A stretch of DNA of 64,000 nt from contig JAGVVD010000019.1 of assembly GCA_019135865.1 (NCBI GenBank), positions 1 to 64,000 of the forward strand, in the 5' to 3' direction. This document shows, piece by piece, positions 1 through 64,000 of this stretch. Each line of letters starts with the position of its first letter. Position 1 is the first letter of the stretch. Origin of the DNA: Elusimicrobiota bacterium (GTDB lineage Bacteria > Elusimicrobiota > Elusimicrobia > Elusimicrobiales > UBA9959). Below the pieces are notes generated by a model. It had not been told where the DNA came from and did no database searches. It saw only the letters and a list, made by a program, of their open reading frames with translations. Made by a program: the position numbers and the translations under genes.

Positions 1-1
1 G

Positions 2-1636
2 CCGCCGGCGCCCGAGAGGCCCGTAGCGCCTCCGCCCCCGCCCGGCGTCACTCCGGCCCCCGCGGTCCGCCAGCCCGCGCCGCCCGCGCCCGTTCCTCCG
101 CCAGCCGAACCCGAAAGGCCCGCCGCGCCTCCGCCCCCGCCCGGCGTCACCCCGGCCCCCGCGGTCCGCCAGCCCGCGCCGCCCGCTCCCGTTCCCCCGC
201 CGGCCCTGCCGCCTTCCGCGGCGACGCCGCCGTCTTTCGCCTCTCCTCCTCCCGCGCCCAAGGGGCCGGCGGCGCTTCCGCCGCAGTCCAAACCGCAGTT
301 CTCCGCTCCTTTCGGCCCGCCTCCTTCGGTGAGCGGACGCGCGGAACCCGCGAAAGTCGAGCCTGTCCCTGAGCCGAAGAAGGAGGAGCCGAAACCGGAG
401 CCGGTCTCTGCGCCCGCGCACTCCCCTTCCGTGTCCACCAGGATGCGTCTTAAGTGGGGCGTGGAGATGCCCCTGATGCCGACCTATACGTTCGAGACCC
501 TGCAGTCGGGCTCCTATAACCGGTTCGCCCACGCCGCGGCGATGGCGGCGATAGACAGTCCCGGCACCATGTACAACCCGCTCATGATCTTCGGGATCCC
601 CGGCACGGGAAAGACCCATTTCATGCACGCTATCTCCTACGGCCTTTCGGCCACCCTGGGGCAGGATAAACTTTTCGTCACCGACGGCATCAGGTTGTCC
701 AAGGGCGTGGAGAAGGCCGTCAGCGACGGCTCGATCGAAAGGCTCGACAAGATGTTCTCCGAGATCAGGGCGCTGGTGATAGACGACGTGCACCTGATGA
801 TGCTTTCCGCCGAGAACAAGCCGTATATCTCGAAATGGCTCAACGACTTCACGGCCGCCAACAAGCAGATAGTGGTCTCCTCGGTCTTCCCGCCTAAATC
901 GCTGGCCGGCCTGGAGGAAGCGCTGGGCTTCCAGCTCTCGCAGGGCTGGATGGTGGACGTCAAAGTCCCGCCCGCCTCCGCCTACAAGATAGTGCTCGGC
1001 CATCTGCTCTCCGATATGGACGTGAAGCTCTCCGAGGACGAGGTCAACAGGCTCTTCATAAACAAGCTGACGCCTTTCGGGGAGGTCTCGCGGACGCTCG
1101 AGCAGATACGCAAACTGGACAAGTTCATGGGCGCCTCCGCGTCCGCGAAGGGCAGCAAGGAAATGCTGGACCTGCTCCTCGGCCTGTCCGAGACCGCCGT
1201 GGCGGGCGCGGTATCGGACGCCGATTACGCCGAGTCGGCCGCCTGGAAATCCTCCGAGAACCAGTGGTTCAGGTGGGGGCTTTTCTACCCCAAGGGATAC
1301 GAGAAAGAGGCGCGCTTCGCGCTCCACAGCGCCGCGACGCGCGCCAAGGACCTCGGGATCCCGGTGGCCTGGACCCAGGTCTTTACCGAAGCCTACGACC
1401 CGGACGAGCTTTACGGAACGCCTTTCAAGATCGGTAATTTCGCCGCGGAGAAGAACGTGAACGGCCTGATCGTACTGGGGCCGCAGCCTACTTCCGCCCT
1501 GGGCGCGCAGGAAGCGGAGTTCCGCCATATTTCCGAGAAGATCATGCGCAGTTATTCCGTGAAAACGGCCTGGCTGAGCAGCAATTCGCTTAAATCGCCG
1601 TCCGCCTACGTGCGTCTCCTGATGGACCTGATGTGA
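2..1636 (+). CDS. DnaA-like AAA+ ATPase with proline-rich N-terminal linker, 5' partial
   Basis: The reading frame is open from base 2, so the true start lies upstream of the window. The first 110 or so visible residues are a Pro/Ala/Val-rich, probably disordered linker containing a 33-residue tandem repeat, followed by a Pro/Lys/Glu-rich stretch. An AAA+ module of the DnaA/Hda type begins near YTFETLQSGSYNRFAHAAA. It has Walker A GIPGTGKTH, Walker B ALVIDDVHLM and a sensor-1-like QIVVSSV. DnaA normally ends in a helix-turn-helix that binds DnaA boxes. Here the last 130 or so residues (after SSENQWFRWGLFYPKG) look like a different globular domain and I see no such helix-turn-helix. It is therefore more likely a DnaA paralogue with a regulatory or localisation role than the initiator. 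The histidine kinase gene begins 13 bases downstream, so the two may be cotranscribed. Confidence 0.75.
   Translation, partial: PPAPERPVAPPPPPGVTPAPAVRQPAPPAPVPPPAEPERPAAPPPPPGVTPAPAVRQPAPPAPVPPPALPPSAATPPSFASPPPAPKGPAALPPQSKPQFSAPFGPPPSVSGRAEPAKVEPVPEPKKEEPKPEPVSAPAHSPSVSTRMRLKWGVEMPLMPTYTFETLQSGSYNRFAHAAAMAAIDSPGTMYNPLMIFGIPGTGKTHFMHAISYGLSATLGQDKLFVTDGIRLSKGVEKAVSDGSIERLDKMFSEIRALVIDDVHLMMLSAENKPYISKWLNDFTAANKQIVVSSVFPPKSLAGLEEALGFQLSQGWMVDVKVPPASAYKIVLGHLLSDMDVKLSEDEVNRLFINKLTPFGEVSRTLEQIRKLDKFMGASASAKGSKEMLDLLLGLSETAVAGAVSDADYAESAAWKSSENQWFRWGLFYPKGYEKEARFALHSAATRAKDLGIPVAWTQVFTEAYDPDELYGTPFKIGNFAAEKNVNGLIVLGPQPTSALGAQEAEFRHISEKIMRSYSVKTAWLSSNSLKSPSAYVRLLMDLM
14..211 (+). repeat. Two tandem copies of a 99-bp in-frame repeat
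   Basis: Bases 14-112 and 113-211 are near-identical direct repeats. Each encodes 33 residues, beginning Glu-Arg-Pro, running through a five-proline tract and Gly-Val-Thr-Pro, and ending in Pro-Pro-Ala plus two residues. The period is a whole number of codons, so copy number can change without a frameshift. More copies may lie upstream of the window. Confidence 0.9.
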
Positions 1637-1649
1637 GGCCGGCGTACAC

Positions 1650-3578
1650 ATGCACGACCTTATCGCCTCATTGACCATCGGCGCGGTACTGGCTTTCGCC
1701 GCCTGGTGGTATATCAAGTTCCGCTGCCTGCTGCCGGCCGAGAGGCGCCTGCGCCGGGCGGAGAAAGAACTCTCCGGCTTCTCCGAATTCGCGCGCGAGT
1801 CGCTGGAGCATTCCTCGGTCCCCGATTCGCTGGAGCATTACCTCGACATCGCCGAGTACTACTTCATCAAGCTGCACGCTCTTTTCGCGGACGGCTCCAT
1901 AGCCGCCTTCGAACGCTCCGGCTCCGGCTGGCGCGTGGCGGGGCTCTACAGCGAGCAGCGCGGCGACCAGTCCGCCGGCGCGGTCTTCGCCTGGGAGCCG
2001 CTCGACCGCTGCGTCAACGAGGGGGAGTTCCTGCTGCAGGTCCCGCTCGAGCCGCCGCCGGGAGAGCTGTTCTCCGGCATGGGCGGCGCCCTGCTCTGTC
2101 CTTTCATGCCTTCCCACGGCGGTTACCGGAGGATCGTGGTCTTCGCCCATCCGGTGCCGGAGAAAGTGGAAGCGGCCCTCCCTTATCTGCGTTTCCTGAT
2201 GCCCTACCTCAATTCCGTCTGGCGCCTTGCCGAGAAGAACTTCGCCCTGAAAAAGGATACCGAGCAACTGCGGAGCGAACTCTCGGCCGTCCTTCAGGAG
2301 CTGGACGCGGCGGGCTCGCGCCTGATACAGCGGGCCAAAGAACGCAAGGCCCTTTACGAGGTCGTCACCAAGGCGACCGGCGTGGAGAAGGACATGAGCA
2401 TGGGCTGCTCCGCCGTGCTCAATATAGTCGCCAAGATCGCCGAGGCCGACGTGGCCGCCGCCCTGCTCTACGACGATTCGCGCAACGAACTGGTGGCGCA
2501 TCCCGGCTCCTACGGCGTTCCCGAAGACGACAGGCTGCATTACAGCATACCGATCACCAACACCTCCTCGGCCGCGGTGCGGGCCTTCGTGAACCGCCGG
2601 CCTTTCATGAGCCCGGACGCGCAGAACGAGCCCGAGGTCGCCGGGCCCCACGCGAAGCTCTGGAGCATCCGCTCCCTGATGGTGGTCCCGATCGTGCTCG
2701 GGGAGCGCGTCATCGGGGTGCTGCGCGTCGGCAGTCTGCGGCCGGATTTCTTCACTCCCGACCAGCTGGAGTTCCTGACCATCATCGCCGACGAACTGGC
2801 CATGATCATAGAGATGACCACGCTCTACGAGAACGCCACGCGCACCGCGCAGGAGCTCACGCAGCTCAATAAACTGAAGGACGAGTTCCTGGCCACGGTG
2901 AGCCACGAGCTCAAGACGCCGCTCACCACCATCAAAGGGTTCGTTTCCGTCATCCTGAGCGGCGAGGTCGGCCCCCTCAACGAGCAGCAGTCCAATTTCC
3001 TCTCCGTCGTGGACCAGTCGGCCAACCGGCTGGCCCACCTGATCTCCAACCTGCTGGATTTCTCGCGCCTCAACGGCAAGGTGGAGATGGAACTGCAACC
3101 GGTGAACATCCGGGAGCTGGTCTCGCGCTCCGTAAGCAATATGCTGCTCAAGGCCCGCGAGAAGGAGATAGCGATAGATTCCAGGTTCGAGAAGAAGCTG
3201 CCCGACGTTTACGCCGACAGCCGCTGGATAACGCAGGTGATAGACAACCTGCTGATCAACGCGATAAAGTTCTCGCGCCGCGGCTGCACCGTCAGGATCA
3301 CGGGCCAGGACAAGGGCGAGGTCGTGGTCATCTCGGTTGAGGACGACGGTCCCGGCATCCCCGAGGAGGAGCGCAAGCTCGTCTTCGAGAAGTTCTATCG
3401 CGGCAAGAGCAGCGTGAACCAGGTCCCGGGCACCGGTCTCGGGCTGGCCATCTCCAGGTCGGTCATAGAGAAGCACGGCGGCCGCATCTGGCTGGAGTCG
3501 CCGCAGGGTTCCGGCGCCAGGTTCAATTTCGCGCTGCCGGTCCACAAGGAAAAGACGCAGTACGGAGAGGAGGGCTGA
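1650..3578 (+). CDS. Sensor histidine kinase, GAF type
   Basis: A 642-residue kinase. One hydrophobic segment near residues 5-22 anchors it in the inner membrane. A long region with a coiled-coil-like part (about 185-225) and a GAF-like domain (about 230-390) is followed by a HisKA dimerisation domain with the phosphoacceptor in FLATVSHELKTPLTTIKGF. The HATPase domain shows the N box (DNLLINAIKFS), the G1 box (VEDDGPGIPEEE) and the G2 box (GTGLGLAISRS). No receiver domain is fused and no partner regulator lies next to it. The gene sits between the DnaA-like gene and three outer-membrane lipoprotein genes, the first only 5 bp downstream, which suggests one transcription unit. The input signal cannot be read from the sequence. 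Confidence 0.92.
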   Translation: MHDLIASLTIGAVLAFAAWWYIKFRCLLPAERRLRRAEKELSGFSEFARESLEHSSVPDSLEHYLDIAEYYFIKLHALFADGSIAAFERSGSGWRVAGLYSEQRGDQSAGAVFAWEPLDRCVNEGEFLLQVPLEPPPGELFSGMGGALLCPFMPSHGGYRRIVVFAHPVPEKVEAALPYLRFLMPYLNSVWRLAEKNFALKKDTEQLRSELSAVLQELDAAGSRLIQRAKERKALYEVVTKATGVEKDMSMGCSAVLNIVAKIAEADVAAALLYDDSRNELVAHPGSYGVPEDDRLHYSIPITNTSSAAVRAFVNRRPFMSPDAQNEPEVAGPHAKLWSIRSLMVVPIVLGERVIGVLRVGSLRPDFFTPDQLEFLTIIADELAMIIEMTTLYENATRTAQELTQLNKLKDEFLATVSHELKTPLTTIKGFVSVILSGEVGPLNEQQSNFLSVVDQSANRLAHLISNLLDFSRLNGKVEMELQPVNIRELVSRSVSNMLLKAREKEIAIDSRFEKKLPDVYADSRWITQVIDNLLINAIKFSRRGCTVRITGQDKGEVVVISVEDDGPGIPEEERKLVFEKFYRGKSSVNQVPGTGLGLAISRSVIEKHGGRIWLESPQGSGARFNFALPVHKEKTQYGEEG

Positions 3579-3583
3579 AACAT

Positions 3584-4639
3584 ATGAGAAAGGTTCTGAT
3601 CCTGGCTGCGCTGGCCTCGGCGGCCGCGCTGACCGCCTGCGCGGGACCCGGCAGGTCCGCCATGTCCGCGGCGCTGGAGCCTATAGAGGCCGAAGGCTAC
3701 GCTGAAACCGCCGGCAAGGACCCGGCCGCGGCCAGGGCCCCGGCGCTGGCCGCCGCGGAGAGGGCCGCGCTGCGCAAGGCAGCGGCGCTTTTCTCCGACG
3801 ACCCCGCCGCCGCCGAAGCCGTGCTCGCGCGCCAGTCGTTCCATGTCCGGAAAAGCAAAGTGCTCTCCGAAAAACTGGTGGAAGGGTCCCTTTCCCTGAA
3901 GGCCAGGGTCTGGGTCTACATGGACCGCGTCCGCCAGGCCGCGTCGCCGTCCGCTCCTTCCGCCTCCGGCCCCCGCCTCCTCCTCTCCGTCAAGGGCGAC
4001 TCCGGAGCCCGCGGCGAAGCGGCTTTCAGGAGCGCGTTGTTCTCCGCGCTGGGCGCCTCTTTCGTCGCGGCCCCGGCGGGCGAGGACGCGGCGGCCCTGA
4101 CCGGCCGCGCGGCGGCGTCGGGCGCGAGGGCCGCGGTCAGCGTGGTCTTTTCCGTGCGCCCGCTCGAAGCCGCCGTCGGCGGCGGGCTCTCGCAGTCGTC
4201 GGTCGACGCCTCAGCCGCGGTCTTCGACGCCCGCGGGGGGGCGGGGCTCGGCGAATTGGCGGTCTCCGCCGCGGGTATGGGCCCGGACGGGGAAGCGGCG
4301 GCGGGGAAGGCCCTGGACGAGGCCGGCGCGTCCCTGGGACGGGAACTGGCGGCCAGGCTGGGCCCGTCGCTGAGAACCGAGAGCAAAGGGTTCATTCTCA
4401 GGCTTTACGACGCGCCCGGGATAGAGGCCGTCTCTTCGCTGGTCTCGGCCGTGGAGGGGATTTCCTCGGTGAGCGGCGTCAGGGTCGTCTCTTACGGCGG
4501 CGGCGAGGCCGAACTGTCCGTATACTCCGCCGGGGCGGGCCCCGAGGAGTTCGCCAGCGCCGTTCTGCGCGCCGCCGGGCCGGCGCTGGTCATAGACGGC
4601 ATAGACGCCGGAGAGGTCGCTTTCAGATACGTCAGATGA
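3584..4639 (+). CDS. Lipoprotein with FlgT/LPP20-like N-terminal region
   Basis: 351 residues. The N terminus is a lipoprotein signal (hydrophobic run, then the lipobox-like LTAC with the acylated Cys near residue 19). The mature start has the pattern EAEGYAET followed by Ala-rich repeats of helix and a segment VEGSLSLKARVWVYM. This resembles the small alpha/beta domain at the start of FlgT and LPP20-type proteins, which is a weak family assignment. The middle is low-complexity and Ala/Gly/Ser-rich. The C-terminal part (FILRLYDAPGIEAVSSLV onward) looks like a second small alpha/beta domain. AGGAGGG lies about 10 bp before the ATG. Its last codon overlaps the next lipoprotein gene by 4 bp, so the two are probably translationally coupled. 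It likely acts with the downstream CsgG homologue at the outer membrane. Confidence 0.7.
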   Translation: MRKVLILAALASAAALTACAGPGRSAMSAALEPIEAEGYAETAGKDPAAARAPALAAAERAALRKAAALFSDDPAAAEAVLARQSFHVRKSKVLSEKLVEGSLSLKARVWVYMDRVRQAASPSAPSASGPRLLLSVKGDSGARGEAAFRSALFSALGASFVAAPAGEDAAALTGRAAASGARAAVSVVFSVRPLEAAVGGGLSQSSVDASAAVFDARGGAGLGELAVSAAGMGPDGEAAAGKALDEAGASLGRELAARLGPSLRTESKGFILRLYDAPGIEAVSSLVSAVEGISSVSGVRVVSYGGGEAELSVYSAGAGPEEFASAVLRAAGPALVIDGIDAGEVAFRYVR

Positions 4640-5238
4640 GGGCACGGATCCTCCTGGTCGCCACGCTTTTTTCCGCGGCCTGCGCCGCGAAGCAGGCCTA
4701 TTTCATCGCCCCCGGCTTCGCCCCGCCGGCGGAACCCGTGGCGCTGCTGCCTTTCGAGAACGAGAGCGTGGACCTGTCGGCCGAGGACTACCTCTACAAG
4801 CTGGCCGCCGGGAGACTCGCCGCCAAGGGCTATTCCCTGATACAGGGGGAGCCCGTCCTGGAAGGGCTGAAAGGGATAGGGATAACCGACGCGGGCCAGA
4901 TGGCCTCGGCCACGCCGGAGATCATAGGCCGCGCGGTCGGTTCGGGTTTGCTCTGTTACGGGACCATAGAGGACTTCACTTTTCAGAACCTGGGTTTCGT
5001 GGTAAGGAAGAGCGTCAAACTGCGCCTGAAGCTGGTCTCGGCGGCCACCGGCGAGGTCCTTTACGAGGGAGAAGGCACCGGCCGCGACATAAAGGTCTAT
5101 CTCGACAGGGACGAGGCGAAGAAGGCCTTCGTGGAGCAGATGGCTATGAAACTGGTTCAGAACATGCTCAAGTCCCCGCTGGCGAAGGAAGCGGAAAAGG
5201 CGGTCGCCGACGCGGCGGCCGGCCTGCCGGCCAGGTGA
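4636..5238 (+). CDS. DUF799/GNA1162-like lipoprotein
   Basis: 200 residues with a short lipoprotein signal (FSAAC, lipid-modified Cys near residue 16). The sequence AEPVALLPFENESVDLSAED followed by GYSLIQG and the segment VGSGLLCYGTIEDF match the style of the DUF799/GNA1162 group, outer-membrane lipoproteins often encoded beside CsgG and DUF4810 proteins. That neighbourhood is repeated here: it starts inside the last codons of the upstream lipoprotein gene and CsgG follows after 40 bp. In known members the protein is periplasmic and attached to the outer membrane. Its biochemical role is not established. It may be a component of a CsgG-based export or envelope-maintenance complex. Confidence 0.75.
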   Translation: MRARILLVATLFSAACAAKQAYFIAPGFAPPAEPVALLPFENESVDLSAEDYLYKLAAGRLAAKGYSLIQGEPVLEGLKGIGITDAGQMASATPEIIGRAVGSGLLCYGTIEDFTFQNLGFVVRKSVKLRLKLVSAATGEVLYEGEGTGRDIKVYLDRDEAKKAFVEQMAMKLVQNMLKSPLAKEAEKAVADAAAGLPAR

Positions 5239-5278
5239 GAGCCCGGTTCTTAGCGGTAGTTCGGGAACAGGAGGTATC

Positions 5279-6211
5279 ATGAAGAAACTCTGGATGATAG
5301 TGCCGCTGCTGCTGGCCGCGGCCTGCGCGCCGTCGCGGTCCGTGAAGATGGACCATGCGCTGACGGTGAAGGAGACGGAAAAGGTCAAGTCGAAATATAC
5401 CGGGCCCAAGCGCCGTATAGGCGTGGTGGAGTTCGAGAACAAATCGGCCTACGGCCAGGGCCGCCTCGGCGGCGCGGCCTCGGACATACTCATAACAGAA
5501 CTGGTCAAGTCGGGCAAGTTCATAGTGGTCGAGCGCGACCGGATGACCAGGATCATGGAGGAACAGAAGATGCAGTCGCAGGGTACGGTGGACCCGCAGA
5601 CCGCCGTCCAGCTGGGCCGCATCATGGGCCTGGAGGCGATAGTCGTCGGCGCCGTCTCGCAGTTCGGCGTCAACAAGCAGGGCTCCGACTATCTCATCCG
5701 GCAGACCAAGCGGCAGGTGGCCGACGTCACCGTGGACATACGGCTCATCGACGTGCAGAGCGGCCAGGTGCTGATGGCCGATTCGGGCAAGGGCCAGGCC
5801 AAGTCCAAGTCGGGCAGTTTCCTGGGCATGGGCACCAAGGGCGGCTACGACGAGACGCTCGAGGGAGAGGCCCTGCGCGGCGCGATCGTGAAGTTCGTCG
5901 ACAATATCGCCAACCAGATGAACGCCAAGCCCTGGTCCTGCCGCATAGCCGACGCCTACGACCAGGACATCTACCTCAACGCCGGCCAGGAGTCGGGTAT
6001 GAAGACCGGCATGGTCCTCTCCTGCTTCAGCCAGGGCGCCGAGATACGCGATCCGCGCTCCAACCTCGTCATAGGCCACAGGGAGACCTACCTGGGCGAC
6101 GTGGAGATAGACCGCTGGTGCGGCGAGTCCGGCGACTGCTCGGTGGCGAAGCTGGTCAAGCGCGGCTCGGCTTCCCCGAAGGGCGGGGATATCTGCCGGC
6201 TGGCCAAATAA
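5279..6211 (+). CDS. CsgG family outer-membrane lipoprotein
   Basis: 310 residues, with AGGAGG 6 bp before the ATG. The lipoprotein signal ends at LAAAC (Cys near residue 16). The CsgG domain (about 43-220) starts RRIGVVEFENKSAYGQGRLG and contains the typical LVKSGKFIVVERDRM and LIDVQSGQVLMADSGKG. CsgG proteins form outer-membrane channels or accessory lipoprotein rings. A C-terminal extension (about 228-310, beginning DQDIYLNAGQESGMKTGMVL) resembles the C-terminal domain of the flagellar protein FlgT and carries several Cys. No curlin genes are present, so curli export is not implied. It is the third of three consecutive lipoprotein genes and is followed by a GC-only hairpin. Confidence 0.88.
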   Translation: MKKLWMIVPLLLAAACAPSRSVKMDHALTVKETEKVKSKYTGPKRRIGVVEFENKSAYGQGRLGGAASDILITELVKSGKFIVVERDRMTRIMEEQKMQSQGTVDPQTAVQLGRIMGLEAIVVGAVSQFGVNKQGSDYLIRQTKRQVADVTVDIRLIDVQSGQVLMADSGKGQAKSKSGSFLGMGTKGGYDETLEGEALRGAIVKFVDNIANQMNAKPWSCRIADAYDQDIYLNAGQESGMKTGMVLSCFSQGAEIRDPRSNLVIGHRETYLGDVEIDRWCGESGDCSVAKLVKRGSASPKGGDICRLAK

Positions 6212-6222
6212 GGAACTGTCCC

Positions 6223-6252
6223 CCGCGGCGCCGCCCTCCCGCGGCGCCGCGG
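6223..6252 (+). terminator. GC-rich hairpin after csgG, possible terminator
   Basis: A perfect 12-bp stem (6223-6234 pairing with 6241-6252) with a 6-base loop lies in the 73-bp gap between the csgG-like and yifB genes. There is no T tract after it, so it may be a weak terminator or only a processing or stability element. Confidence 0.35.
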
Positions 6253-6284
6253 CGGCAGCGGGGATCCGGCCGCGACGGTAACAT

Positions 6285-7814
6285 ATGCTGGCGAAACTCA
6301 ATAGCCTCGGGCTCAGGGGGATAGACGGCTACGCCGTGGGGGTGGAAGTGGACATTTCCCCCGGGCTGCCCTCCTATGCCGTGGTCGGGCTCCCCGACGC
6401 CGCGGTAAAGGAATCCAAGGACCGGGTGGTCGCCGCCATACGCAATTCGGGTTTCGAACTGCCATCGCGCCGCGTCACCGTCAACCTGGCCCCGGCCGAG
6501 ATACGTAAAGCCGGCACTCACTTCGATCTTCCCATAGCCCTGGGCATGCTGGCCGCCGCCGAGGCGCTCGAGGGGCGGGACGAGAAGGCGGCCGGCGCTT
6601 TCTTCCTCGGCGAACTGGCGCTGGACGGCGCGCTCAAGCCTGTCGTCGGAGTGCTGCCGATGCTGCTCGGTCTCAAAGCCTCCGGCTATTCCGGTCCGGT
6701 GGTGGTACCGGCCGCCAACGCCTCGGAGGCCTCGTTGTCCGGCCTGACGGCGCTCTCGGCCTCCAGCCTCGTGGAAGCCGCCGGCTGGCTGGCGGGCAAA
6801 GCGGCGCTGCCGGCCTGTTCGCCGGGGGCGCACGCGGGGGACGTCCCGTCCGCCGGCGACATGGCCGAGGTCAAAAGCCAGGCCTTCGCCAAGCGCGCGC
6901 TGGAGATCGCGGCGGCCGGCTTCCACAACGTGATAATGGTCGGTCCGCCCGGGTCGGGCAAGAGCATGCTGGCCAGACGCTTCTCCTCGATACTGCCGCC
7001 GCTCACCGAAGAGCAGTCCCTGGAGACCACCAAGATCTATTCCGTCTGCGGGCTGCTGCCCCGCGCGCGCCTGGTCCGCGAACGGCCTTTCAGGGAGCCG
7101 CATCACAGCATCTCCGACGCCGCCCTGATAGGAGGAGGCTCGGTCCCCAGGCCGGGCGAGGTGTCGCTGGCTCACAACGGGGTCCTTTTCCTCGACGAGT
7201 TCCCCGAGTTCTCCAGGGCGTCGATAGAGGCGCTGCGGGAGCCCCTCGAATCCCGCCGCGTTACCGTTTCGCGGGTCAGGGACAGCGTTTCTTTCCCGGC
7301 GCGTTTCGCGCTGGTGGCCGCGATGAACCCCTGCCCCTGCGGCTATCTCGGCCACCCGTCGCGGCAATGCTCCTGTACGCCGCTGCAGGTGCAGAAGTAC
7401 AGGGCGCGCGTCTCGGGCCCGGTGCTGGACCGCATAGACCTGCACGTGCAGTTGTCGGCCCTAAAATACGCGGACTGGTCCGCCCTGCCTTCGGGCGAGC
7501 CGTCGTCGGCGGTGAGGGAGCGAGTGCTGGAGGCGGCGCGCCGGCAGCGCGCCCGGTCCGGCGACGGGCGGGACGTCCCCAACGCGCTGATGACCGTGCG
7601 GCAGATACGCGAGCATTGCAGGCTGCCGGCGGGCGCTTCGGAGCTGCTGGAGAAGGCTATGAACAGGCTGGGGTTCTCGGCGCGCAGCCTGGACAAGATA
7701 ATGCGCGTGGCCAGGACCATAGCGGACCTGGCCGGCGAGGCCGACATCAGGAAAGAGCACGTGATGGAAGCGGTGCAGTACCGCTCGCTCGACAGGGCGG
7801 CGGAAACGGTTTAA
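6285..7814 (+). CDS. comM: YifB/ComM family Mg-chelatase-like AAA+ ATPase
   Basis: 509 residues, the usual length for the family. The N-terminal ChlI-like domain begins with LRGIDGYAVGVEVDISPGLP and contains GLPDAAVKESKDRV. The AAA+ core has Walker A GPPGSGKSMLARR near residue 220 and Walker B GVLFLDEFPEFSR. The conserved AAMNPCPCGY motif is followed by a small Cys-rich loop typical of YifB. In naturally competent bacteria ComM is a hexameric helicase that drives branch migration during integration of incoming DNA. The gene lies two genes upstream of dprA, supporting a recombination role here. Confidence 0.93.
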   Translation: MLAKLNSLGLRGIDGYAVGVEVDISPGLPSYAVVGLPDAAVKESKDRVVAAIRNSGFELPSRRVTVNLAPAEIRKAGTHFDLPIALGMLAAAEALEGRDEKAAGAFFLGELALDGALKPVVGVLPMLLGLKASGYSGPVVVPAANASEASLSGLTALSASSLVEAAGWLAGKAALPACSPGAHAGDVPSAGDMAEVKSQAFAKRALEIAAAGFHNVIMVGPPGSGKSMLARRFSSILPPLTEEQSLETTKIYSVCGLLPRARLVRERPFREPHHSISDAALIGGGSVPRPGEVSLAHNGVLFLDEFPEFSRASIEALREPLESRRVTVSRVRDSVSFPARFALVAAMNPCPCGYLGHPSRQCSCTPLQVQKYRARVSGPVLDRIDLHVQLSALKYADWSALPSGEPSSAVRERVLEAARRQRARSGDGRDVPNALMTVRQIREHCRLPAGASELLEKAMNRLGFSARSLDKIMRVARTIADLAGEADIRKEHVMEAVQYRSLDRAAETV

Positions 7815-7838
7815 AAACGAGACGGTCCGGAGGAAAAG

Positions 7839-8633
7839 ATGAAGACTGTATTCTTATCCGCGCTGCTGGCGTTCTCGCCGGTCCGCGCCGCGGCGCAGAC
7901 GGCGGCCCCCGAGGGGGCCGGCGTGCTGAAAGTCACCAAGCGGCATCAGGTGGCGGAGGGCGACACCCTCTGGGGCCTGGCCGAGAAGTACTACGCCGAT
8001 CCGTTCAAGTGGGGGAAGATATTCACGGCTAACATGAACCTTGTCGCCGACCCGGACCTCATACTGCCGCAGTGGGAACTGCTCATCCCCGGCCTTACCG
8101 AAGAGATAAAGGCCGCGAAACCCGAACCGCCGGCGGAACCCGAGAAGGTGGAGGAGCTGCTGGCGCCGCCGATGGCCGCCGAAGAAGAACTCCCGCGCCG
8201 GGCCCCCGCCGCTCCCCCGGCCGCCGCTCTTTCGCAGGGCCTCGGTTCCTATCAGAAGCTGCCGGACCTTTCGGAGGAGATGCCGGAGGACCAGAAGGAA
8301 TGGAACTCCTTCGTGCAGACCAGGCTGGCCGCTCCCGACTGGCGCGAGGACGGTCTCGTGACCGGCATGGAGGATTCCGACGGGAACGCCCTTCCCTTCA
8401 CCGGAGAGACCGTCTCCGTCCGCATGCGCTCCGGCATTATGTGCAAGGCCGGCGATTATCTCGAGGTCTACAAAGTGGGCTCCACCGTCAGTAAGGACGG
8501 CAAGGTGATAGGCACCGAGATACAGCGCGTCGCGCTCCTCGAGGTGCTCTCTTCCGGCGGCCGGGAACTGGAGGCGCGCGTGCTGGACGCCAGCAGTCCG
8601 GTGCACAAAGGTCTTTCCGTAAAGAAAAAGTAA
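7839..8633 (+). CDS. Secreted LysM-domain protein
   Basis: 264 residues with an N-terminal Sec signal (ending near VRAAAQ, residues 14-19). A single LysM domain (about 31-83) is visible: KRHQVAEGDTLWGLAEKYY, then a Pro-ending LIPG. LysM binds the glycan strands of peptidoglycan. It is followed by a Glu/Pro/Ala-rich linker and a C-terminal region of about 120 residues with no enzyme motif that I recognise. It contains ETVSVRMRSGIMCKAGDYLE, which could be a small beta-rich domain. GGAGGAAAAG precedes the ATG. It lies between comM and dprA and may be cotranscribed with them, but its job (cell-wall anchoring or envelope assembly) is inferred only from LysM. Confidence 0.8.
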   Translation: MKTVFLSALLAFSPVRAAAQTAAPEGAGVLKVTKRHQVAEGDTLWGLAEKYYADPFKWGKIFTANMNLVADPDLILPQWELLIPGLTEEIKAAKPEPPAEPEKVEELLAPPMAAEEELPRRAPAAPPAAALSQGLGSYQKLPDLSEEMPEDQKEWNSFVQTRLAAPDWREDGLVTGMEDSDGNALPFTGETVSVRMRSGIMCKAGDYLEVYKVGSTVSKDGKVIGTEIQRVALLEVLSSGGRELEARVLDASSPVHKGLSVKKK

Positions 8634-8647
8634 GCGAAGGGGGGGCG

Positions 8648-9775
8648 GTGAGCGCTGAAATTATTACCGACGCCGAGAAAGCGGCCAGGCTGCGGCTCAA
8701 CGCCGCGGCCTGCCTCAAGGGCGACTGGGCGCTGCGGCTCATAGAGCTTTACGGCAGCGCCCAGGAGGCTCTCAGGGTCGCGCCCGGGGACCTGGCGGCC
8801 GAGGGGGGCCTGACCTTCGTCGGCGCCCAGCGGGCGCTGCGGGAAGCCTCGGCCCACGATCCCGAAAAAGAACTCTCCCGCTGTTCCGCGCTGGGCATAT
8901 CCCTGGTCTTCGACGGCACGCCCGGATACCCCTCGGCCCTGCGCGACCTGCCGGACAGGCCGCTGGTCCTTTATCTGAGGGGAACGCTGAAAGGCGGCGC
9001 GCCGGTAGGCATGGTAGGCACCCGCCTGCCCACGCCTTACGGCCGCCGTATGGCGGCCCGCATCGCCGCCGACCTGACCGGCGCCGGCGCCACGGTGGTC
9101 AGCGGCCTGGCCCGCGGCGTCGATACCATCTGCCATGAGGCCGCCGTTAAGGCGGACAAGTCCACCTGGGCCGTGGTCGGCACGGGCCTCGATTCCTGCT
9201 ATCCCAAGGAGAACCGCCGGCTGATGGAAAGCGTGCTGGAGACCGGCGGCGCGGTGATGAGCGAGCTGCCGCTGGGCTCCGCCCCGCTGCCGGCCCATTT
9301 CCCTCGGCGCAACCGTATCATAGCCGGCCTCTCGCTGGCCACCGTGGTCATAGAGGGCGGTTTCGCATCGGGCGCGCTGATAACGGCCCGTTTCGCGCTG
9401 GAATACGGCCGCGAAGTGCTGGCCCTGCCCGGACCGGCCGATTCCGACATGAGCCGCGGCCCCAATAAACTCTTAAAGGACGGCGCGGCCCCCGCCGAAG
9501 GCGCGGCCGATATCATCGCCGCCCTTCCGCCAGAAGTGCAGGACGGCCTCAAAGCCGCCCGCCGACGGGCCGCGCCCAAGGCGCGCAAAGGTCCCGAAGG
9601 CGACGCTGGGGAGCTCTTCTCCCTGATCTCCGCGGAGAAGGACTCCGGCCTGACGGCGGACGCGCTGGTGGAGCGGCTGGGCTGGACCGTGCCCCGCGCC
9701 GCGGCCGCCATCTTCGAGCTCGAGGCCCTCGGCTACATCCTCCAGTCCGCCGGCAAATACTTCCCCCAGGGATAA
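8648..9775 (+). CDS. dprA: DNA-processing protein DprA (GTG start)
   Basis: 375 residues, starting at GTG with a GGGGGG purine tract just upstream. The Rossmann-like core is diagnostic: GMVGTRLPTPYGRRMA, VVSGLARGVDTICHEAA, GTGLDSCYPKENRRL, PRRNRIIAGLS and VIEGGFASGALITA. The N-terminal region is a helix-hairpin/SAM-like domain and the last 65 or so residues form a winged-helix-like DML1 domain. DprA binds single-stranded DNA and loads RecA during transformation. Together with comM upstream and topA downstream this is a common bacterial arrangement. The stop codon is followed within 3 bp by a dispersed hairpin repeat. Confidence 0.95.
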   Translation: MSAEIITDAEKAARLRLNAAACLKGDWALRLIELYGSAQEALRVAPGDLAAEGGLTFVGAQRALREASAHDPEKELSRCSALGISLVFDGTPGYPSALRDLPDRPLVLYLRGTLKGGAPVGMVGTRLPTPYGRRMAARIAADLTGAGATVVSGLARGVDTICHEAAVKADKSTWAVVGTGLDSCYPKENRRLMESVLETGGAVMSELPLGSAPLPAHFPRRNRIIAGLSLATVVIEGGFASGALITARFALEYGREVLALPGPADSDMSRGPNKLLKDGAAPAEGAADIIAALPPEVQDGLKAARRRAAPKARKGPEGDAGELFSLISAEKDSGLTADALVERLGWTVPRAAAAIFELEALGYILQSAGKYFPQG

Positions 9776-9777
9776 AA

Positions 9778-9996
9778 GGAACAACTATTCCGGGGGCTGC
9801 CGGGGCATCACTCCGCAAAGACGCGCTCGACAAAAGGAATAACTATATCCGGGGGCATGTCTTGCCCTCACCTCGCAAAAACAGGGTCGCGCACACCGTG
9901 CGCGCCCTTCCCGTTCTCGCCGCTCGCGCTGATGCAAGCTCGCGGCTCCGAAGGGTTTTGCTCCGGTGAGGGCACGCCTCCCCCGGCTGTCTCCTT
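9778..9996 (+). repeat. Dispersed long-hairpin repeat, copy A, with a duplicated left end
   Basis: This fills most of the 296-bp gap between dprA and topA. The complete element is 9836-9996. It opens with GGAATAACTAT then CCGGGGG, ends with CCCCCGGCTGTCTCCTT, and its arms (about 9850-9880 and 9954-9986) form an imperfect inverted repeat including CCCTCACC and GGTGAGGG. A second, truncated left end (GGAACAACTATTCCGGGGG and the next 30 or so bases) lies at 9778-9830 in the same orientation. The core shares the 15-mer CTCGCCGCTCGCGCT and the blocks GCACACCGTGC and AAGCTCGCGGCT with the reverse complement of 57143-57351. There is no open reading frame of its own. It could be a MITE- or REP-like element or a structured 3' end. 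Confidence 0.75.
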
Positions 9997-10040
9997 AATG
10001 GGGCACTTAACTGGTCGGTATGGCGTTTTGCGAATAAGGA

Positions 10041-10046
10041 TATAAT
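10041..10046 (+). promoter_or_regulatory. Probable -10 box of topA
   Basis: Perfect TATAAT in a short AT-rich stretch 25 bp before the topA ATG. No convincing -35 is seen at 16-18 bp, and there is no clear Shine-Dalgarno before the ATG. Confidence 0.45.
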
Positions 10047-10071
10047 AAAGATACAATATGTAACTATTATT

Positions 10072-12279
10072 ATGGCACAAGAAAAAAAACCTAAGACGGA
10101 AACCCCCAAAGCCGCCGCCAAGGCGGCGACCAGATCCTCGGCCAGGGCCAGAATAGGCCCCGGCAAGTACCTCGTGATAGTCGAGTCTCCCACCAAGGAG
10201 AAGACGATAAGCCGCTTTCTGGACGCCAATTACGTCGTCAAGAGCTCCTTCGGCCACGTGCGCGACCTGCCCAAGGACGAACTGGGCGTAGAGCCCGAGA
10301 AAGGCTTCGAGCCCAAGTACGTGCTCATCGAGCGCGCCAAGCGCATCAGCCAGGAGCTCAGCTCCCTCGCGAAGAATTCCGAGTACGTCTACCTCGCGAC
10401 CGACCCCGACCGCGAAGGCGAGGCCATCAGCTGGCATCTCAGCAAGGTCATAGCCGCCGAGCCGGACAGGTTCAAGCGCATCTCCTTCCACGAGATCACC
10501 AAGACCGCCATCGCCGCGGCGCTCAAGAGCCCGCGCGACCTGGACATGAACCTGGTCAACGCCCAGCAGGCCCGCCGCGTCATAGACCGGCTGGTCGGCT
10601 ACAAGCTCTCCCCGCTGCTCTGGGACAAGGTCAAGAGCGGCCTGTCCGCCGGCCGCGTGCAGTCGGTCGCCGTGCGCCTGGTCGCCGAGCGCGCCAAGGA
10701 GATAGCCGCTTTCAAGGAAGAGGACTACTACACGCTGTTCGCCAGCCTGGCCAAGGAAGGCGGCAAGGGTTTCGACGCCCGCCTGGTCCGCTGGAAGGGC
10801 CAGCCCGTCGAACAGACGATAACCCTCAAGCTTTTCGCCGAGGATTACCGGTACCGCACCACGCCGTTCAAGAAGCTCGAGGACACCGCCGAGGCGGCCA
10901 CGCTGCTGCGCGGCTCCGAGCTCAAGGTCTCCAAGCTCGAGTCCAAGACGGCGCGCCAGAAGCCCAAGCCTCCTTTCATCACCAGCTCGCTGCAGCAGGA
11001 CGCCTACAACAAGCTCGGCTACTCTTCCGACCGGACGATGCGCATAGCGCAGAGCCTCTACGAAGGCGTCGACATGGAAGGCGACCGCGCCGGTCTCATC
11101 ACCTATATGCGCACGGACTCGTTCAACGTCTCCGCCGACATGCAGGCCGAGACGGCGAAGTTCGTCGCCGAGACCTACGGCAAGGACTTCGCCCCCGAGA
11201 AACCGCCGGTGTACCTTAAGAAGGTCAAGGGAGCGCAGGAAGCGCACGAGGCCATACACCCGACTTCGGTCTACAAGCGCCCGTCGGACGTGGCCAAGTT
11301 CCTCACCGCCGAGCAGGCGAAACTTTACGAACTCATCTGGAACCGCTTCGTGGCCAGCCAGATGGCGGACGCGGTCTTCGATTCCGTCACGGTCGAGGTC
11401 TCCGACCCCGGTCAGCAGGCCGTGCTGCGCGCCACCGGCCGCACGATGAAGTTCGAGGGCTACCTGAAGGTCTACATGGCCGAGAAGGAGGAGGAGGTCG
11501 CCGGCGACGAAGAGGACGATTCCGCCGTCCTGCCGCCCCTGAAAGAGGGCGAGGTCGTCTCGCTCAAGGACGTCACGCCCAAGCCGCACCGCACCAGCCC
11601 GCCGCCGAACTACAACGAGGCCAGCATCATCAAGACGCTCGAAAAGCACGGCATCGGCCGCCCGTCCACCTACGCCGTCATCATCAAGACGATCATCGAG
11701 CGCGGCTACATCAAGCGCGAGAAGGACAAGCGCCTGCTGATCACCGAGCTCGGCTCGGTCGTCACCGAGAAGCTCAAGGACTTCTTCCAGGAGATAATGG
11801 AGCTGTCCTATACGGCCTCGATCGAGGACAAGCTCGACGATATCGCCGACGGCGCGCTCAAGTGGAACGAGCTGATAACCGAGTTCTACGGGCCTTTCTC
11901 GGCCAGCCTGGCCAAGGCGCAGACCGACATGACGCGCACCCGGCCCGGCGTGGTCAAGACCAACGAGAAGTGCCCGCTCTGCCTGAGCCCGATGGTGCAG
12001 CGCGAGAGCCGCTTCGGCAAGTACCTCTCCTGCTCGCGCTTCCCCAAGTGCAAGGGCAAGATCCCGCTCGACAAGGACGGCAATAAGCAGGAATACTTCG
12101 CGCCGATAAAGACCGAGAAGATCTGCTCCAAGTGCGGCAAGAACGCGATGCTGCTGCGCAAGAGCGCGCGCGGCTACTTCCTGGCCTGCTCGGGCTTCCC
12201 CAAGTGCCGCAGCATAGACCCGGTCACGCCCGAGGAAGTGGAGAAGATAATCGACTCCAACAAGCCCGGGCAGAAATAG
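10072..12279 (+). CDS. topA: DNA topoisomerase I
   Basis: 735 residues. A Lys/Ala-rich N-terminal extension of about 35 residues is followed by the Toprim domain (YLVIVESPTKEKTISRFL and the acidic ATDPDREGEAISWHL). The cleavage domain contains the catalytic Tyr in LITYMRTDSFNVS, and the strand-passage core includes NYNEASIIKTLEKHGIGRPS. Two C-terminal zinc-ribbon modules are visible (CPLCLSPM...CSRFPKC and CSKCGKNAML...CSGFPKC). The enzyme relaxes negative supercoils by single-strand cleavage. The first coding bases are unusually A-rich compared with the surroundings, as is common where translation starts without a strong ribosome binding site. Confidence 0.97.
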   Translation: MAQEKKPKTETPKAAAKAATRSSARARIGPGKYLVIVESPTKEKTISRFLDANYVVKSSFGHVRDLPKDELGVEPEKGFEPKYVLIERAKRISQELSSLAKNSEYVYLATDPDREGEAISWHLSKVIAAEPDRFKRISFHEITKTAIAAALKSPRDLDMNLVNAQQARRVIDRLVGYKLSPLLWDKVKSGLSAGRVQSVAVRLVAERAKEIAAFKEEDYYTLFASLAKEGGKGFDARLVRWKGQPVEQTITLKLFAEDYRYRTTPFKKLEDTAEAATLLRGSELKVSKLESKTARQKPKPPFITSSLQQDAYNKLGYSSDRTMRIAQSLYEGVDMEGDRAGLITYMRTDSFNVSADMQAETAKFVAETYGKDFAPEKPPVYLKKVKGAQEAHEAIHPTSVYKRPSDVAKFLTAEQAKLYELIWNRFVASQMADAVFDSVTVEVSDPGQQAVLRATGRTMKFEGYLKVYMAEKEEEVAGDEEDDSAVLPPLKEGEVVSLKDVTPKPHRTSPPPNYNEASIIKTLEKHGIGRPSTYAVIIKTIIERGYIKREKDKRLLITELGSVVTEKLKDFFQEIMELSYTASIEDKLDDIADGALKWNELITEFYGPFSASLAKAQTDMTRTRPGVVKTNEKCPLCLSPMVQRESRFGKYLSCSRFPKCKGKIPLDKDGNKQEYFAPIKTEKICSKCGKNAMLLRKSARGYFLACSGFPKCRSIDPVTPEEVEKIIDSNKPGQK

Positions 12280-12313
12280 GACTGCCCGGCGACGCCGGGG
12301 AACCACGGACCTT

Positions 12314-12838
12314 ATGAACCTGCGCTGCGACCTGCATCTCAACGGCGGCAACAGGCGGGTGCTGATAGCCGGAAAGGACGAGGAGACGCCGGACCACCTC
12401 GCCCTGCGCCTGGCGGCCGCCGCGCTGTTCTTCGACCGCGAGCCCGCGCTGGAGGTGGGCCCCAAAAGGCCGGCCGCCGAGGGCTTCGAATACTATCCCG
12501 ACCTGCTGGTCACCGAGCCCGACGGCTATCCCGAACTCTGGATAGAGTGCGGCAATACGGCCACCAACAAGCTCACCAAGGTCATCCGCCGCTTCAGCCG
12601 CGCCAGGGTCATAGTAGTGCGCGAAGGGCACGAGGAGGCCCGCCGCTTCCGCAAGTTGCTGGCCCGCGACGTGCCCAAAGGCGAGAAGATAGAGATCTGG
12701 GGCTGGCCGGCGGAAAAGTTCCGCGAATGGGCCGCCGCGCTGAAAGAGACCAACTCCCTGATAGGCGAGGCCTCGGGCCGCACCATAAACGCCGTGCTCA
12801 ACGAGACGCCTTTCGACGTCACGCTGGAGATCTTCTGA
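12314..12838 (+). CDS. yaeQ: YaeQ family protein
   Basis: 174 residues, close to the usual 180 of YaeQ. Family features are an early ETPDHLALRLAAAALFF segment, YYPDLLVTEPDG and PELWIECGNTATNKL, which carry the acidic residues of the PD-(D/E)xK nuclease-like fold known for the family. The physiological role of YaeQ is not settled; it was first noticed as a suppressor of RfaH deficiency. It starts 34 bp after topA and its stop codon abuts the start of the Xer recombinase gene, so it is most likely part of the topA operon. Confidence 0.88.
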   Translation: MNLRCDLHLNGGNRRVLIAGKDEETPDHLALRLAAAALFFDREPALEVGPKRPAAEGFEYYPDLLVTEPDGYPELWIECGNTATNKLTKVIRRFSRARVIVVREGHEEARRFRKLLARDVPKGEKIEIWGWPAEKFREWAAALKETNSLIGEASGRTINAVLNETPFDVTLEIF

Positions 12839-13762
12839 ATGAAGGTCCTCATCGAGCGCTTCCTGCTCCACATAAAGTCGCAGCTCAATTTCTCCCGCCA
12901 CACCGTGCGGGCCTACGCCGCCGACCTGGCCGAATTCGCCGCTTACGCCGAGGCCGAGGGCGCGGAGTTCCCGGCGGGCTTCGACCGCCACCTGATGCGC
13001 GCCTACATGGCCATGCTGCAGGAGGAGAGGAAGAACTCCCGCAACACGGTCATCCGCAAGGTCTCTTCCGCGCGCTCGTTCATACGCTGGCTCATCGCCG
13101 AGGGAAAGCTGGAGTCCGACCCTTTCGCGCTGCTGCGCGCCCCTAAAAAAGAGAAGCGGCTGCCGCGTTTCCTGACCGAGGGCGAGGTGCGCAAGCTCTA
13201 CGACTATAACGCGCCCGCCGCCGTCCCGGCCGGGGGCGGGAAGAAGCCGCTGGCCCCGCGCGATTACGCTCTGCTGGCCCTGCTCTATTCCGCCGGTCTG
13301 CGCCGCTCAGAAGTGACGGGCCTCAATGTGGGCGACGTCGATTTCTATTCTGGTTTCGCCCGCGTCATGGGCAAGGGCTCGAAGGAGAGGCTGGTCCCCG
13401 TCGGCGACAAGGCGTTGGAGGCGCTGCGGGCCTATCTGTCGTCCCGGCCGGAGGGAAGGACGCCGGCCCGCCCTCTTTTTCTCAACGCCCGGGGAGGACG
13501 CCTGTCCGGCCACGGCCTGGCGCTGATAGTGAAGAAGCTGGCCCGCCAGGCCCGCTTCGCGCGCAGCCTCAACCCTCACGCCCTGCGCCACTCCTTCGCC
13601 ACCCACCTGCTCGACCACGGCTGCGACCTGCGCTCGGTGCAGGAGATGCTGGGGCACAAGAACCTGGAGACCACGCAGGTCTATACCCATGTCTCGCTCG
13701 AGCGCCTGAAAGAAGTATACGAGAAGGCCCATCCCCGCTCGCCCAAAAAGAGAGGGGCCTGA
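12839..13762 (+). CDS. xerC: Tyrosine recombinase XerC/XerD
   Basis: 307 residues, typical Xer length. The N-terminal SAM-like DNA-binding domain (FLLHIKSQLNFSRHTVRAYA) precedes the catalytic domain with Arg in SAGLRRSEVTGL, Lys in GKGSKERLVPV, the HxxR pair in HALRHSFATHLLDHG, the His in MLGHKNLETTQ and the nucleophile Tyr in VYTHVSLERL. Such enzymes resolve chromosome dimers at dif. Its place directly after topA and yaeQ (no intergenic base on either side) supports a housekeeping role rather than a phage integrase. I cannot decide between XerC and XerD from sequence alone, and I see no dif site here. Confidence 0.9.
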   Translation: MKVLIERFLLHIKSQLNFSRHTVRAYAADLAEFAAYAEAEGAEFPAGFDRHLMRAYMAMLQEERKNSRNTVIRKVSSARSFIRWLIAEGKLESDPFALLRAPKKEKRLPRFLTEGEVRKLYDYNAPAAVPAGGGKKPLAPRDYALLALLYSAGLRRSEVTGLNVGDVDFYSGFARVMGKGSKERLVPVGDKALEALRAYLSSRPEGRTPARPLFLNARGGRLSGHGLALIVKKLARQARFARSLNPHALRHSFATHLLDHGCDLRSVQEMLGHKNLETTQVYTHVSLERLKEVYEKAHPRSPKKRGA

Positions 13763-14704
13763 ATGCCTTTCGACCCGGCCCTGGACAATTCCGCCGCCAG
13801 GCTCGCCGCCCTGGCCCGCGCCGCCGGCGCCGGGCCGGACCTGACGCAGGGCGGCGGGGGGAACGTCTCGCTCAAGATAGGCCCGGAGCGGATGCTGATA
13901 AAGGCCTCGGGTTCCCGCCTCTCCGCCATGACGGAGACTTCCGGATACGCGCTGGTCAATCACGGCAATATAAAAAGGAAGCTGGCCGGCTGCCGCCTGG
14001 GCGACGGCGAACTGCTGGACTATCTCTGCGCCCAGTCGCTGCCGGTGAAGGGCGCGCCGGCCGCCAAACCTTCCGTGGAGACCGGCTTCCACGCCCTGCT
14101 CAATACCGCCGTGGTCCACATCCATTCCGCCTGCGCCAATGTCCTGAACATGACGGAGGAGGGCCGCGCTGCCGCCGCCCGCCTTTTCCCCGGCTCGGTG
14201 TGGATAGACTATGTCCCGCCCGGCGCGCGGCTCTGCTGCGCCGTCGACGGCCCCGGCAGGGCCACGGGAACGCAGGTCTTCTTCCTGGCCAATCACGGCC
14301 TCGTGGTCAGCGCTCCCGGTCCGGAGGCGGCCCTGGAGAAGGCCCTGCGCGTCAACGCGGAGATACGCTCGGCCCTGCGTCTGCCGCCTTACCCGGCGGC
14401 GGACTATCCAGCCGCCGGACTGTCGGCGCATAACGGGGCGAAGCTGGAACGCAGGGGAAGGGCTTTCATGCTCGATAATGTGCTCTCGCCGGACCAGGCG
14501 CTCTATTGCGGACCGGCGGAACTGGAAGGTTCGGGGAAGGATATGTCCGCCGTCAACGAGGTGCTGACCGCCCTTTTCTATATGCTGGACTGCGCCGATA
14601 CGCTGGGTTGGACGCCGCGCTTCCTCACAAAGGCGGACAGGGATTATCTGGAAGGGATGAAAGGGGGGCGGTACTCCCGTAAAGAGGGGGACGCTGATTC
14701 CTAA
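13763..14704 (+). CDS. Class II aldolase/adducin family protein
   Basis: 313 residues, longer than the 215 or so of fuculose- or ribulose-phosphate enzymes because of an extra C-terminal region. Family motifs are TQGGGGNVSLKI (phosphate and substrate loop), KASGSRLSAM, the zinc ligands in VVHIHSACANVL, and FLANHGLVVSAPG. These enzymes use Zn to cleave or decarboxylate sugar phosphates through an enediolate. The substrate here is unknown, and no kinase or isomerase of a sugar pathway lies next to it. It starts at the base after the xer stop. Its last residues and stop codon lie inside the left arm of a palindromic element at 14687, so the original C terminus may have been replaced. Confidence 0.8.
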   Translation: MPFDPALDNSAARLAALARAAGAGPDLTQGGGGNVSLKIGPERMLIKASGSRLSAMTETSGYALVNHGNIKRKLAGCRLGDGELLDYLCAQSLPVKGAPAAKPSVETGFHALLNTAVVHIHSACANVLNMTEEGRAAAARLFPGSVWIDYVPPGARLCCAVDGPGRATGTQVFFLANHGLVVSAPGPEAALEKALRVNAEIRSALRLPPYPAADYPAAGLSAHNGAKLERRGRAFMLDNVLSPDQALYCGPAELEGSGKDMSAVNEVLTALFYMLDCADTLGWTPRFLTKADRDYLEGMKGGRYSRKEGDADS

Positions 14705-14779
14705 ATTCCTAATTGTCACCGTTTCGACCGCAAGTTAACGGTGGCACACGAAATTAGGAATTTAGGAATCAGCGTCCCC
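14687..14779. repeat. Palindromic element with perfect 28-bp arms between convergent genes
   Basis: Arms 14687-14714 and 14752-14779 are exact inverted repeats (28 of 28), with outer ends GGGGACGCTG and CAGCGTCCCC. Inside lies a second stem (CACCGTT 14717-14723 and AACGGTG 14737-14743). It is strikingly AT-rich for this genome. It sits between the aldolase and amylase genes, whose 3' ends meet here. It contains the aldolase stop codon and ends 5 bp before the amylase stop. It probably acts as a bidirectional transcription stop and looks like a REP- or MITE-type insertion. Confidence 0.85.
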
Positions 14780-14784
14780 TTCTA

Positions 14785-16221
14785 TCAGGGCCTGGTCACG
14801 GGCTGGGTCCAGACCGCCCAGCGTTCGCCGCTGGCTTCCAGGTTCCAGCCCGGCCCGGGCTCCCAGCCCCAGTTCCGGCCCAGCTTGAGCACGACGTACT
14901 TGTTCTGTCCCGTTACCATCGCGGCGTAGAGTTCGTTGTAGGCGGCCAGTATCTGCACCGGGCTGACGGCGGTCACGCCGGCGGACTTGCGGACATCGAT
15001 AAGCGACTGCAGCTTGGCCCGGTATTCGGCGCCCCAGTCGAAGAAATGGGGCCAGAAAACGCTGGGAGTACCGGGATGGGTGAGGATATAGGCGTAGCCC
15101 ATCTGGCGCTGTACCCTGTATTCCCGCGAGGCGTTCTGCAGGAACTGGGGGTCGCGCGGCGAGGTGTCGTGGTTCTCCACGAAGGTGACGGCCTTGGCCG
15201 GCCACCAGCCCATGACGCCCGAAGGCCTGCCGTTGTCGTTGAGGAAATCATAACGCTCGCCCTCGACCGCGGCCACCAGGCTGTAGCGGGTGGTGAAATC
15301 GAAGATCGTCGAGGCGTCGGACTTGTCGCCGGAGCCGGTGCCGTCCACCCAGTCGACCAGCAGCTGGCGGTTGGTATCGTAGTACTCTCCCACCGAGAAG
15401 CCGGGTCCCGAGGCCGCGTTATAGTCGCGTACCCTTTCGGGCCTGTAGCCTTTGACCATGTCGTAGCGCCAGCCGTCGAAGCCTATGGTGTAGCGCAGCC
15501 AGCGCAGGAAGACCTTGGCGTCCTCGCGCACCAGGTCGTTGTTGTGGTCGAGGTCGCGGCAGCCGTGATCGCCCTGTCCCTCGTCGTAATTGGGGCCCTT
15601 CATCCCCTGCCACTCGTCGTCCTTGACTACGGCCGTCGTCGGCCAGTCGGGGCTGGTGAAATCGGCCCAGTCCAGGGTGCCGTTGCGGTGGTTGAGCACT
15701 ATGTCGGCCACCGGGCTGACCCCGTGGGCCTTCATCGCGCGTACGGCCTCTATCAGGACCTCTTTTTTGCCCCACTGCGAGTCGAGGTCGTACCATTCGG
15801 TCGGGTAATAGCTGCCGCGGGAGACGGGCGGGAACCAGATCATGTCGAAACCGGCGGCGCCCACTTCGGGGGCCTTCTCGGCCAGCTTGCCCCACCAGCC
15901 CTTCGGGAGGTTCAGCCAGTAGTTGTCCGCATACCAGTGGAAGCCCTGCAGCATCACCGCGGAGGAGGTCTCCAGGTTTATCCTGCGGGCAGGGGCCGGG
16001 GTGAAATTCTTGGCGGAGTAGAGCGTTACGGCGGACTGCCAGTCCCGGCGGGCCTGGCCGCTGTGCGAGTGCGCCGCTTTGGGTTCGGCCGGAGCGGGTA
16101 CGGCGCGTTCCGCGGCCGGAGCCGTCCTGACCAGGGCCTCGATGGCCGATTGAGCGCGCAGCGGGTATGCGCCGATGAGTAAAGCCGGGATGAGGGAAAG
16201 GAAAGAGACTGTCTTGAACAT
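14785..16221 (-). CDS. Secreted alpha-amylase, GH13
   Basis: 478 residues with a Sec signal peptide (about 1-23, ending YPLRAQ). After a spacer of about 60 residues comes a GH13 barrel of the plant/GH13_6-like style: SSAVMLQGFHWYADNYW, region I VADIVLNHRNGT, region II GFDGWRYDMVKGY with the Asp nucleophile, region III FSVGEYYDTN with the Glu acid/base, and region IV FVENHDTSPRD. A short C-terminal beta domain follows. The enzyme hydrolyses internal alpha-1,4 bonds of starch or glycogen outside the cytoplasm. CGGAGGACAG precedes the ATG, and a TATAGT-like -10 lies about 36 bp upstream. The unrelated-strand aldolase converges on it through a palindrome. The glgB operon lies just upstream on the same strand. 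Confidence 0.93.
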   Translation of the reverse strand: MFKTVSFLSLIPALLIGAYPLRAQSAIEALVRTAPAAERAVPAPAEPKAAHSHSGQARRDWQSAVTLYSAKNFTPAPARRINLETSSAVMLQGFHWYADNYWLNLPKGWWGKLAEKAPEVGAAGFDMIWFPPVSRGSYYPTEWYDLDSQWGKKEVLIEAVRAMKAHGVSPVADIVLNHRNGTLDWADFTSPDWPTTAVVKDDEWQGMKGPNYDEGQGDHGCRDLDHNNDLVREDAKVFLRWLRYTIGFDGWRYDMVKGYRPERVRDYNAASGPGFSVGEYYDTNRQLLVDWVDGTGSGDKSDASTIFDFTTRYSLVAAVEGERYDFLNDNGRPSGVMGWWPAKAVTFVENHDTSPRDPQFLQNASREYRVQRQMGYAYILTHPGTPSVFWPHFFDWGAEYRAKLQSLIDVRKSAGVTAVSPVQILAAYNELYAAMVTGQNKYVVLKLGRNWGWEPGPGWNLEASGERWAVWTQPVTRP

Positions 16222-16330
16222 CTGTCCTCCGAACTCCCTTGATACGGGTCAATGATACTATATTATGGCCCGCCGCCTTAAATCCTGCGAGGGCACTGGG
16301 GGAAGGCGGGGGATAGGCCTTTCGGGCAGG

Positions 16331-17223
16331 TCAGAATTCCAGGTTGGGGCGTACGATGAAGCTGAAGCCGGACGAATCGCCGGTGCGGCCGGCCAGGCGG
16401 CCGGTGTATTTCTTGCCGGAGGTCCAGACGAAGCCCGCCCCCAGGCAGAGGGCCCGCTTGTTCTTAAGGGGGAATTTCTTTTCCAGGACCAGGGAGTGGC
16501 TTATGGGCGAGAGCGTGCGCGAGTCGAAGTCTATGCGGGCGTCGAAGCCGCTGTTGTGCAGCCAGAAGCTCTTCGCCTCCGCGAAGTCGGTGCGGCTGCG
16601 GCGGAAGCCGAGGAAGACCGAGTCCGTCACTCCCGGGTGGTCGTGCAGTTTGACCCCGCCGCGGAAACTCCACTTGAGCGTGCGGTCGTCGAGGAACTGG
16701 TCCCCTTTGAGCTTGCCCTCCGCCTGGACCCAGCGGTCCTGCACCAGCAAATTGTCCTTGATGTGGTAGTCGCCGAAGTCGAAGAGTATCCCGGAATAAC
16801 CGGTGCGCTTGGAGAAGGCCCCTTTCGCCGACTCGAAGTTCAGGACATTGCCGAAGAACAGCGAAAGCGCCCACGGCTCCTCGAAGCCGGCCGTCACGGC
16901 CCTGACCATGTTGAAACTGTCCGAAAGTTCGGTGTCGCGGTAGAAGGCCGGCCAGTTCCGCCTGACCACCGTGCCCAGGTACGGCATCGGATTGACGCTG
17001 GCTTCCGCCACCATGACGCGCGGCCGGTAGAACTGCGTGACGAGGCGGGTATAGATCTCCCGCTCGGGGGTCTTGCCGAGGTTGGGAATGGGTTCGCCGG
17101 TAAGACTTATCGAAAGTCCCGCCGAGGTGTAGTAGGGGTCGAACTGGACCTCCGGGGTGACCTTGCTCTCTTCTTCCGCGGCGGCGGCTCCGGCGCAGAG
17201 CAGGAGTGCGGCGGCGGCTCGTA

Positions 17224-17227
<4 letters not shown>
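16331..17227 (-). CDS. Putative outer-membrane beta-barrel protein
   Basis: No family recognised. I chose the ATG at 17227 because it gives a clean signal peptide ([20 protein letters not shown]) and overlaps the glgB stop in the ATGA manner; an upstream start would add 18 residues without a signal. The mature 280 or so residues alternate polar and hydrophobic residues with many Phe, Tyr and Trp (for example [19 protein letters not shown] and [19 protein letters not shown]) and end in Phe. That pattern is typical of outer-membrane barrels recognised by BAM. Coupling to glgB suggests a link to glucan metabolism, perhaps oligosaccharide passage, but that is inference from position only. Confidence 0.6.
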
Positions 17228-19149
<1,922 letters not shown>

Positions 19150-19206
19150 TCTATACTAATTGAGGGCGGCGGGTCATTCCCGGCGTCGGCCGGCCGCCCC
19201 ATTTTG

Positions 19207-19212
19207 TATACT
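19207..19212 (+). promoter_or_regulatory. Probable -10 box of dacB
   Basis: TATACT separated from the ATG of the signal-peptide start by only 7 bases, with no Shine-Dalgarno. This would place transcription initiation at or next to the start codon. No good -35 is visible in the GC-rich upstream bases. Confidence 0.4.
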
Positions 19213-19219
19213 TCCCCTC

Positions 19220-20659
19220 ATGAAGAAAACGATGGTCTTCCTGCTCGTCCTGTCCGCCGCCTGCCCGCTCAGGGGCGCTTCGTTCAAGTCCGCCGTCGAA
19301 AAGGCCGCCGCCGGGGCTTCGATGGACGGGGCTTCCTGGGGTTTCGCCGTGGTGGACGCCGCCTCCGGCAAGGAGATATTCGCCCGGGACGCGGAGCTCA
19401 GCCTGGTGCCCGCCAGCACGATGAAACTGCCGGTGACGGCCGCCGCGCTGGAATACCTGGGGCCTGAGCGGCGCTTCGCGACCCGGCTCATGTCCTCCGC
19501 GGCGCCTTCCGGCGGCGCCCTGAAGGGGGACCTGTATATCGTGGGAGGGGGGGACCCTTCCCCCGGCTCCGAGCTTATCAGGGAAGCTCCGGCGCTGCGG
19601 ACGATCTACGACGGCTGGGCCGGAGCGCTCAAAGCCGCGGGCGTCGTTTCGGTCGAAGGCTCGGTCATGGCCGACGATACGCTGTTCGAAAGTTTCCAGC
19701 CGGGCTCCTGGGCCTGGGAGGATATCGGCAATTATTACGCCGCCCGCCCGTCGGCGCTCACCGTAAACGACAATCTCTACAGGATATATTTCAGGCCCGG
19801 CGCGGCGCCGGGAGAAAGGGCCGAGGTGCTCAGGACCGAGCCTCCCATGCCCGGGGTCGTTTTCGAGAATCTCATGCTCACCGGCACCGAAGGCTCGGGC
19901 GACAACGGCTATGTCTTCGCTTTCCCCGGCCAGGATTCCGCCGTCCTGCGCGGCACCATTCCGCGCGGGCCGGTGGATTTCGCGATAAAGGCCGCGCTGC
20001 CCGACCCGGCGCTTTACGCCGCCCGCGCGCTGACGGAAAGCCTGGCCGCGGCGGGGGTAAAGGTGGCCGGGAGGCCCGGCAGGGGCAAGGTCCCTCCGTC
20101 CGCCTATGAACTGGCCTCGTCCACTTCGGCGCCGCTGCCGGAGATAGTGCGGGCGCTCAACAAGCGCAGTTTCAATCTCTACGCCGAACTCCTGCTGCGG
20201 CACATGGGGCTGCAGAAATACGGCAAAGGCGCTCCGGAGGAGGGGCGTAAGGCCGTCTCGGATTTCCTGGCGGCGCAGGGACTGGGGGACGGCTTTTACG
20301 TGGCCGACGGCTGCGGCCTCTCCCGCGTCAATCTCGTCAAGGCGGGGGCCTTCGCCAGGCTTCTCGCCGCGGTCCGGGAGAAGCCGTGGTTCCCCGCCTT
20401 CTTCGATTCGCTGCCCTACCCCGGGGACCCCGACGCTTTCGGGCACATCAAACGGATGGGCGAGGGGACGCCGCTCGAAGGCGCGCTGCGCGTCAAGTCG
20501 GGGTCGCTGCGCAATGTGCGCGGTTACGCGGGTTACCTGAAGACCAAGAAGGGCCGCACGCTGGCCTTCTGCTCGGTGGTCAATAATTACGCTGGCCCCG
20601 GTGCCGCGCTGGACGACCTGCACCGGGACCTGCTGCTGGAGCTTTACGGGAAGTATTGA
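19220..20659 (+). CDS. dacB: D-alanyl-D-alanine carboxypeptidase/endopeptidase, PBP4 class
   Basis: 479 residues from the ATG that opens a Sec signal peptide (KKTMVFLLVLSAACPLRGA). The preceding in-frame codons give no signal and lie over the promoter, so they were excluded. Serine-peptidase S13 motifs are present: SxxK in VPASTMKLP, SxN in KRSFNLYAEL and K(S/T)G in RVKSGSLRNVRGYAG. The region between SxxK and SxN is long, as in PBP4. The enzyme trims the terminal D-Ala and may cut peptide cross-links in the periplasm. It faces the macB gene tail to tail with only 3 bp between the stop codons and no hairpin, so antisense readthrough is possible. Confidence 0.92.
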   Translation: MKKTMVFLLVLSAACPLRGASFKSAVEKAAAGASMDGASWGFAVVDAASGKEIFARDAELSLVPASTMKLPVTAAALEYLGPERRFATRLMSSAAPSGGALKGDLYIVGGGDPSPGSELIREAPALRTIYDGWAGALKAAGVVSVEGSVMADDTLFESFQPGSWAWEDIGNYYAARPSALTVNDNLYRIYFRPGAAPGERAEVLRTEPPMPGVVFENLMLTGTEGSGDNGYVFAFPGQDSAVLRGTIPRGPVDFAIKAALPDPALYAARALTESLAAAGVKVAGRPGRGKVPPSAYELASSTSAPLPEIVRALNKRSFNLYAELLLRHMGLQKYGKGAPEEGRKAVSDFLAAQGLGDGFYVADGCGLSRVNLVKAGAFARLLAAVREKPWFPAFFDSLPYPGDPDAFGHIKRMGEGTPLEGALRVKSGSLRNVRGYAGYLKTKKGRTLAFCSVVNNYAGPGAALDDLHRDLLLELYGKY

Positions 20660-20662
20660 GCG

Positions 20663-22617
<1,955 letters not shown>

Positions 22618-22618
<1 letters not shown>

Positions 22619-23577
22619 CAGAAGCCCACGGTGAAGCCCGACCTCTCCTTCGCCACGCCGGTGGAATAATAGACCGTGTCGGTCTCGGACAGGCCTTCCG
22701 TCACCTCTATCATACGCTCGTCGGTGGAGCCGGTCTTTATCTCCCTGTCCTTCAGCGGGTCGGAAGGTGAGGCCTTGGCGGAGACCGTCGCGCCGCCGTC
22801 GCGGTACTTGACCGCGCGCTTGGGCACCATCAGGACGTCGGTCTTGCGGCCCGTGGTTATCAGGACGTCGGCGGTCATGCCGGAGCGGAGGGCGCGCGCG
22901 GTCCCGGAGGGCAGGACCTTCACTTCGTACACTACGACGCCGTCCTTCAGCGTCGATTCATGGGAGATGGCCAGCACCCGGCCCTCGTGTTTCTCCCTGG
23001 GAAAAGCGTCGAGGTAGAACTCGGCCCGCTGTCCTTCCCTGATCGAGCCGATGTCGGTCTCGTCCACGAAGGTCTTCACTATGAGGCGGTCGGAGACCAC
23101 CGCCAGTTCCTTGGCGGGGCTCACCGACTGGCCGGGTTCGACGGAGCGTTTGACCACCATGCCGGTTATCGGGGCCACCACCGGGGTCAGGTTGTAGGCT
23201 TCCTCGACCATGCGGCGTTCCTCGGGCGTGGAATCCTTCATCTTGAGCGAATCCAGCAGCGCGGTGCGCTCGCTGGAACTTATCCAGGCAAGGACCGCGC
23301 CTTTCTCCACCTGCCGGCCTTCCTCGAAAAGGACCTCCTCGGCCCTGCCCGAGACCGAAGGGGTCACCAGGACCCGGTTCTCCGGCTCCACCGTGGCGGC
23401 CGCCTGGGTCTTGGTCACCAGGTCCCCGCGCTCGGGCTTCACGGCGGTCATCTCCGCCAGGCGGCGGGCCTCGGCCGCGGCGCGCTTCTTCTTCAGCGCG
23501 GCGCAGCCGCCCCCGGCGAGCAGGACGATAAGCGCCCCGAAGATGAATTTTTTCGTCCTGTAAAAGGGCCTTTTCAT
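22618..23577 (-). CDS. macA: MacA/HlyD-type periplasmic adaptor
   Basis: 319 residues from the ATG at 23577, which has GGAG 7 bp upstream; a TTG 12 bp earlier is less likely. An N-terminal anchor (FIFGALIVLLAGGGCAA) is followed by the split lipoyl/barrel-sandwich domain (RVLVTPSVSGRAEEVLFEEG and VVAPITGMVVKRSVEPGQSV). The alpha-hairpin between them is short. A beta-barrel and a membrane-proximal domain follow (RSGMTADVLITTGRKTDVLMVPKRAV). Adaptors of this type link the inner-membrane ABC pump to TolC. It starts 1 bp after the tolC stop and its own stop overlaps macB. Confidence 0.9.
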
Positions 23578-23578
23578 T

Positions 23579-24802
23579 TTATTCTCCAAGCGCGCGGACG
23601 AAAGCCGCGTGCGCCAGCGCCAGCGCCCGCCCCGCGGAAAGATGATCGTTCTGCACCGTTATAAGGGAATCTTCGACGGTACGCCATTCGAAATAAGAGG
23701 TCTGGCCGGCCAGGTACTGCTTGCGCACCAGCCAGGCCCGCGCTTCCGCCGCGTCGAGGGAACTTTTCGACACGTCCAGCCAGGCGTAGGCCTCGCGCCA
23801 GGACAGGAAGGCGTCCTCCGCGGCCAGGTACACTTCGTCGGAGGAGTTCTTCAGTCCCGCCTCCGCGGCGGCCAGCGCCGCCCGCGCGGCGGCGACGCCG
23901 GCGGAGAGCCGCCCGCCGGCGAAAAGGGGCAGGCTCACGCTGGCGCCCAGCGACCAGGCGCTGCCGCGGTCCGGCCAGTCGGTGCCGCTCCAGCGGTAGC
24001 TGCCGCTGGCCGAAGCCTCGGGCAGTCTGCCCGCGGAGGAGGTGTCCTCCGCGGCCCGGGCCGAGTCTACGGAAGCCCTGGCGGAACGCAGCGAGGGATG
24101 CTCTTCCAGCTTCGCTTCGAAAGCGGACAGGTCCTGGGGCGGTTCGGGCGCCTCCGGCAGCGACAGCCCCGGCGCCGCCGTCCGGGGGGAGCGGCCCAGC
24201 AGGCGGTTGAGCCCCCGCTCGAGTAGGAGCAGCTCTTTTTTATACCGCTCGTGGCGCCAGCGCGCGGTCTTGAGGACGGCTTCGGTCTCGAGCAGCGCGG
24301 CCTTGTTCTCCCGGCCGGCCTCGTATTTGAGCCGTATGAGCTCGAGGTTCTCCTCGCGCCTTTTAAGGGTGTCTTCGGAAAGTTTGAGCGCCTCCCGGGC
24401 GTTGAGGATCCCGGCGAAAGAGGCCTTCAGTTCATAGCCGAGCCGCGAGGCGAGCCCGTCATAGGCGGCCCCGGCGGAAACATGCGCCGCCCTGGCGGAG
24501 CGCACCGCCGCCGGCAGGGCGGGGGAGAACAGGGGCTGGGTGCCGCTGAAGCCGTAGGAGTAGGAATCTCCCGGCGCCAGTCCCTGGGAGCCGCCGCGCG
24601 AATAGGACGCGGAGGCGGAAAAATAGGGGTAGAGGCCTGCGCGGGCGGACGTAAGTCTTTCCCGTGCCGCCTGCAGGTTCCGGGCCGCGGCCTGCGCCTG
24701 CGGATTGGCCGCCAGCATCTCTTCCCGGGCCTCGTCGAAAGTCAGTTCCCCGCCGGCGGCGGGGGCGGCGAGCAGGGCGGTGAGCAGGAGCGGTTTGAGC
24801 AT
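23579..24802 (-). CDS. tolC: TolC-type outer-membrane efflux protein
   Basis: 407 residues with a signal peptide (LKPLLLTALLAAPAAGG). It has the two-fold OEP repeat of long amphipathic helices: LTFDEAREEMLAANPQAQAA begins the first repeat and LSAFEAKLEEHPSLRSARAS the second. Regularly spaced Ala/Glu/Arg helices such as LKLSEDTLKRREENLEL also occur. It forms a trimeric outer-membrane and periplasmic channel. It is first in the tolC-macA-macB operon. A TAGAAT -10 box lies 12 bp before the ATG, so the mRNA leader should be only a few bases long. Confidence 0.92.
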   Translation of the reverse strand: MLKPLLLTALLAAPAAGGELTFDEAREEMLAANPQAQAAARNLQAARERLTSARAGLYPYFSASASYSRGGSQGLAPGDSYSYGFSGTQPLFSPALPAAVRSARAAHVSAGAAYDGLASRLGYELKASFAGILNAREALKLSEDTLKRREENLELIRLKYEAGRENKAALLETEAVLKTARWRHERYKKELLLLERGLNRLLGRSPRTAAPGLSLPEAPEPPQDLSAFEAKLEEHPSLRSARASVDSARAAEDTSSAGRLPEASASGSYRWSGTDWPDRGSAWSLGASVSLPLFAGGRLSAGVAAARAALAAAEAGLKNSSDEVYLAAEDAFLSWREAYAWLDVSKSSLDAAEARAWLVRKQYLAGQTSYFEWRTVEDSLITVQNDHLSAGRALALAHAAFVRALGE

Positions 24803-24814
24803 CGGTAAAGTTCG

Positions 24815-24820
24815 ATTCTA
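24815..24820 (-). promoter_or_regulatory. Probable -10 box of the tolC-macA-macB operon
   Basis: TAGAAT on the minus strand, 12 bp before the tolC ATG. This matches the same TAGAAT hexamer found before other transcription units in the window. The -35 is not obvious. Confidence 0.4.
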
Positions 24821-24899
24821 CAATATTACGGGCCGCGGACTCGCCCGCTCATACTATACGCGCGGCGCGGCCGGAAGGTTGCGCCGCCCGGGGGAATAA

Positions 24900-24928
24900 A
24901 AAAGGCCCGCGCGGCGCGCGGGCCTTTT
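24900..24928 (-). terminator. Intrinsic terminator of the nrf operon
   Basis: A 13-bp perfect GC-rich stem with a 3-base loop. On the minus strand it is followed by a run of T (TTTTTTATT). It lies 16 bp after the nrfA stop and closes the ndk-to-nrfA operon. The A/T flanks are symmetrical, but nothing on the plus strand reads into it. Confidence 0.9.
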
Positions 24929-24944
24929 CGGGAGCCGTCCGGCT

Positions 24945-26384
24945 TCAGATGCCGTCCCGCCCGGCGTAAGGGTCCCTGAACTCGACGGCCCGGTCGAAGC
25001 CGAGCTTCTTCTTCCCGCGGTTCTCCAGGTATTTTTTTAGCTCCAGGCCGGTCTTCGCCGGGGCGTCCACCCCGGCCTTGGCCAGCGCCTGGCGCAGGAG
25101 GCCTTCCGCCTTGCGGGCGTAGGAGCCGGCGTCGCCCAGGACGCGCAGCGTCTCGTCCGGGTGGTGGAAGCCCGTGGAGTTCTCCGCGCCGATGAAGACG
25201 ACGCGGTAGAAGGCCTGCTCGTAGTTCTCGCGGGCCTCGGCGTAAAGGTCCTTGTCTATCTTTTTCCCGCCGGCGGTCGCCTTATTGGCCAGCTCGAAGA
25301 GCTTGGCCGCCTCGGCCGTGGCGTAGCCCGCGCGGATCAGGCGGGAGGCCGTCCTGTCCTGTATCTGGTAGACGCGCTCGCGCAGCCAGCTCTCGCCCTG
25401 CGAGTGGCAGGTGATGCAGGCCTTCATGTCCTTCTTGAGCGGGCTCATTACGCGGTGGTCCGAGATCTTGACGGAGCCGACGCGCGTATAGGGCATGTGG
25501 CAGTCGGCGCAGGCCAGGCCCGCGCGCCAGTGGGGGCTGGCGTTGGAGAAGAGTTCGAACTCCGGGTGGCGGATGAAGCCCAGCTTGAAGCCGGTCACTT
25601 CCTGCGTCCACTCCAGGTGCGCGGGGTCGCTCTTTATCTTCTTTATGATGTCCTCTATCCGTATCGCTCCGAACTTCGAGTTCTGCCAGGGGAAGAAGAC
25701 GCCCTCGGACTTCATGTCCTTGTCCTTGCGCACGACGTAGGTGACATGGCATTGCGCGCAGACCAGCGAGCGGAGTTCCTGGCGGGAAAGCTTCGACTGG
25801 TCCACGCCGAGGTGCCCCAGGGCCTTGCCCAGCGTGAACTGGTTGCGCAGCCGCAGCGACATATCGGCGGGATCGTGGCAGTGTATGCAGGCCGCGCCCA
25901 GTTCCCGGTGCTCCTTCGGTATCCAGGAGTGCACTTCCAGGAACGGTCGGGAAAAATAATCCTTGCCGTGCTTCTCCTGCAGCTCCTGCGCGTAGGGGGT
26001 CTTGCAGGTCAGGCAGGCCCCGCCGGCCTTGACGCGCGAGTCGTCCACCTCCAGCACGTCGGTGAGCATATGCCAGTGGCCGCGCGGCTCGTTGTACTCC
26101 ACGCCGAAGCCCCAGCCCTTGAAGAGCAGGGCGAGGTAGGGGAACTCGGAGAGCTTGTCGTAGATCTTGCCGTCGGTGTCCCAGCCGGGCTTGTAGCGGC
26201 TCTTGCCCGCGGGGGTCTTCTCGGCGGTCTTCTTCCAGAGCTCGTATTCCAGCGGGTAGACCTTGCCCCATTCGGCGGGCTCGTAGGTGCCTTCCTTTAT
26301 CTCGGCTATCTTTATCGGCTCGGCCCGCTTGGTGCAGGCGGCCAGCGCCAGGGCGGCCGCGGCCGCGAAGAATATCCTTTTCAT
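24945..26384 (-). CDS. nrfA: Cytochrome c nitrite reductase catalytic subunit NrfA
   Basis: 479 residues. The ATG at 26384 has GGAGGACAG upstream and overlaps the nrfH stop; the longer open frame upstream is the nrfH shadow. Five heme sites are visible: the active-site lysine-ligated CLTCK, then CIHCH, CAQCH, CADCH and CITCH, as expected for NrfA. The enzyme reduces nitrite to ammonium with six electrons in the periplasm. The leader has a lipobox-like LALAAC, so it may be a lipoprotein rather than a soluble periplasmic enzyme. Later residues include ENSTGFHHPDETLRVLG of the helical C-terminal domain. The small tetraheme partner and the maturation proteins are encoded just upstream. Confidence 0.97.
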   Translation of the reverse strand: MKRIFFAAAAALALAACTKRAEPIKIAEIKEGTYEPAEWGKVYPLEYELWKKTAEKTPAGKSRYKPGWDTDGKIYDKLSEFPYLALLFKGWGFGVEYNEPRGHWHMLTDVLEVDDSRVKAGGACLTCKTPYAQELQEKHGKDYFSRPFLEVHSWIPKEHRELGAACIHCHDPADMSLRLRNQFTLGKALGHLGVDQSKLSRQELRSLVCAQCHVTYVVRKDKDMKSEGVFFPWQNSKFGAIRIEDIIKKIKSDPAHLEWTQEVTGFKLGFIRHPEFELFSNASPHWRAGLACADCHMPYTRVGSVKISDHRVMSPLKKDMKACITCHSQGESWLRERVYQIQDRTASRLIRAGYATAEAAKLFELANKATAGGKKIDKDLYAEARENYEQAFYRVVFIGAENSTGFHHPDETLRVLGDAGSYARKAEGLLRQALAKAGVDAPAKTGLELKKYLENRGKKKLGFDRAVEFRDPYAGRDGI

Positions 26385-26938
26385 CTGTCCTCCGTGTATC
26401 TGGCGCCCGGCAGGCCGTTGCGCCTGTGGGCCAGTCCCCTGTGGCAGTCTATGCAGGAGCGGGTGGTGTCCATGCGCGCCATGACATCGCCGTGGCAGCG
26501 TATGCAGTTCTTCTGCAGCACCCGCTTGCCGTGTTCCGTCAGGCTTATCTCGTCGTGTTCCCGCAGTCCCGAAAATTCGAAGAAGACGTCCTTGCCGCCG
26601 TCGATCGACTTCCAGAGGTAATGGTTGGCGGCGTTGTCGTTGGGTAGGTGGCAGTCGATGCACCAGTTCTGCCGGTGGGAGGAGAGCCTCCAGTCCTTGT
26701 GCTGGTAATTCATCGAATGGCAGGTGCCGCAGAAAGAGGGCGTTTCGGTCAGCGTGACCAGCTTGGGCGGGCCGAAAAGCATGAACAGCGCGCCGCCGCC
26801 GGCGAAAACGGCGAGGGCGGAGAGGCGCAGTATGAGCTCCTGGTTCTTTTTGAGCAGCGCCAGCCAGCCGTCCCGGGAGCGGGGCAGCCTCTCCGCCGCG
26901 CGGAGCGATAGTGCTTTTATCCTTTCGAGCGCGTCCAT
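26381..26938 (-). CDS. nrfH: NrfH-type membrane tetraheme cytochrome c
   Basis: 185 residues. One membrane helix (about 35-57, LILRLSALAVFAGGGALFML) anchors a periplasmic domain with four heme motifs: CGTCH, CIDCH, CIRCH and CIDCH. NrfH/NirT family proteins oxidise quinol and hand electrons to NrfA. The N-terminal cytoplasmic extension of about 30 residues is longer than in classical NrfH. It overlaps nrfA by 4 bp and starts 14 bp after ccsA, giving an ordered ccsBA-nrfHA unit. Confidence 0.95.
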   Translation of the reverse strand: MDALERIKALSLRAAERLPRSRDGWLALLKKNQELILRLSALAVFAGGGALFMLFGPPKLVTLTETPSFCGTCHSMNYQHKDWRLSSHRQNWCIDCHLPNDNAANHYLWKSIDGGKDVFFEFSGLREHDEISLTEHGKRVLQKNCIRCHGDVMARMDTTRSCIDCHRGLAHRRNGLPGARYTEDR

Positions 26939-26952
26939 TTATCCGTGTTTAT

Positions 26953-27702
26953 TTACGCGTAACTGTGCAGTCCGCCCAGCAGAAAATTCACGCCGAGCCA
27001 GGTGAAGATTACCAGAAAAAGGCCGAGTACGGCAAGACGGCACAGTGCGGCCGCGCCGGCCCGGCCCGTTTTGCTCATGTGCAGCAGGCCCGCGTAGAAA
27101 AGCCAGGTTATCAGCGACCAGATCTCCTTGGGGTCCCAGCTCCAGTACGAGCCCCAGGCGGCTTCCGCCCAGACCGAGCCGGTGATTATGCCGGCGGTGA
27201 GGAGCAGGAACCCTAGTTTGACGAGCGCGCGCAGCGCCGGGGCCGCCTGTTCCTCTTTTTTCGCGAGGAAGGACCAGGCCCCGTAGACCCCGGCAACGCC
27301 CAGCGCGGCGTAGGCGGCCATGGCCGTCAGGACGTGGAAGACCAGCCAGTTCGAGCGCAGCGCCGGCATCAGGGGGGAGAGGTCGCGCCGGGCCAGCGAG
27401 GCCCCGGCAAGGAGCGCGCAGAGCAGGAACAGGGCCGCCGGCCTTACCTGCGCGGCGCGGCCGCGCGCGTATATCGAGGCCGCCGCGGCGAACCAGGCGG
27501 TGACCAGCAGCGACTCGTGCTGGTTGGACATGGGCGGGCGGCCGGTCTCCGTCCAGAGCAGCGCCAGCAGCGCCGTCAGCGCGGCGAGCGAGGTCCAGGC
27601 GGCCGGGCGCCACCACCCCGGTCTCCCGCCGTAGAGGGAGAGCGCGAAGGCCGCTATCGCCGCCGCGAAGGAGATGTTCTGCGCCAGGCTCAAAGTATCC
27701 AT
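26953..27702 (-). CDS. ccsA: Cytochrome c biogenesis protein CcsA (ResC)
   Basis: 249 residues, almost all membrane helices (about eight). The tryptophan-rich heme-handling motif is WGSYWSWDPKEIWSLITW near residue 185. A conserved His lies in SNQHESLLVTAWF and another in LVFHVLTAMAAYA. With ResB it forms the system II machine that exports heme and attaches it to CxxCH sites. The start overlaps the end of resB by 13 bp. Placement directly upstream of nrfHA suggests dedicated maturation, including the CxxCK heme of NrfA, as in NrfI-type systems. Confidence 0.95.
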   Translation of the reverse strand: MDTLSLAQNISFAAAIAAFALSLYGGRPGWWRPAAWTSLAALTALLALLWTETGRPPMSNQHESLLVTAWFAAAASIYARGRAAQVRPAALFLLCALLAGASLARRDLSPLMPALRSNWLVFHVLTAMAAYAALGVAGVYGAWSFLAKKEEQAAPALRALVKLGFLLLTAGIITGSVWAEAAWGSYWSWDPKEIWSLITWLFYAGLLHMSKTGRAGAAALCRLAVLGLFLVIFTWLGVNFLLGGLHSYA

Positions 27703-28598
27703 AGGAACAATCCCGCGGTGATGAGCGCGAAGCCGGCGTAAACGGGCCAGACGCCGGGGTCGCGCTTGACCAGCAGCGTCGAGGAGGCCGGGTCGGCCGG
27801 GTCATAGCCGTGCTGGTAGAGTTTGTAGCCGTAGAAAGAGACGGGCGCGTTGACGCCTATCACCGCGCGAAGTTCCTCGCCGCCGGCCTTCAGTTCCACT
27901 TCGCTCTCGTAGCCCGCCGGCCGCGCCCCTTCCACGCGCAGCAGCAGGTCCGGCCGCCCCCCGCCGTGCGGCGCGGCCAGGTCCGCGAAAAGCAGGACGC
28001 GCTCCCTGGCGGCGCCCGAACTCACTTCCAGCTCCGCGGCGGGATTGAAGTAGTAAGGGGACTTTTCCTCCCGCGCGCCGCCGGGGCCTATGCCCAGGTC
28101 CCGGAACAGGCCGAGGACCTTCACGGCGGTGCCGTCGGGGAGGGAGAGGACGGCGCCCGAGGACAGCGGGTAGGAGGCTCCGCCGGCCGAGAGATAGTAA
28201 GCCGGCTCCCCGTCGTAGAGGACGCGGAAGGAGATCAGCTTGACGGAGAAGGGAAGGCGGTAGACGGCCTTTTCCGTGCGGGCCTCGTTCGCCTCGTAGC
28301 CGGCCGTAAGGGGGAGTTGCGCGCTGAACTTCCAGGCGCCGCTGGCGAAAGCGCCTCCGATCACCAGCAGTATCCCGCCGTGCAGCAGCAGGGAGCGCCT
28401 TGGACAGGAGGCGAAGCGCAGCGCCTGGCAGGCCGCGGTGTTGAGCAGCAGCGCGGCGCCCAGCGCCATGAACCACCAGCGGCCGTAGACCGGCGCGCCG
28501 CGGTTGAAGGCGGTCTCCCAGGCCAGCGCGGCGGAGAGGAGGAAGAGGAGCGGGAAGAAAAGTTTCAGACCGGCCGCGGCCCGCAGCATGCTTTTCAT
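27690..28598 (-). CDS. resB: ResB-like cytochrome c biogenesis protein
   Basis: 302 residues. Three N-terminal helices (LFFPLLFLLSAALAWETAFN, WWFMALGAALLLNTAA and LLLHGGILLVIGGAFASGAW), a periplasmic domain of about 170 residues and one C-terminal helix (VYAGFALITAGLFLWIL) match the compact ResB form. A conserved FYGYKLYQHGYDP segment precedes the last helix. It partners CcsA in system II heme attachment. The ATG overlaps the murQ stop (ATGA) and the 3' end overlaps ccsA. Confidence 0.88.
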   Translation of the reverse strand: MKSMLRAAAGLKLFFPLLFLLSAALAWETAFNRGAPVYGRWWFMALGAALLLNTAACQALRFASCPRRSLLLHGGILLVIGGAFASGAWKFSAQLPLTAGYEANEARTEKAVYRLPFSVKLISFRVLYDGEPAYYLSAGGASYPLSSGAVLSLPDGTAVKVLGLFRDLGIGPGGAREEKSPYYFNPAAELEVSSGAARERVLLFADLAAPHGGGRPDLLLRVEGARPAGYESEVELKAGGEELRAVIGVNAPVSFYGYKLYQHGYDPADPASSTLLVKRDPGVWPVYAGFALITAGLFLWIL

Positions 28599-29503
28599 CC
28601 CAGGATAGGACGGAGGAAGCCTTTGTGTCCCTTTATAAGGGCCCGGGCCGCTTCCCTCGAAAGGCCCTTGCGGGCCATGACTATGGCGGTCTTCACCTCG
28701 TCGCCGGTCTCGGCCAGCAGTCTTCCGGCCTCTTCGGGATCTACGCCGCCGAGGCGCGAGACTATGCGGGCCGCGCGCAGTTCCAGTTTCCGCGAAGTGG
28801 TGCGGACGTCCACCATCCAGTTGCGGTAGACCTTGCCGGAGATCACCATCGCCGAGGTGGTGAGCATATTGAGCGCGAGCTTGGTGGCCGTGCCCGACTT
28901 CATGCGCGTGGAGCCGGAGATCGGCTCCGGGCCGGCGTCTATGGCGATGACGCAGCGCGCGACTGGGACTTTCTCGCGGTAATTGCAGGTCAGCAGCACG
29001 CCGAAGGCGCCGCTCTTCCCGGCCGCCTCCAGTCCTCCCAGCACGTAAGGGGTCACGCCGCTGGCCGCGATGCCTACCACGACGTCGCCTTTTTTTACGC
29101 AGCGGCTTATCTCCCGGAACCCGTTCGCCCTGCTGTCCTCGGCGCCTTCCTTGGAGAGGAAGACCGCGCCGTCGCCGCCGGCCATGAGCGCCTTGAAAGT
29201 TCCTGGCTTCACCCCGTAGGTGGGGGGCAGTTCGGCCGCCTCCAGCACGCCCAGCCGGCCGCTGGTGCCGGCGCCTATGAACACGATGCGTCCGCCGCGG
29301 AGGAAGGTCCGGGACACTTCCCGCGCGGCCTTCTCTATGGCGGGGATGGCCCGCGCCACCGCGCGCGGCACGCCCGCGTCCTCGCGGTTGAGCTTCTCCA
29401 GGACGCGCCTGAGCGGTATCCTGTCCAGGTCGAGCGTGCGGCGGTTCTCGCGTTCCGTGGGCAGGCTCGAATACCTGTCGAAATTATCTGTCGTTCTTCT
29501 CAT
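28595..29503 (-). CDS. murQ: N-acetylmuramic acid 6-phosphate etherase MurQ
   Basis: 302 residues, the family length. The SIS fold shows IVFIGAGTSGRLGVLEAAEL, PTYGV, ALMAGGDGAVF, VVGIAASGVTPYVLGGL and GPEPISGSTRMKSGTATKLA, which are the classical MurQ motifs. It cleaves the lactyl ether of MurNAc-6-phosphate to give GlcNAc-6-phosphate during cell-wall recycling. No kinase (AnmK or MurK) or PTS transporter is in the window. It lies inside the ndk-nrf operon and overlaps both neighbours, which is an unusual place for it. Confidence 0.96.
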   Translation of the reverse strand: MRRTTDNFDRYSSLPTERENRRTLDLDRIPLRRVLEKLNREDAGVPRAVARAIPAIEKAAREVSRTFLRGGRIVFIGAGTSGRLGVLEAAELPPTYGVKPGTFKALMAGGDGAVFLSKEGAEDSRANGFREISRCVKKGDVVVGIAASGVTPYVLGGLEAAGKSGAFGVLLTCNYREKVPVARCVIAIDAGPEPISGSTRMKSGTATKLALNMLTTSAMVISGKVYRNWMVDVRTTSRKLELRAARIVSRLGGVDPEEAGRLLAETGDEVKTAIVMARKGLSREAARALIKGHKGFLRPILG

Positions 29504-30380
29504 TTTCTCCCGTTCCTTCCGCGGGCGCGGCTTCTTCCGCCTCCGTCCAGTCCTCTTCCGCGGCCGGCGGTTCCCACGGCACCGTCTCCAGCCCGCCGGT
29601 CACGTAAGTGGAGGAGGATCCCACTACCGGCGGGAAACGGCTGTTGCCCAGCCAGTCGAGTATGCGGCGGGCGCTGTAGCGGTTGACCAGTTCCGACCCG
29701 AAACCCCGCGCTTCCACCAGTGTGGTCACGTTCTCCGGGCCGCAGGAAAGCTTCGCTATGTCGTTGAGCAGCTGGAACTCCTTGAACTGCCGTTCCCTGT
29801 TCGCGCCGGCCAGCATGAGAAGGGGTTTCCGCCCGTAGGCGCGCAGGGGGTTCACGACCAGGACGTCGTTGACGTTGAGCACGGGGGAGACGGCGACGAC
29901 CCTGGGTATTTCCTTGTAGATGGCCGCCGTCTTTATGCCGAGATTGGCCCCCAGTATGGACCCGACGATGAAGACGTTCTCGGTGCTCACCGCGCGCGTG
30001 GAAAGGAAGACCAGCGCGCCGTCGACGTCCCTTATCATCTTGTTGTACTCGTTGTCGGAGCCGCCGGAGCGGAAGTTCTTCCAGGTAACGGTGGAGCCCG
30101 AGGGGTCCACGACGCTGCGGCCGTGGCCGCGCAGGTCGGGCGCCAGCCAGCCGTAACCGTAACGCTTCAGCTGCTCCTGGAAGGCCCGCCACTCTGCCGA
30201 GCTGCCCTTGTGGGAATGGAGCAGCAGGGCCACCGGCGCTCCCTCCGCGGGGGCGAGGTAGTCCGCGTGTATCGTCCAGCCGTCGGCCGCCTGGAAGGTC
30301 ACGGCCTCTTCCGCGCGCTGCTGCGCGCGGGCGGCGCCGGCGCAGAGCAGCGCCGCCAGCGTCAGCGGGAGGGCTTTCAT
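29484..30380 (-). CDS. Exported alpha/beta-hydrolase-fold protein, nucleophile apparently replaced
   Basis: 298 residues with a Sec signal (ALPLTLAALLCAGAARAQ). Core strands fit an alpha/beta hydrolase: VALLLHSHKGSSAEW, YGWLAPDLRGHGRS and VFIVGSILGANLGI. In active relatives the third motif is G-x-S-x-G. Here it reads G-S-I-L-G, with Ile at the usual Ser position and a Ser one residue earlier. The DNA at this site is unambiguous. The C terminus is an acidic, Glu/Ala/Pro-rich tail. It may be a pseudo-enzyme or use a shifted Ser. It starts 19 bp after ndk and overlaps murQ by 20 bp. Confidence 0.7.
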   Translation of the reverse strand: MKALPLTLAALLCAGAARAQQRAEEAVTFQAADGWTIHADYLAPAEGAPVALLLHSHKGSSAEWRAFQEQLKRYGYGWLAPDLRGHGRSVVDPSGSTVTWKNFRSGGSDNEYNKMIRDVDGALVFLSTRAVSTENVFIVGSILGANLGIKTAAIYKEIPRVVAVSPVLNVNDVLVVNPLRAYGRKPLLMLAGANRERQFKEFQLLNDIAKLSCGPENVTTLVEARGFGSELVNRYSARRILDWLGNSRFPPVVGSSSTYVTGGLETVPWEPPAAEEDWTEAEEAAPAEGTGENEKNDR

Positions 30381-30399
30381 TCTCCGGTCCCCTCTCCTT

Positions 30400-30876
30400 T
30401 CAGGATAGGACCTCCCCGGGTCCGAACCAGATCCCTATCTCGCGCTCCGCCTCCTCGACGTTGCCCGAGGCGTGCACGACGTTCTCGTAGTAGCCGTGTT
30501 TGCGGCAGACGCGGCCGAAGGCGCCGCGTATGGTGTCGGGCGAGGCGTCCTCCGGGTTGGTCGCGCCGACGGCCCGGCGTACGGCCTGGACGGCGTTCTC
30601 GCCCCGGTACACGAGGGCGAGGACCCGGCGCCTGGGATCGCCGTGATGATCGCCCTTGATGAAGCTTATCAGGCGCTCGAAGAAGGCCTTGTCCTTGAAG
30701 GGGCCGACCCCTTCCAGCAGCGCATAGTGTTCGCGGGCGAGGGCGTCGGTCACCGAGACCAGCCTGGCGCCGACGAGCTCCATGTGCGTGTTCTCGAGCC
30801 TGTCTATGGCCAGTCCCGCGAGGTGGCGCTGCATCCCGTCGGGCTTTATCAGTACCAGCGTCCTTTCGATCGGCAT
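30400..30876 (-). CDS. ndk: Nucleoside diphosphate kinase
   Basis: 158 residues. RTLVLIKPDGMQRHLAG opens the ferredoxin-like core. The phosphorylated His is in NVVHASGNVEEAEREIGIWF, and RVLALVYRGENAVQAVRRAVG is the Kpn-type region. The enzyme balances NTP and dNTP pools. It is slightly longer than the 140-residue norm because of inserted residues around SFIKGDHHGDP. It heads the long minus-strand operon that ends with nrfA. A TAGAAT -10 box lies 36 bp upstream of the ATG. Confidence 0.95.
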   Translation of the reverse strand: MPIERTLVLIKPDGMQRHLAGLAIDRLENTHMELVGARLVSVTDALAREHYALLEGVGPFKDKAFFERLISFIKGDHHGDPRRRVLALVYRGENAVQAVRRAVGATNPEDASPDTIRGAFGRVCRKHGYYENVVHASGNVEEAEREIGIWFGPGEVLS

Positions 30877-30912
30877 CGTCGCTGTCTCCTTGGGGGCGTT
30901 TCCAGCGGTTAG

Positions 30913-30918
30913 ATTCTA
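30913..30918 (-). promoter_or_regulatory. Probable -10 box of the ndk-nrfA operon
   Basis: TAGAAT on the minus strand in the short divergent intergenic region, 36 bp before the ndk ATG. The -35 is poorly defined. Confidence 0.4.
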
Positions 30919-30949
30919 CATATTTTAACGCCGTGTGACTAAGTTGACA

Positions 30950-30978
30950 TTGATTCGGCCGGGGCGCCGTGATAGAAT
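30950..30978 (+). promoter_or_regulatory. Sigma-70-type promoter for the gene at 30993
   Basis: TTGATT (30950-30955), a 17-base spacer and TAGAAT (30973-30978). A purine-rich GGGGGGG tract follows at 30984-30990, just before the ATG, so the leader is very short. A TTGACA at 30944 is misplaced for this -10. Confidence 0.6.
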
Positions 30979-30992
30979 ATCCCGGGGGGGAT

Positions 30993-31694
30993 ATGGACGA
31001 CAGAGAGTTCCTGCGCGGGCGCTGCCGCGAGCTCATAAAGAGCGCGCAGCGCCTGAAGGACGATTTCGACGCCTGCTACCAGTATACCTGGTTCAGGTTC
31101 TCGCCTTTCAACCCGGACTACGCGCGCTGGAAGAAGGACGTGCGCGACACGCTCGTGCGCGCTTTCGGCGCCAACAGCGCCCGCGTGATGGAACTGGACC
31201 GCTGCGAACGCGTTTACGCCCGGCCGGCTCCCGGCACGCTCTTCGACCGTTATCTGGACTCCCTCAGGGACGCCGTTTCCGCTCTCGAGTCCTCCGCGCC
31301 CGGCCCCGCCCCCGCGCCGGCCGCTCCGCAGGTCTCCGACCGGGTCTCTTTCCGGGCCATCTCCCGCGACCTCCTCGCCCGCGCGGCCGGGCTGCGCGAG
31401 GAGGGGAAGTTCCTGTCCTCCGCCGTCATGTGCGGCGCCGTGCTCGAGAACGCGCTGCGCCGGCTCTGCGAGTTCGAAGGGCTCGCCGCGCGGACGAAGT
31501 CCTCCGATCTTCCCGGGCTGTGCGAGGCCCTGCTGCTCAAGGGCGCGCTCGACCGCGAGGAGCACCGGCAGCTGCTGCTCAAGTTCGGTCTCAAGAAGCT
31601 GGCCGAGCACTGCTACTCCGAGAAGCTGAACTCCGACAATGTCGGCGAGATGCTGGAGTGGACCGGGACTTTCCTCGACCGCAGGTTCCACTGA
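30993..31694 (+). CDS. Hypothetical protein
   Basis: 233 residues from the ATG at 30993. The GTG at 30969 would overlap the -10 box and is rejected. No signal peptide or membrane segment is seen. An N-terminal helical domain (CRELIKSAQRLKDDFDACYQ, then WFRFSPFNPDYARWKKDVRD) is joined by a Pro/Ala-rich linker (about 111-122) to a second helical domain (RAISRDLLARAAGLREEGKF through LDRRFH). The second part contains SSAVMCGAVLENALRRLCE, which resembles helical DUF4145- or HEPN-like proteins only loosely. Its own promoter and divergent orientation suggest it is regulated alone. Function unknown. Confidence 0.65.
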   Translation: MDDREFLRGRCRELIKSAQRLKDDFDACYQYTWFRFSPFNPDYARWKKDVRDTLVRAFGANSARVMELDRCERVYARPAPGTLFDRYLDSLRDAVSALESSAPGPAPAPAAPQVSDRVSFRAISRDLLARAAGLREEGKFLSSAVMCGAVLENALRRLCEFEGLAARTKSSDLPGLCEALLLKGALDREEHRQLLLKFGLKKLAEHCYSEKLNSDNVGEMLEWTGTFLDRRFH

Positions 31695-31727
31695 CCTCCC
31701 CGGCCGGCCCGCTTGCCTCCCTAATAA

Positions 31728-31961
31728 TATAATTGTAAAATCAGACCTTGAACCCGGCCGGCGGCCGGGCCGCGGCCTAAGTCCCCGGCGGAGCGGCCGG
31801 AGAAGGCCGCTGCGCGGATTATCGGAGGTGAGGCCCGCCCTCCGGAGCGGCTTCCGGTGGAAGCCGCGTGCGGGCCGCAAGACCGCAGGCGATTCCCTGC
31901 GTAAGCGGGAATCGCCGAGGTGTGGCCGGAGAAAGCCGCTATGCGGCTTATCGGAGGTAAG
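31728..31961 (+). promoter_or_regulatory. Structured leader with duplicated Shine-Dalgarno module upstream of the response regulator
   Basis: The 267-bp gap 31695-31961 holds a perfect TATAAT at 31728-31733. It also holds three hairpins: around 31754-31771; GCGGCTTCCGGTGGAAGCCGC near 31848; and a 10-bp perfect stem GGCGATTCCC/GGGAATCGCC near 31890-31918. A repeat of about 38 bp occurs twice in the same orientation (about 31795-31832 and 31924-31961). Each copy contains GCCGGAGAA, a GCCGCT...GCGG hairpin and TATCGGAGGT. The second copy supplies the ribosome binding site of the response regulator. The first copy is followed by no start codon. Confidence 0.55.
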
Positions 31962-32345
31962 ATGTCCAAGGTTATGGTGGTGGACGACGAAAAAGACGTC
32001 GTTTACCTTATCAAGGTCCTGATGGAGAGGGAGAAGTTCGAGGTGCTCGAGGCCTACAACGGCCTGGAGGCCTACAACAAGCTCACCGAGGACGGGCCCA
32101 ACAAGGTCCTGCCCGACGTGATCATCCTCGATATCATGATGCCCGAGATGGACGGCTATACCTTCCAGTCCAAACTGCAGGAACTCGACGGCCTCAGGGA
32201 CATCCCGATAGTCATACTGACCGCCAAAGGCCAGATGAAGGACCTCTTCGAACTTTCCTCGAACATCTTCGCTTTCGTGGAGAAGCCTTTCGAGCCCAAG
32301 AACCTCGTAAAGATCGTGCGCGACGCGCTGGTTCCCGGACGATGA
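31962..32345 (+). CDS. Single-domain response regulator
   Basis: 127 residues from the ATG after GGAGGTAAG; longer frames upstream run through the leader repeat and were excluded. It is a complete receiver: acidic pair VVDDEKDVVY, phosphorylated Asp in VIILDIMMPEMDGY, switch Thr in IVILTAKGQ and Lys in AFVEKPFEP. There is no output domain, so it works by protein contact, as CheY- or Spo0F-like proteins do. The two histidine kinases in the window are possible partners but not adjacent. Its stop overlaps the lysS start (ATGA), so receiver and tRNA synthetase synthesis are coupled. Confidence 0.93.
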   Translation: MSKVMVVDDEKDVVYLIKVLMEREKFEVLEAYNGLEAYNKLTEDGPNKVLPDVIILDIMMPEMDGYTFQSKLQELDGLRDIPIVILTAKGQMKDLFELSSNIFAFVEKPFEPKNLVKIVRDALVPGR

Positions 32346-33823
32346 GCGGCAACACACTCCAGGAGATAGTCGGCCACAACTACGGCAAGATCAAGGCCCT
32401 CCGCGAGCAGGGGATAGACCCCTACCCGCGCCGTTTCCAGGTGACCCATTCCGCGGCCGAGGCGCTGAAGCAGCCCGCGGACGCGCGGGTGCGCTGCGCC
32501 GGCCGCGTGGTGCTGCTGCGCCTCATGGGAAAGGCCGCCTTCGCCCATATCAAGGACGGCAGCGGCAAGATACAGATCTACGTCAAGAAGGACGCCGTCG
32601 GCGAGAAGGACTACGAGACCTTCAAGAAGTTCGTCGGCGTCGGGGATTTTCTGGGCGTGGAAGGGAAACTTTTCGTCACAAAGACCGGCGAGCTGACCGT
32701 CGCCGTCGACAAGCTGACCATCCTTTCCAAGTCCGTGCGGCCCCTGCCGGAGAAGTGGCACGGCCTGACCGACCCCGAGACCCGCTACCGCGAGCGCTCG
32801 CTGGACCTCATCTCCAACGACGAGGTCAGGCGGATCTTCGTCAACCGCGCCCGGATAGTTTCCGCGGTGCGCCAGATCCTCGACGGCGACGGCTACCTCG
32901 AGGTCGAGACGCCGGTGCTGTGCGCGCAGGCCGGCGGCGCCTCCGCGCGGCCGTTCGTCACCTTCCACAACGTCTACAAGAACGAGCTCTACATGCGCAT
33001 CGCCACCGAACTGCCGCTCAAGAAGCTCATCATCGGCGGTTTCGACGGCGTCTACGAGATCGGCCGCATCTTCCGCAACGAGGGCGTGGACACCAGCCAC
33101 AACCCCGAGTTCACCTCGCTGGAGGCCTACAAGGCCTACGGCGACTACAACACCATGGCCGAGCTGGCCGAGAAGATCTTCGCCCGCTGCTCCGAGCTGA
33201 CCGGCGTCGCCGAAGTGGACTACAACGGGATGAAGATAAACCTCAGGCCCCCGTTCCGCCGGGTCTACCTGCCGGAGCTCTGGAAGGAGAGGACCGGGCG
33301 CGACATACACGAGGTGCTCAGCGGCAAGTCCTTCGACCGCGAAGCGCTGCGCGCGCTGGCCCGCGAGAAGGGGATAGGCTTCTCCGACGACACGCCCTCG
33401 GCCAAGATCTTCGACCGGATGTTCGAGACCCTGATACAGGCGGACCTCGAACAGCCCACCTTCGTCATGGACCACCCGACGGCCATCACGCCGCTGGCCA
33501 AGTGCAAGGAAGGGGACGAGTCCATAGTCGAGCGTTTCGAGCTCTTCGTCGCGAAGATGGAGCTCGCCAACGCCTATACCGAGCTCAACGACCCGGAGGA
33601 CCAGAAGGACCGGCTCCTCGAGCAGGTCCGCCAGCGCAGCGAGGAGAAGAACGCCGAGGCCGACGTGCTCGACAAGGACTTCATCGAGGCGATGGAGTAC
33701 GGCATGCCCCCGACGGGAGGCATCGGCATCGGGATAGACCGCCTGGCCATGCTGTTCTCCGGCAAGCCCTCGATCCGGGAAGTGATACTCTTCCCGCTGC
33801 TCAAGCCCGGCGATCAGCAGTAG
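32342..33823 (+). CDS. lysS: Lysyl-tRNA synthetase, class II
   Basis: 493 residues, standard length. The N-terminal OB-fold anticodon-binding domain (VRCAGRVVLLRLMGKAAFAH, KIQIYVKKD) is followed by the class II catalytic core: motif 1 region (RYRERSLDLISNDEVRRIF), motif 2 (FRNEGVDTSHNPEFTSLEAY) and motif 3 (PTGGIGIGIDRLAMLFSG). It charges tRNA-Lys. It is translated from an ATG overlapping the response regulator stop. Confidence 0.97.
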   Translation: MSGNTLQEIVGHNYGKIKALREQGIDPYPRRFQVTHSAAEALKQPADARVRCAGRVVLLRLMGKAAFAHIKDGSGKIQIYVKKDAVGEKDYETFKKFVGVGDFLGVEGKLFVTKTGELTVAVDKLTILSKSVRPLPEKWHGLTDPETRYRERSLDLISNDEVRRIFVNRARIVSAVRQILDGDGYLEVETPVLCAQAGGASARPFVTFHNVYKNELYMRIATELPLKKLIIGGFDGVYEIGRIFRNEGVDTSHNPEFTSLEAYKAYGDYNTMAELAEKIFARCSELTGVAEVDYNGMKINLRPPFRRVYLPELWKERTGRDIHEVLSGKSFDREALRALAREKGIGFSDDTPSAKIFDRMFETLIQADLEQPTFVMDHPTAITPLAKCKEGDESIVERFELFVAKMELANAYTELNDPEDQKDRLLEQVRQRSEEKNAEADVLDKDFIEAMEYGMPPTGGIGIGIDRLAMLFSGKPSIREVILFPLLKPGDQQ

Positions 33824-33871
33824 CCGCCCGCCCCGCTGCGGCGTACCGGCGCGGGTTCTTTCGTGCGACAT

Positions 33872-35095
33872 ATGGCCCCAGAGACGTTCATCGCCCTCCG
33901 TTACCTCAGCGCCAAGCGCAAGGGGCTCTTCTCCGTGGTCACCACCCTCATCGGCGTGGCCGGCGTGGCCCTGGGCGTCGCCGCCCTCATCGTCACGCTG
34001 TCCATCATGGACGGGTTCCAGACCGACATACGCCGCAAGATCATAGACGCGCAGGCCCATATCGTGGTCTACGGGCAGATGCGCCCCGGCGACGGGGAGC
34101 GCGCCGCCGCCAGGATCGCCGCCGCGCCCGGAGTGACGGCGGTCTCGCCCTTCGCGCTCGGACAGGGGATAATCACCTTCGACGACCGCTCCACCGGGGC
34201 CGTGGTCAGGGGCGTGGACCCGGCCGCCGAGGCCCGGGTCAATTCGCTCAAGGACTCGCTGGTGCGCGGTTCCTGGGACGGCCTCGCGCCGGCCGCCGGC
34301 GGCGTCCCCGGCATCGTGCTCGGCGAGGAACTGGCCAAGAACCTCGGCGCCTGGACCGGCGACGAAGTGATACTGGTCTCGCCGCGCTCGGCCGAGTCGG
34401 GCCTGGGGCTGCTGCCGCGCATGAAGAAGTTCCGCGTCGCCGGGCTCTCCCGCACGGGCTACTACGAATACGACAATACCATGGCCTATTGCGGCCTGAA
34501 AGAGGCTTCGGAGTTCTTCGGCATGCAGGGGGAGCCCAACGGCTTCAGCGTCAGGCTCGAGGACCTGGACCTGGCGCCGGCGGCCGCGGAGGGCCTGCGG
34601 ACTTCCCTGGGCTTCCCGTTCACGGTCAGGACCTACGCCGACATGAACCGCACCCTTTTCGCCGCGCTGAAGCTGGAGAAGTTCGTCATGTCGCTGGTGC
34701 TGGCGCTCATCATACTGGTGGCGACCTTCACCATAGCCTCCAACCTGCTGATGATGACGGTCGAGAAGATGCGCGACATAGGCATCCTGCGCGCCATGGG
34801 CGCCGGCCCGGGACTGGTGCGGCGCGTCTTCCTGCTCGAAGGGGCCATGATCGGCCTGGCCGGCACGCTGCTCGGCGTCCTGCTGGGCGTGGGCATCTCC
34901 CTCTTCATAGGGCATTACCCCGTCATAGAACTCCCTTCGGACATCTATTACGTCACCAGGGTGCCCGTGAAGCTGGACGCGCTGGACATACTCCTCACCG
35001 CGCTGGCCAGTTTCGGCCTCTGCTCGCTCAGCGCGCTCTACCCGGCCTCGCGCGCCGCGAAACTGGACCCCGTGGACGCGATACGCTATGGATAG
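33872..35095 (+). CDS. lolC: LolC/LolE-type ABC permease
   Basis: 407 residues from the ATG at 33872; a GTG 9 bp earlier is also possible, and neither has a clear ribosome binding site. The start FIALRYLSAKRKGLFSVVTT leads into the first helix (LIGVAGVALGVAALIVTLSI) and the family motif MDGFQTDIRRKI. A periplasmic MacB-like domain is followed by three helices, the FtsX loop MRDIGILRAMGAG and a C-terminal PASRAAKLDPVDAIRYG. The four-helix topology is that of LolC/E, which extracts lipoproteins from the inner membrane. A single permease gene suggests a homodimer (LolF-like). This fits the many lipoproteins encoded nearby. Confidence 0.9.
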   Translation: MAPETFIALRYLSAKRKGLFSVVTTLIGVAGVALGVAALIVTLSIMDGFQTDIRRKIIDAQAHIVVYGQMRPGDGERAAARIAAAPGVTAVSPFALGQGIITFDDRSTGAVVRGVDPAAEARVNSLKDSLVRGSWDGLAPAAGGVPGIVLGEELAKNLGAWTGDEVILVSPRSAESGLGLLPRMKKFRVAGLSRTGYYEYDNTMAYCGLKEASEFFGMQGEPNGFSVRLEDLDLAPAAAEGLRTSLGFPFTVRTYADMNRTLFAALKLEKFVMSLVLALIILVATFTIASNLLMMTVEKMRDIGILRAMGAGPGLVRRVFLLEGAMIGLAGTLLGVLLGVGISLFIGHYPVIELPSDIYYVTRVPVKLDALDILLTALASFGLCSLSALYPASRAAKLDPVDAIRYG

Positions 35096-35759
35096 GATCG
35101 TAGAACTCGAGAGCGTCAGCAAGAGCTACACCCAGGGCCGCGAGCAGCTGCTGGTCCTGGAAGAGGTGGACATGCACATCCGCCGCGGCGAGTTCGTGGC
35201 GCTGACCGGGCCGTCCGGTTCGGGCAAGTCCACGCTGCTGCATCTCATCGGCCTGCTCGACGATTCCTTCAGCGGGACGCTGCGCGTCTTCGGCCGCGGC
35301 GCCGGCTCGCTGGACGAGGCGGAGCGCTCGGCGCTGCGCCGGGACAAGCTCGGTTTCGTCTTCCAGTTCGACTCGCTGCTGCCCGAGTTCACCGTGCTCG
35401 AGAACATCGACATGCCCGCGCGGCTGGCCGGCCGTCCCGACCCGGCCAAAGCCCTGGCGCTGCTCGAGCGCTTCGGCCTGGCCGAGATAGCCGGCAAGCT
35501 CCCCATGGAGATCTCGGGCGGGGAGAAGCAGCGCGCCGCCATCCTGCGCGGACTCCGCAATTCGCCGGAACTCCTCATCGCCGACGAGCCGACCGGCAAC
35601 CTGGACCGCCATAACGCGAAGATAGTGCTGGACGATCTCAGGGACATCGGCGCGAAGGGGACCGCCGTGCTGATGGTCACCCATAACGAGGAGGCCGCCC
35701 GCTGCGCGTCCAGGACCCTGCGGCTGGAAGGCGGAAAGCTTTCCGAGGTGCCGCGCTGA
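35088..35759 (+). CDS. lolD: LolD-type ABC ATPase
   Basis: 223 residues. Walker A GPSGSGKSTLLH, Q-loop FVFQFDSLLPEFTVLEN, signature ISGGEKQRAAILR, Walker B LLIADEPTGNLD and the H-loop VTHNEEAA are all intact. It overlaps the permease gene by 8 bp, so the pair is one lipoprotein-release transporter. The stop overlaps the next start (TGATG). Confidence 0.95.
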   Translation: MDRIVELESVSKSYTQGREQLLVLEEVDMHIRRGEFVALTGPSGSGKSTLLHLIGLLDDSFSGTLRVFGRGAGSLDEAERSALRRDKLGFVFQFDSLLPEFTVLENIDMPARLAGRPDPAKALALLERFGLAEIAGKLPMEISGGEKQRAAILRGLRNSPELLIADEPTGNLDRHNAKIVLDDLRDIGAKGTAVLMVTHNEEAARCASRTLRLEGGKLSEVPR

Positions 35760-36256
35760 TGCTCTGCCAGGACTGCCGCAAGGCCCAGGCTACCGTCTTC
35801 CTTAAGGCCGCGATAAACAACAAGGTCACCGAGATGCACCTCTGCGCCGCCTGCGCCCTCAAGCGCAGCGAGAGGAACGCGGGGGAGCACGAACCGCACG
35901 GCCTGGGCCCGATGGGCGGTTTCGTCAAGGAACTGCTGCCCAGCGAGCGCAGGCCGCTGGCCTGCGGCGAATGCGGCCTCAAGTACGCCGAGTTCCGCGA
36001 GAGCGGGCGGCTGGGCTGCCCTTCCTGCTACGGGTATTTCGGCGCGCAGCTGCGCGAGCTGCTCTCCCGCATCCACGGCTCCTCTTCCCACGCCGGCCGC
36101 AGGTACCGCGACAGTCTGTCCGAACTCCCGGAGCGGGAGAGGGGGGAGAAACTGGAGGCGCTGCGGGCCGCCCTCAAGGCCGCCGTCGCCCGCGAGGATT
36201 TCGAGGCCGCGGCCAGGCTGCGCGACGCCATCAAGGGGCTGGACGATGGCCGCTAA
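35759..36256 (+). CDS. mcsA: McsA, zinc-binding activator of the arginine kinase
   Basis: 165 residues. Cys pairs CQDCRKA and CAACALK at the N terminus and CGECGLK and CPSCYGYF in the middle form two treble-clef or zinc-ribbon sites. The C terminus carries a UVR motif (LRAALKAAVAREDFEAAARL). This is the McsA architecture. In Bacillus subtilis McsA activates the kinase McsB and delivers substrates to ClpCP. It overlaps mcsB by 11 bp. No CtsR repressor or ClpC gene is adjacent, unlike in Firmicutes. Confidence 0.92.
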   Translation: MLCQDCRKAQATVFLKAAINNKVTEMHLCAACALKRSERNAGEHEPHGLGPMGGFVKELLPSERRPLACGECGLKYAEFRESGRLGCPSCYGYFGAQLRELLSRIHGSSSHAGRRYRDSLSELPERERGEKLEALRAALKAAVAREDFEAAARLRDAIKGLDDGR

Positions 36257-37301
36257 ATTCCTTTCCTGGTTCCGGGACAGGATAAACTGGGCCTCCGCTT
36301 CCGGGGACTGGCCGGACATCGTCTTCTCCACCCGCGTGCGTTTCGCCCGCAACCTGCACGGCTTCCCGTTCCCCGGCAGGGCCTCCAGGCAGTCCCAGGC
36401 CGAGCTGAGGCGCCGGGCTCTGGAGGCGGTCAAGTCCTCCCGTCTCTTCCCGCGCGCGAAAGAGGCGGCCCTCGAGGACCTTTCCCCGCTGGAGAAGCGC
36501 TTCCTGGTGGAACGCCGCCATATTTCCCATAACCTCGCTTCGGCCTCCGGCGCGCAGGCCGTCGTGATAGCCGCGGACGAGACGCTCTCGGCGATGATAA
36601 ACGAGGAGGATCACCTGCGGCTGCAGGCCATCCTGCCCGGCTTTTCCGTGGAGAAATGCCTGGAGCTCGCCTCTTCGGCGGAGACCGGCCTGGGGGAACT
36701 GCTGCCTTACGCCTACGGTTCGGAGTTCGGTTTCCTCACGGCCTGCCCGACCAATACCGGCACCGGCATGCGCGTCTCCTGCATGGTCCACCTGCCGGCC
36801 CTCGGCCGCGCCGGCCGCCTGGGCGGCGTGCTCGAAAGCCTCTCCCATCTCGGGGTCACGGCCAGGGGCATGTACGGCGAGGGGACTTACGTCCTGGGCG
36901 ACCTCTACCAGATCTCCAATTCCGTCTGTCTGGGACGGAGCGAGGAGGAGTTCGCCGAGAACGTGCGCGGGGTGATACGCAACCTGATAAATTTCGAGAT
37001 AAAGGCCCGCGAGGACCTGCTGCGCCCCGCGCTGCGCCTCAAGACCGAGGACGCCGTTCACCGCTCCCGCGCGCTGCTCTCCGCCGCCCGGCTGATGAGC
37101 TACGAGGAGTTCATGCAGAACGCCTCGCTGGCCCGCATGGGCCTGGCGATGGGGCTGCGCCTGGGCCTGGACCTGGACGGCCTGAACCAGCTGACCATAC
37201 AGGCCCAGCCCGCGCATCTTTCCGCCCGGGCGGGCAGGGAACTGCCGCCGGGCCGCAGGGACGAGGCGAGGGCGGAGTTCGTCCGCTCGCGGCTGGGCTG
37301 A
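36246..37301 (+). CDS. mcsB: Protein arginine kinase McsB
   Basis: 351 residues, the family length. The ATP:guanido phosphotransferase fold is seen in DIVFSTRVRFARNLHGFPFP, the loop around INEEDHLRLQAI and FGFLTACPTNTGTGMRVSCM. The C-terminal part (AGRELPPGRRDEARAEFVR) matches the McsB-specific phospho-arginine sensing region. McsB phosphorylates Arg residues and marks proteins for degradation by ClpCP. Together with mcsA it forms a two-gene unit directly downstream of lolD. Confidence 0.95.
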   Translation: MAAKFLSWFRDRINWASASGDWPDIVFSTRVRFARNLHGFPFPGRASRQSQAELRRRALEAVKSSRLFPRAKEAALEDLSPLEKRFLVERRHISHNLASASGAQAVVIAADETLSAMINEEDHLRLQAILPGFSVEKCLELASSAETGLGELLPYAYGSEFGFLTACPTNTGTGMRVSCMVHLPALGRAGRLGGVLESLSHLGVTARGMYGEGTYVLGDLYQISNSVCLGRSEEEFAENVRGVIRNLINFEIKAREDLLRPALRLKTEDAVHRSRALLSAARLMSYEEFMQNASLARMGLAMGLRLGLDLDGLNQLTIQAQPAHLSARAGRELPPGRRDEARAEFVRSRLG

Positions 37302-37342
37302 CCCGGTCCGTTCCCGGGCCGGCGCGGACTAAGGAGACAGGA

Positions 37343-38431
37343 ATGAAAGAAACTCTGATAAGGTCGTTTTCCGTCGCCAGGCTGCGCGGCGCTCTTACGC
37401 AGCCCTTCACCATCTCTTCCGGCAGCCACAAGGAACTCGACAACGCCGTCTTCATGCTGCGCCTGGGCGGCGGGGTGCGCGGCTGCGGCGAGGCCGGGGT
37501 CGCGCCGCATATAACGGGAGAGACCCTGGAAGGCACCATGGCCGCGCTGAAGCGCGCCGGGGAGTGGCTGGAGGGCCGGGACATCTCCTCCTTCGACGCC
37601 CTTTTCAGGGGCCTCCGCGAGCGCCTGGACCGCAACAGGGCGGCGCTGGCCGCCGCGGAGATGGCCGTGCTGGACGCGCTGGCGCGGCTGATGAAAGTCC
37701 CGCTCTGGCGCTTCTACGGCCCGCGGCCCGCGAAGACCGTCACCGATATCACCGTGGTGATAGGGACCCCCGAACAGGCTTTCGATTTCGCGAAATTCTA
37801 CCTGGCCCGGGGCATGAAGATCTTCAAGATAAAGGTCGGCATCGACCATGACGACGACCTGCGGCGCGCGGCCGCGGTCCGGAAGGCCGCCCCGGGCGCG
37901 GCGATATTCCTGGACGCCAACTGCGCCTGGAGCGTCGCCGAGGCCCGTTCTTTCGTGCGCGACCTGCGCCGGGCCGGTATAAGGCCTTCCGTGCTGGAGC
38001 AGCCGGTGAAGCGGGACGATATCGAGGGGCTGGCGGCCCTGTCGCGCGACTTCGACTTCCCGGTCTGCGCCGACGAAAGCCTCTATTCCCTCCAGGACGC
38101 GGTGCGCCTGATACGGGCCGGCGTCACCGGGCTCAACATAAAACTGATGAAGCTGGGCCTGGCCCAGTCCCTGGAAGTGTACCGGCTGGCGAAGGCGAAG
38201 GGCGTCTCCCTCATGATGGGGGAGATGCTGGAGAGCCGGCTCTCCTCCGTCTGCGCCGCCCATTTCGCCGCCGGTCTGGGCGGTTTCGACCTTATCGACC
38301 TCGATACCCCGCTTTTCATAAAGGACCGCGCGACCGCCGGTTTCGCCGGGCCCTCGCCCGACGGGAACTACGACCTTTCGAAGGTGAGGAGCGGCATAGG
38401 CCCGGTCCCGCTGGTGTTTTCCCGGAGGTGA
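37343..38431 (+). CDS. L-Ala-D/L-Glu (dipeptide) epimerase, enolase superfamily
   Basis: 362 residues from the ATG with AAGGAGACAGG upstream; the longer frame is a shadow of mcsB. It has an N-terminal capping domain (LTQPFTISSGSHKELDNAVF) and a barrel with the KxK base in IFKIKVGID, metal ligands in FLDANCAW, VLEQPV and CADESLY, and the opposite Lys in NIKLMKLG. The MLE subgroup with a C-terminal LIDLDTPLF is typical of dipeptide epimerases that convert L-Ala-D-Glu from peptidoglycan to L-Ala-L-Glu. Substrate assignment is from family resemblance. It fits with MurQ and DacB elsewhere in the window as part of murein recycling. Confidence 0.88.
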   Translation: MKETLIRSFSVARLRGALTQPFTISSGSHKELDNAVFMLRLGGGVRGCGEAGVAPHITGETLEGTMAALKRAGEWLEGRDISSFDALFRGLRERLDRNRAALAAAEMAVLDALARLMKVPLWRFYGPRPAKTVTDITVVIGTPEQAFDFAKFYLARGMKIFKIKVGIDHDDDLRRAAAVRKAAPGAAIFLDANCAWSVAEARSFVRDLRRAGIRPSVLEQPVKRDDIEGLAALSRDFDFPVCADESLYSLQDAVRLIRAGVTGLNIKLMKLGLAQSLEVYRLAKAKGVSLMMGEMLESRLSSVCAAHFAAGLGGFDLIDLDTPLFIKDRATAGFAGPSPDGNYDLSKVRSGIGPVPLVFSRR

Positions 38432-38435
38432 AGAA

Positions 38436-38849
38436 ATGAACGCATCGTTGTTTTCCCTGCTCCTTCTGGCGGCCCCGCCGCCGGCCGCCCGCGCCGTCGA
38501 GCCGCCCTCCCCCGGGCCGGAGATCTCCACGGTCGCCGTGACCGCGAGTACGGCCGCCGTGACCGCGAGCACGGCCGCCGTGACCGCCAGTACGGCCGCT
38601 CTTTCGGGTCCGGAACTGAAACGGGCGAGGAACTCGGAGATAGCCGCGCTCAGAAAAAAGCAGGAAGCCGAGCTGAAGGAACTGGAGATCTCCCTCAGGG
38701 ACAAACCTCCGGCCGAGGCGGGCCGGGCGAGGCGCCGCCTCAGGGCCGCGCACCGGGAGGCCCTCTCCGGCCTGAAAGCGAGGCACGCCGCCGGCGCCGG
38801 GCCCGGCTCCAAAAAGCCGGGGCCGCTCCCGCCGCCCGCCGGAAAGTGA
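38436..38849 (+). CDS. Small exported protein with heptad VTAST repeats
   Basis: 137 residues. A signal peptide (SLFSLLLLAAPPPAARA) is followed by a Pro-rich spacer and three tandem copies of a 7-residue unit (A-A-V-T-A-S-T), encoded by near-identical 21-bp repeats at about 38535-38600. The rest is a highly charged helix (KRARNSEIAALRKKQEAELK and on), likely a coiled coil, with a basic Pro/Gly/Lys tail. It belongs to no family that I recognise. It starts 4 bp after the epimerase stop with GGAGG upstream, so it is probably cotranscribed. A periplasmic structural or wall-associated role is possible but unproven. Confidence 0.6.
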   Translation: MNASLFSLLLLAAPPPAARAVEPPSPGPEISTVAVTASTAAVTASTAAVTASTAALSGPELKRARNSEIAALRKKQEAELKELEISLRDKPPAEAGRARRRLRAAHREALSGLKARHAAGAGPGSKKPGPLPPPAGK

Positions 38850-38913
38850 ACGGGACGCTCCTCAACCGGCCCCCGGCGCTCTTTGCGCCGGGGACCTCGC
38901 CGGCTCCGGGGTC

Positions 38914-38941
38914 TTGACAAGTCAATACGGTCTGCTATACT
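38914..38941 (+). promoter_or_regulatory. Near-consensus sigma-70 promoter of the small RNA
   Basis: TTGACA (38914-38919), a 16-base spacer and TATACT (38936-38941). This is the best promoter in the window. It does not precede a reading frame but a run of three hairpins. Confidence 0.8.
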
Positions 38942-38947
38942 ATGAAT

Positions 38948-39035
38948 GGCCGCAGGCCCGTGGGCCTGCCGCCCGTTGAAACCCCCCGTAGTTCAGGGGG
39001 GAGCTAAAACCCGCTGAACGCGGGTTTTTGCTTTT
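38948..39035 (+). ncRNA. Candidate small RNA with three hairpins and complementary loops
   Basis: The transcript expected from the promoter at 38914 is about 85 nt. Hairpin 1: GCAGGCC/GGCCTGC (38952-38969). Hairpin 2: CCCCCC (38982-38987), loop GTAGTTCA, GGGGGG (38996-39001). Hairpin 3: AAACCCGC (39007-39014), loop TGAAC, GCGGGTTT (39020-39027), followed by T-rich DNA. GTTCA of loop 2 (38991-38995) is the exact complement of loop 3 (39015-39019); with the flanking G and C the match is 6 bp. A kissing-loop or pseudoknot fold is therefore possible. There is no open reading frame inside, and I do not recognise a known RNA family. The downstream ftcD has its own -10 box, so this is more likely independent than a riboswitch. 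Confidence 0.6.
39007..39035 (+). terminator. Intrinsic terminator of the small RNA
   Basis: An 8-9-bp stem AAACCCGC/GCGGGTTT with a 5-base loop, followed by TTTTTGCTTTT. It is the third hairpin of the candidate RNA. Confidence 0.8.
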
Positions 39036-39094
39036 CAGCGCCCGCCCGCTCCCGGTCCGCGGAGCCGGGATTTCCCTCGCCAACCGCCAAATAG

Positions 39095-39100
39095 TATAAT
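39095..39100 (+). promoter_or_regulatory. Probable -10 box of the ftcD operon
   Basis: Perfect TATAAT in an AT-rich patch 36 bp before the ftcD ATG. TTCCCT at the 17-bp position is a weak -35. GCGGAGGTG precedes the ATG. Confidence 0.5.
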
Positions 39101-39136
39101 TATAAAAGTCTCTTACTATTTCGCGGAGGTGCTTCG

Positions 39137-40624
39137 ATGGGCAAGTTCGTGGAATGCGTACCGAATTTCAGCGAGGGGCGCGACCTCTCCAGGATAAACG
39201 CGATAGTGGACGCCGCCCGGGCCGTGCCCGGGGTCCTGGTCCTGGACGTCGAGAAGGACGCCGACCACAACCGCACCGTCCTCACCTTCATCGCCCCCGT
39301 GGAGACCGCCGCGGACGCCATGTTCGCGGTGACCAAAAAAGCCTCCGAGCTCATAGACCTCAACCAGCACAAGGGGGAGCATCCCCGTATGGGCGCCACC
39401 GACGTCGCGCCGTTCATCCCGGTCATGGATTCGACCATCGAGGACTGCGTCGCGCTGGCCGCGAAGGCCGGCGAGCGCATAGGCCGCGAACTGGGCATCC
39501 CGGTCTATCTCTACGACAAGGCGGCGCGCGTGGAGCACCGCCGCGACCTGGCCAAGGTCCGCAAGGGCCAGTTCGAGGGCCTGCGCGAGGTCATCGGCAA
39601 GGACCCCGAGCGCGTGCCGGACTTCGGACCCAACAAGATACATCCCACCGCCGGCGCGATGGCCGTCGGCGCCCGCCACCAGATAGTCAATTTCAACGTC
39701 AACCTGGCCACCACCGACATGGAGTTCGCCAAGGTCCTGGCCAAGAAGATACGCACCACCGGCGGCGGCCTGCCGGCGCTGCGCGCCAAGGAGATCTTCC
39801 TGGAGAGCAAGGGCCAGGTGCAGATGTCCACGGTGCTTACCGACTATAAGACCACCTCCATCAAGCGCGTGCTCGACGAGATGGACAAGGACCTCGGCCC
39901 CAAAGGCATAGAGATCACCGGCACCGAGCTCATCGGCCTGACCACGCAGGAGGCGCTGACCGATTACGCCGTGGAATCGCTCAAAGTGCAGGGGTTCGAC
40001 AAAGGCACGCAGGTGCTGGAGACCAAACTGCTCAAGCTGCTGGGTTCCTGGCAGTCCGGCGCGGGCCTGCTGGCCGACGCGCTGGCCAATACCGACCCGA
40101 CGCCGGGCGGCGGCAGCGCCGCGGCCATAGCCGGAGCGATGGGCTGCGCCCTCGGCCAGATGGCCGCCGGCATCACCCTGCGCGGCAAGAAGCTCGAGGA
40201 GTCGAAGAAGCCGGGCCTGGCCGCCCTGCAAGCCCGGCTCGGGCGGCTGCGCGGCGACCTGCAGGCCTGCGTGGCCGAGGATTCGCTTTCTTACGACGCC
40301 TTCATGGCGGCGATGAAAACCCCCAAGGACGATCCCGGGCGCAAGCCGAGGATGCAGGAGGCCCTGAAATACGCCGCCGAAGTGCCGCTCAAGACCGCGC
40401 GCCTGGCCGCGGAGGCCGCCGCCGAACTGCGAAAATGCGGCGACATCTCGTCCCATGTCGTCTCGGATTACCGCAGCGCGCTGTACCTGCTCGAAGCGGC
40501 GGTGAAGGGCGCGACGGAGAACGTCTTCATCAACGCCGAGTCGCTCGACGACAAGGAACTGGCGGGCCGCATGGCGGGCGACGCCCGGTCTTTCATAGAG
40601 AGCGTGAGCGCGGTAAAAGCTTAA
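39137..40624 (+). CDS. ftcD: Fused glutamate formimidoyltransferase / formimidoyl-THF cyclodeaminase
   Basis: 495 residues in two domains. Residues 1-300 are the transferase: KFVECVPNFSEGRDLSRINA opens it, with DADHNRTVLTFIAP, HKGEHPRMGATDVAPFIP and HPTAGAMAVGARHQIVNFNV. Residues 320-495 are the helical cyclodeaminase: DPTPGGGSAAAIAGAMGCAL and CVAEDSLSYDAFM. As in the mammalian enzyme, formiminoglutamate is converted to glutamate and the one-carbon unit goes onto tetrahydrofolate as 5,10-methenyl-THF. It completes the hut pathway encoded about 10 kb downstream. It is the first gene of a unit with an acyl-CoA dehydrogenase and ETF genes. Confidence 0.96.
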   Translation: MGKFVECVPNFSEGRDLSRINAIVDAARAVPGVLVLDVEKDADHNRTVLTFIAPVETAADAMFAVTKKASELIDLNQHKGEHPRMGATDVAPFIPVMDSTIEDCVALAAKAGERIGRELGIPVYLYDKAARVEHRRDLAKVRKGQFEGLREVIGKDPERVPDFGPNKIHPTAGAMAVGARHQIVNFNVNLATTDMEFAKVLAKKIRTTGGGLPALRAKEIFLESKGQVQMSTVLTDYKTTSIKRVLDEMDKDLGPKGIEITGTELIGLTTQEALTDYAVESLKVQGFDKGTQVLETKLLKLLGSWQSGAGLLADALANTDPTPGGGSAAAIAGAMGCALGQMAAGITLRGKKLEESKKPGLAALQARLGRLRGDLQACVAEDSLSYDAFMAAMKTPKDDPGRKPRMQEALKYAAEVPLKTARLAAEAAAELRKCGDISSHVVSDYRSALYLLEAAVKGATENVFINAESLDDKELAGRMAGDARSFIESVSAVKA

Positions 40625-40636
40625 GGAGACCCGATA

Positions 40637-42277
40637 ATGCCCAGCATGGACGCTATTTCACGGGGACTGGTCCTCGACAGCCTGAAGGAGTACGCCAAAA
40701 GGCGGCTGCCTTACGACCTGATAAGGGAACTGGACCACGCCAACGAGTTCCCGGCGGAGATCCTTAAAGAGATGTACGACCCGGCCGTGCTGGGCGTGCA
40801 CCTGCTGATGATCCCCGAGGAGTACGGCGGGGTCTCGGGCGGCACCTACGACATCTACCGCGTCTGCGAGGCCCTGGCCCGCATAGACCTGGGCATAGCC
40901 ACCGGCGTCTTCGCCACCTTCCTGGGCACCGATCCCATAAACGTCGGCGGTACGCAGGAGCAGAAGACCAAATGGCTCAACAAGATAGCCAAAGAGAACC
41001 TGATGGTGGCCTACGCCGCCACCGAGGCCGACGCCGGCTCGGACCTCATCAACCTGCGCACGCGCGCCGAGCACGTGGTGAAGAACGGCAAGATCGCCGG
41101 CTACCGCATCTCGGGCAACAAACAGTGGATCTCCAACGGCGGCGTGGCCGACCTCTACACCGTGCTGGCCATGGCCCCGGGCGGGCCGTCCTGGTTCATA
41201 GTCGAGCGGAACACGGAGGGCTTCTCTCCCAACAAGCACGAGGACAAGCACGGCATAAGGCTTTCCAACACCGCCGGGCTGGCGCTGGACAATGTCTATG
41301 TCCCCGCCGACCACCTGATAGGCCTCGAGGAAGGCAAAGGCCTCCTGCAGGCCCAGGCCGTCTTCGGCTACACCCGCCTCATGGTCGCCGCCTTCGGCCT
41401 CGGCGCCGGCTGGGAGGCGCTCGAGCAGGCCATACGCTACAGCCAGCAGCGCATACAGGCCGGCGGCCCGCTGAGCGAGAAGCAGGGCTACACCCACAAG
41501 CTCATAGTGCCGCACGCGGCGCGCCTCGAGGCCGCCCGCGCCTACATCGAGTACACCGCCAACCGCCTCGACGGCGGCGAGCACGGCCTGCAGACCGAGG
41601 GAGCCATCGCCAAGTACTCCGCCACCGAGAACGGCAACAAGGCCGCCGAGGATGCGATACAGGCGCTGGGCGGCTACGGCTACACGCGCGACTTCCCCGT
41701 CGAGAAGATAAAGCGCGACATCAAGATCACCTGCATCTACGAGGGCACCAGCGAGATCATGGAGATGACCATCTACCGCGGCCGCTGGCAGGAGCATCTC
41801 AAGAGCCGCGGCCGGTACCACCTGGACCTGGCCGACGAGATGGACAAGCTGCACGCTTCCGTCCACGACTGCGGCGCCTGCGCGGCCGGAATGGCGCTGC
41901 GCGCGCTGGCCGCCGTCATGGAGGAGTGCCGCGTGCAGAAGCTGACCCGCCACCAGCACGTCACCTTCAAACTGGGCCGGCTGATAGCCCTGGCCGAGAC
42001 CGCCGCCTGCTTCGCGCGCGCCGCCGCGCCGGGCAAATACCCGGAGAGCGTCCGCTTCGACGCCGGCGTTTACAAGGCGCTTTCGCGCGTCTACGCCCGC
42101 GAGGCCGCCCTGACGCTCTCCGTCGAGGGCCTGGCGCTGGTGCTGGGCGCCTCCGACAATTCGTCGGGGCTGTCCGCGGCCATGAACCTGCCGGCCGTCC
42201 AGGAGGCCCAGAAGGGCCTGATAACCGACATGGACCTGGCCGCGGCCGGGCTCAAGACCACTTTCAAGGCCAAGTAG
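40637..42277 (+). CDS. Acyl-CoA dehydrogenase with C-terminal extension
   Basis: 546 residues. The ACAD core (about 1-390) has VAYAATEADAGSDLINLRTR, ISGNKQWISNGGVADLY, IQALGGYGYTRDFPVEKIKR and the catalytic Glu in CIYEGTSEIMEMTIYRG. A helical C-terminal domain of about 150 residues is added, as in VLCAD/ACAD9-like enzymes, and may serve dimerisation. The flavoenzyme oxidises (or, with a bifurcating ETF, reduces) an acyl-CoA at the alpha-beta bond. AAGGAGACCCG precedes the ATG. etfB follows after 20 bp and etfA after that, so these form one redox module. Confidence 0.93.
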   Translation: MPSMDAISRGLVLDSLKEYAKRRLPYDLIRELDHANEFPAEILKEMYDPAVLGVHLLMIPEEYGGVSGGTYDIYRVCEALARIDLGIATGVFATFLGTDPINVGGTQEQKTKWLNKIAKENLMVAYAATEADAGSDLINLRTRAEHVVKNGKIAGYRISGNKQWISNGGVADLYTVLAMAPGGPSWFIVERNTEGFSPNKHEDKHGIRLSNTAGLALDNVYVPADHLIGLEEGKGLLQAQAVFGYTRLMVAAFGLGAGWEALEQAIRYSQQRIQAGGPLSEKQGYTHKLIVPHAARLEAARAYIEYTANRLDGGEHGLQTEGAIAKYSATENGNKAAEDAIQALGGYGYTRDFPVEKIKRDIKITCIYEGTSEIMEMTIYRGRWQEHLKSRGRYHLDLADEMDKLHASVHDCGACAAGMALRALAAVMEECRVQKLTRHQHVTFKLGRLIALAETAACFARAAAPGKYPESVRFDAGVYKALSRVYAREAALTLSVEGLALVLGASDNSSGLSAAMNLPAVQEAQKGLITDMDLAAAGLKTTFKAK

Positions 42278-42297
42278 CCTTTGCCAAGGAGCGAGAG

Positions 42298-43089
42298 ATG
42301 AACATAGTCGTCTGCGTCAAACAGGTCCCCGACTCGACCGAGGTCAAGATAAACCCCGAGACGGGCCACCTCATCCGGGCCGGCGTGCCCAGCATCGTCA
42401 ATCCCTACGACCACGCCGCGCTGGAGAACGCGCTGAAACTCAGGAAGTCGTACGGCGGCCGGGTCACCGTGATCTCGATGGGCCCGCCGCAGGCCCGCAG
42501 CGTGGTGCAGATGGGCCTCGCCCTGGGCGCCGACGAGGGCGTGCTGCTCTCCGACATGGCCTTCGCCGGCTCCGACACCTGGTCCACCTCCTACGCCCTG
42601 GCCAAAGGCATAGCCAAAATAGGCAAGACCGACGCCATCTTCTGCGGCATGCAGGCCATCGACGGCGACACCGCCCAGACCGGCCCCGGCATAGCCCAGC
42701 AGCTGGGCATACCGCAGGTGACCTTCTGCGAGCGCGTCGACATCGACGGTAAGAACTTCGTGGCCCGCCGGCACATAGACGGCGGCCACGAGATAGTCGA
42801 GGCGAAGCCCCCGGTGCTGTTCACGGTCCTGGTCCCGCAGGAGTTCAGCCCGCGCTGGCCCTCGTTCACCGAGATCTACGGCTCGTCGAAGAAACCCTAT
42901 CACGTCTGGACCGCCGCCGATATCGGGGCGGAGCCGCAGTACCTCGGGCTCAAGGGCTCGCCTACCCAGGTCTCGAAAATATACCCGCCGCCGCAGCGGG
43001 AGAAAGCCGAGATGTTCTCCGGTTCCGCGCACGAGGCGGCCGAGCACATACTGGCGATAATGCGCAAGGGCCAGTTCATAGGCGAGTAG
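42298..43089 (+). CDS. etfB: Electron transfer flavoprotein beta subunit
   Basis: 263 residues from the ATG with AAGGAGCGAGAG upstream; the longer frame overlaps the dehydrogenase and is a shadow. NIVVCVKQVPDSTEVKINPE, NPYDHAALENALKL, GADEGVLLSD and CGMQAIDGDTAQTGPGIAQQ are the family motifs, the last binding the beta-subunit nucleotide or flavin. In bifurcating ETFs this site holds the FAD that splits electrons from NADH. The partner alpha subunit is encoded 39 bp downstream. Confidence 0.96.
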   Translation: MNIVVCVKQVPDSTEVKINPETGHLIRAGVPSIVNPYDHAALENALKLRKSYGGRVTVISMGPPQARSVVQMGLALGADEGVLLSDMAFAGSDTWSTSYALAKGIAKIGKTDAIFCGMQAIDGDTAQTGPGIAQQLGIPQVTFCERVDIDGKNFVARRHIDGGHEIVEAKPPVLFTVLVPQEFSPRWPSFTEIYGSSKKPYHVWTAADIGAEPQYLGLKGSPTQVSKIYPPPQREKAEMFSGSAHEAAEHILAIMRKGQFIGE

Positions 43090-43128
43090 CGCGGCGCGTA
43101 CGGTTTTTCCAAGGAGAAGGACGAAAAT

Positions 43129-44334
43129 ATGATCGAAGTTTCCAAGAAATGCATAGGCTGCGGCAAGTGCGTGCCGGTCTGCCCCTTCGCCGCCATACAG
43201 CTGGTCGACAGGCTGGCGGTCATGAACGAGGCCTGCACCCTCTGCGGCGCCTGCGTGCAGGTCTGCCCCGTCAAGGCGATCACGATCAACCGCGAGGAGG
43301 CCTCGGCCCGCCGCGATCTCTCCTCCTACAGGGGCGTCTGGGTCTACGTCGAGCTGATGGACGTCCCCGGCAAGGGCCACGGGAAGAAGATCCGCCCCGT
43401 CACGCTGGAACTGCTCTCCGCCGGCAGGCGGCTGGCCGACGAACTGGGGCAGGAGCTCTGCGCGGTGCTGATCACCGACAAGAACCACGGCTGGGAGAAG
43501 GAACTGGGCGAGTACGGCGCCGACAAGGTCTACCTGGCCGAGAACCCGGAGTTCTTCGAGTACAACACCGATATCTTCTCCACGGCGGTCATCGGCATAA
43601 TAAACAGGCACAAGCCCGCGGTCATGCTCTACCCCGCCTCGATACAGGGCCGGGACCTGGCCCCGCGCGTGGCCTCCTCCATCTACGTCGGCCTGACGGC
43701 CGACTGCACCGGGCTGGCGATACGCGACGGCCTGCTGGTGCAGAGCCGCCCGGCCTTCGGCGGCAATATCATGGCGGACATCCTCAGCCCCAACTCCAGG
43801 CCCCAGATGGCCACCGTGCGCCCCAATGTCATGAAGATAGACGAGCCGCGCCCCGGCCGCGCGGCCATAGTCGTGCGCGAGGAGATAAAGATCGACAAGG
43901 GCCTGCGCCGCGTGAAAGTGCTCGAGCGCAAGCTGGCCCACGACAAGGCCGGCGCGAAGATCGAAGAGGCCCGCGTGATAGTCTCCGGCGGGCGCGGCCT
44001 CAAGACCAGAGAGAAGTTCAAAATGCTGGAGGAACTCTCCTCGCTCCTCGGCGGCGTCGTAGGAGCCTCGCGGGCCGCGGTGGACATGGGCTTCAAGGAG
44101 AAGACCCACCAGGTCGGCCAGAGCGGCACCACGGTCTCGCCCAAGCTCTACCTGGCCTGCGGCATCTCCGGCGCCGTGCAGCACATAGTCGGCATGAAGG
44201 CCTCGGACATCATCGTCGCCGTCAACAAGGACCCCAACGCCCCGATCTTCAACGTGGCCAGGCACGGCGTCGTGGGGGACGTGCACGAGATAGTGCCGAA
44301 GCTGATAGAAACGCTGAAGAAGAAAGGGAAATAG
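43129..44334 (+). CDS. etfA: Electron transfer flavoprotein alpha subunit with N-terminal 2[4Fe-4S] ferredoxin domain
   Basis: 401 residues. Residues 1-60 are a two-cluster ferredoxin (CIGCGKCVPVCPFAAIQ and CTLCGACVQVCPVKAI). Residues 68-400 are EtfA with PASIQGRDLAPRVASSIY, ADCTGLAI, the FAD-binding KLYLACGISGAVQHIVGMK and AVNKDPNAPIFNVA. Ferredoxin-extended EtfA subunits are known from anaerobes, for example CarE of the caffeoyl-CoA reductase complex of Acetobacterium woodii, where the ETF bifurcates electrons to ferredoxin. This suggests an anaerobic, energy-conserving acyl-CoA reduction rather than beta-oxidation. Direction and partners remain inference. Confidence 0.95.
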   Translation: MIEVSKKCIGCGKCVPVCPFAAIQLVDRLAVMNEACTLCGACVQVCPVKAITINREEASARRDLSSYRGVWVYVELMDVPGKGHGKKIRPVTLELLSAGRRLADELGQELCAVLITDKNHGWEKELGEYGADKVYLAENPEFFEYNTDIFSTAVIGIINRHKPAVMLYPASIQGRDLAPRVASSIYVGLTADCTGLAIRDGLLVQSRPAFGGNIMADILSPNSRPQMATVRPNVMKIDEPRPGRAAIVVREEIKIDKGLRRVKVLERKLAHDKAGAKIEEARVIVSGGRGLKTREKFKMLEELSSLLGGVVGASRAAVDMGFKEKTHQVGQSGTTVSPKLYLACGISGAVQHIVGMKASDIIVAVNKDPNAPIFNVARHGVVGDVHEIVPKLIETLKKKGK

Positions 44335-44410
44335 CGCGCGCCGCGGGGGCCGGGGGCCTCCGGGACGTTCGGCGGCGGCGCGGGCCCCGGGACGGGGCCG
44401 ACGGCTTTTT

Positions 44411-46423
44411 GTGACCTTATTCAATCGCCTCCTGCTCATCATATTCGGCATAGGCCTGATACCGATAATCCCTACCGGCGGCTTCCTCTTTTACTACCAG
44501 TCCGTGGCGAGGGAGAACATCCTCACGCTGCACCAGAGCCTTTCCGGCATGGCCGGGGTCGCCGCGGCCTCGCACCTGGAGGCGCTGGTCAAGGAGGTCT
44601 CCTGGCTGTCCGCTTCCGCCGGGAAGGACGGGAAGGAACTCGTCGCTTCCGCGCTGGGACGGCAGGGACGCTTCGCCCTGGCCGCCGTGCTCGACGGGCG
44701 CGGCCGGGAGCTGCACAAGGACGGCACTTTCCAGGCCAGGCGTCTCTTCGGCGAACTGGACTTCTCGGGCAACCCTCTTTTCGCCTCCGCGTCGGCTTCC
44801 GGCAAACCCGCCTTCGGGAACTTCGAGCTGGTCTACGACCTGCCCGTTTGCCACCTTTTCTACCCGCTCGACGGCGGGCGCTGGTTCTTCGCCGCCGTGG
44901 ACCTCAGGGAGCTCTTCTCCGTCCTGGCCCGCCAGCGGATAGGGTCCGGGGGCGGGGTCTTCCTGGCGGACTCCTCCGGCGGGCTCTTCGGTCCTCCCGG
45001 CGGCCTGCCGCCGGTGGACCCCGACGCCCTGAAGGACCTTTTTTCCGGCGAAAGCCGCCATTCCGACTCGATAGCCGGCCGCGGCGGCCGCTATGTCGGG
45101 GCTTTCAGCCCGGTGCCGGGTTTCGACCTGATGGTCGTGACCCTGCAGGCCGGGCACGACGCCTTCCGGGGCATAAACCTGATAACCTCGCTCATCGTCT
45201 TTTTCCTGCTCGCCATCTCCACGGTCTTTTATTTCTCCGCGCTGCTGCTCAGCAGGCGCCTGATAGGGCCCGTCGGGGAGCTGATGGCCGGCGCGGCCCG
45301 CGTGACCGGCCAGAACTTCAAGCAGCCCGTGGACGAGAGCACCGGGATAAGGGAATTCTCGGAACTGCTCAAGGCCTTCAACGCGATGATGCGCGAGGTG
45401 GACCGCTACCAGGAGATGCAGGTGGAGAAGGTGCTGGAGGAGAAGCAGAAGACCGACCTCCTCATCAGCCTGCTCCACGACGCCATGATCCTCTGCGACA
45501 TGCGGGGGGAACTGGTCTACGCCAATTCGCGCGCCCGCTCGCTGCTGGGCCTCGGAAGCGCCGGGGGGGAGAACGAGGAGACCCGCCGCAGGATAAGCGG
45601 GATAGTCAAGCTCCGGGCGACCGCCGGCGAGGTGATCTCCCTCGAAACGCCGGGCGGAGAGACGCGCTGGTTCCGCGTCAACATACAGACACTTTCGCCC
45701 AGGAAGCAGAAACCCGCGATATTCATCCTGCTCCGCGACGTGACCGCGGAGCGCCAGCTGCAGGCCATGAAGGACGACTTCTTCCATTCCGTCGCCCACG
45801 ACCTGCGGGCGCCGCTGCTTTCCATGCAGGGGCACATACGCCTGCTGGAAAAGGCGCTCTCCGGAGACGCCGATAAGTCCGGACGGCTGTCGGAGATAAA
45901 GTCGTCCAGTTCCCGCATTTTCGAACTGCTCGAGAACATCCTGGACATCTCGCGCATGGAGAGCGGCAGCCTGAAGCTGGAAAAGGAAGCCGTGCCCGCC
46001 GCCGGCCTGGCGGAGTCCGCCGCCGGCCGCTTCCGCCACCTTTTCGAGGAGAAGAAAGTGAGGTTCGCCGTCTCCGTCCCGGAGGGCCTGGAGCTGCGGG
46101 GGGACAGGAAGATGCTGGAGCGCCTCCTGGAGAACCTGCTCTCCAACGCGCTCAAGTTCACCCCGGAAGGGGGGGAGGTCTCGCTGTCGGCCTCCTCCGT
46201 CCCCGGCGGCGCCGAGCTGGCGGTCACGGACACGGGGCCCGGCGTCCCGGCGGGAGAGGTCGAGTCGATCTTCGAAAAATACGGCCGCGTCAAGGGCACA
46301 GATAAGCCGGGTTTCGGCCTGGGCCTGGCCATCGTGAAGAGGATAGCCGGGCTCCACGGCGGCGACATCAGGGCCGCGGCCGGACCGGGCGGGAGCTTCA
46401 GGGTTTTCTTGCCCTCGCAATGA
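44411..46423 (+). CDS. Membrane sensor histidine kinase with HAMP and PAS domains (GTG start)
   Basis: 670 residues. TM1 (about 5-27, LLIIFGIGLIPIIPTGGFLF), an extracytoplasmic Cache-like region (about 30-250), TM2 (about 257-280), HAMP (SRRLIGPVGELMAGAARVTG), PAS (LHDAMILCDMRGELVYANSR), HisKA with His in FFHSVAHDLRAPLLSMQG, and HATPase with LLENLLSNALKFTPEGG, VTDTGPGVP and GFGLGLAIVKRI. Start GTG at 44411; no strong ribosome binding site is seen. There is no adjacent response regulator. It follows etfA by 76 bp of GC-rich DNA. Confidence 0.93.
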   Translation: MTLFNRLLLIIFGIGLIPIIPTGGFLFYYQSVARENILTLHQSLSGMAGVAAASHLEALVKEVSWLSASAGKDGKELVASALGRQGRFALAAVLDGRGRELHKDGTFQARRLFGELDFSGNPLFASASASGKPAFGNFELVYDLPVCHLFYPLDGGRWFFAAVDLRELFSVLARQRIGSGGGVFLADSSGGLFGPPGGLPPVDPDALKDLFSGESRHSDSIAGRGGRYVGAFSPVPGFDLMVVTLQAGHDAFRGINLITSLIVFFLLAISTVFYFSALLLSRRLIGPVGELMAGAARVTGQNFKQPVDESTGIREFSELLKAFNAMMREVDRYQEMQVEKVLEEKQKTDLLISLLHDAMILCDMRGELVYANSRARSLLGLGSAGGENEETRRRISGIVKLRATAGEVISLETPGGETRWFRVNIQTLSPRKQKPAIFILLRDVTAERQLQAMKDDFFHSVAHDLRAPLLSMQGHIRLLEKALSGDADKSGRLSEIKSSSSRIFELLENILDISRMESGSLKLEKEAVPAAGLAESAAGRFRHLFEEKKVRFAVSVPEGLELRGDRKMLERLLENLLSNALKFTPEGGEVSLSASSVPGGAELAVTDTGPGVPAGEVESIFEKYGRVKGTDKPGFGLGLAIVKRIAGLHGGDIRAAAGPGGSFRVFLPSQ

Positions 46424-46437
46424 TATATATATAGAAT
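46409..46437 (+). promoter_or_regulatory. Probable promoter of the adenylate cyclase operon
   Basis: TTGCCC (46409-46414), a 17-base spacer and TAGAAT (46432-46437), the -10 lying in an AT-rich patch. It overlaps the end of the histidine kinase gene and gives a leader of about 50 nt. Confidence 0.5.
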
Positions 46438-46492
46438 CTGGGTCGCGGCGGTCCCTGGAAAAGGCGCCCGTAATTCCGTCAAAGGCTGGGAA

Positions 46493-48697
46493 ATGAAAGA
46501 AAAATCCGCAAAAAAAACCTCCAACAAGAAGTTGTACGTCGCCATCGCGCTGTTCTCCTTCCTCTGGCTCGTTTTCTCCGGCTTCGGCCAAACCGTCAGG
46601 AACATGGAGAACGGCTGGCATCACATCGTCCTGCGCCTCCCGGAAGCGCTCAATTATGCGGCCGCCCAGCTGGGCTGGAAGCGCGTGGAGGGCCACAGGT
46701 TCCTTTTCGGCAAGTACATCACGAAGCCCGCGAACCCCAAGATAACCATCGCCGCCATAGACGAACTGACGATAGAGGAGTACGGCTGGCCGGTGCCGCG
46801 CAATCATTACGGCGATCTCGTGAAGAGCCTGGACCGCCTCGGCGCCAGGGGCATAGTCTTCGACGTCCTGGTCAGCGCCAGCAAGAAGGACAGGCCGGAG
46901 GACAACGAGCGTTTCGTCAAGGCGACGGCCCGGTCCGGCAAGGTCGCCAATCTCCTCCACAAGGACGCCGGGTCCGGCAAGTTCATCCATCCCATAAAAG
47001 GCCTGGCCGCGGCCAGCGCCATAATGGCCCAGCCGCACGTCGAGACGTTCATGGACGAGGACGGCCAGATCCGGAGATATCCGCCTTTCTGGCTGGGAGA
47101 GCCTCTGGACGACGGTACCTTTCCGTACATCACCTACGCCGCGGCCGGACTCGGCGCTACGGCGATAGGCAAGGAGTTCCCGAAACTGGCGGTCCCCTCC
47201 CTCGGGATAGCCGGCCTTTCTTTGTACACGGGCGAGCATATCAGCCGTATCCATTACGACTACGATAACTCGATGGACTCCCATGCCCGCTGGAAAACCC
47301 TGCGTTACCGGGACTTCATCGACCGCAAAAAACATCCCGGCTGGTGCACCAACGAGGCCTCGGTCACTTTCTCCAGTTTCAGGCATATCTCCATCGCCGA
47401 CATACTCAGCGGGCGCCTGAGCAAAGAGGAAAAAGAAGCCGTAAAGGACGGCATAGTCATCGTGGCGGCCACGGCGGTCGGCGCCTTCGATCATTCGCCC
47501 AGCCCCTTCCATCAGCAGCTGCCGGGAGCCGAAGTCCACGCGACTTTCCTGGACAACGCCATAGAGGACGACTTCCTGGAGGAAGAGGACCTGTTCATGA
47601 TGCTGGTGCTGCTGCTGCCCTGGGTGCCGGCGCTGCTCTACAGGCGTTCCCTGGGCCTGCTGGTCTCGGTCTGCTCGGGACTCCTCCTGACCCTCGCCGC
47701 CGGGTACGTGGTGCTGCTGGCCGGCGGCATCATTTTCCCGTTCGTCTCGGTGGCTCTTTCGCTCTTCTTCCCCTTCGCCTATATCGCCGTGGAGAAGGGC
47801 CTGGCCGAGGGCCGCGAGAAGAAGTGGATCAAGAACACCTTCGGCCAGTACCTGTCGCCCAAGGTGGTGGACGTGATCACGAAGGACCCGTCCAAACTCT
47901 CCCTGGGCGGAGAGAAGCGGGACATGACGGCCTTCTTCCTGGATATCGCCGGCTTCACCACGATGTCGGAGAAGATGTCCCCGGAACAGCTCACGCAGAT
48001 GCTCAACGAGTACCTCTCCGCGCTGACCGAAGTGGTGCTCCGGAACGACGGCGTGGTGGATAAGTACATCGGCGACTGCATCATGGCCTTCTGGAACGCG
48101 CCGCTGGACCAGAAGGACCATCGCAGGCTGGCCGTGCTGGCCGCCGTGGACTGCCAGTCGGCGATGGCGCGCATCAACAGGGAACTGACGCAGTTCGAGA
48201 TAAAGCCGTCGTGCCGGATAGGCCTCAATTCCGGGCCGATGGTGGTCGGCAACATGGGCTCCCGCACCCGTCTCTCCTACACCGTGATGGGAGACTCCGT
48301 GAACCTGGCCTCCCGGCTCGAGGGCGCCAACAAGTTCTTCCACTCCAAGATCATGGCCAGCGAGTACACCTTCGAGGACCTCAAGGACCAGTTCGACCAC
48401 CGCTATCTGGGCAGCATACGCGTGGTGGGCAAGGCGATACCGGTGAAGGTCTACGAGCCTTTCGCGCGCAAGGGAGAGGCCCCGGCGGACGTGAAGGAGA
48501 TGCTCGGGCATTACGAGGCCGGCATCGGGAAGTTCTATAAGGGCGATTACAAGGCCTCGATAAAGGATTTCAAGGCCGCCCTGGCCGCGCTGCCGGGCGA
48601 CGGGCCTTCGCAGTACTACTTCGAGACGGCCGAGGCCTGGGCCAAGGAGCCCCCGAAGGACTGGGACAAGTCCTTTAACCTGACCTCCAAGGGATGA
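46493..48697 (+). CDS. CHASE2-domain class III adenylate cyclase
   Basis: 734 residues. An N-terminal helix (about 12-28), an extracytoplasmic CHASE2 sensor domain (about 75-345, with ITIAAIDELTIEEYGWPVPR and GARGIVFDVL) and a bundle of three helices (about 360-435) lead to a class III cyclase domain (about 475-645). Metal-binding Asp residues are in TAFFLDIAGFTTM and VVDKYIGDCIMAFW. The Lys of VDKY and the Asp of YTVMGDSVNLASRLEG are the adenine-selecting pair. The remaining motif is GLNSGPMVVGNMG. It should make cAMP in response to an external signal. A short TPR-like C terminus follows (YEAGIGKFYKGDYKASIKDF). Confidence 0.94.
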   Translation: MKEKSAKKTSNKKLYVAIALFSFLWLVFSGFGQTVRNMENGWHHIVLRLPEALNYAAAQLGWKRVEGHRFLFGKYITKPANPKITIAAIDELTIEEYGWPVPRNHYGDLVKSLDRLGARGIVFDVLVSASKKDRPEDNERFVKATARSGKVANLLHKDAGSGKFIHPIKGLAAASAIMAQPHVETFMDEDGQIRRYPPFWLGEPLDDGTFPYITYAAAGLGATAIGKEFPKLAVPSLGIAGLSLYTGEHISRIHYDYDNSMDSHARWKTLRYRDFIDRKKHPGWCTNEASVTFSSFRHISIADILSGRLSKEEKEAVKDGIVIVAATAVGAFDHSPSPFHQQLPGAEVHATFLDNAIEDDFLEEEDLFMMLVLLLPWVPALLYRRSLGLLVSVCSGLLLTLAAGYVVLLAGGIIFPFVSVALSLFFPFAYIAVEKGLAEGREKKWIKNTFGQYLSPKVVDVITKDPSKLSLGGEKRDMTAFFLDIAGFTTMSEKMSPEQLTQMLNEYLSALTEVVLRNDGVVDKYIGDCIMAFWNAPLDQKDHRRLAVLAAVDCQSAMARINRELTQFEIKPSCRIGLNSGPMVVGNMGSRTRLSYTVMGDSVNLASRLEGANKFFHSKIMASEYTFEDLKDQFDHRYLGSIRVVGKAIPVKVYEPFARKGEAPADVKEMLGHYEAGIGKFYKGDYKASIKDFKAALAALPGDGPSQYYFETAEAWAKEPPKDWDKSFNLTSKG

Positions 48698-48704
48698 CGC
48701 GCGA

Positions 48705-49418
48705 ATGACGATATTCTGGAGACTGCTGCTCTCGCACCTGCTGGCGGACTTCACGCTGCAGTTCAACGTCGTGAACCGCATGAAGCGCGAGGGGCTGGCC
48801 GGGATGGTCATCCACTGCCTGACCCATTTCCTAGTGGCCCTCGCCCTGGTCTGGCAGTGGCTGCCGGACGTCTGGTTCAGGGTGGGGAACCTGCCTTTCA
48901 ACGGCTGGACCGCCATGCTCCTGCTGCTGGTCACGCATTACATGGTGGACCAGCTGCGGGTCTATACGATGAAGACCCTGCGTTTCAGGGACGGCCTGCT
49001 GAGCTTCCTGCTCGACCAGTTCCTGCACGTCTACATCCTGTTCCTGCTGGCGCCGGTGTTCACGCTCGACAGCGGCTTCTTCCACCCCGAAAAATGGGTC
49101 GGTCTGCTCTCGATGCTGGTCATAGTGACGCACGCGACCACGGTGCTCGTCTATTTCATCGAGAAGGAACTGCACGAGAAGACTTTCCCGGGCTTCGACG
49201 AGAAGTACTTCCTGATCTTCGAGCGGGTGGTGCTCTGGGCCTTTTTCCTGGTAAAAGGCTGGTACTGGATCCCTTTCGCCGCCGCCTGGATAGCGCAGAT
49301 GGTCTATGTGCGGAAAAAACGCATACTGGACCTTTCCCGCACCAATATAGTCGTGAGCGTGCTGGCCGCCGTCGTCTGCGGACTCTGGGCCCGCTATATC
49401 TATTACGGCGCTTTCTGA
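48705..49418 (+). CDS. DUF3307 family integral membrane protein
   Basis: 237 residues with about six or seven membrane helices. The start LLLSHLLADFTLQFNVVNRM matches the DUF3307 signature, and further conserved polar residues occur in VTHYMVDQLRVYTMK and FLLDQFLHVYILFLL. The function of the family is not known. It starts 7 bp after the cyclase stop and ends 25 bp before the exonuclease gene, so it is inside one transcription unit. Confidence 0.8.
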   Translation: MTIFWRLLLSHLLADFTLQFNVVNRMKREGLAGMVIHCLTHFLVALALVWQWLPDVWFRVGNLPFNGWTAMLLLLVTHYMVDQLRVYTMKTLRFRDGLLSFLLDQFLHVYILFLLAPVFTLDSGFFHPEKWVGLLSMLVIVTHATTVLVYFIEKELHEKTFPGFDEKYFLIFERVVLWAFFLVKGWYWIPFAAAWIAQMVYVRKKRILDLSRTNIVVSVLAAVVCGLWARYIYYGAF

Positions 49419-49443
49419 CCCGTTCCCCGCCGCCGGGCGGGCC

Positions 49444-50064
49444 GTGTCCTCTTATTTCGACATGCATCACGCCGATACCGAACTGCTGAACATCCCCGTG
49501 GAAGAGGCCGTCTTCTCCTTCCTCGACGTGGAGACCACCGGCCTTTCGCCGCGCTCGGCCCGGGTCTGCGAGGTCGCCTCCATCAGCTTCCGGGGGGAGG
49601 AGCGCCTGGGCTCGCTGGCCGAACTGGTCAACCCCGGCGGGCCCATCCCGGCCGCCTGCTCGGCCATACACGGCATCACCGACGAGATGGTCAAGGACAG
49701 CCCCTCTTTCGGCGAAGTCGCCCCGCGCCTGCTGGCCATGCTGGAGAATACCGTCATAGTGGGGCACAACGCCGATTTCGACATCAGGTTCCTGCGGGCG
49801 GAGTGCGAGAGGGTCGGGCTGAAGTTCCCGGGGCTACCGGTCGTGGACACCCTGGCGATAGCCCGGAAGAACTGGCAGTTCCAGAGCAACCGGCTGGGCA
49901 ATATCGCCGCCGAGCTCAATATCCCGAGCGAGGGCTGGCACCGCGCCCTTGCCGACGTGGAGACCACCCGCAAGGTCTTCGCTCACTTCGTGAACGCTTT
50001 AAAGCCCGCCGGCGCGGTTACCGTCGGCGAGCTGTGGAAAAGATCCGGAGGAAAAACATCATGA
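49444..50064 (+). CDS. DnaQ-type 3'-5' exonuclease (GTG start)
   Basis: 206 residues. Exo I FSFLDVETTGLSPRSARVCE, Exo II VIVGHNADFDIRFLRAE and Exo III WHRALADVETTRKVF (HxxxxD type, DEDDh) are complete. It resembles the epsilon proofreading subunit or the PolC exonuclease domain as a stand-alone protein. It could assist polymerase proofreading or nucleic acid repair. The last 4 bp overlap hutH, which is surprising for a repair enzyme and suggests operon fusion by compaction. Confidence 0.9.
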   Translation: MSSYFDMHHADTELLNIPVEEAVFSFLDVETTGLSPRSARVCEVASISFRGEERLGSLAELVNPGGPIPAACSAIHGITDEMVKDSPSFGEVAPRLLAMLENTVIVGHNADFDIRFLRAECERVGLKFPGLPVVDTLAIARKNWQFQSNRLGNIAAELNIPSEGWHRALADVETTRKVFAHFVNALKPAGAVTVGELWKRSGGKTS

Positions 50065-51575
50065 AACCTTTCGAACTGGGCTCCAGGCCCACCTTATGCG
50101 ACCTGGCCGACGCGGCTTTCGGACGCCGCCGCACGGTCGTGACGCCGCGCGCGCTGAAGTTCATAGCCGCGCGCCGCGCGGGGCTGGAGCGCCTGCTGGC
50201 CGGGGACAGGGTCATGTACGGCATAAACACCGGCTTCGGCGAACTGGCCAGCCAGCGCGTTTCCCGCGGGAAACTGAAGAACCTGCAGGTGAACCTCATC
50301 CGCAGCCACGCCTGCGGGGTCGGCGCCCCGCTGGACGACGCGGAGTGCCTGGCCCTGATGTTCGCCCGCGCCAACGAGCTGGCCGTGGGCAATTCCGGCG
50401 TGCGCCCTGTCGTGGTGAAGACCCTCTGCGCGATGATAAACAAGGGCGTCATCCCTTTCATCCCGTCCAAGGGCTCCGTCGGGGCCAGCGGCGACCTGGC
50501 CCCTTCGGCCCACATGGCGCTGACGCTCATCGGAGAGGGAACGGCGAAGGCCGCCGGCTCCGACAAATGGCTGCCCTCGGCCGCCGTAATGAAGAAGGCC
50601 GGCATAAAACCGGTGGAACTGGCCGAAAAGGAGGGCCTGGCCCTCATAAACGGCACCCAGGCCATGAAGGCCGTCGGCGGTCTGGCCCTTTTCGAGGCGG
50701 TCAACCTTTTCGACGCGGCCGTGCTGGCCGGCGCCATGAGCGTGGAGGCCCTCAAGGGCACCCCGACCGCTTTCGACAGGCGCATCCACGCCCTCAAGCC
50801 TCATCACGGCCAGCGCGAGGTCGCGGCGGCGCTGGAGGGCCTGCTCAAGGGCAGCCCCATACGCGCCTCCCATTCCCGCGGCGACAAGCGCGTGCAGGAC
50901 CCGTACTCGCTGCGCTGCATGCCGCAGGCCATGGGCGCAGCGCGCGACGCCCTGGGCTACGCGCTGCGGGTCTTCGAGACCGAACTCGCCAGCGTCACCG
51001 ACAACCCGCTGGTGGTGGAGGGGAAGAAGCGCGGTTCCATCGAGGTGCTCTCGGGCGGCAATTTCCACGGCCAGGCCGTCTCTTTCGCCGCCGACTTCGC
51101 CGCCATAGCCGTCACGGCGCTGGGCAATATCTCGGAGCGGCGCATAGCCCAGCTGGTGAGCGACTTCAGGATCCTGCCGCCTTTCCTGGCGCGCGACCCC
51201 GGCGTTGAATCCGGCTTCATGATAGCCCATGTCACGGCCGCGGCCCTCTGCAACGAGAACAAGGTTCTCAGCCACCCGGCCAGCGCCGACTCGATATCCA
51301 CCTCCGCCAACAAGGAGGACTTCGTCAGCATGGGCATGACGGCGGCCCTCAAGCTGAAGGAGGTCGTGCGCAATACGGCCCGCGTGACGGCGATAGAGAT
51401 GATGGCGGCGGCCGAGGGCATAGAGTTCCACCGGCCGCTCCGGTCCAGCCGCCCGCTGGAAAAGGCCCTGGCCAGGCTGCGCGAGATCTCGCCGGCCTTC
51501 AAAGGCGACGAGGTCTTCTCCGGCCGCATCGAGGCCGTGGCCGAAGCCGTGCTGGCCGGCCATTTCACCGAGTAA
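50061..51575 (+). CDS. hutH: Histidine ammonia-lyase
   Basis: 504 residues from the ATG with GGAGGAAAAACATC upstream; the longer frame is a shadow of the exonuclease gene. The self-made MIO cofactor comes from Ala-Ser-Gly in KGSVGASGDLAPSAHMAL. The active-site Tyr loop is VMYGINTGFGELASQRV. Later motifs include QDPYSLRCMPQAMGAARDAL and DNPLVV. It converts histidine to urocanate and ammonia. It is the first enzyme of the hut pathway, followed by hutU after 9 bp. Confidence 0.97.
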   Translation: MKPFELGSRPTLCDLADAAFGRRRTVVTPRALKFIAARRAGLERLLAGDRVMYGINTGFGELASQRVSRGKLKNLQVNLIRSHACGVGAPLDDAECLALMFARANELAVGNSGVRPVVVKTLCAMINKGVIPFIPSKGSVGASGDLAPSAHMALTLIGEGTAKAAGSDKWLPSAAVMKKAGIKPVELAEKEGLALINGTQAMKAVGGLALFEAVNLFDAAVLAGAMSVEALKGTPTAFDRRIHALKPHHGQREVAAALEGLLKGSPIRASHSRGDKRVQDPYSLRCMPQAMGAARDALGYALRVFETELASVTDNPLVVEGKKRGSIEVLSGGNFHGQAVSFAADFAAIAVTALGNISERRIAQLVSDFRILPPFLARDPGVESGFMIAHVTAAALCNENKVLSHPASADSISTSANKEDFVSMGMTAALKLKEVVRNTARVTAIEMMAAAEGIEFHRPLRSSRPLEKALARLREISPAFKGDEVFSGRIEAVAEAVLAGHFTE

Positions 51576-51584
51576 GGAGCGAGC

Positions 51585-53243
51585 ATGATACCTCACAAGA
51601 ACATACGCGCCGCGCGCGGCAACAAGCTTTCCTGCAGGGGCTGGCAGCAGGAGGCCGCCCTGCGCATGCTGATGAACAACCTGGACCCCGAGGTCGCCGA
51701 GCGGCCGGAGGAACTGGTAGTGTACGGCGGCCGCGGCCGCGCGGCGCGCAACTGGGCCTGCTACGACGCCATCGTCAACTCCCTGCGGAAACTCGGCAAC
51801 GACGAGACGCTGCTCATACAGTCCGGCAAGCCGGTCGGCGTCCTGCGCACCCACGACTACGCCCCGCGCGTGATACTGGCCAACTCCAACCTGGTCGGCA
51901 ACTGGGCCAACTGGGAGACCTTCGACGAGATGGAGAAGAAGGGCCTCATGATGTACGGCCAGATGACCGCCGGCTCCTGGATCTATATCGGCACGCAGGG
52001 CATACTGCAGGGCACCTACGAGACCTTCGCGGCCCTGGCCCGGAAACATTTTAAAGGCGGGGACCTGTCGGGCAAACTCACCGTCACCGGCGGTCTCGGC
52101 GGCATGGGCGGAGCCCAGCCCCTGGCCGTCACGATGGCCGGAGGCGTCGCGATAGTCGTAGAGGTGGACGAGACCCGGATACGGAAGCGCCTCGACACCG
52201 CCTACGTGGACACGATGGCGCGCACGCTGGACGAGGCGCTGCGCCTGGCGGAAACCGCCGTCAGGGAGAAGCGCCCGCTGTCCATCGGCCTGCTGGGCAA
52301 CTGCGCCGAGGTGCTGCCGGAAATGGCGCGCCGCGGCGTGAAGATAGACGTGCTGACCGACCAGACCTCCGCCCACGACCCGCTGCGCGGCTATATCCCG
52401 AAGGGTTATACGCTCAAAGCCGCCGCCGAGCTCCGCAAACGCGACCCTAAGAAATACGTGAAGCTGGCGATGGAGTCGATGGCGATACACGTGCAGGCCA
52501 TGCTGAAACTGCAGAAGGCCGGCGCGATAACCTTCGACTACGGCAACAATATCCGCACGATGGCCTTCAAGCAGGGCGTGAAGAACGCCTATGACTTCCC
52601 CGGCTTCGTGCCCGCCTATATCCGCGACCTTTTCTGCGAGGGCAAGGGCCCGTTCCGCTGGGCCGCCCTTTCCGGCGATCCGAAGGATATCGCGGTCACG
52701 GACAAGGCCGTGCTGGAGCTTTTCCCGCATAACGCGCATCTGCGCCGCTGGCTCGACATGGCCTCCAAAAAGGTGAAGTTCCAGGGCCTGCCCGCCCGCA
52801 TCTGCTGGCTGGGTTACGGCGAGAGGCACCTGGCCGGCCTGCGTTTCAACGAACTGGTGAAGAAGGGCAAGATCTCGGCTCCCGTCGTCATCGGCCGCGA
52901 CCACCTGGATTCCGGCTCCGTAGCCAGCCCCTTCCGCGAGACCGAGTCGATGAAGGACGGCTCCGACGCCATAGCCGACTGGCCGATACTCAACGCGCTG
53001 GTCAATACTGCCTCCGGCGCCAGCTGGGTGTCCTTCCATCACGGCGGAGGGGTCGGCATGGGCTATTCGCTGCACGCCGGCCAGGTCACCGTCGCCGACG
53101 GCACCAAAGAGATGGCCGCGCGCCTGGAGCGCGTGCTGACCAACGACCCGGCGATGGGCGTGCTGCGCCACGCCGACGCCGGGTATAAGATCGCGAAGGA
53201 CTGCGCCCGCCGCAAGGGCGTGAAAGTCCCCATGCTCAAATAG
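51585..53243 (+). CDS. hutU: Urocanate hydratase
   Basis: 552 residues, standard size. The N-terminal [20 protein letters not shown], the NAD-binding [39 protein letters not shown] and the C-terminal [20 protein letters not shown] and [20 protein letters not shown] are all family signatures. It hydrates urocanate to imidazolone propionate using tightly bound NAD+ as electrophile. AAGGAGCGAGC precedes the ATG. Confidence 0.98.
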
Positions 53244-53253
53244 GAGGAACTCT

Positions 53254-53751
53254 ATGGCCAATGACTTCAGTTTCGACGTGGTTTCCAAGGTGGAGCCCAC
53301 CCTGGTGGACGAAGTGGTGAATAATTCCCTGAAGGAGATAGCCAACCGCTACGACTTCAAGGATACGAACTCCGAGATCTCCTACGATAAGAAGGCCAAT
53401 GTCCTGAACCTGGTCTCGTCGGACGATTTCAAGGTCAAGGCGCTCTACGACGTACTGCTGACCAGGATGGCCAAGCGCGGCCTGCCGCTCAAGAACTTCC
53501 AGCCGGAAAAGCCGGAGAGCGCGCTGGGCGGCCGCGCGAAGATGGTCGTGAAGGTGCAGCAAGGCATACCGCAGGACAAGGCCAAGGAGATGGTGCGCTT
53601 CGTCAAGGACAACAAGTTCAAGGCCACCGTCGCCATACAGGGCGATATCCTGCGCGTCACCTCGCGTTCCAAGGACGAGCTGCAGAACATCATGGGCCTG
53701 CTGCGCGGCAAGGACTTCGGGATAACGCTGCAGTTCGACAATTTCCGCTGA
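53254..53751 (+). CDS. yajQ: YajQ family nucleotide-binding protein
   Basis: 165 residues, exactly the usual size. DFSFDVVSKVEPTLVDEVVN, IANRYDFKDTNSEISYDKK and KDFGITLQFDNFR are hallmark segments. YajQ has two RNP-like folds; in Xanthomonas and Pseudomonas members bind cyclic di-GMP. Here it sits between hutU and hutI (10 bp after the former, 1-bp overlap with the latter), which is not a typical position. A link to hut control is possible but not shown. Confidence 0.93.
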   Translation: MANDFSFDVVSKVEPTLVDEVVNNSLKEIANRYDFKDTNSEISYDKKANVLNLVSSDDFKVKALYDVLLTRMAKRGLPLKNFQPEKPESALGGRAKMVVKVQQGIPQDKAKEMVRFVKDNKFKATVAIQGDILRVTSRSKDELQNIMGLLRGKDFGITLQFDNFR

Positions 53752-55025
53752 TGGCCGTACTTTTCACCGGCATAGACCAGTTGCTGACCTTCGCGGGCGA
53801 AAAGGCCCCGAGGGCCGGCGCCGCCATGCGCGAGACGGGGCTGGTGAAGGACGCGGCGGTGCTGGCCGACAAGGGCCTGGTCGTCGCGGCGGGGCCGCGC
53901 GCCCAGGTCGCCCGCCACCCGCTGGCGAAAAAGGCCCGGAAGGTGGAGGGCCGCGGCGTCTGCCTGCCGGGCTTCGTCGACAGCCACACCCACGCCGTTT
54001 TCGCCGAGCCGCGGCTGAAGGATTTCTCCATGCGCACGGCCGGCGCCACCTACCAGGAGATAAAGTCCGCCGGCGGGGGGATAATCTCCAGCATCGGCGC
54101 GGTCCGCAGGCAGCCGCCGAAGGCGATGGCGGAGCAGCTGGCCCGCAGGGCGGAGCTTTTTCTGCGCTGCGGCACCACGACTATAGAGGTGAAGAGCGGC
54201 TACGGGCTGAACCTGGAATCGGAGCTCAAGATGCTGCGCGCCGTGAAGGCCGCGGCCGCCAGGACCCCGTTGGAGATGCTGCCGACCCTGCTGGCCGCCC
54301 ACGGCGTGCCGCCGGAATTCAACGGCGATTCCCGGAAATACCTGGACTATGTGACCCGTGAGATACTTCCGAAGGCGGTGGCGGAAAAACTGGCCGTCTT
54401 CGTCGATATCTTCTGCGAGAAAGGCTATTTCACGCCCGAACAGACCCGGGACTATCTGAAAGAGGCCGCGCGCCTGGGCCTCAGGCCTAAGGTCCATTCG
54501 GAACAGCTTTCCAATTACGGCGGCACCAGGGCGGGCGCGGCGGCCGGGGCGATAAGCGCGGACCACGCCGACCACGTCTTCGCCGAGGATATCTCGGCCA
54601 TGCGGGAGGCCGGCACCATCGCGGCGCTGCTGCCGGCGTCCAACTATTACCTCGGCCTGGCCAAGTACCCGCCGGCCCGGGAGATAATAGAGGCCGGCGT
54701 GCCGGTGGCGCTGGCCACGGACTTCAACCCCGGCACCTGCCCCTGCTGGAACATGCAGTTCGTGCTTTCGGTCGCCTGCACGCATTGCGCCATGACGCCG
54801 GAGGAGGCGCTCTGCGCGGCCACGGTCAACGGCGCCTGGGCGCTCGGCATCGGCGACAGGGCGGGCGCGGTAATGCCGGGCATGAGCGCCGACCTGGCCT
54901 TCTTCGAAGCCGCGGATCACCGCGAGCTCTGCTATTATTTCGGCGACAGCCAGTGCCGCATGACGGTGAAGGGCGGCGAAGTGGTTTTCGGCGGGGGGAC
55001 GGGAAAGACCGGAGGAAAAAGATGA
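53751..55025 (+). CDS. hutI: Imidazolonepropionase
   Basis: 424 residues. The metal-dependent amidohydrolase fold shows the HxH metal pair in GFVDSHTHAVFAEPR, AGATYQEIKSAGGGIISSI, the catalytic Glu region RPKVHSEQLSNYGGTRAGA, the Asp of ATDFNPGTCPCWNMQFVLS and EALCAATVNGAWALG. It opens the imidazolone ring to N-formimino-glutamate, the substrate of FtcD. It overlaps yajQ by 1 bp and the HAD gene by 4 bp. Confidence 0.97.
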   Translation: MAVLFTGIDQLLTFAGEKAPRAGAAMRETGLVKDAAVLADKGLVVAAGPRAQVARHPLAKKARKVEGRGVCLPGFVDSHTHAVFAEPRLKDFSMRTAGATYQEIKSAGGGIISSIGAVRRQPPKAMAEQLARRAELFLRCGTTTIEVKSGYGLNLESELKMLRAVKAAAARTPLEMLPTLLAAHGVPPEFNGDSRKYLDYVTREILPKAVAEKLAVFVDIFCEKGYFTPEQTRDYLKEAARLGLRPKVHSEQLSNYGGTRAGAAAGAISADHADHVFAEDISAMREAGTIAALLPASNYYLGLAKYPPAREIIEAGVPVALATDFNPGTCPCWNMQFVLSVACTHCAMTPEEALCAATVNGAWALGIGDRAGAVMPGMSADLAFFEAADHRELCYYFGDSQCRMTVKGGEVVFGGGTGKTGGKR

Positions 55026-55873
55026 AGATCGTGCTTTTCGACATAGACGGCACCCTGATCAAGGCCGGCGGCGCCGGCGTGCGCGCCCTCAACCGGGCGG
55101 TATGCGCCATGACGGGCTGCAAGGAGGCCTGCAAGGCCCACGAACTCCAGGGCTCCACCGACAAGACCAATTTCGACCTCGCTTTCAAGGCCGGCAAGGG
55201 CCGCAAACCGACCAAAAAGGAAATGGACGAGCTGGTGCGCCGCTACGTCGCGCTGCTGCCGGAAGAGGTGAAGGCCTCCCTGAAGGCGAAGAAGTACGAG
55301 AAAGTGAAAGGCGTCGAGAAGTTCCTGGAGAAACTTTCGAAGATCCCCCGGGTCATGATAGGCCTGGGCACGGGCAATCTCAAGGACGGGGCCTTCATAA
55401 AGCTCGGCCCTTCCGGCTTCCTGAAGTATTTCGCTTTCGGCGGCTACGGCTGCGATTCGCATCACCGGGCCGAGGTCCTGCAAAAGGCCGCCGCGCGCGC
55501 CGCGAAGCTGGCGAAGACGAAGATAACTCCCAGCGAGATCTATGTGATAGGCGACACCCACCGCGACGTGGAGGCCGCCAAGGAATGCGGCTACCGTCCC
55601 GCCGCGGTACTGGACGGCTTCGGCGACAATTACCTGATACTGCGCTCCAATCCCGAGATCATGGAGAAGGATTTCTCCGACATGAAACCCTGGCTGCTCT
55701 GGCTGGGCCTGGAGCGCGACCCCAGGGGCGTGAGCCGCGGCACCTATATCTGCCCCGATTCGCCGATAGAGCACGCGCATTACGGCCGCACCGGCATGGA
55801 CCTGCGCGACATCGAGATAGGCATCGAAAAACTGCGCGCGGCCAAGCGCAAGGTCACGGGCGGCCGGAAATGA
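55022..55873 (+). CDS. HAD family hydrolase
   Basis: 283 residues from the ATG with GGAGGAAAAAG upstream. HAD motif I KIVLFDIDGTL, a Thr of motif II in MIGLGTGN, a Lys in the FIKLGPSGF area and motif IV YVIGDTHRDVEAA are intact, so it should be an active phosphatase with a helical cap (about 20-95). A C-terminal extension of about 65 residues after NYLILRSNPEIME is unusual. It is translationally coupled to hutI before it and to a SIS protein after it (4-bp overlaps). The substrate is unknown; coupling to SIS suggests a sugar phosphate. Confidence 0.85.
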   Translation: MKIVLFDIDGTLIKAGGAGVRALNRAVCAMTGCKEACKAHELQGSTDKTNFDLAFKAGKGRKPTKKEMDELVRRYVALLPEEVKASLKAKKYEKVKGVEKFLEKLSKIPRVMIGLGTGNLKDGAFIKLGPSGFLKYFAFGGYGCDSHHRAEVLQKAAARAAKLAKTKITPSEIYVIGDTHRDVEAAKECGYRPAAVLDGFGDNYLILRSNPEIMEKDFSDMKPWLLWLGLERDPRGVSRGTYICPDSPIEHAHYGRTGMDLRDIEIGIEKLRAAKRKVTGGRK

Positions 55874-56871
55874 ACCTCCGCGAGACCCTGACCTGGCGGG
55901 ACATAGCGGAGATCCCCTCGCTGCTGGAGGCCTTCTCGGCCCGCGCCGGCGCGCTGGGGAGGACCGCCGTCCGTTCTTCGGACAGGACCGTCTACCTGGT
56001 CGGCCGGGGTTCGTCGGGTACGGCTACGCTTTTCGCCAAGTATATCTGGGAAGAGTACGCCGGGACGATCACCAACTTCATCCATCCCCATTCCATTTTC
56101 GAGGCCCGCAAGCCGCTCAATTTCAGGCGCGCCGCCGTCTGGGCGTTCTCGCAGTCGGGCCGCAGCCAGGATATCGTGGCCTGTCTCAGGCGGCTGATGG
56201 GCTGGGGGGCCCGCGGCGTGGCCGTGACCAACGAGGCCGACCTGAAGAATAACCCGCTGGCCCGGCTGGCCGGGCGGCACATACTGCTTTCCGGCTCCAA
56301 AGAACTTCCCGTCGCCGCCACCAAGAGCTTCATCCTGCAGCTCTGGGCCGTCCTCTGGACGGCGCAGACCTGGAGCCGCTGCTTCAGGCCCGCGGATTTC
56401 AGGTCGGCGGTGAAGGCCGCCGCGGCGGCCGCGCAGGAGACTTACGGGGGGGAGGAACTGGTGCGGCGGGTGAAGCGCGCCAATATGCTGGGCTTCGTCG
56501 GCCGCGGGCCTTTCAACGCGGTGGCCGAGGATTCGGCGCTCAAGTTCCGCGAGATGGCCATGGCTCACGCGCTGGGCTATTCGGCGGCCGAGTTCCTGCA
56601 CGGCCCCGTCGGCGCTTACACCAAAAAAGACCTGGTCTTCCTGTTCTCGCCGTCCGCCGCCGTGCCCGAGGACATAAAGCGGGTCATCAAGGCGCTCAAA
56701 GAACGCGGCACGCCCTACAAGGTGGTCCTGCCGCCCAGGGGCGTACGCTTCCCCTTCAACTGCATACCCGTGGACATCCGGATGAAGCTGCTGGCCCTGC
56801 GACTGGCGCTGGCCAAGGGCCTCGACCCGGACAATCCCCGCGGCCTCAAAAAAGTCACCCCGACTTTCTGA
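55870..56871 (+). CDS. SIS-domain sugar-phosphate isomerase/deglycase-like protein
   Basis: 333 residues from the ATG overlapping the HAD stop; longer frames are shadows. Two SIS domains are visible: TVYLVGRGSSGTATLFAKY with AVWAFSQSGRSQDIV and ELPVAATKSFI, then MLGFVGRGPFNAVAEDSAL with FREMAMAHALGYSAAEFLHG. This resembles the isomerase half of GlmS and stand-alone relatives such as AgaS or FrlB, but the glutaminase domain is absent. It may isomerise or deaminate an amino sugar phosphate or split a glycated amine phosphate. It is the last gene of the hut-containing operon. Confidence 0.88.
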   Translation: MNLRETLTWRDIAEIPSLLEAFSARAGALGRTAVRSSDRTVYLVGRGSSGTATLFAKYIWEEYAGTITNFIHPHSIFEARKPLNFRRAAVWAFSQSGRSQDIVACLRRLMGWGARGVAVTNEADLKNNPLARLAGRHILLSGSKELPVAATKSFILQLWAVLWTAQTWSRCFRPADFRSAVKAAAAAAQETYGGEELVRRVKRANMLGFVGRGPFNAVAEDSALKFREMAMAHALGYSAAEFLHGPVGAYTKKDLVFLFSPSAAVPEDIKRVIKALKERGTPYKVVLPPRGVRFPFNCIPVDIRMKLLALRLALAKGLDPDNPRGLKKVTPTF

Positions 56872-56921
56872 CGGAGCAGGTTCCCTCCCGGGGACACACG
56901 CTCGTCACGGTTCATCATTAG

Positions 56922-57120
56922 CCCCTCCCCGGGACTCATGGGCCGCCGCGGTCCGGCTTTTTGAAATGCACCCGGCGCTTCACTCGGCCGGGCACGAACT
57001 CGGCCTGCGCGCACAGCGCGCTAGGCCTCAGACATTCATGCCCGTCCGCCGGAGGCGGTGCCCTCGCTACGCTTGGGAAAAAGCCTCCTCATGGGGCTTG
57101 CCATGAGTCCCGGGGCGGGG
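56922..57120. repeat. Long inverted-repeat element in the convergent intergenic region
   Basis: The 484-bp gap 56872-57355 has no gene. Its first half is framed by 20-bp arms at 56922-56941 and 57101-57120 (19 of 20 match, centred on GGGACTCATGG). An inner pair, GGCTTTTT (56955-56962) and AAAAAGCC (57078-57085), extends the hairpin. Smaller stems lie inside. The overall design resembles the neighbouring element at 57143, but I cannot align the sequences with confidence. Confidence 0.6.
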
Positions 57121-57142
57121 CCTACCTTGTCTGTATCTTCAT

Positions 57143-57351
57143 AAGGGGACAGCCGGGGGACGGCGGGGGCTCACCTAAGAAAAACCGTCCGAAGCCGCGA
57201 GCTTACGGAGTATGCGCCGCAGCTGACGGTGCTTTGCTTCCCGCGGAGCGGAGGCGCATACGAGCGCGAGCGGCGAGGTCGGAGCGCGAGCACGGTGTGC
57301 GAGCGGCGTTTTTTCGTGGTGAGCCCCCGTCGGCCCCCGGAATAGTTATTC
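57143..57351 (-). repeat. Dispersed long-hairpin repeat, copy B
   Basis: It reads on the minus strand from GAATAACTATTCCGGGGG, 4 bp after the metallophosphoesterase stop, to CCCCCGGCTGTCCCCTT. The arms CCGGGGG...GGGCTCACC and GGTGAGCCC...CCCCCGG pair over about 30 bases. It is homologous to the element at 9836-9996 in the same orientation relative to the upstream gene. It is about 48 bp longer because of an internal hairpin-rich insertion. Confidence 0.75.
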
Positions 57352-57355
57352 AAAT

Positions 57356-58054
57356 TCAGAACAGGGAGGCTTTGCGGAGGACGCGGCCGATGGCGGCGCC
57401 CCAGGGCACCCGCGCCAGGTCGGCGATGACGGAATCCACGTCGTAGGCCACGCGGAAGATCTCGGCCGACGGGGCGGGCGAGCAGGTGAGCACGGCGTAG
57501 GAGGCGCGCGTGTCCCCGTCCAGCGGGCTGCCCACGCTGCCCGGGTTCACGGCCAGGCCCCCGCCGCGGAGCGTCTTCACGTAAGGCGCGTGGATATGGC
57601 CGCAGACCACATTGGCGCCGCCGGCGGCCCCGTCGGGCTGGAAGCCCGCCTCGTCGTCGCCGCTGGAGGCGTGGAAGCAGGCGAATCCGGCGCCCCCGAG
57701 CGTGAAGGAGACCTCGGCCGGCGCCGAGCCCAGCCAGGCCTTGTCCTCGCCGTCTAGACGGCGGACGGTCCATTCGGCGTGGTCGGCTCCCTCGGTCCCG
57801 AGGAAGTATTTTTCGAGATAGGCCCGCTGCTGGAACTCGGAAGAATAACGGTCGTGATTGCCTTTCACCCTGTGCAGGATGTTCATTTCCCGCAGGACCT
57901 TGACCGTCTCGGCCGGGTAGGGCCCCATGTTGACGGCGTCGCCCAGGAAGCAGACCGGCGCCCCGGCCAGCCCGCGGCGCGCGATGTCGCCCCTGACGGC
58001 TTCGAGAGCCGCCAGGTTGGCGTGTATATCGGAGAGTATTACAAGTTTTTCCAA
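57356..58054 (-). CDS. Metallophosphoesterase, YfcE/ApaH-like (TTG start)
   Basis: 232 residues starting at TTG (58054) with GGGGCTGG upstream. Calcineurin-like metal-binding blocks are VILSDIHANLAALEA, FLGDAVNMGPYP, RVKGNHDRY, a His in ACFHASSG and VVCGHIHAPYVKTLRGGGL, followed by VNPGSVGSP. It is likely a small cytoplasmic phosphodiesterase or phosphatase of the YfcE class. It follows ssnA by 25 bp and is probably the last gene of the minus-strand unit. The hairpin element B sits 4 bp after its stop. Confidence 0.9.
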   Translation of the reverse strand: MEKLVILSDIHANLAALEAVRGDIARRGLAGAPVCFLGDAVNMGPYPAETVKVLREMNILHRVKGNHDRYSSEFQQRAYLEKYFLGTEGADHAEWTVRRLDGEDKAWLGSAPAEVSFTLGGAGFACFHASSGDDEAGFQPDGAAGGANVVCGHIHAPYVKTLRGGGLAVNPGSVGSPLDGDTRASYAVLTCSPAPSAEIFRVAYDVDSVIADLARVPWGAAIGRVLRKASLF

Positions 58055-58079
58055 CCAGCCCCCGTCCCCGCGGCCGCCC

Positions 58080-59402
58080 CTAGAACCTGCTCCAGAGCTT
58101 CTTCGCCAGTTCGGCCGATCTGCGCGATACCTCTTCCTCGTCCAGGTCCAGCTTGAGACGCTTGTTCTCCATCAGTACCCTGCCGCCCGCTATCGTCGTG
58201 TCCACGTCGCTCTGGCTGAGCCCGAAGATCAGGTGGCCGTAGAAGTTGGAGGCGTCCAGCGGCGTCGGGGGGAAATAATCCATCAGTATGACGTCGGCGG
58301 CGAAGCCTTCCTTCAGTTCGCCGAGGCCCTTGAACTGGCGGTTGGCTATCTGCGCGTTGTTGACCGTCAGCGCCGTCGCGGCCTCCATGAAGCCCTGCGA
58401 GGGATCGTGGCGCAGGTGCTGGAGCCAGAGGGAGGTCCTGAGCTCCTCGAACATGTTCACCGTCATCGCGTCGGTGCCCAGGCCCACCATGACGCCGCGC
58501 TTCATCATGCCCGTTATGTCGGCAACGCCTACCGAGTTGTTGGCGTTGGACTGGGGGTTGTGCACCACGGCCGTGCCCGTGGCCGCCAGGATCTCGGTCT
58601 CGCGCTCGTCGATATGCACGCAGTGCACGCAGATGGACTTGGGGCCCAGGACGCCGAACTTGTTGAGGCGCTCGACGACGCGCATGCCGTGATGGGACTC
58701 GCAGTGCAGCTGGTCCGCCTGGGATTCCGCGGTGTGCACGTGGAAGCCCGCGTCCAGGCCGTTGCCGGCGGCGGCCGCCGCCTCCAGCGTGGCGTCCGTT
58801 ATCGTGAACGAGGCGTGCAGCCCGAACATCGCCGTCACGGTATTGTCTGCCGCCTTTCTCGTCCTTTTTATGAACTCGGCGTTCTCCTCCAGCCCGGCGG
58901 CGGCCGCCTTGCGGCCGTCGCGGTCGGAGAGTTCGTAGCAGAGCGAAGCGCGCAGCCCGGTCTCGCGCACCGCCTTCTCGACGGCCTCGAGGGACCCTTT
59001 TATCGCGAAAGGGCTGGCGTGATGGTCGATGAGCGTGGTCGTGCCGCGGCGCACGGCGTTTATCAGCGGTATGACGGCGCTGTAGTAGGAATCGGCGTTG
59101 GTCAGCTTCTTGTCCAGCTTCCACCAGAGGTTGTTGAGGACCTCCACGAAGTTCTTCGAGGGCTTGGCCTTGCCCAGTCCGCGCGCGAAAGTGCTGTAGA
59201 AATGCATGTGCGCGTTGATGAAGCCGGGCAGCACCACTTTGCCGTGCGCGTCGATGACCTTGTTGTACCTGCCCTTGAAGGTCTTCTGCGGGGCGATCTT
59301 CTTTATCAGGCCGCCTTCTATGAGGAGGGCGTGGCCGTGCAGGACCTTGTTCTCCACTCCCAGCGTGGCTATCGTGCCGTTCTTTATCAGTATGGTTTTC
59401 AT
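58080..59402 (-). CDS. ssnA: SsnA-like metal-dependent aminohydrolase
   Basis: 440 residues from the ATG two bases after the upstream stop. The amidohydrolase signature is VVLPGFINAHMHFYSTFARG, with further metal ligands in AGFHVHTAESQADQ, SICVHCVHIDE and VGLGTDAMTVNMFEELRTS. Overall it is closest to SsnA and the chlorohydrolase/guanine deaminase branch. In Escherichia coli ssnA lies beside ygfK in a cluster linked to anaerobic purine breakdown. Here it is cotranscribed with a dihydropyrimidine dehydrogenase-like flavoenzyme. A role in hydrolytic opening or deamination of a reduced nucleobase is inferred. Confidence 0.88.
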   Translation of the reverse strand: MKTILIKNGTIATLGVENKVLHGHALLIEGGLIKKIAPQKTFKGRYNKVIDAHGKVVLPGFINAHMHFYSTFARGLGKAKPSKNFVEVLNNLWWKLDKKLTNADSYYSAVIPLINAVRRGTTTLIDHHASPFAIKGSLEAVEKAVRETGLRASLCYELSDRDGRKAAAAGLEENAEFIKRTRKAADNTVTAMFGLHASFTITDATLEAAAAAGNGLDAGFHVHTAESQADQLHCESHHGMRVVERLNKFGVLGPKSICVHCVHIDERETEILAATGTAVVHNPQSNANNSVGVADITGMMKRGVMVGLGTDAMTVNMFEELRTSLWLQHLRHDPSQGFMEAATALTVNNAQIANRQFKGLGELKEGFAADVILMDYFPPTPLDASNFYGHLIFGLSQSDVDTTIAGGRVLMENKRLKLDLDEEEVSRRSAELAKKLWSRF

Positions 59403-59404
59403 CG

Positions 59405-61864
59405 TCACTCCGGGCAGGCCTTGAGTTCGGCCGCCGTGCGTTTGCGCATCCTTATCGCCCCGGCGAAGCATTTCTTGGCGCAGAGCGAGCAGCCGACGCA
59501 CTTCGAGGCGTCGAAGGCCGGCACGCCTTTGGCGTCCAGCTTCACGGCCAGGTAGCCGCAGCGTTCGCAGTTGCCGCAGTGCATGCAGAGTTCCGGGTCG
59601 GCCTCGGGTATGTTCTTGACCGGCGTGAGGTCCGGGAAGTCCGTGACGGGCTTGGGCAGCGCGCAGCCGATGAAGTCGCCGACCGACTTATAGCCCTTTT
59701 CCTCCAGCATGTGGCTGAGCCCGCTTTCCAGTTCCCCTATGACGCCGAAGCCGTACTTCATGACCACGGTGCAGAACTGCACCGTCTTCGCGCCGAGGGC
59801 CAGGAAATGGGCCGCGGCCTTGTAGTCCATCGGCCCGCCGTTGCCGGAGATCGGCACGCCGAGGTTGACCGCCTTGGAGATGGTCAGGTTGCTTATCGGG
59901 GCCACGCCCTCGCCGCTCATGCCCACTATCATGCCCTCTTCCCACGCGCCCTTGCCGCTGAGGCGCTTGCGGAAGGCCAGGGCAGGGAAGGAATTAGCCA
60001 GCGTGATGCCCGCCTTCTTGTGCGGGTACTTCGCGTAGACCTGCTTGATGGCGTTGACGACCTGCCAGATGGAGGTGACGGCGCCGGTAAGTTTGAACAG
60101 CTTGGGTATTTCCGGGTCCGAGACTTCCATGACCCAGCCGATGATCTTGGCCGCCAGCTCCGGGTCCTGCGAGACGATGTCGCCCTTGGTGCCGTCGCCG
60201 CCCTGCGGACAGGACAGTGAGTACTCTATCGCCATCGCGCCGGCCTTCTCGAGCTTGAGGGTATTGGACTGCCAGCCCTTGCGGTCGAACTCGTCGTCGC
60301 CGGTCACCGGGCCGCCGGTGGAGGCGGCCGTCAGCCGGTCGGGGTATTCCTTCACCAGCCTGGCGACCTCTTTGCAGACCCGGTCGAGCGGGTGGCCGCT
60401 GACATTGTCGGAATTGCCGTAGGTGTCCTCGTCGAAGGTCACCATGTACTCCGACGGTATGTGTATGTGCAGCCCGTCGAAGGCTGTCTTCATGACCACG
60501 CCCGGCCAGCCGGCCTCATAGGCGGCTTTCACCTGCTCGTAGCCGTCGGAGTGGGGGGAGGCCGAGATGATGAAAGGGGAGCGCAGCTTGCGGCCGAAGA
60601 AGTCGGTCGTCAGGTCGACGGGGCGCAGGTCGCGGCCGGCCAGTATGACATGGCTCTTCTTATGGTCCTTGAAGGAGGGGACGGCCCTGCCCTGCATGTA
60701 CGCGTGGGCCTGCATGGCGGCGTTCTTGGCCGAGGCGGTGCCCTCCACGACGGTGGCGGCGCCGTCCCTGCAGTCGCCGGCGAAGAAGACGCCTTTCACG
60801 CCGGGGTCCTTGAAGACGGGGATGTTCTTGATGGCCAGGATCACGAACTGCACGTCCGTGCGGACCTGTTCCGTGCCGGGGATGTCCTTCGCTTTCCCGT
60901 CGAGGCGCACGATCTTTATGCCTTTCCCGCCCTTGAGTATGCCGGTGATGCGGCTGCGGCCGTTTATGTCTATGCCGGCTTTCAGTATGTCGCGCAGTTC
61001 GTGCTCGGGCAGCTGTATGGCGCCGATGTTCTTGCGCGTGAAGATCTCGGCCTTGGCCGCGCCCAGCCCGAGGGCCTTCATCGCGCAGTCGGCCGCGACC
61101 GCCCCGCCGCCTATGACGGCGACGTTCTTTCCCTTGACCTTATATTTGCCGGAATTGCGGAGGTATTCGAGGCCTTCCACGCCGAGGGATTCGTTCTCTA
61201 TGCCGAGCTTTATCTGCTCCTCCACGCCGGCGGTCACTATGACGGAATCGTATTTCTTCAGCAGGGCGGCCGGGTCCTTGACGGCGGAGCCGGTCTTTAT
61301 CGTTATGTCGCCGAGGGCCTTGACCCACTCTATCTCGGTCCTGAGGACTTCCTTGGGGAAACGCTTGTCGGGGATGAGGCCGCAGGCGCCGCCGGCCTTT
61401 TTGTCCTTCTCGAAGACCTCCACTTTATAGCCGAGCTGCGCCAGCGTGCCCGCGGCCGAGAGGCCGGCCGGACCCGCGCCTACGACCGCGGCCTTCTTCC
61501 CGTTGGGTTTCGCCTTCTTGAATTCCGGCATGACGCCGAGTTCCTTGGCCCGCTGCACCACCGTGGCCTGGACGGGGGGGATGTTTATCGGGTTGTCGAA
61601 GAGCTTGCGCGAGCAGGCCTTGACGCAGAACCAGTCGGGGCAGACCGCGCCGCAGACGCCGCCGAAGGTGTTGTGCCCCATGATGAGCGCCGCCGAGCGC
61701 TTGAAGTCGGAGTTCTCCATCCGGCGGACGGCCATGATGAAATCGGCGGGGGAGCAGTCGGCCGGGCAGGCCTTCTGGCAGGGCTTGTCCTCGCAGTAGA
61801 GGCAGCGTTCGGCTTCGCTCTTGAGCTGCGCGTCGGTGAGGAAAGTTATTTTTTCAGCGGACAT
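59405..61864 (-). CDS. Fused dihydropyrimidine dehydrogenase-like iron-sulfur flavoenzyme
   Basis: 819 residues. N-terminal Cys-rich GltD-like domain (CLYCEDKPCQKACPADC and GGVCGAVCPDWFCVKAC), FAD and NADPH domains (AAVVGAGPAGLSAAGTLAQL and NVAVIGGGAVAADCA), a dihydroorotate dehydrogenase-like FMN barrel (about 425-740, active-site Cys in EYSLSCPQGGD) and a C-terminal two-cluster ferredoxin domain (CMHCGNCERC and CVGCSLCAKKC). This is the order of animal DPD or of bacterial PreT plus PreA in one chain, but about 200 residues shorter. The third visible cluster motif has a shortened spacing (CERC). DPD reduces uracil and thymine with NADPH. The SsnA neighbour raises the alternative of a purine-type substrate. 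TGGAGGCAGCC precedes the ATG. Confidence 0.88.
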   Translation of the reverse strand: MSAEKITFLTDAQLKSEAERCLYCEDKPCQKACPADCSPADFIMAVRRMENSDFKRSAALIMGHNTFGGVCGAVCPDWFCVKACSRKLFDNPINIPPVQATVVQRAKELGVMPEFKKAKPNGKKAAVVGAGPAGLSAAGTLAQLGYKVEVFEKDKKAGGACGLIPDKRFPKEVLRTEIEWVKALGDITIKTGSAVKDPAALLKKYDSVIVTAGVEEQIKLGIENESLGVEGLEYLRNSGKYKVKGKNVAVIGGGAVAADCAMKALGLGAAKAEIFTRKNIGAIQLPEHELRDILKAGIDINGRSRITGILKGGKGIKIVRLDGKAKDIPGTEQVRTDVQFVILAIKNIPVFKDPGVKGVFFAGDCRDGAATVVEGTASAKNAAMQAHAYMQGRAVPSFKDHKKSHVILAGRDLRPVDLTTDFFGRKLRSPFIISASPHSDGYEQVKAAYEAGWPGVVMKTAFDGLHIHIPSEYMVTFDEDTYGNSDNVSGHPLDRVCKEVARLVKEYPDRLTAASTGGPVTGDDEFDRKGWQSNTLKLEKAGAMAIEYSLSCPQGGDGTKGDIVSQDPELAAKIIGWVMEVSDPEIPKLFKLTGAVTSIWQVVNAIKQVYAKYPHKKAGITLANSFPALAFRKRLSGKGAWEEGMIVGMSGEGVAPISNLTISKAVNLGVPISGNGGPMDYKAAAHFLALGAKTVQFCTVVMKYGFGVIGELESGLSHMLEEKGYKSVGDFIGCALPKPVTDFPDLTPVKNIPEADPELCMHCGNCERCGYLAVKLDAKGVPAFDASKCVGCSLCAKKCFAGAIRMRKRTAAELKACPE

Positions 61865-61920
61865 GGCTGCCTCCAGGTATTCGGGTTCGCATAGATTTTA
61901 TAAATAAATGGCGCGGCTGG

Positions 61921-62892
61921 TCACCGGAAATCCAGCAGCAGGAATTCGTCCGGAGGCGGGGCGAAGAGCGTCTTCCCGTCCCGTTCGAAGACCAGCCCGC
62001 CCGGTCCGCGGCGAAGTTCGCCGCAATAGGACAACAGCCTGCGCGTTCCGGCGCCGAGCAGCGAGACCGGGCCCGCCGCGCCGCGGCAGGCCAGGGTGCC
62101 CCGTCGGAAAGTCCCCCTGAGGGCCGCCAGCTCGTACTTGTCCCTGAACAGCAGCGGTCTGGCCAGCAGGTCCCTCAGCCCCGCCGCGTAGGCGGGAGAA
62201 TGGCGTTCGATGAAAGAATAGATGAGGCCGGCCTTTTTCGCGCTGGCGCGGCAGCGGTAGGAGCAGGGATGCCAGCTGGCGACGTGCAGCGACGGGATGT
62301 CTATATCGGGGTTGAGCGCCAGGAGGCGCTCGTGCCCGCGCCTGTCCGACGGGTCCTTGTAGTCCAGCCGCGAAAAGTAGTTCCAGGCATTGTTGAGCCT
62401 GAAGTCCAGCGGGCCGCCGGGAGCCGTGGCCGCGGCGGTGAAGCGCACCAGTTCCGGCCGCGGGCCGGCGCCGCCGCCGTTGGCGAACCAGCGCGTGAAA
62501 GCTTTCACGCAGCATTCGGGATAGCCCAGGGCCAGGCCCCAGGCCATGTCCACGGTCGATCTTTTCCAGGCGGCTTCCGCCGTCCGGAGGTCCTTCACCC
62601 GCTTCCCGATGAGGACCATCACCTTGCGTCCGTCGCCCGCGAAATGCGCCCCGCGCCTCCCGGCTTCCTCCGGGAGAAGGAACTTGAGTTTGAGCGCGGA
62701 GCAGAGGCCCCGCAGGGCCGGCAGCGACTTCGGCAGGCAGTCCGTATAGGTCACCGGTTTCGCGCCGGTCAGGACGCCGGCCAGGTCGGAGAAGGTCGGA
62801 TCGTTGCGGGTCAGCCGGTCCACTCCGCCCGGCAGGGGTTTTTCGAGCAGGATGAAGCCGTTCTTGTCCAGGTTGGAGGGGAAGACCCGCAT
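61921..62892 (-). CDS. DUF483-like protein with GYPECC motif
   Basis: 323 residues, no signal peptide. The central LALGYPECCVKAFTRWF matches the GYPxCC signature of DUF483 proteins, whose function is unknown. A second conserved-looking cluster is ASWHPCSYRCRASAKKAG. The four Cys plus the His could bind a metal or an iron-sulfur cluster. The N-terminal third (GFILLEKPLPGGVDRL) and the C-terminal beta-rich part show no motif that I know. A TAGAAT -10 box lies 7 bp before the ATG with no Shine-Dalgarno, suggesting a leaderless mRNA. Confidence 0.65.
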   Translation of the reverse strand: MRVFPSNLDKNGFILLEKPLPGGVDRLTRNDPTFSDLAGVLTGAKPVTYTDCLPKSLPALRGLCSALKLKFLLPEEAGRRGAHFAGDGRKVMVLIGKRVKDLRTAEAAWKRSTVDMAWGLALGYPECCVKAFTRWFANGGGAGPRPELVRFTAAATAPGGPLDFRLNNAWNYFSRLDYKDPSDRRGHERLLALNPDIDIPSLHVASWHPCSYRCRASAKKAGLIYSFIERHSPAYAAGLRDLLARPLLFRDKYELAALRGTFRRGTLACRGAAGPVSLLGAGTRRLLSYCGELRRGPGGLVFERDGKTLFAPPPDEFLLLDFR

Positions 62893-62899
62893 CGGTGAT

Positions 62900-62905
62900 A
62901 TTCTA
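62900..62905 (-). promoter_or_regulatory. Probable -10 box of the GYPECC gene
   Basis: TAGAAT (preceded by an overlapping TATAGT) on the minus strand, 7 bases before the ATG at 62892. Transcription would start at about the start codon. Confidence 0.4.
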
Positions 62906-62941
62906 CTATAAAGGCTTCCGGGAAAAGGGCGGGCCGGCGCC

Positions 62942-64000
62942 TCAGGCGGCCTTGTGGCGGAACCGGCCGTTCAGCCGGAACCTTTCATAGTCGAAGAAGA
63001 AGCGGCTGTAGACCAGGAAGCGCCAGCCGGCGCGCTTGAACTCCTCGTCCGCCCTGGCGGACAGGTCCGTCACGGCGGTGTCTTCGGGAAGCGCCAGGAT
63101 ATGACAGCGATGGCCGGGGTGCTGGCAGGGTTCGTCCAGGCGCAGGTCGATGACCCCTCCCTGGCGCCGCGCCCAGAGATGTTCCGTATCCAGGCGTGTT
63201 TCCACGGCGTTGAGTCCGTGAAGCTTCAGCGGCGAGGAGTAGGAGATGGAGGCGATGTACCTGCCGTATTCCGCGTGCACCCGGGAAAAATCGGCCCGCA
63301 GGACATTTCCCCTGGCGTCGAGGAACGAAGAGAGCGGCAGATGCTGCATGAACAGCCTGGTCCTGGCGGGCGCGGCCAGCGCCGTCTCGTTGAAGAATAT
63401 CCAGGAGCGCACCGCGGCCGGTCCGGCCCCGGGGTCCAGTATATAGACGGTCGAGCAGGCGGCGGCCAGGTTCCTGCGTCCCGAGAGCAGGTTCTCCAGC
63501 AGGGCCCGTTTGGCCCTTTCGTGGTTGAGCGTCTGGCAGGCGGCCGGCAGGTCGCCGAAAGCCGGGCGATGCTCCACGGAGCCCTCCACGAGCGCCCTGA
63601 GTTCGTCGTTGGTCTTGAAGCTGTGCCCGGGGGATAAGCGCCGCGCGATCTCCAGATGGCGCAGCGACTCCTTCCTGTCCCCGCGCAACGAGTAGATCTT
63701 GCCCAGGCGGTAATAGGTTCCGGCGACGTCCTCCTCCTGCCCCTCGCTCATGGTCTTGCGCAGCTCCACGCAGGCCGCCTTGTATTCGCCGCGCAGCAGC
63801 GCCAGGTCGGCCCGCATGAACGGGATATAGGGCTGGGCCGGGGCGATGGCGGCGGCTTCGTCGAGCGCCGCGTCCGCCTCGTCCAGCCGTCCGGCCTGCA
63901 GCAGCCCTTCGGCCAGCGCCACCAGCAGCATTATATTGCCCGGGTGATGGCGTATCTCCTCGGTAGTGACCCGGAACCACTCTTCGAAGCGCCCCATCCC
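62942..64000 (-). CDS. TPR-repeat protein, 5' end probably outside the window
   Basis: At least 351 residues. The frame is open to the window edge, and the ATG at 63997 falls inside what looks like a helical repeat, so the true start is likely upstream. Residues 1-130 carry TPR units (NIMLLVALAEGLLQAGRLDE, PYIPFMRADLALLRGEYKAA, YYRLGKIYSLRGDRKESLRH). The C-terminal 200 residues form a separate domain with LDPGAGPAAVRSWIFFNET and WRFLVYSRFFFDYERFRLNG that I do not recognise. It may scaffold other proteins. It lies upstream of the GYPECC gene on the same strand, but that gene has its own -10 box. Confidence 0.6.
   Translation of the reverse strand, partial: GMGRFEEWFRVTTEEIRHHPGNIMLLVALAEGLLQAGRLDEADAALDEAAAIAPAQPYIPFMRADLALLRGEYKAACVELRKTMSEGQEEDVAGTYYRLGKIYSLRGDRKESLRHLEIARRLSPGHSFKTNDELRALVEGSVEHRPAFGDLPAACQTLNHERAKRALLENLLSGRRNLAAACSTVYILDPGAGPAAVRSWIFFNETALAAPARTRLFMQHLPLSSFLDARGNVLRADFSRVHAEYGRYIASISYSSPLKLHGLNAVETRLDTEHLWARRQGGVIDLRLDEPCQHPGHRCHILALPEDTAVTDLSARADEEFKRAGWRFLVYSRFFFDYERFRLNGRFRHKAA

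Follow-up and report, generated by a model that had tools for sequence, protein, structure and literature searches.

A candidate small RNA gene with a conserved three-hairpin fold in one family of Elusimicrobia

The locus and its predicted transcript

The window, i.e. the whole stretch of 64,000 nucleotides that was analysed, belongs to an Elusimicrobia metagenome assembly of 2.95 Mb in 59 contigs, whose closest public relatives are Elusimicrobia/Elusimicrobiales metagenome genomes. The element studied here is located 5' of ftcD, on the same strand. Upstream lies an ORF of 137 aa (38436-38849) which contains a repeated TAAVTAS segment and has no Pfam match. The features of the locus are as follows; P1 to P3 denote the three hairpins.

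38914..38919, + strand: -35 box TTGACA, found by motif scan and invariant in 45 of 45 distinct homologues
38914..38925, + strand: palindrome TTGACAAGTCAA, which overlaps the -35 box (candidate operator TTGACNNGTCAA) and is intact in 35 of 45 distinct homologues
38936..38941, + strand: -10 box TATACT in the conserved context TCTGCTATACTAT, from motif scan and homologue comparison
38948..39035, + strand: predicted small RNA of about 88 nt, from folding, alignment and covariance model, with its probable +1 as first base
38948..38973, + strand: P1, hairpin at the extreme 5' end with a C-C mismatch (38951/38970), supported by compensatory changes
38974..38981, + strand: linker, unpaired in the folds, CGUUGAAA in the window and AACUGUGAA in most relatives, with a nearly invariant UG
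38982..39001, + strand: P2, hairpin with a C-rich 5' strand and a variable loop (38988-38995), 92% of cells paired
39002..39032, + strand: P3, intrinsic terminator stem with loop UGAAC (39015-39019), from the fold and base-pair conservation
39033..39035, + strand: start of the U run, read from the sequence
39137..40624, + strand: ftcD (glutamate formiminotransferase-cyclodeaminase; Pfam FTCD_N, FTCD, FTCD_C), neighbouring gene, given for context only

The promoter (TTGACA, 16 nt, TATACT) agrees with the consensus at 11 of 12 positions and a TG precedes the -10 box. A promoter scan over 2 kb returned two overlapping matches, compared to 0.1 expected. Since a nearly constant distance separates the -10 box from the first GG of P1 in relatives, we infer that transcription starts at the first G of GGCCGC (38948), 7 nt past the -10 box. 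Folding of 38948-39035 gives exactly three hairpins at -51.9 kcal/mol (z = -5.2), and none of 200 shuffled sequences was equally stable. The combination of this promoter with three hairpins is far above chance expectation. No conserved reading frame was found: a short frame opening at an ATG at 38942 or nearby is absent in relatives, and this ATG lies 5' of the likely +1. The locus thus combines its own promoter and an intrinsic terminator with the lack of a conserved frame, the general features of a small RNA gene. The original prediction had described a compact small RNA gene, i.e. a near-consensus promoter driving no reading frame and followed by three consecutive hairpins, the last being an intrinsic terminator; this description holds throughout, and the structure is conserved in relatives. 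Judged from sequence comparison, the candidate at 38948..39035 represents a small RNA gene of its own, about 88 nt long and conserved as a folded RNA.

Distribution of the family

A DNA search recovered the element, at 89-100% identity, from each of the four genomes in the window's genus, and fragments elsewhere. When the region 5' of ftcD was considered in 43 Elusimicrobia contigs, about 30 showed this promoter with the three-hairpin RNA. An alignment of 31 orthologue copies (alignment A3) was used to build a covariance model, which gave clear matches (E <= 1e-9, three of them at about 1e-9) in 45 of the 59 genomes of the same family. These matches span 8 of the 13 genera of this family and correspond to one locus per genome, with the exception of two genomes (G027 and G014) which carry two copies each. 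A match in G013 (1.5e-6), which looks like a promoter and a chance hairpin before an unrelated gene, was left out of this count. Extending the search to the phylum (341 genomes) gave no match better than 1.2e-4 outside the family; as an unrelated second small RNA, described below, also reaches this value, no match outside the family was counted as homologous. The range of the RNA, as far as the model delimits it, is one family of Elusimicrobia only.

As regards known families, no Rfam (release 15) model matched at its gathering cut-off in the whole window, and a relaxed search returned only sub-threshold matches in the window copy and two relatives. These weak matches (DsrA, isrK and others) were attributed to chance, with scores of 17.8 compared to a gathering cut-off of 60 and of 17 compared to 50. 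That the family was not recognised at the outset is consistent with these results. A full-text search of the literature on Elusimicrobia with small or noncoding RNA returned no paper on such an RNA. The candidate is, by these comparisons, a so far undescribed small RNA family of an already known kind.

Conservation of the fold

A covariance search in relatives, proposed with the original prediction, did find a structured RNA with compensatory changes in its stems. Over the 45 distinct sequences, 96.0% of base-pair cells contain standard pairs, compared to 40-58% with slid partners. Two-sided changes occur at 13 of 24 pairs, a number reached in none of 500 shuffles, and 98 cells show compensatory changes compared to 28.5 in shuffles. 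The alignment of these 45 sequences was fitted to the covariance model, which favours high pairing; the independent alignment A3 agrees, with 95.3% of cells paired, 9 pairs changing on both sides and 46 compensatory cells compared to 12.4. In P1, two-sided changes affect all 7 modelled pairs, of which 95.5% of cells are paired. These seven pairs, together with the 96% of paired cells overall, indicate a true structured RNA.

Conservation is unevenly distributed along the molecule. P1 contains a mismatch after its third pair, which is pyrimidine-pyrimidine in 40 of 45 sequences (C-C in 32, U-C in 7, C-U in 1). The two UG columns of the linker are conserved at 0.96 and 0.93, usually within AACUGUGAAC, although it is missing from a few sequences. 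The 5' strand of P2 reads CUCCCC in relatives and CCCCCC in the window, with a conservation of 0.91, and P3 is nearly invariant in sequence (0.96). Loop conservation is low, at 0.44 for P1 and 0.55 for P2. The window's genus deviates in the linker and P2 (CGUUGAAACCCCCC).

Proposed mode of action

Our preferred reading, to which we give a probability of about 0.5, is that the locus encodes a small RNA of an undescribed family which acts in trans by base-pairing through its linker and C-rich segment, without Hfq or CsrA. What is said below on base-pairing, targets and regulator is inferred from sequence. A strong sigma-70-type promoter would produce an RNA of about 88 nt; with a +1 at 38948, P1 would form a blunt 5' hairpin which probably shields the 5' end. 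P1 would be followed by a short open linker, a weak C-rich P2 and the strong terminator P3. Pairing with G-rich ribosome-binding regions of mRNAs would involve the linker together with the C-rich 5' strand of P2 (in most relatives UGUGAACUCCCC). Base-pairing is suggested by this arrangement of an open linker and a weak C-rich stem, with loops that drift. A conserved C-rich segment of this sort is also characteristic of RoxS/RsaE-like small RNAs. The conservation of the P2 5' strand could merely reflect pairing within the stem. The 12-mer complementary to the linker and C-rich strand (GGGGAGTTCACA) was found at one site outside the RNA's own gene in 16 genomes, so any target pairing should be shorter or imperfect.

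Hfq and CsrA were also sought, using models which were positive in the E. coli and B. subtilis controls. Hfq was matched in none of 26 genomes, and CsrA in one of the 26, which is not that of the window. The RNA would therefore act without both. An Hfq-dependent trans-acting small RNA was rejected on the first of these counts, and a CsrA sponge of the CsrB/RsmZ type on the second and on the lack of repeated GGA loops.

A serious rival, even if we hold it unlikely, is that the RNA binds a protein, which it would hold or titrate through the P1 pyrimidine mismatch or the P3 hairpin, as 6S RNA and CsrB-type RNAs do in other bacteria. Such a role would be consistent with the mismatch three pairs from the 5' end, kept in most sequences although all surrounding pairs change, with the near invariance of P3, and with the 12-mer search, which returned no extended complementary target. 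However, the CsrA distribution and the missing GGA repeats also weigh against a CsrB-like version, and the RNA is much shorter than 6S RNA and gives no 6S match. Moreover, terminator sequences similar to P3 match widely elsewhere in these genomes, so that the conservation of P3 may be a generic terminator preference.

Relation to the neighbouring genes

The RNA could also have a double role, as a small RNA and as part of the 3'-UTR of the upstream gene: transcripts reading through from the upstream outer-membrane gene would share its terminator, and the short form would come from the internal promoter. At one locus (L057) the -35 box overlaps the stop codon of the upstream gene, the gene ending at 2807 and the promoter starting at 2803-2804; at another (L052) an OMP beta-barrel gene ends 26 nt 5' of the promoter. 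Across lineages, however, the RNA is constant while the upstream gene differs, being a TPR protein gene in some cases, an unrelated ORF in the window, and on the opposite strand in L056 and L063, which makes this explanation rather improbable.

In most genomes the RNA lies directly 5' of ftcD on the same strand, as would a cis-acting leader or attenuator (riboswitch-like) of this gene. However, ftcD has its own TATAAT-type promoter near 39090-39106, 3' of the RNA terminator, and the corresponding AATTAGTATAATT-like element is retained even in relatives which have no RNA at that site. The same-strand place in the ftcD transcript is not kept in other genera: RNA and ftcD are on opposite strands in L120 and L122, other genes intervene in L124 and L125, and in L049 and L054 the RNA is found 1.2-1.4 kb upstream. 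No co-variation was observed between the RNA and the ftcD leader, and their predicted pairing shows no gain for cognate partners (-33.8 compared to -34.2 kcal/mol for non-cognate ones). An ftcD riboswitch or attenuator was rejected as very unlikely; the RNA is independent of ftcD and is no leader of it.

Complementarity between two loops

The P2 loop (GUAGUUCA, 38988-38995) contains GUUCA, the exact complement of the terminator loop UGAAC (39015-39019). The original prediction took this for a kissing loop or pseudoknot by which the terminator could be modulated, possibly by a ligand, or the RNA could dimerise. The five-base complement is indeed exact; the sixth pair also claimed (GUUCAG/CUGAAC) would need the opening of the closing pair in both stems. 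Chance pairing had been judged unlikely, but as a single event the match is not striking: the probability of a Watson-Crick match of 5 nt within an 8-nt loop amounts to about 4 x (1/4)^5, or 0.4%, and the case was picked out among many hairpins. We compared the longest possible loop-loop helix in 31 sequences. The window reaches 5 bp. Its relatives of the same genus reach 0 (L032) and 3 bp (L033 and L064, whose terminator loop UAAAC differs from that of the window by one base), and no such helix can form in the other 27 sequences, since they have CAAAA or CAAAG in the terminator loop. The P2 loop varies freely in relatives. The five loop pairs are formed in 19% of cells, a value within the 12-22% obtained with partners shifted by 1-3 columns.

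A contact possible in one of 31 sequences, and in cells no better than slid controls, makes a kissing loop or pseudoknot that governs termination or dimerisation scarcely credible. Loss of the complementarity in relatives had been named in advance as the point that would refute it, and the complementarity is indeed lost, which refutes the contact as a conserved feature; a ligand-modulated terminator or dimerisation through these loops finds no support either. The match is most likely a coincidence, confined in our comparison to the window's genome. Striking loop complementarity in a single genome can thus be due to chance, even inside a real RNA.

A palindrome at the promoter and a possible regulon

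The six bases which follow the -35 box (AGTCAA) have an average conservation of 0.88 and complete the palindrome TTGACNNGTCAA in most copies. In 59 genomes this motif occurs 575 times (counts are sums over per-genome tables), compared to 76 for the reversed pattern and 121 for a version with a 3-nt spacer. Ten of 45 copies have no intact palindrome, which is therefore inessential to the RNA gene. In two genomes, TTGACNNGTCAA sites precede genes which encode outer-membrane proteins of FadL and UPF0164 type, PilM, a pilin, an M48 peptidase, a lytic transglycosylase and clostripain-type peptidases, and in three cases c-di-GMP-I riboswitches lie between the site and the gene. A literature search returned no paper with the motif as written.

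As outer-membrane, pilus, peptidase and cell-wall genes have this palindrome in their promoters too, the RNA may be co-expressed with a set of envelope or surface genes. Going further is doubtful: the small RNA proposed above to act by base-pairing would be the riboregulatory part of an envelope/surface regulon of Elusimicrobia that is so far undescribed. A putative TTGACNNGTCAA-binding factor would control outer-membrane, pilus and peptidase genes, of which some have c-di-GMP-type riboswitches, and also this RNA and a second small RNA, both acting without Hfq or CsrA.

Several other loci associated with the palindrome were noted. Riboswitches of c-di-GMP-I type above the gathering score were found at L165:1340-1418 (-), L166:1345-1420 (-) and L168:1594-1672 (+), just 3' of TTGACNNGTCAA palindromes and 5' of outer-membrane-type or glycosyltransferase genes. 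A second conserved small RNA is present in a larger related genus, at L107:2500-2616, L108:3143-3258, L112:2813-2930 and ten similar loci. It has its own promoter, a GGAGCGGAACACCTTATCGACGGTTGCCTTCCGCTCC hairpin followed by GAGGGAGACA, and a terminator, with TTGACNNGTCAA upstream of the -35 box in most loci; the copies in L108 and L112 match no Rfam family at the gathering cut-off. In the window's own genome, L158:1501-1640 contains a palindrome and then a strong promoter (TTGACA..TCTGCTATACTAT), with a long hairpin at the 5' end and what may be a terminator. It has no long reading frame and is perhaps another small RNA. It was rejected as the form of the second small RNA in the window's genus, the alignment stopping at the promoter. 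Strong palindrome promoters with similar GC-rich leaders (AGTCTTGTTCTCTTTAAAGTGCG...GGTCG) are present near position 1501 of L164, L171, L173 and L178, where no convincing reading frame and no Rfam match were found. Orthologous palindrome promoters at L163:1501 and L176:1501 precede a similar leader and then an unannotated, membrane-anchored protein (MMKLQSKKNKSTQYVIGG...) which has no Pfam match.

Comparison with known small RNAs

The candidate constitutes a well-supported new RNA family. It is described by a covariance model, its phylogenetic range is clear, and it comes with a conserved mismatch motif and a candidate operator; these features are directly testable by metatranscriptomics. Its general shape of hairpins and terminator resembles that of DsrA and isrK, with scores far under the gathering cut-offs. 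The enterobacterial envelope-stress small RNAs MicA, RybB and CpxQ need Hfq and sigma-E or CpxR. The likeness to them would lie in a possible co-expression with outer-membrane, pilus and peptidase genes, whereas no Hfq was found in the 26 Elusimicrobia genomes examined.

RepG of Helicobacter pylori is a small RNA in which a C/U-rich segment pairs with a G-rich leader (PMC8295292). A C/U-rich segment is also present here; RepG, however, pairs through its terminator loop, while in our family most relatives have CAAAA in this loop, and the C-rich part belongs to hairpin 2. The likeness is one of description. RoxS and FsrA are C-rich RNAs which base-pair to G-rich ribosome-binding regions (PMC8216469). 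Compared to RoxS/RsaE, FsrA and CsfG of Bacillus and Staphylococcus, the Elusimicrobia RNA gives no sequence or covariance-model match, and its C-rich stretch makes up one side, the 5' strand, of a short stem; it nevertheless shares with them the organization of a small intergenic RNA with hairpins, a terminator and a C-rich region.
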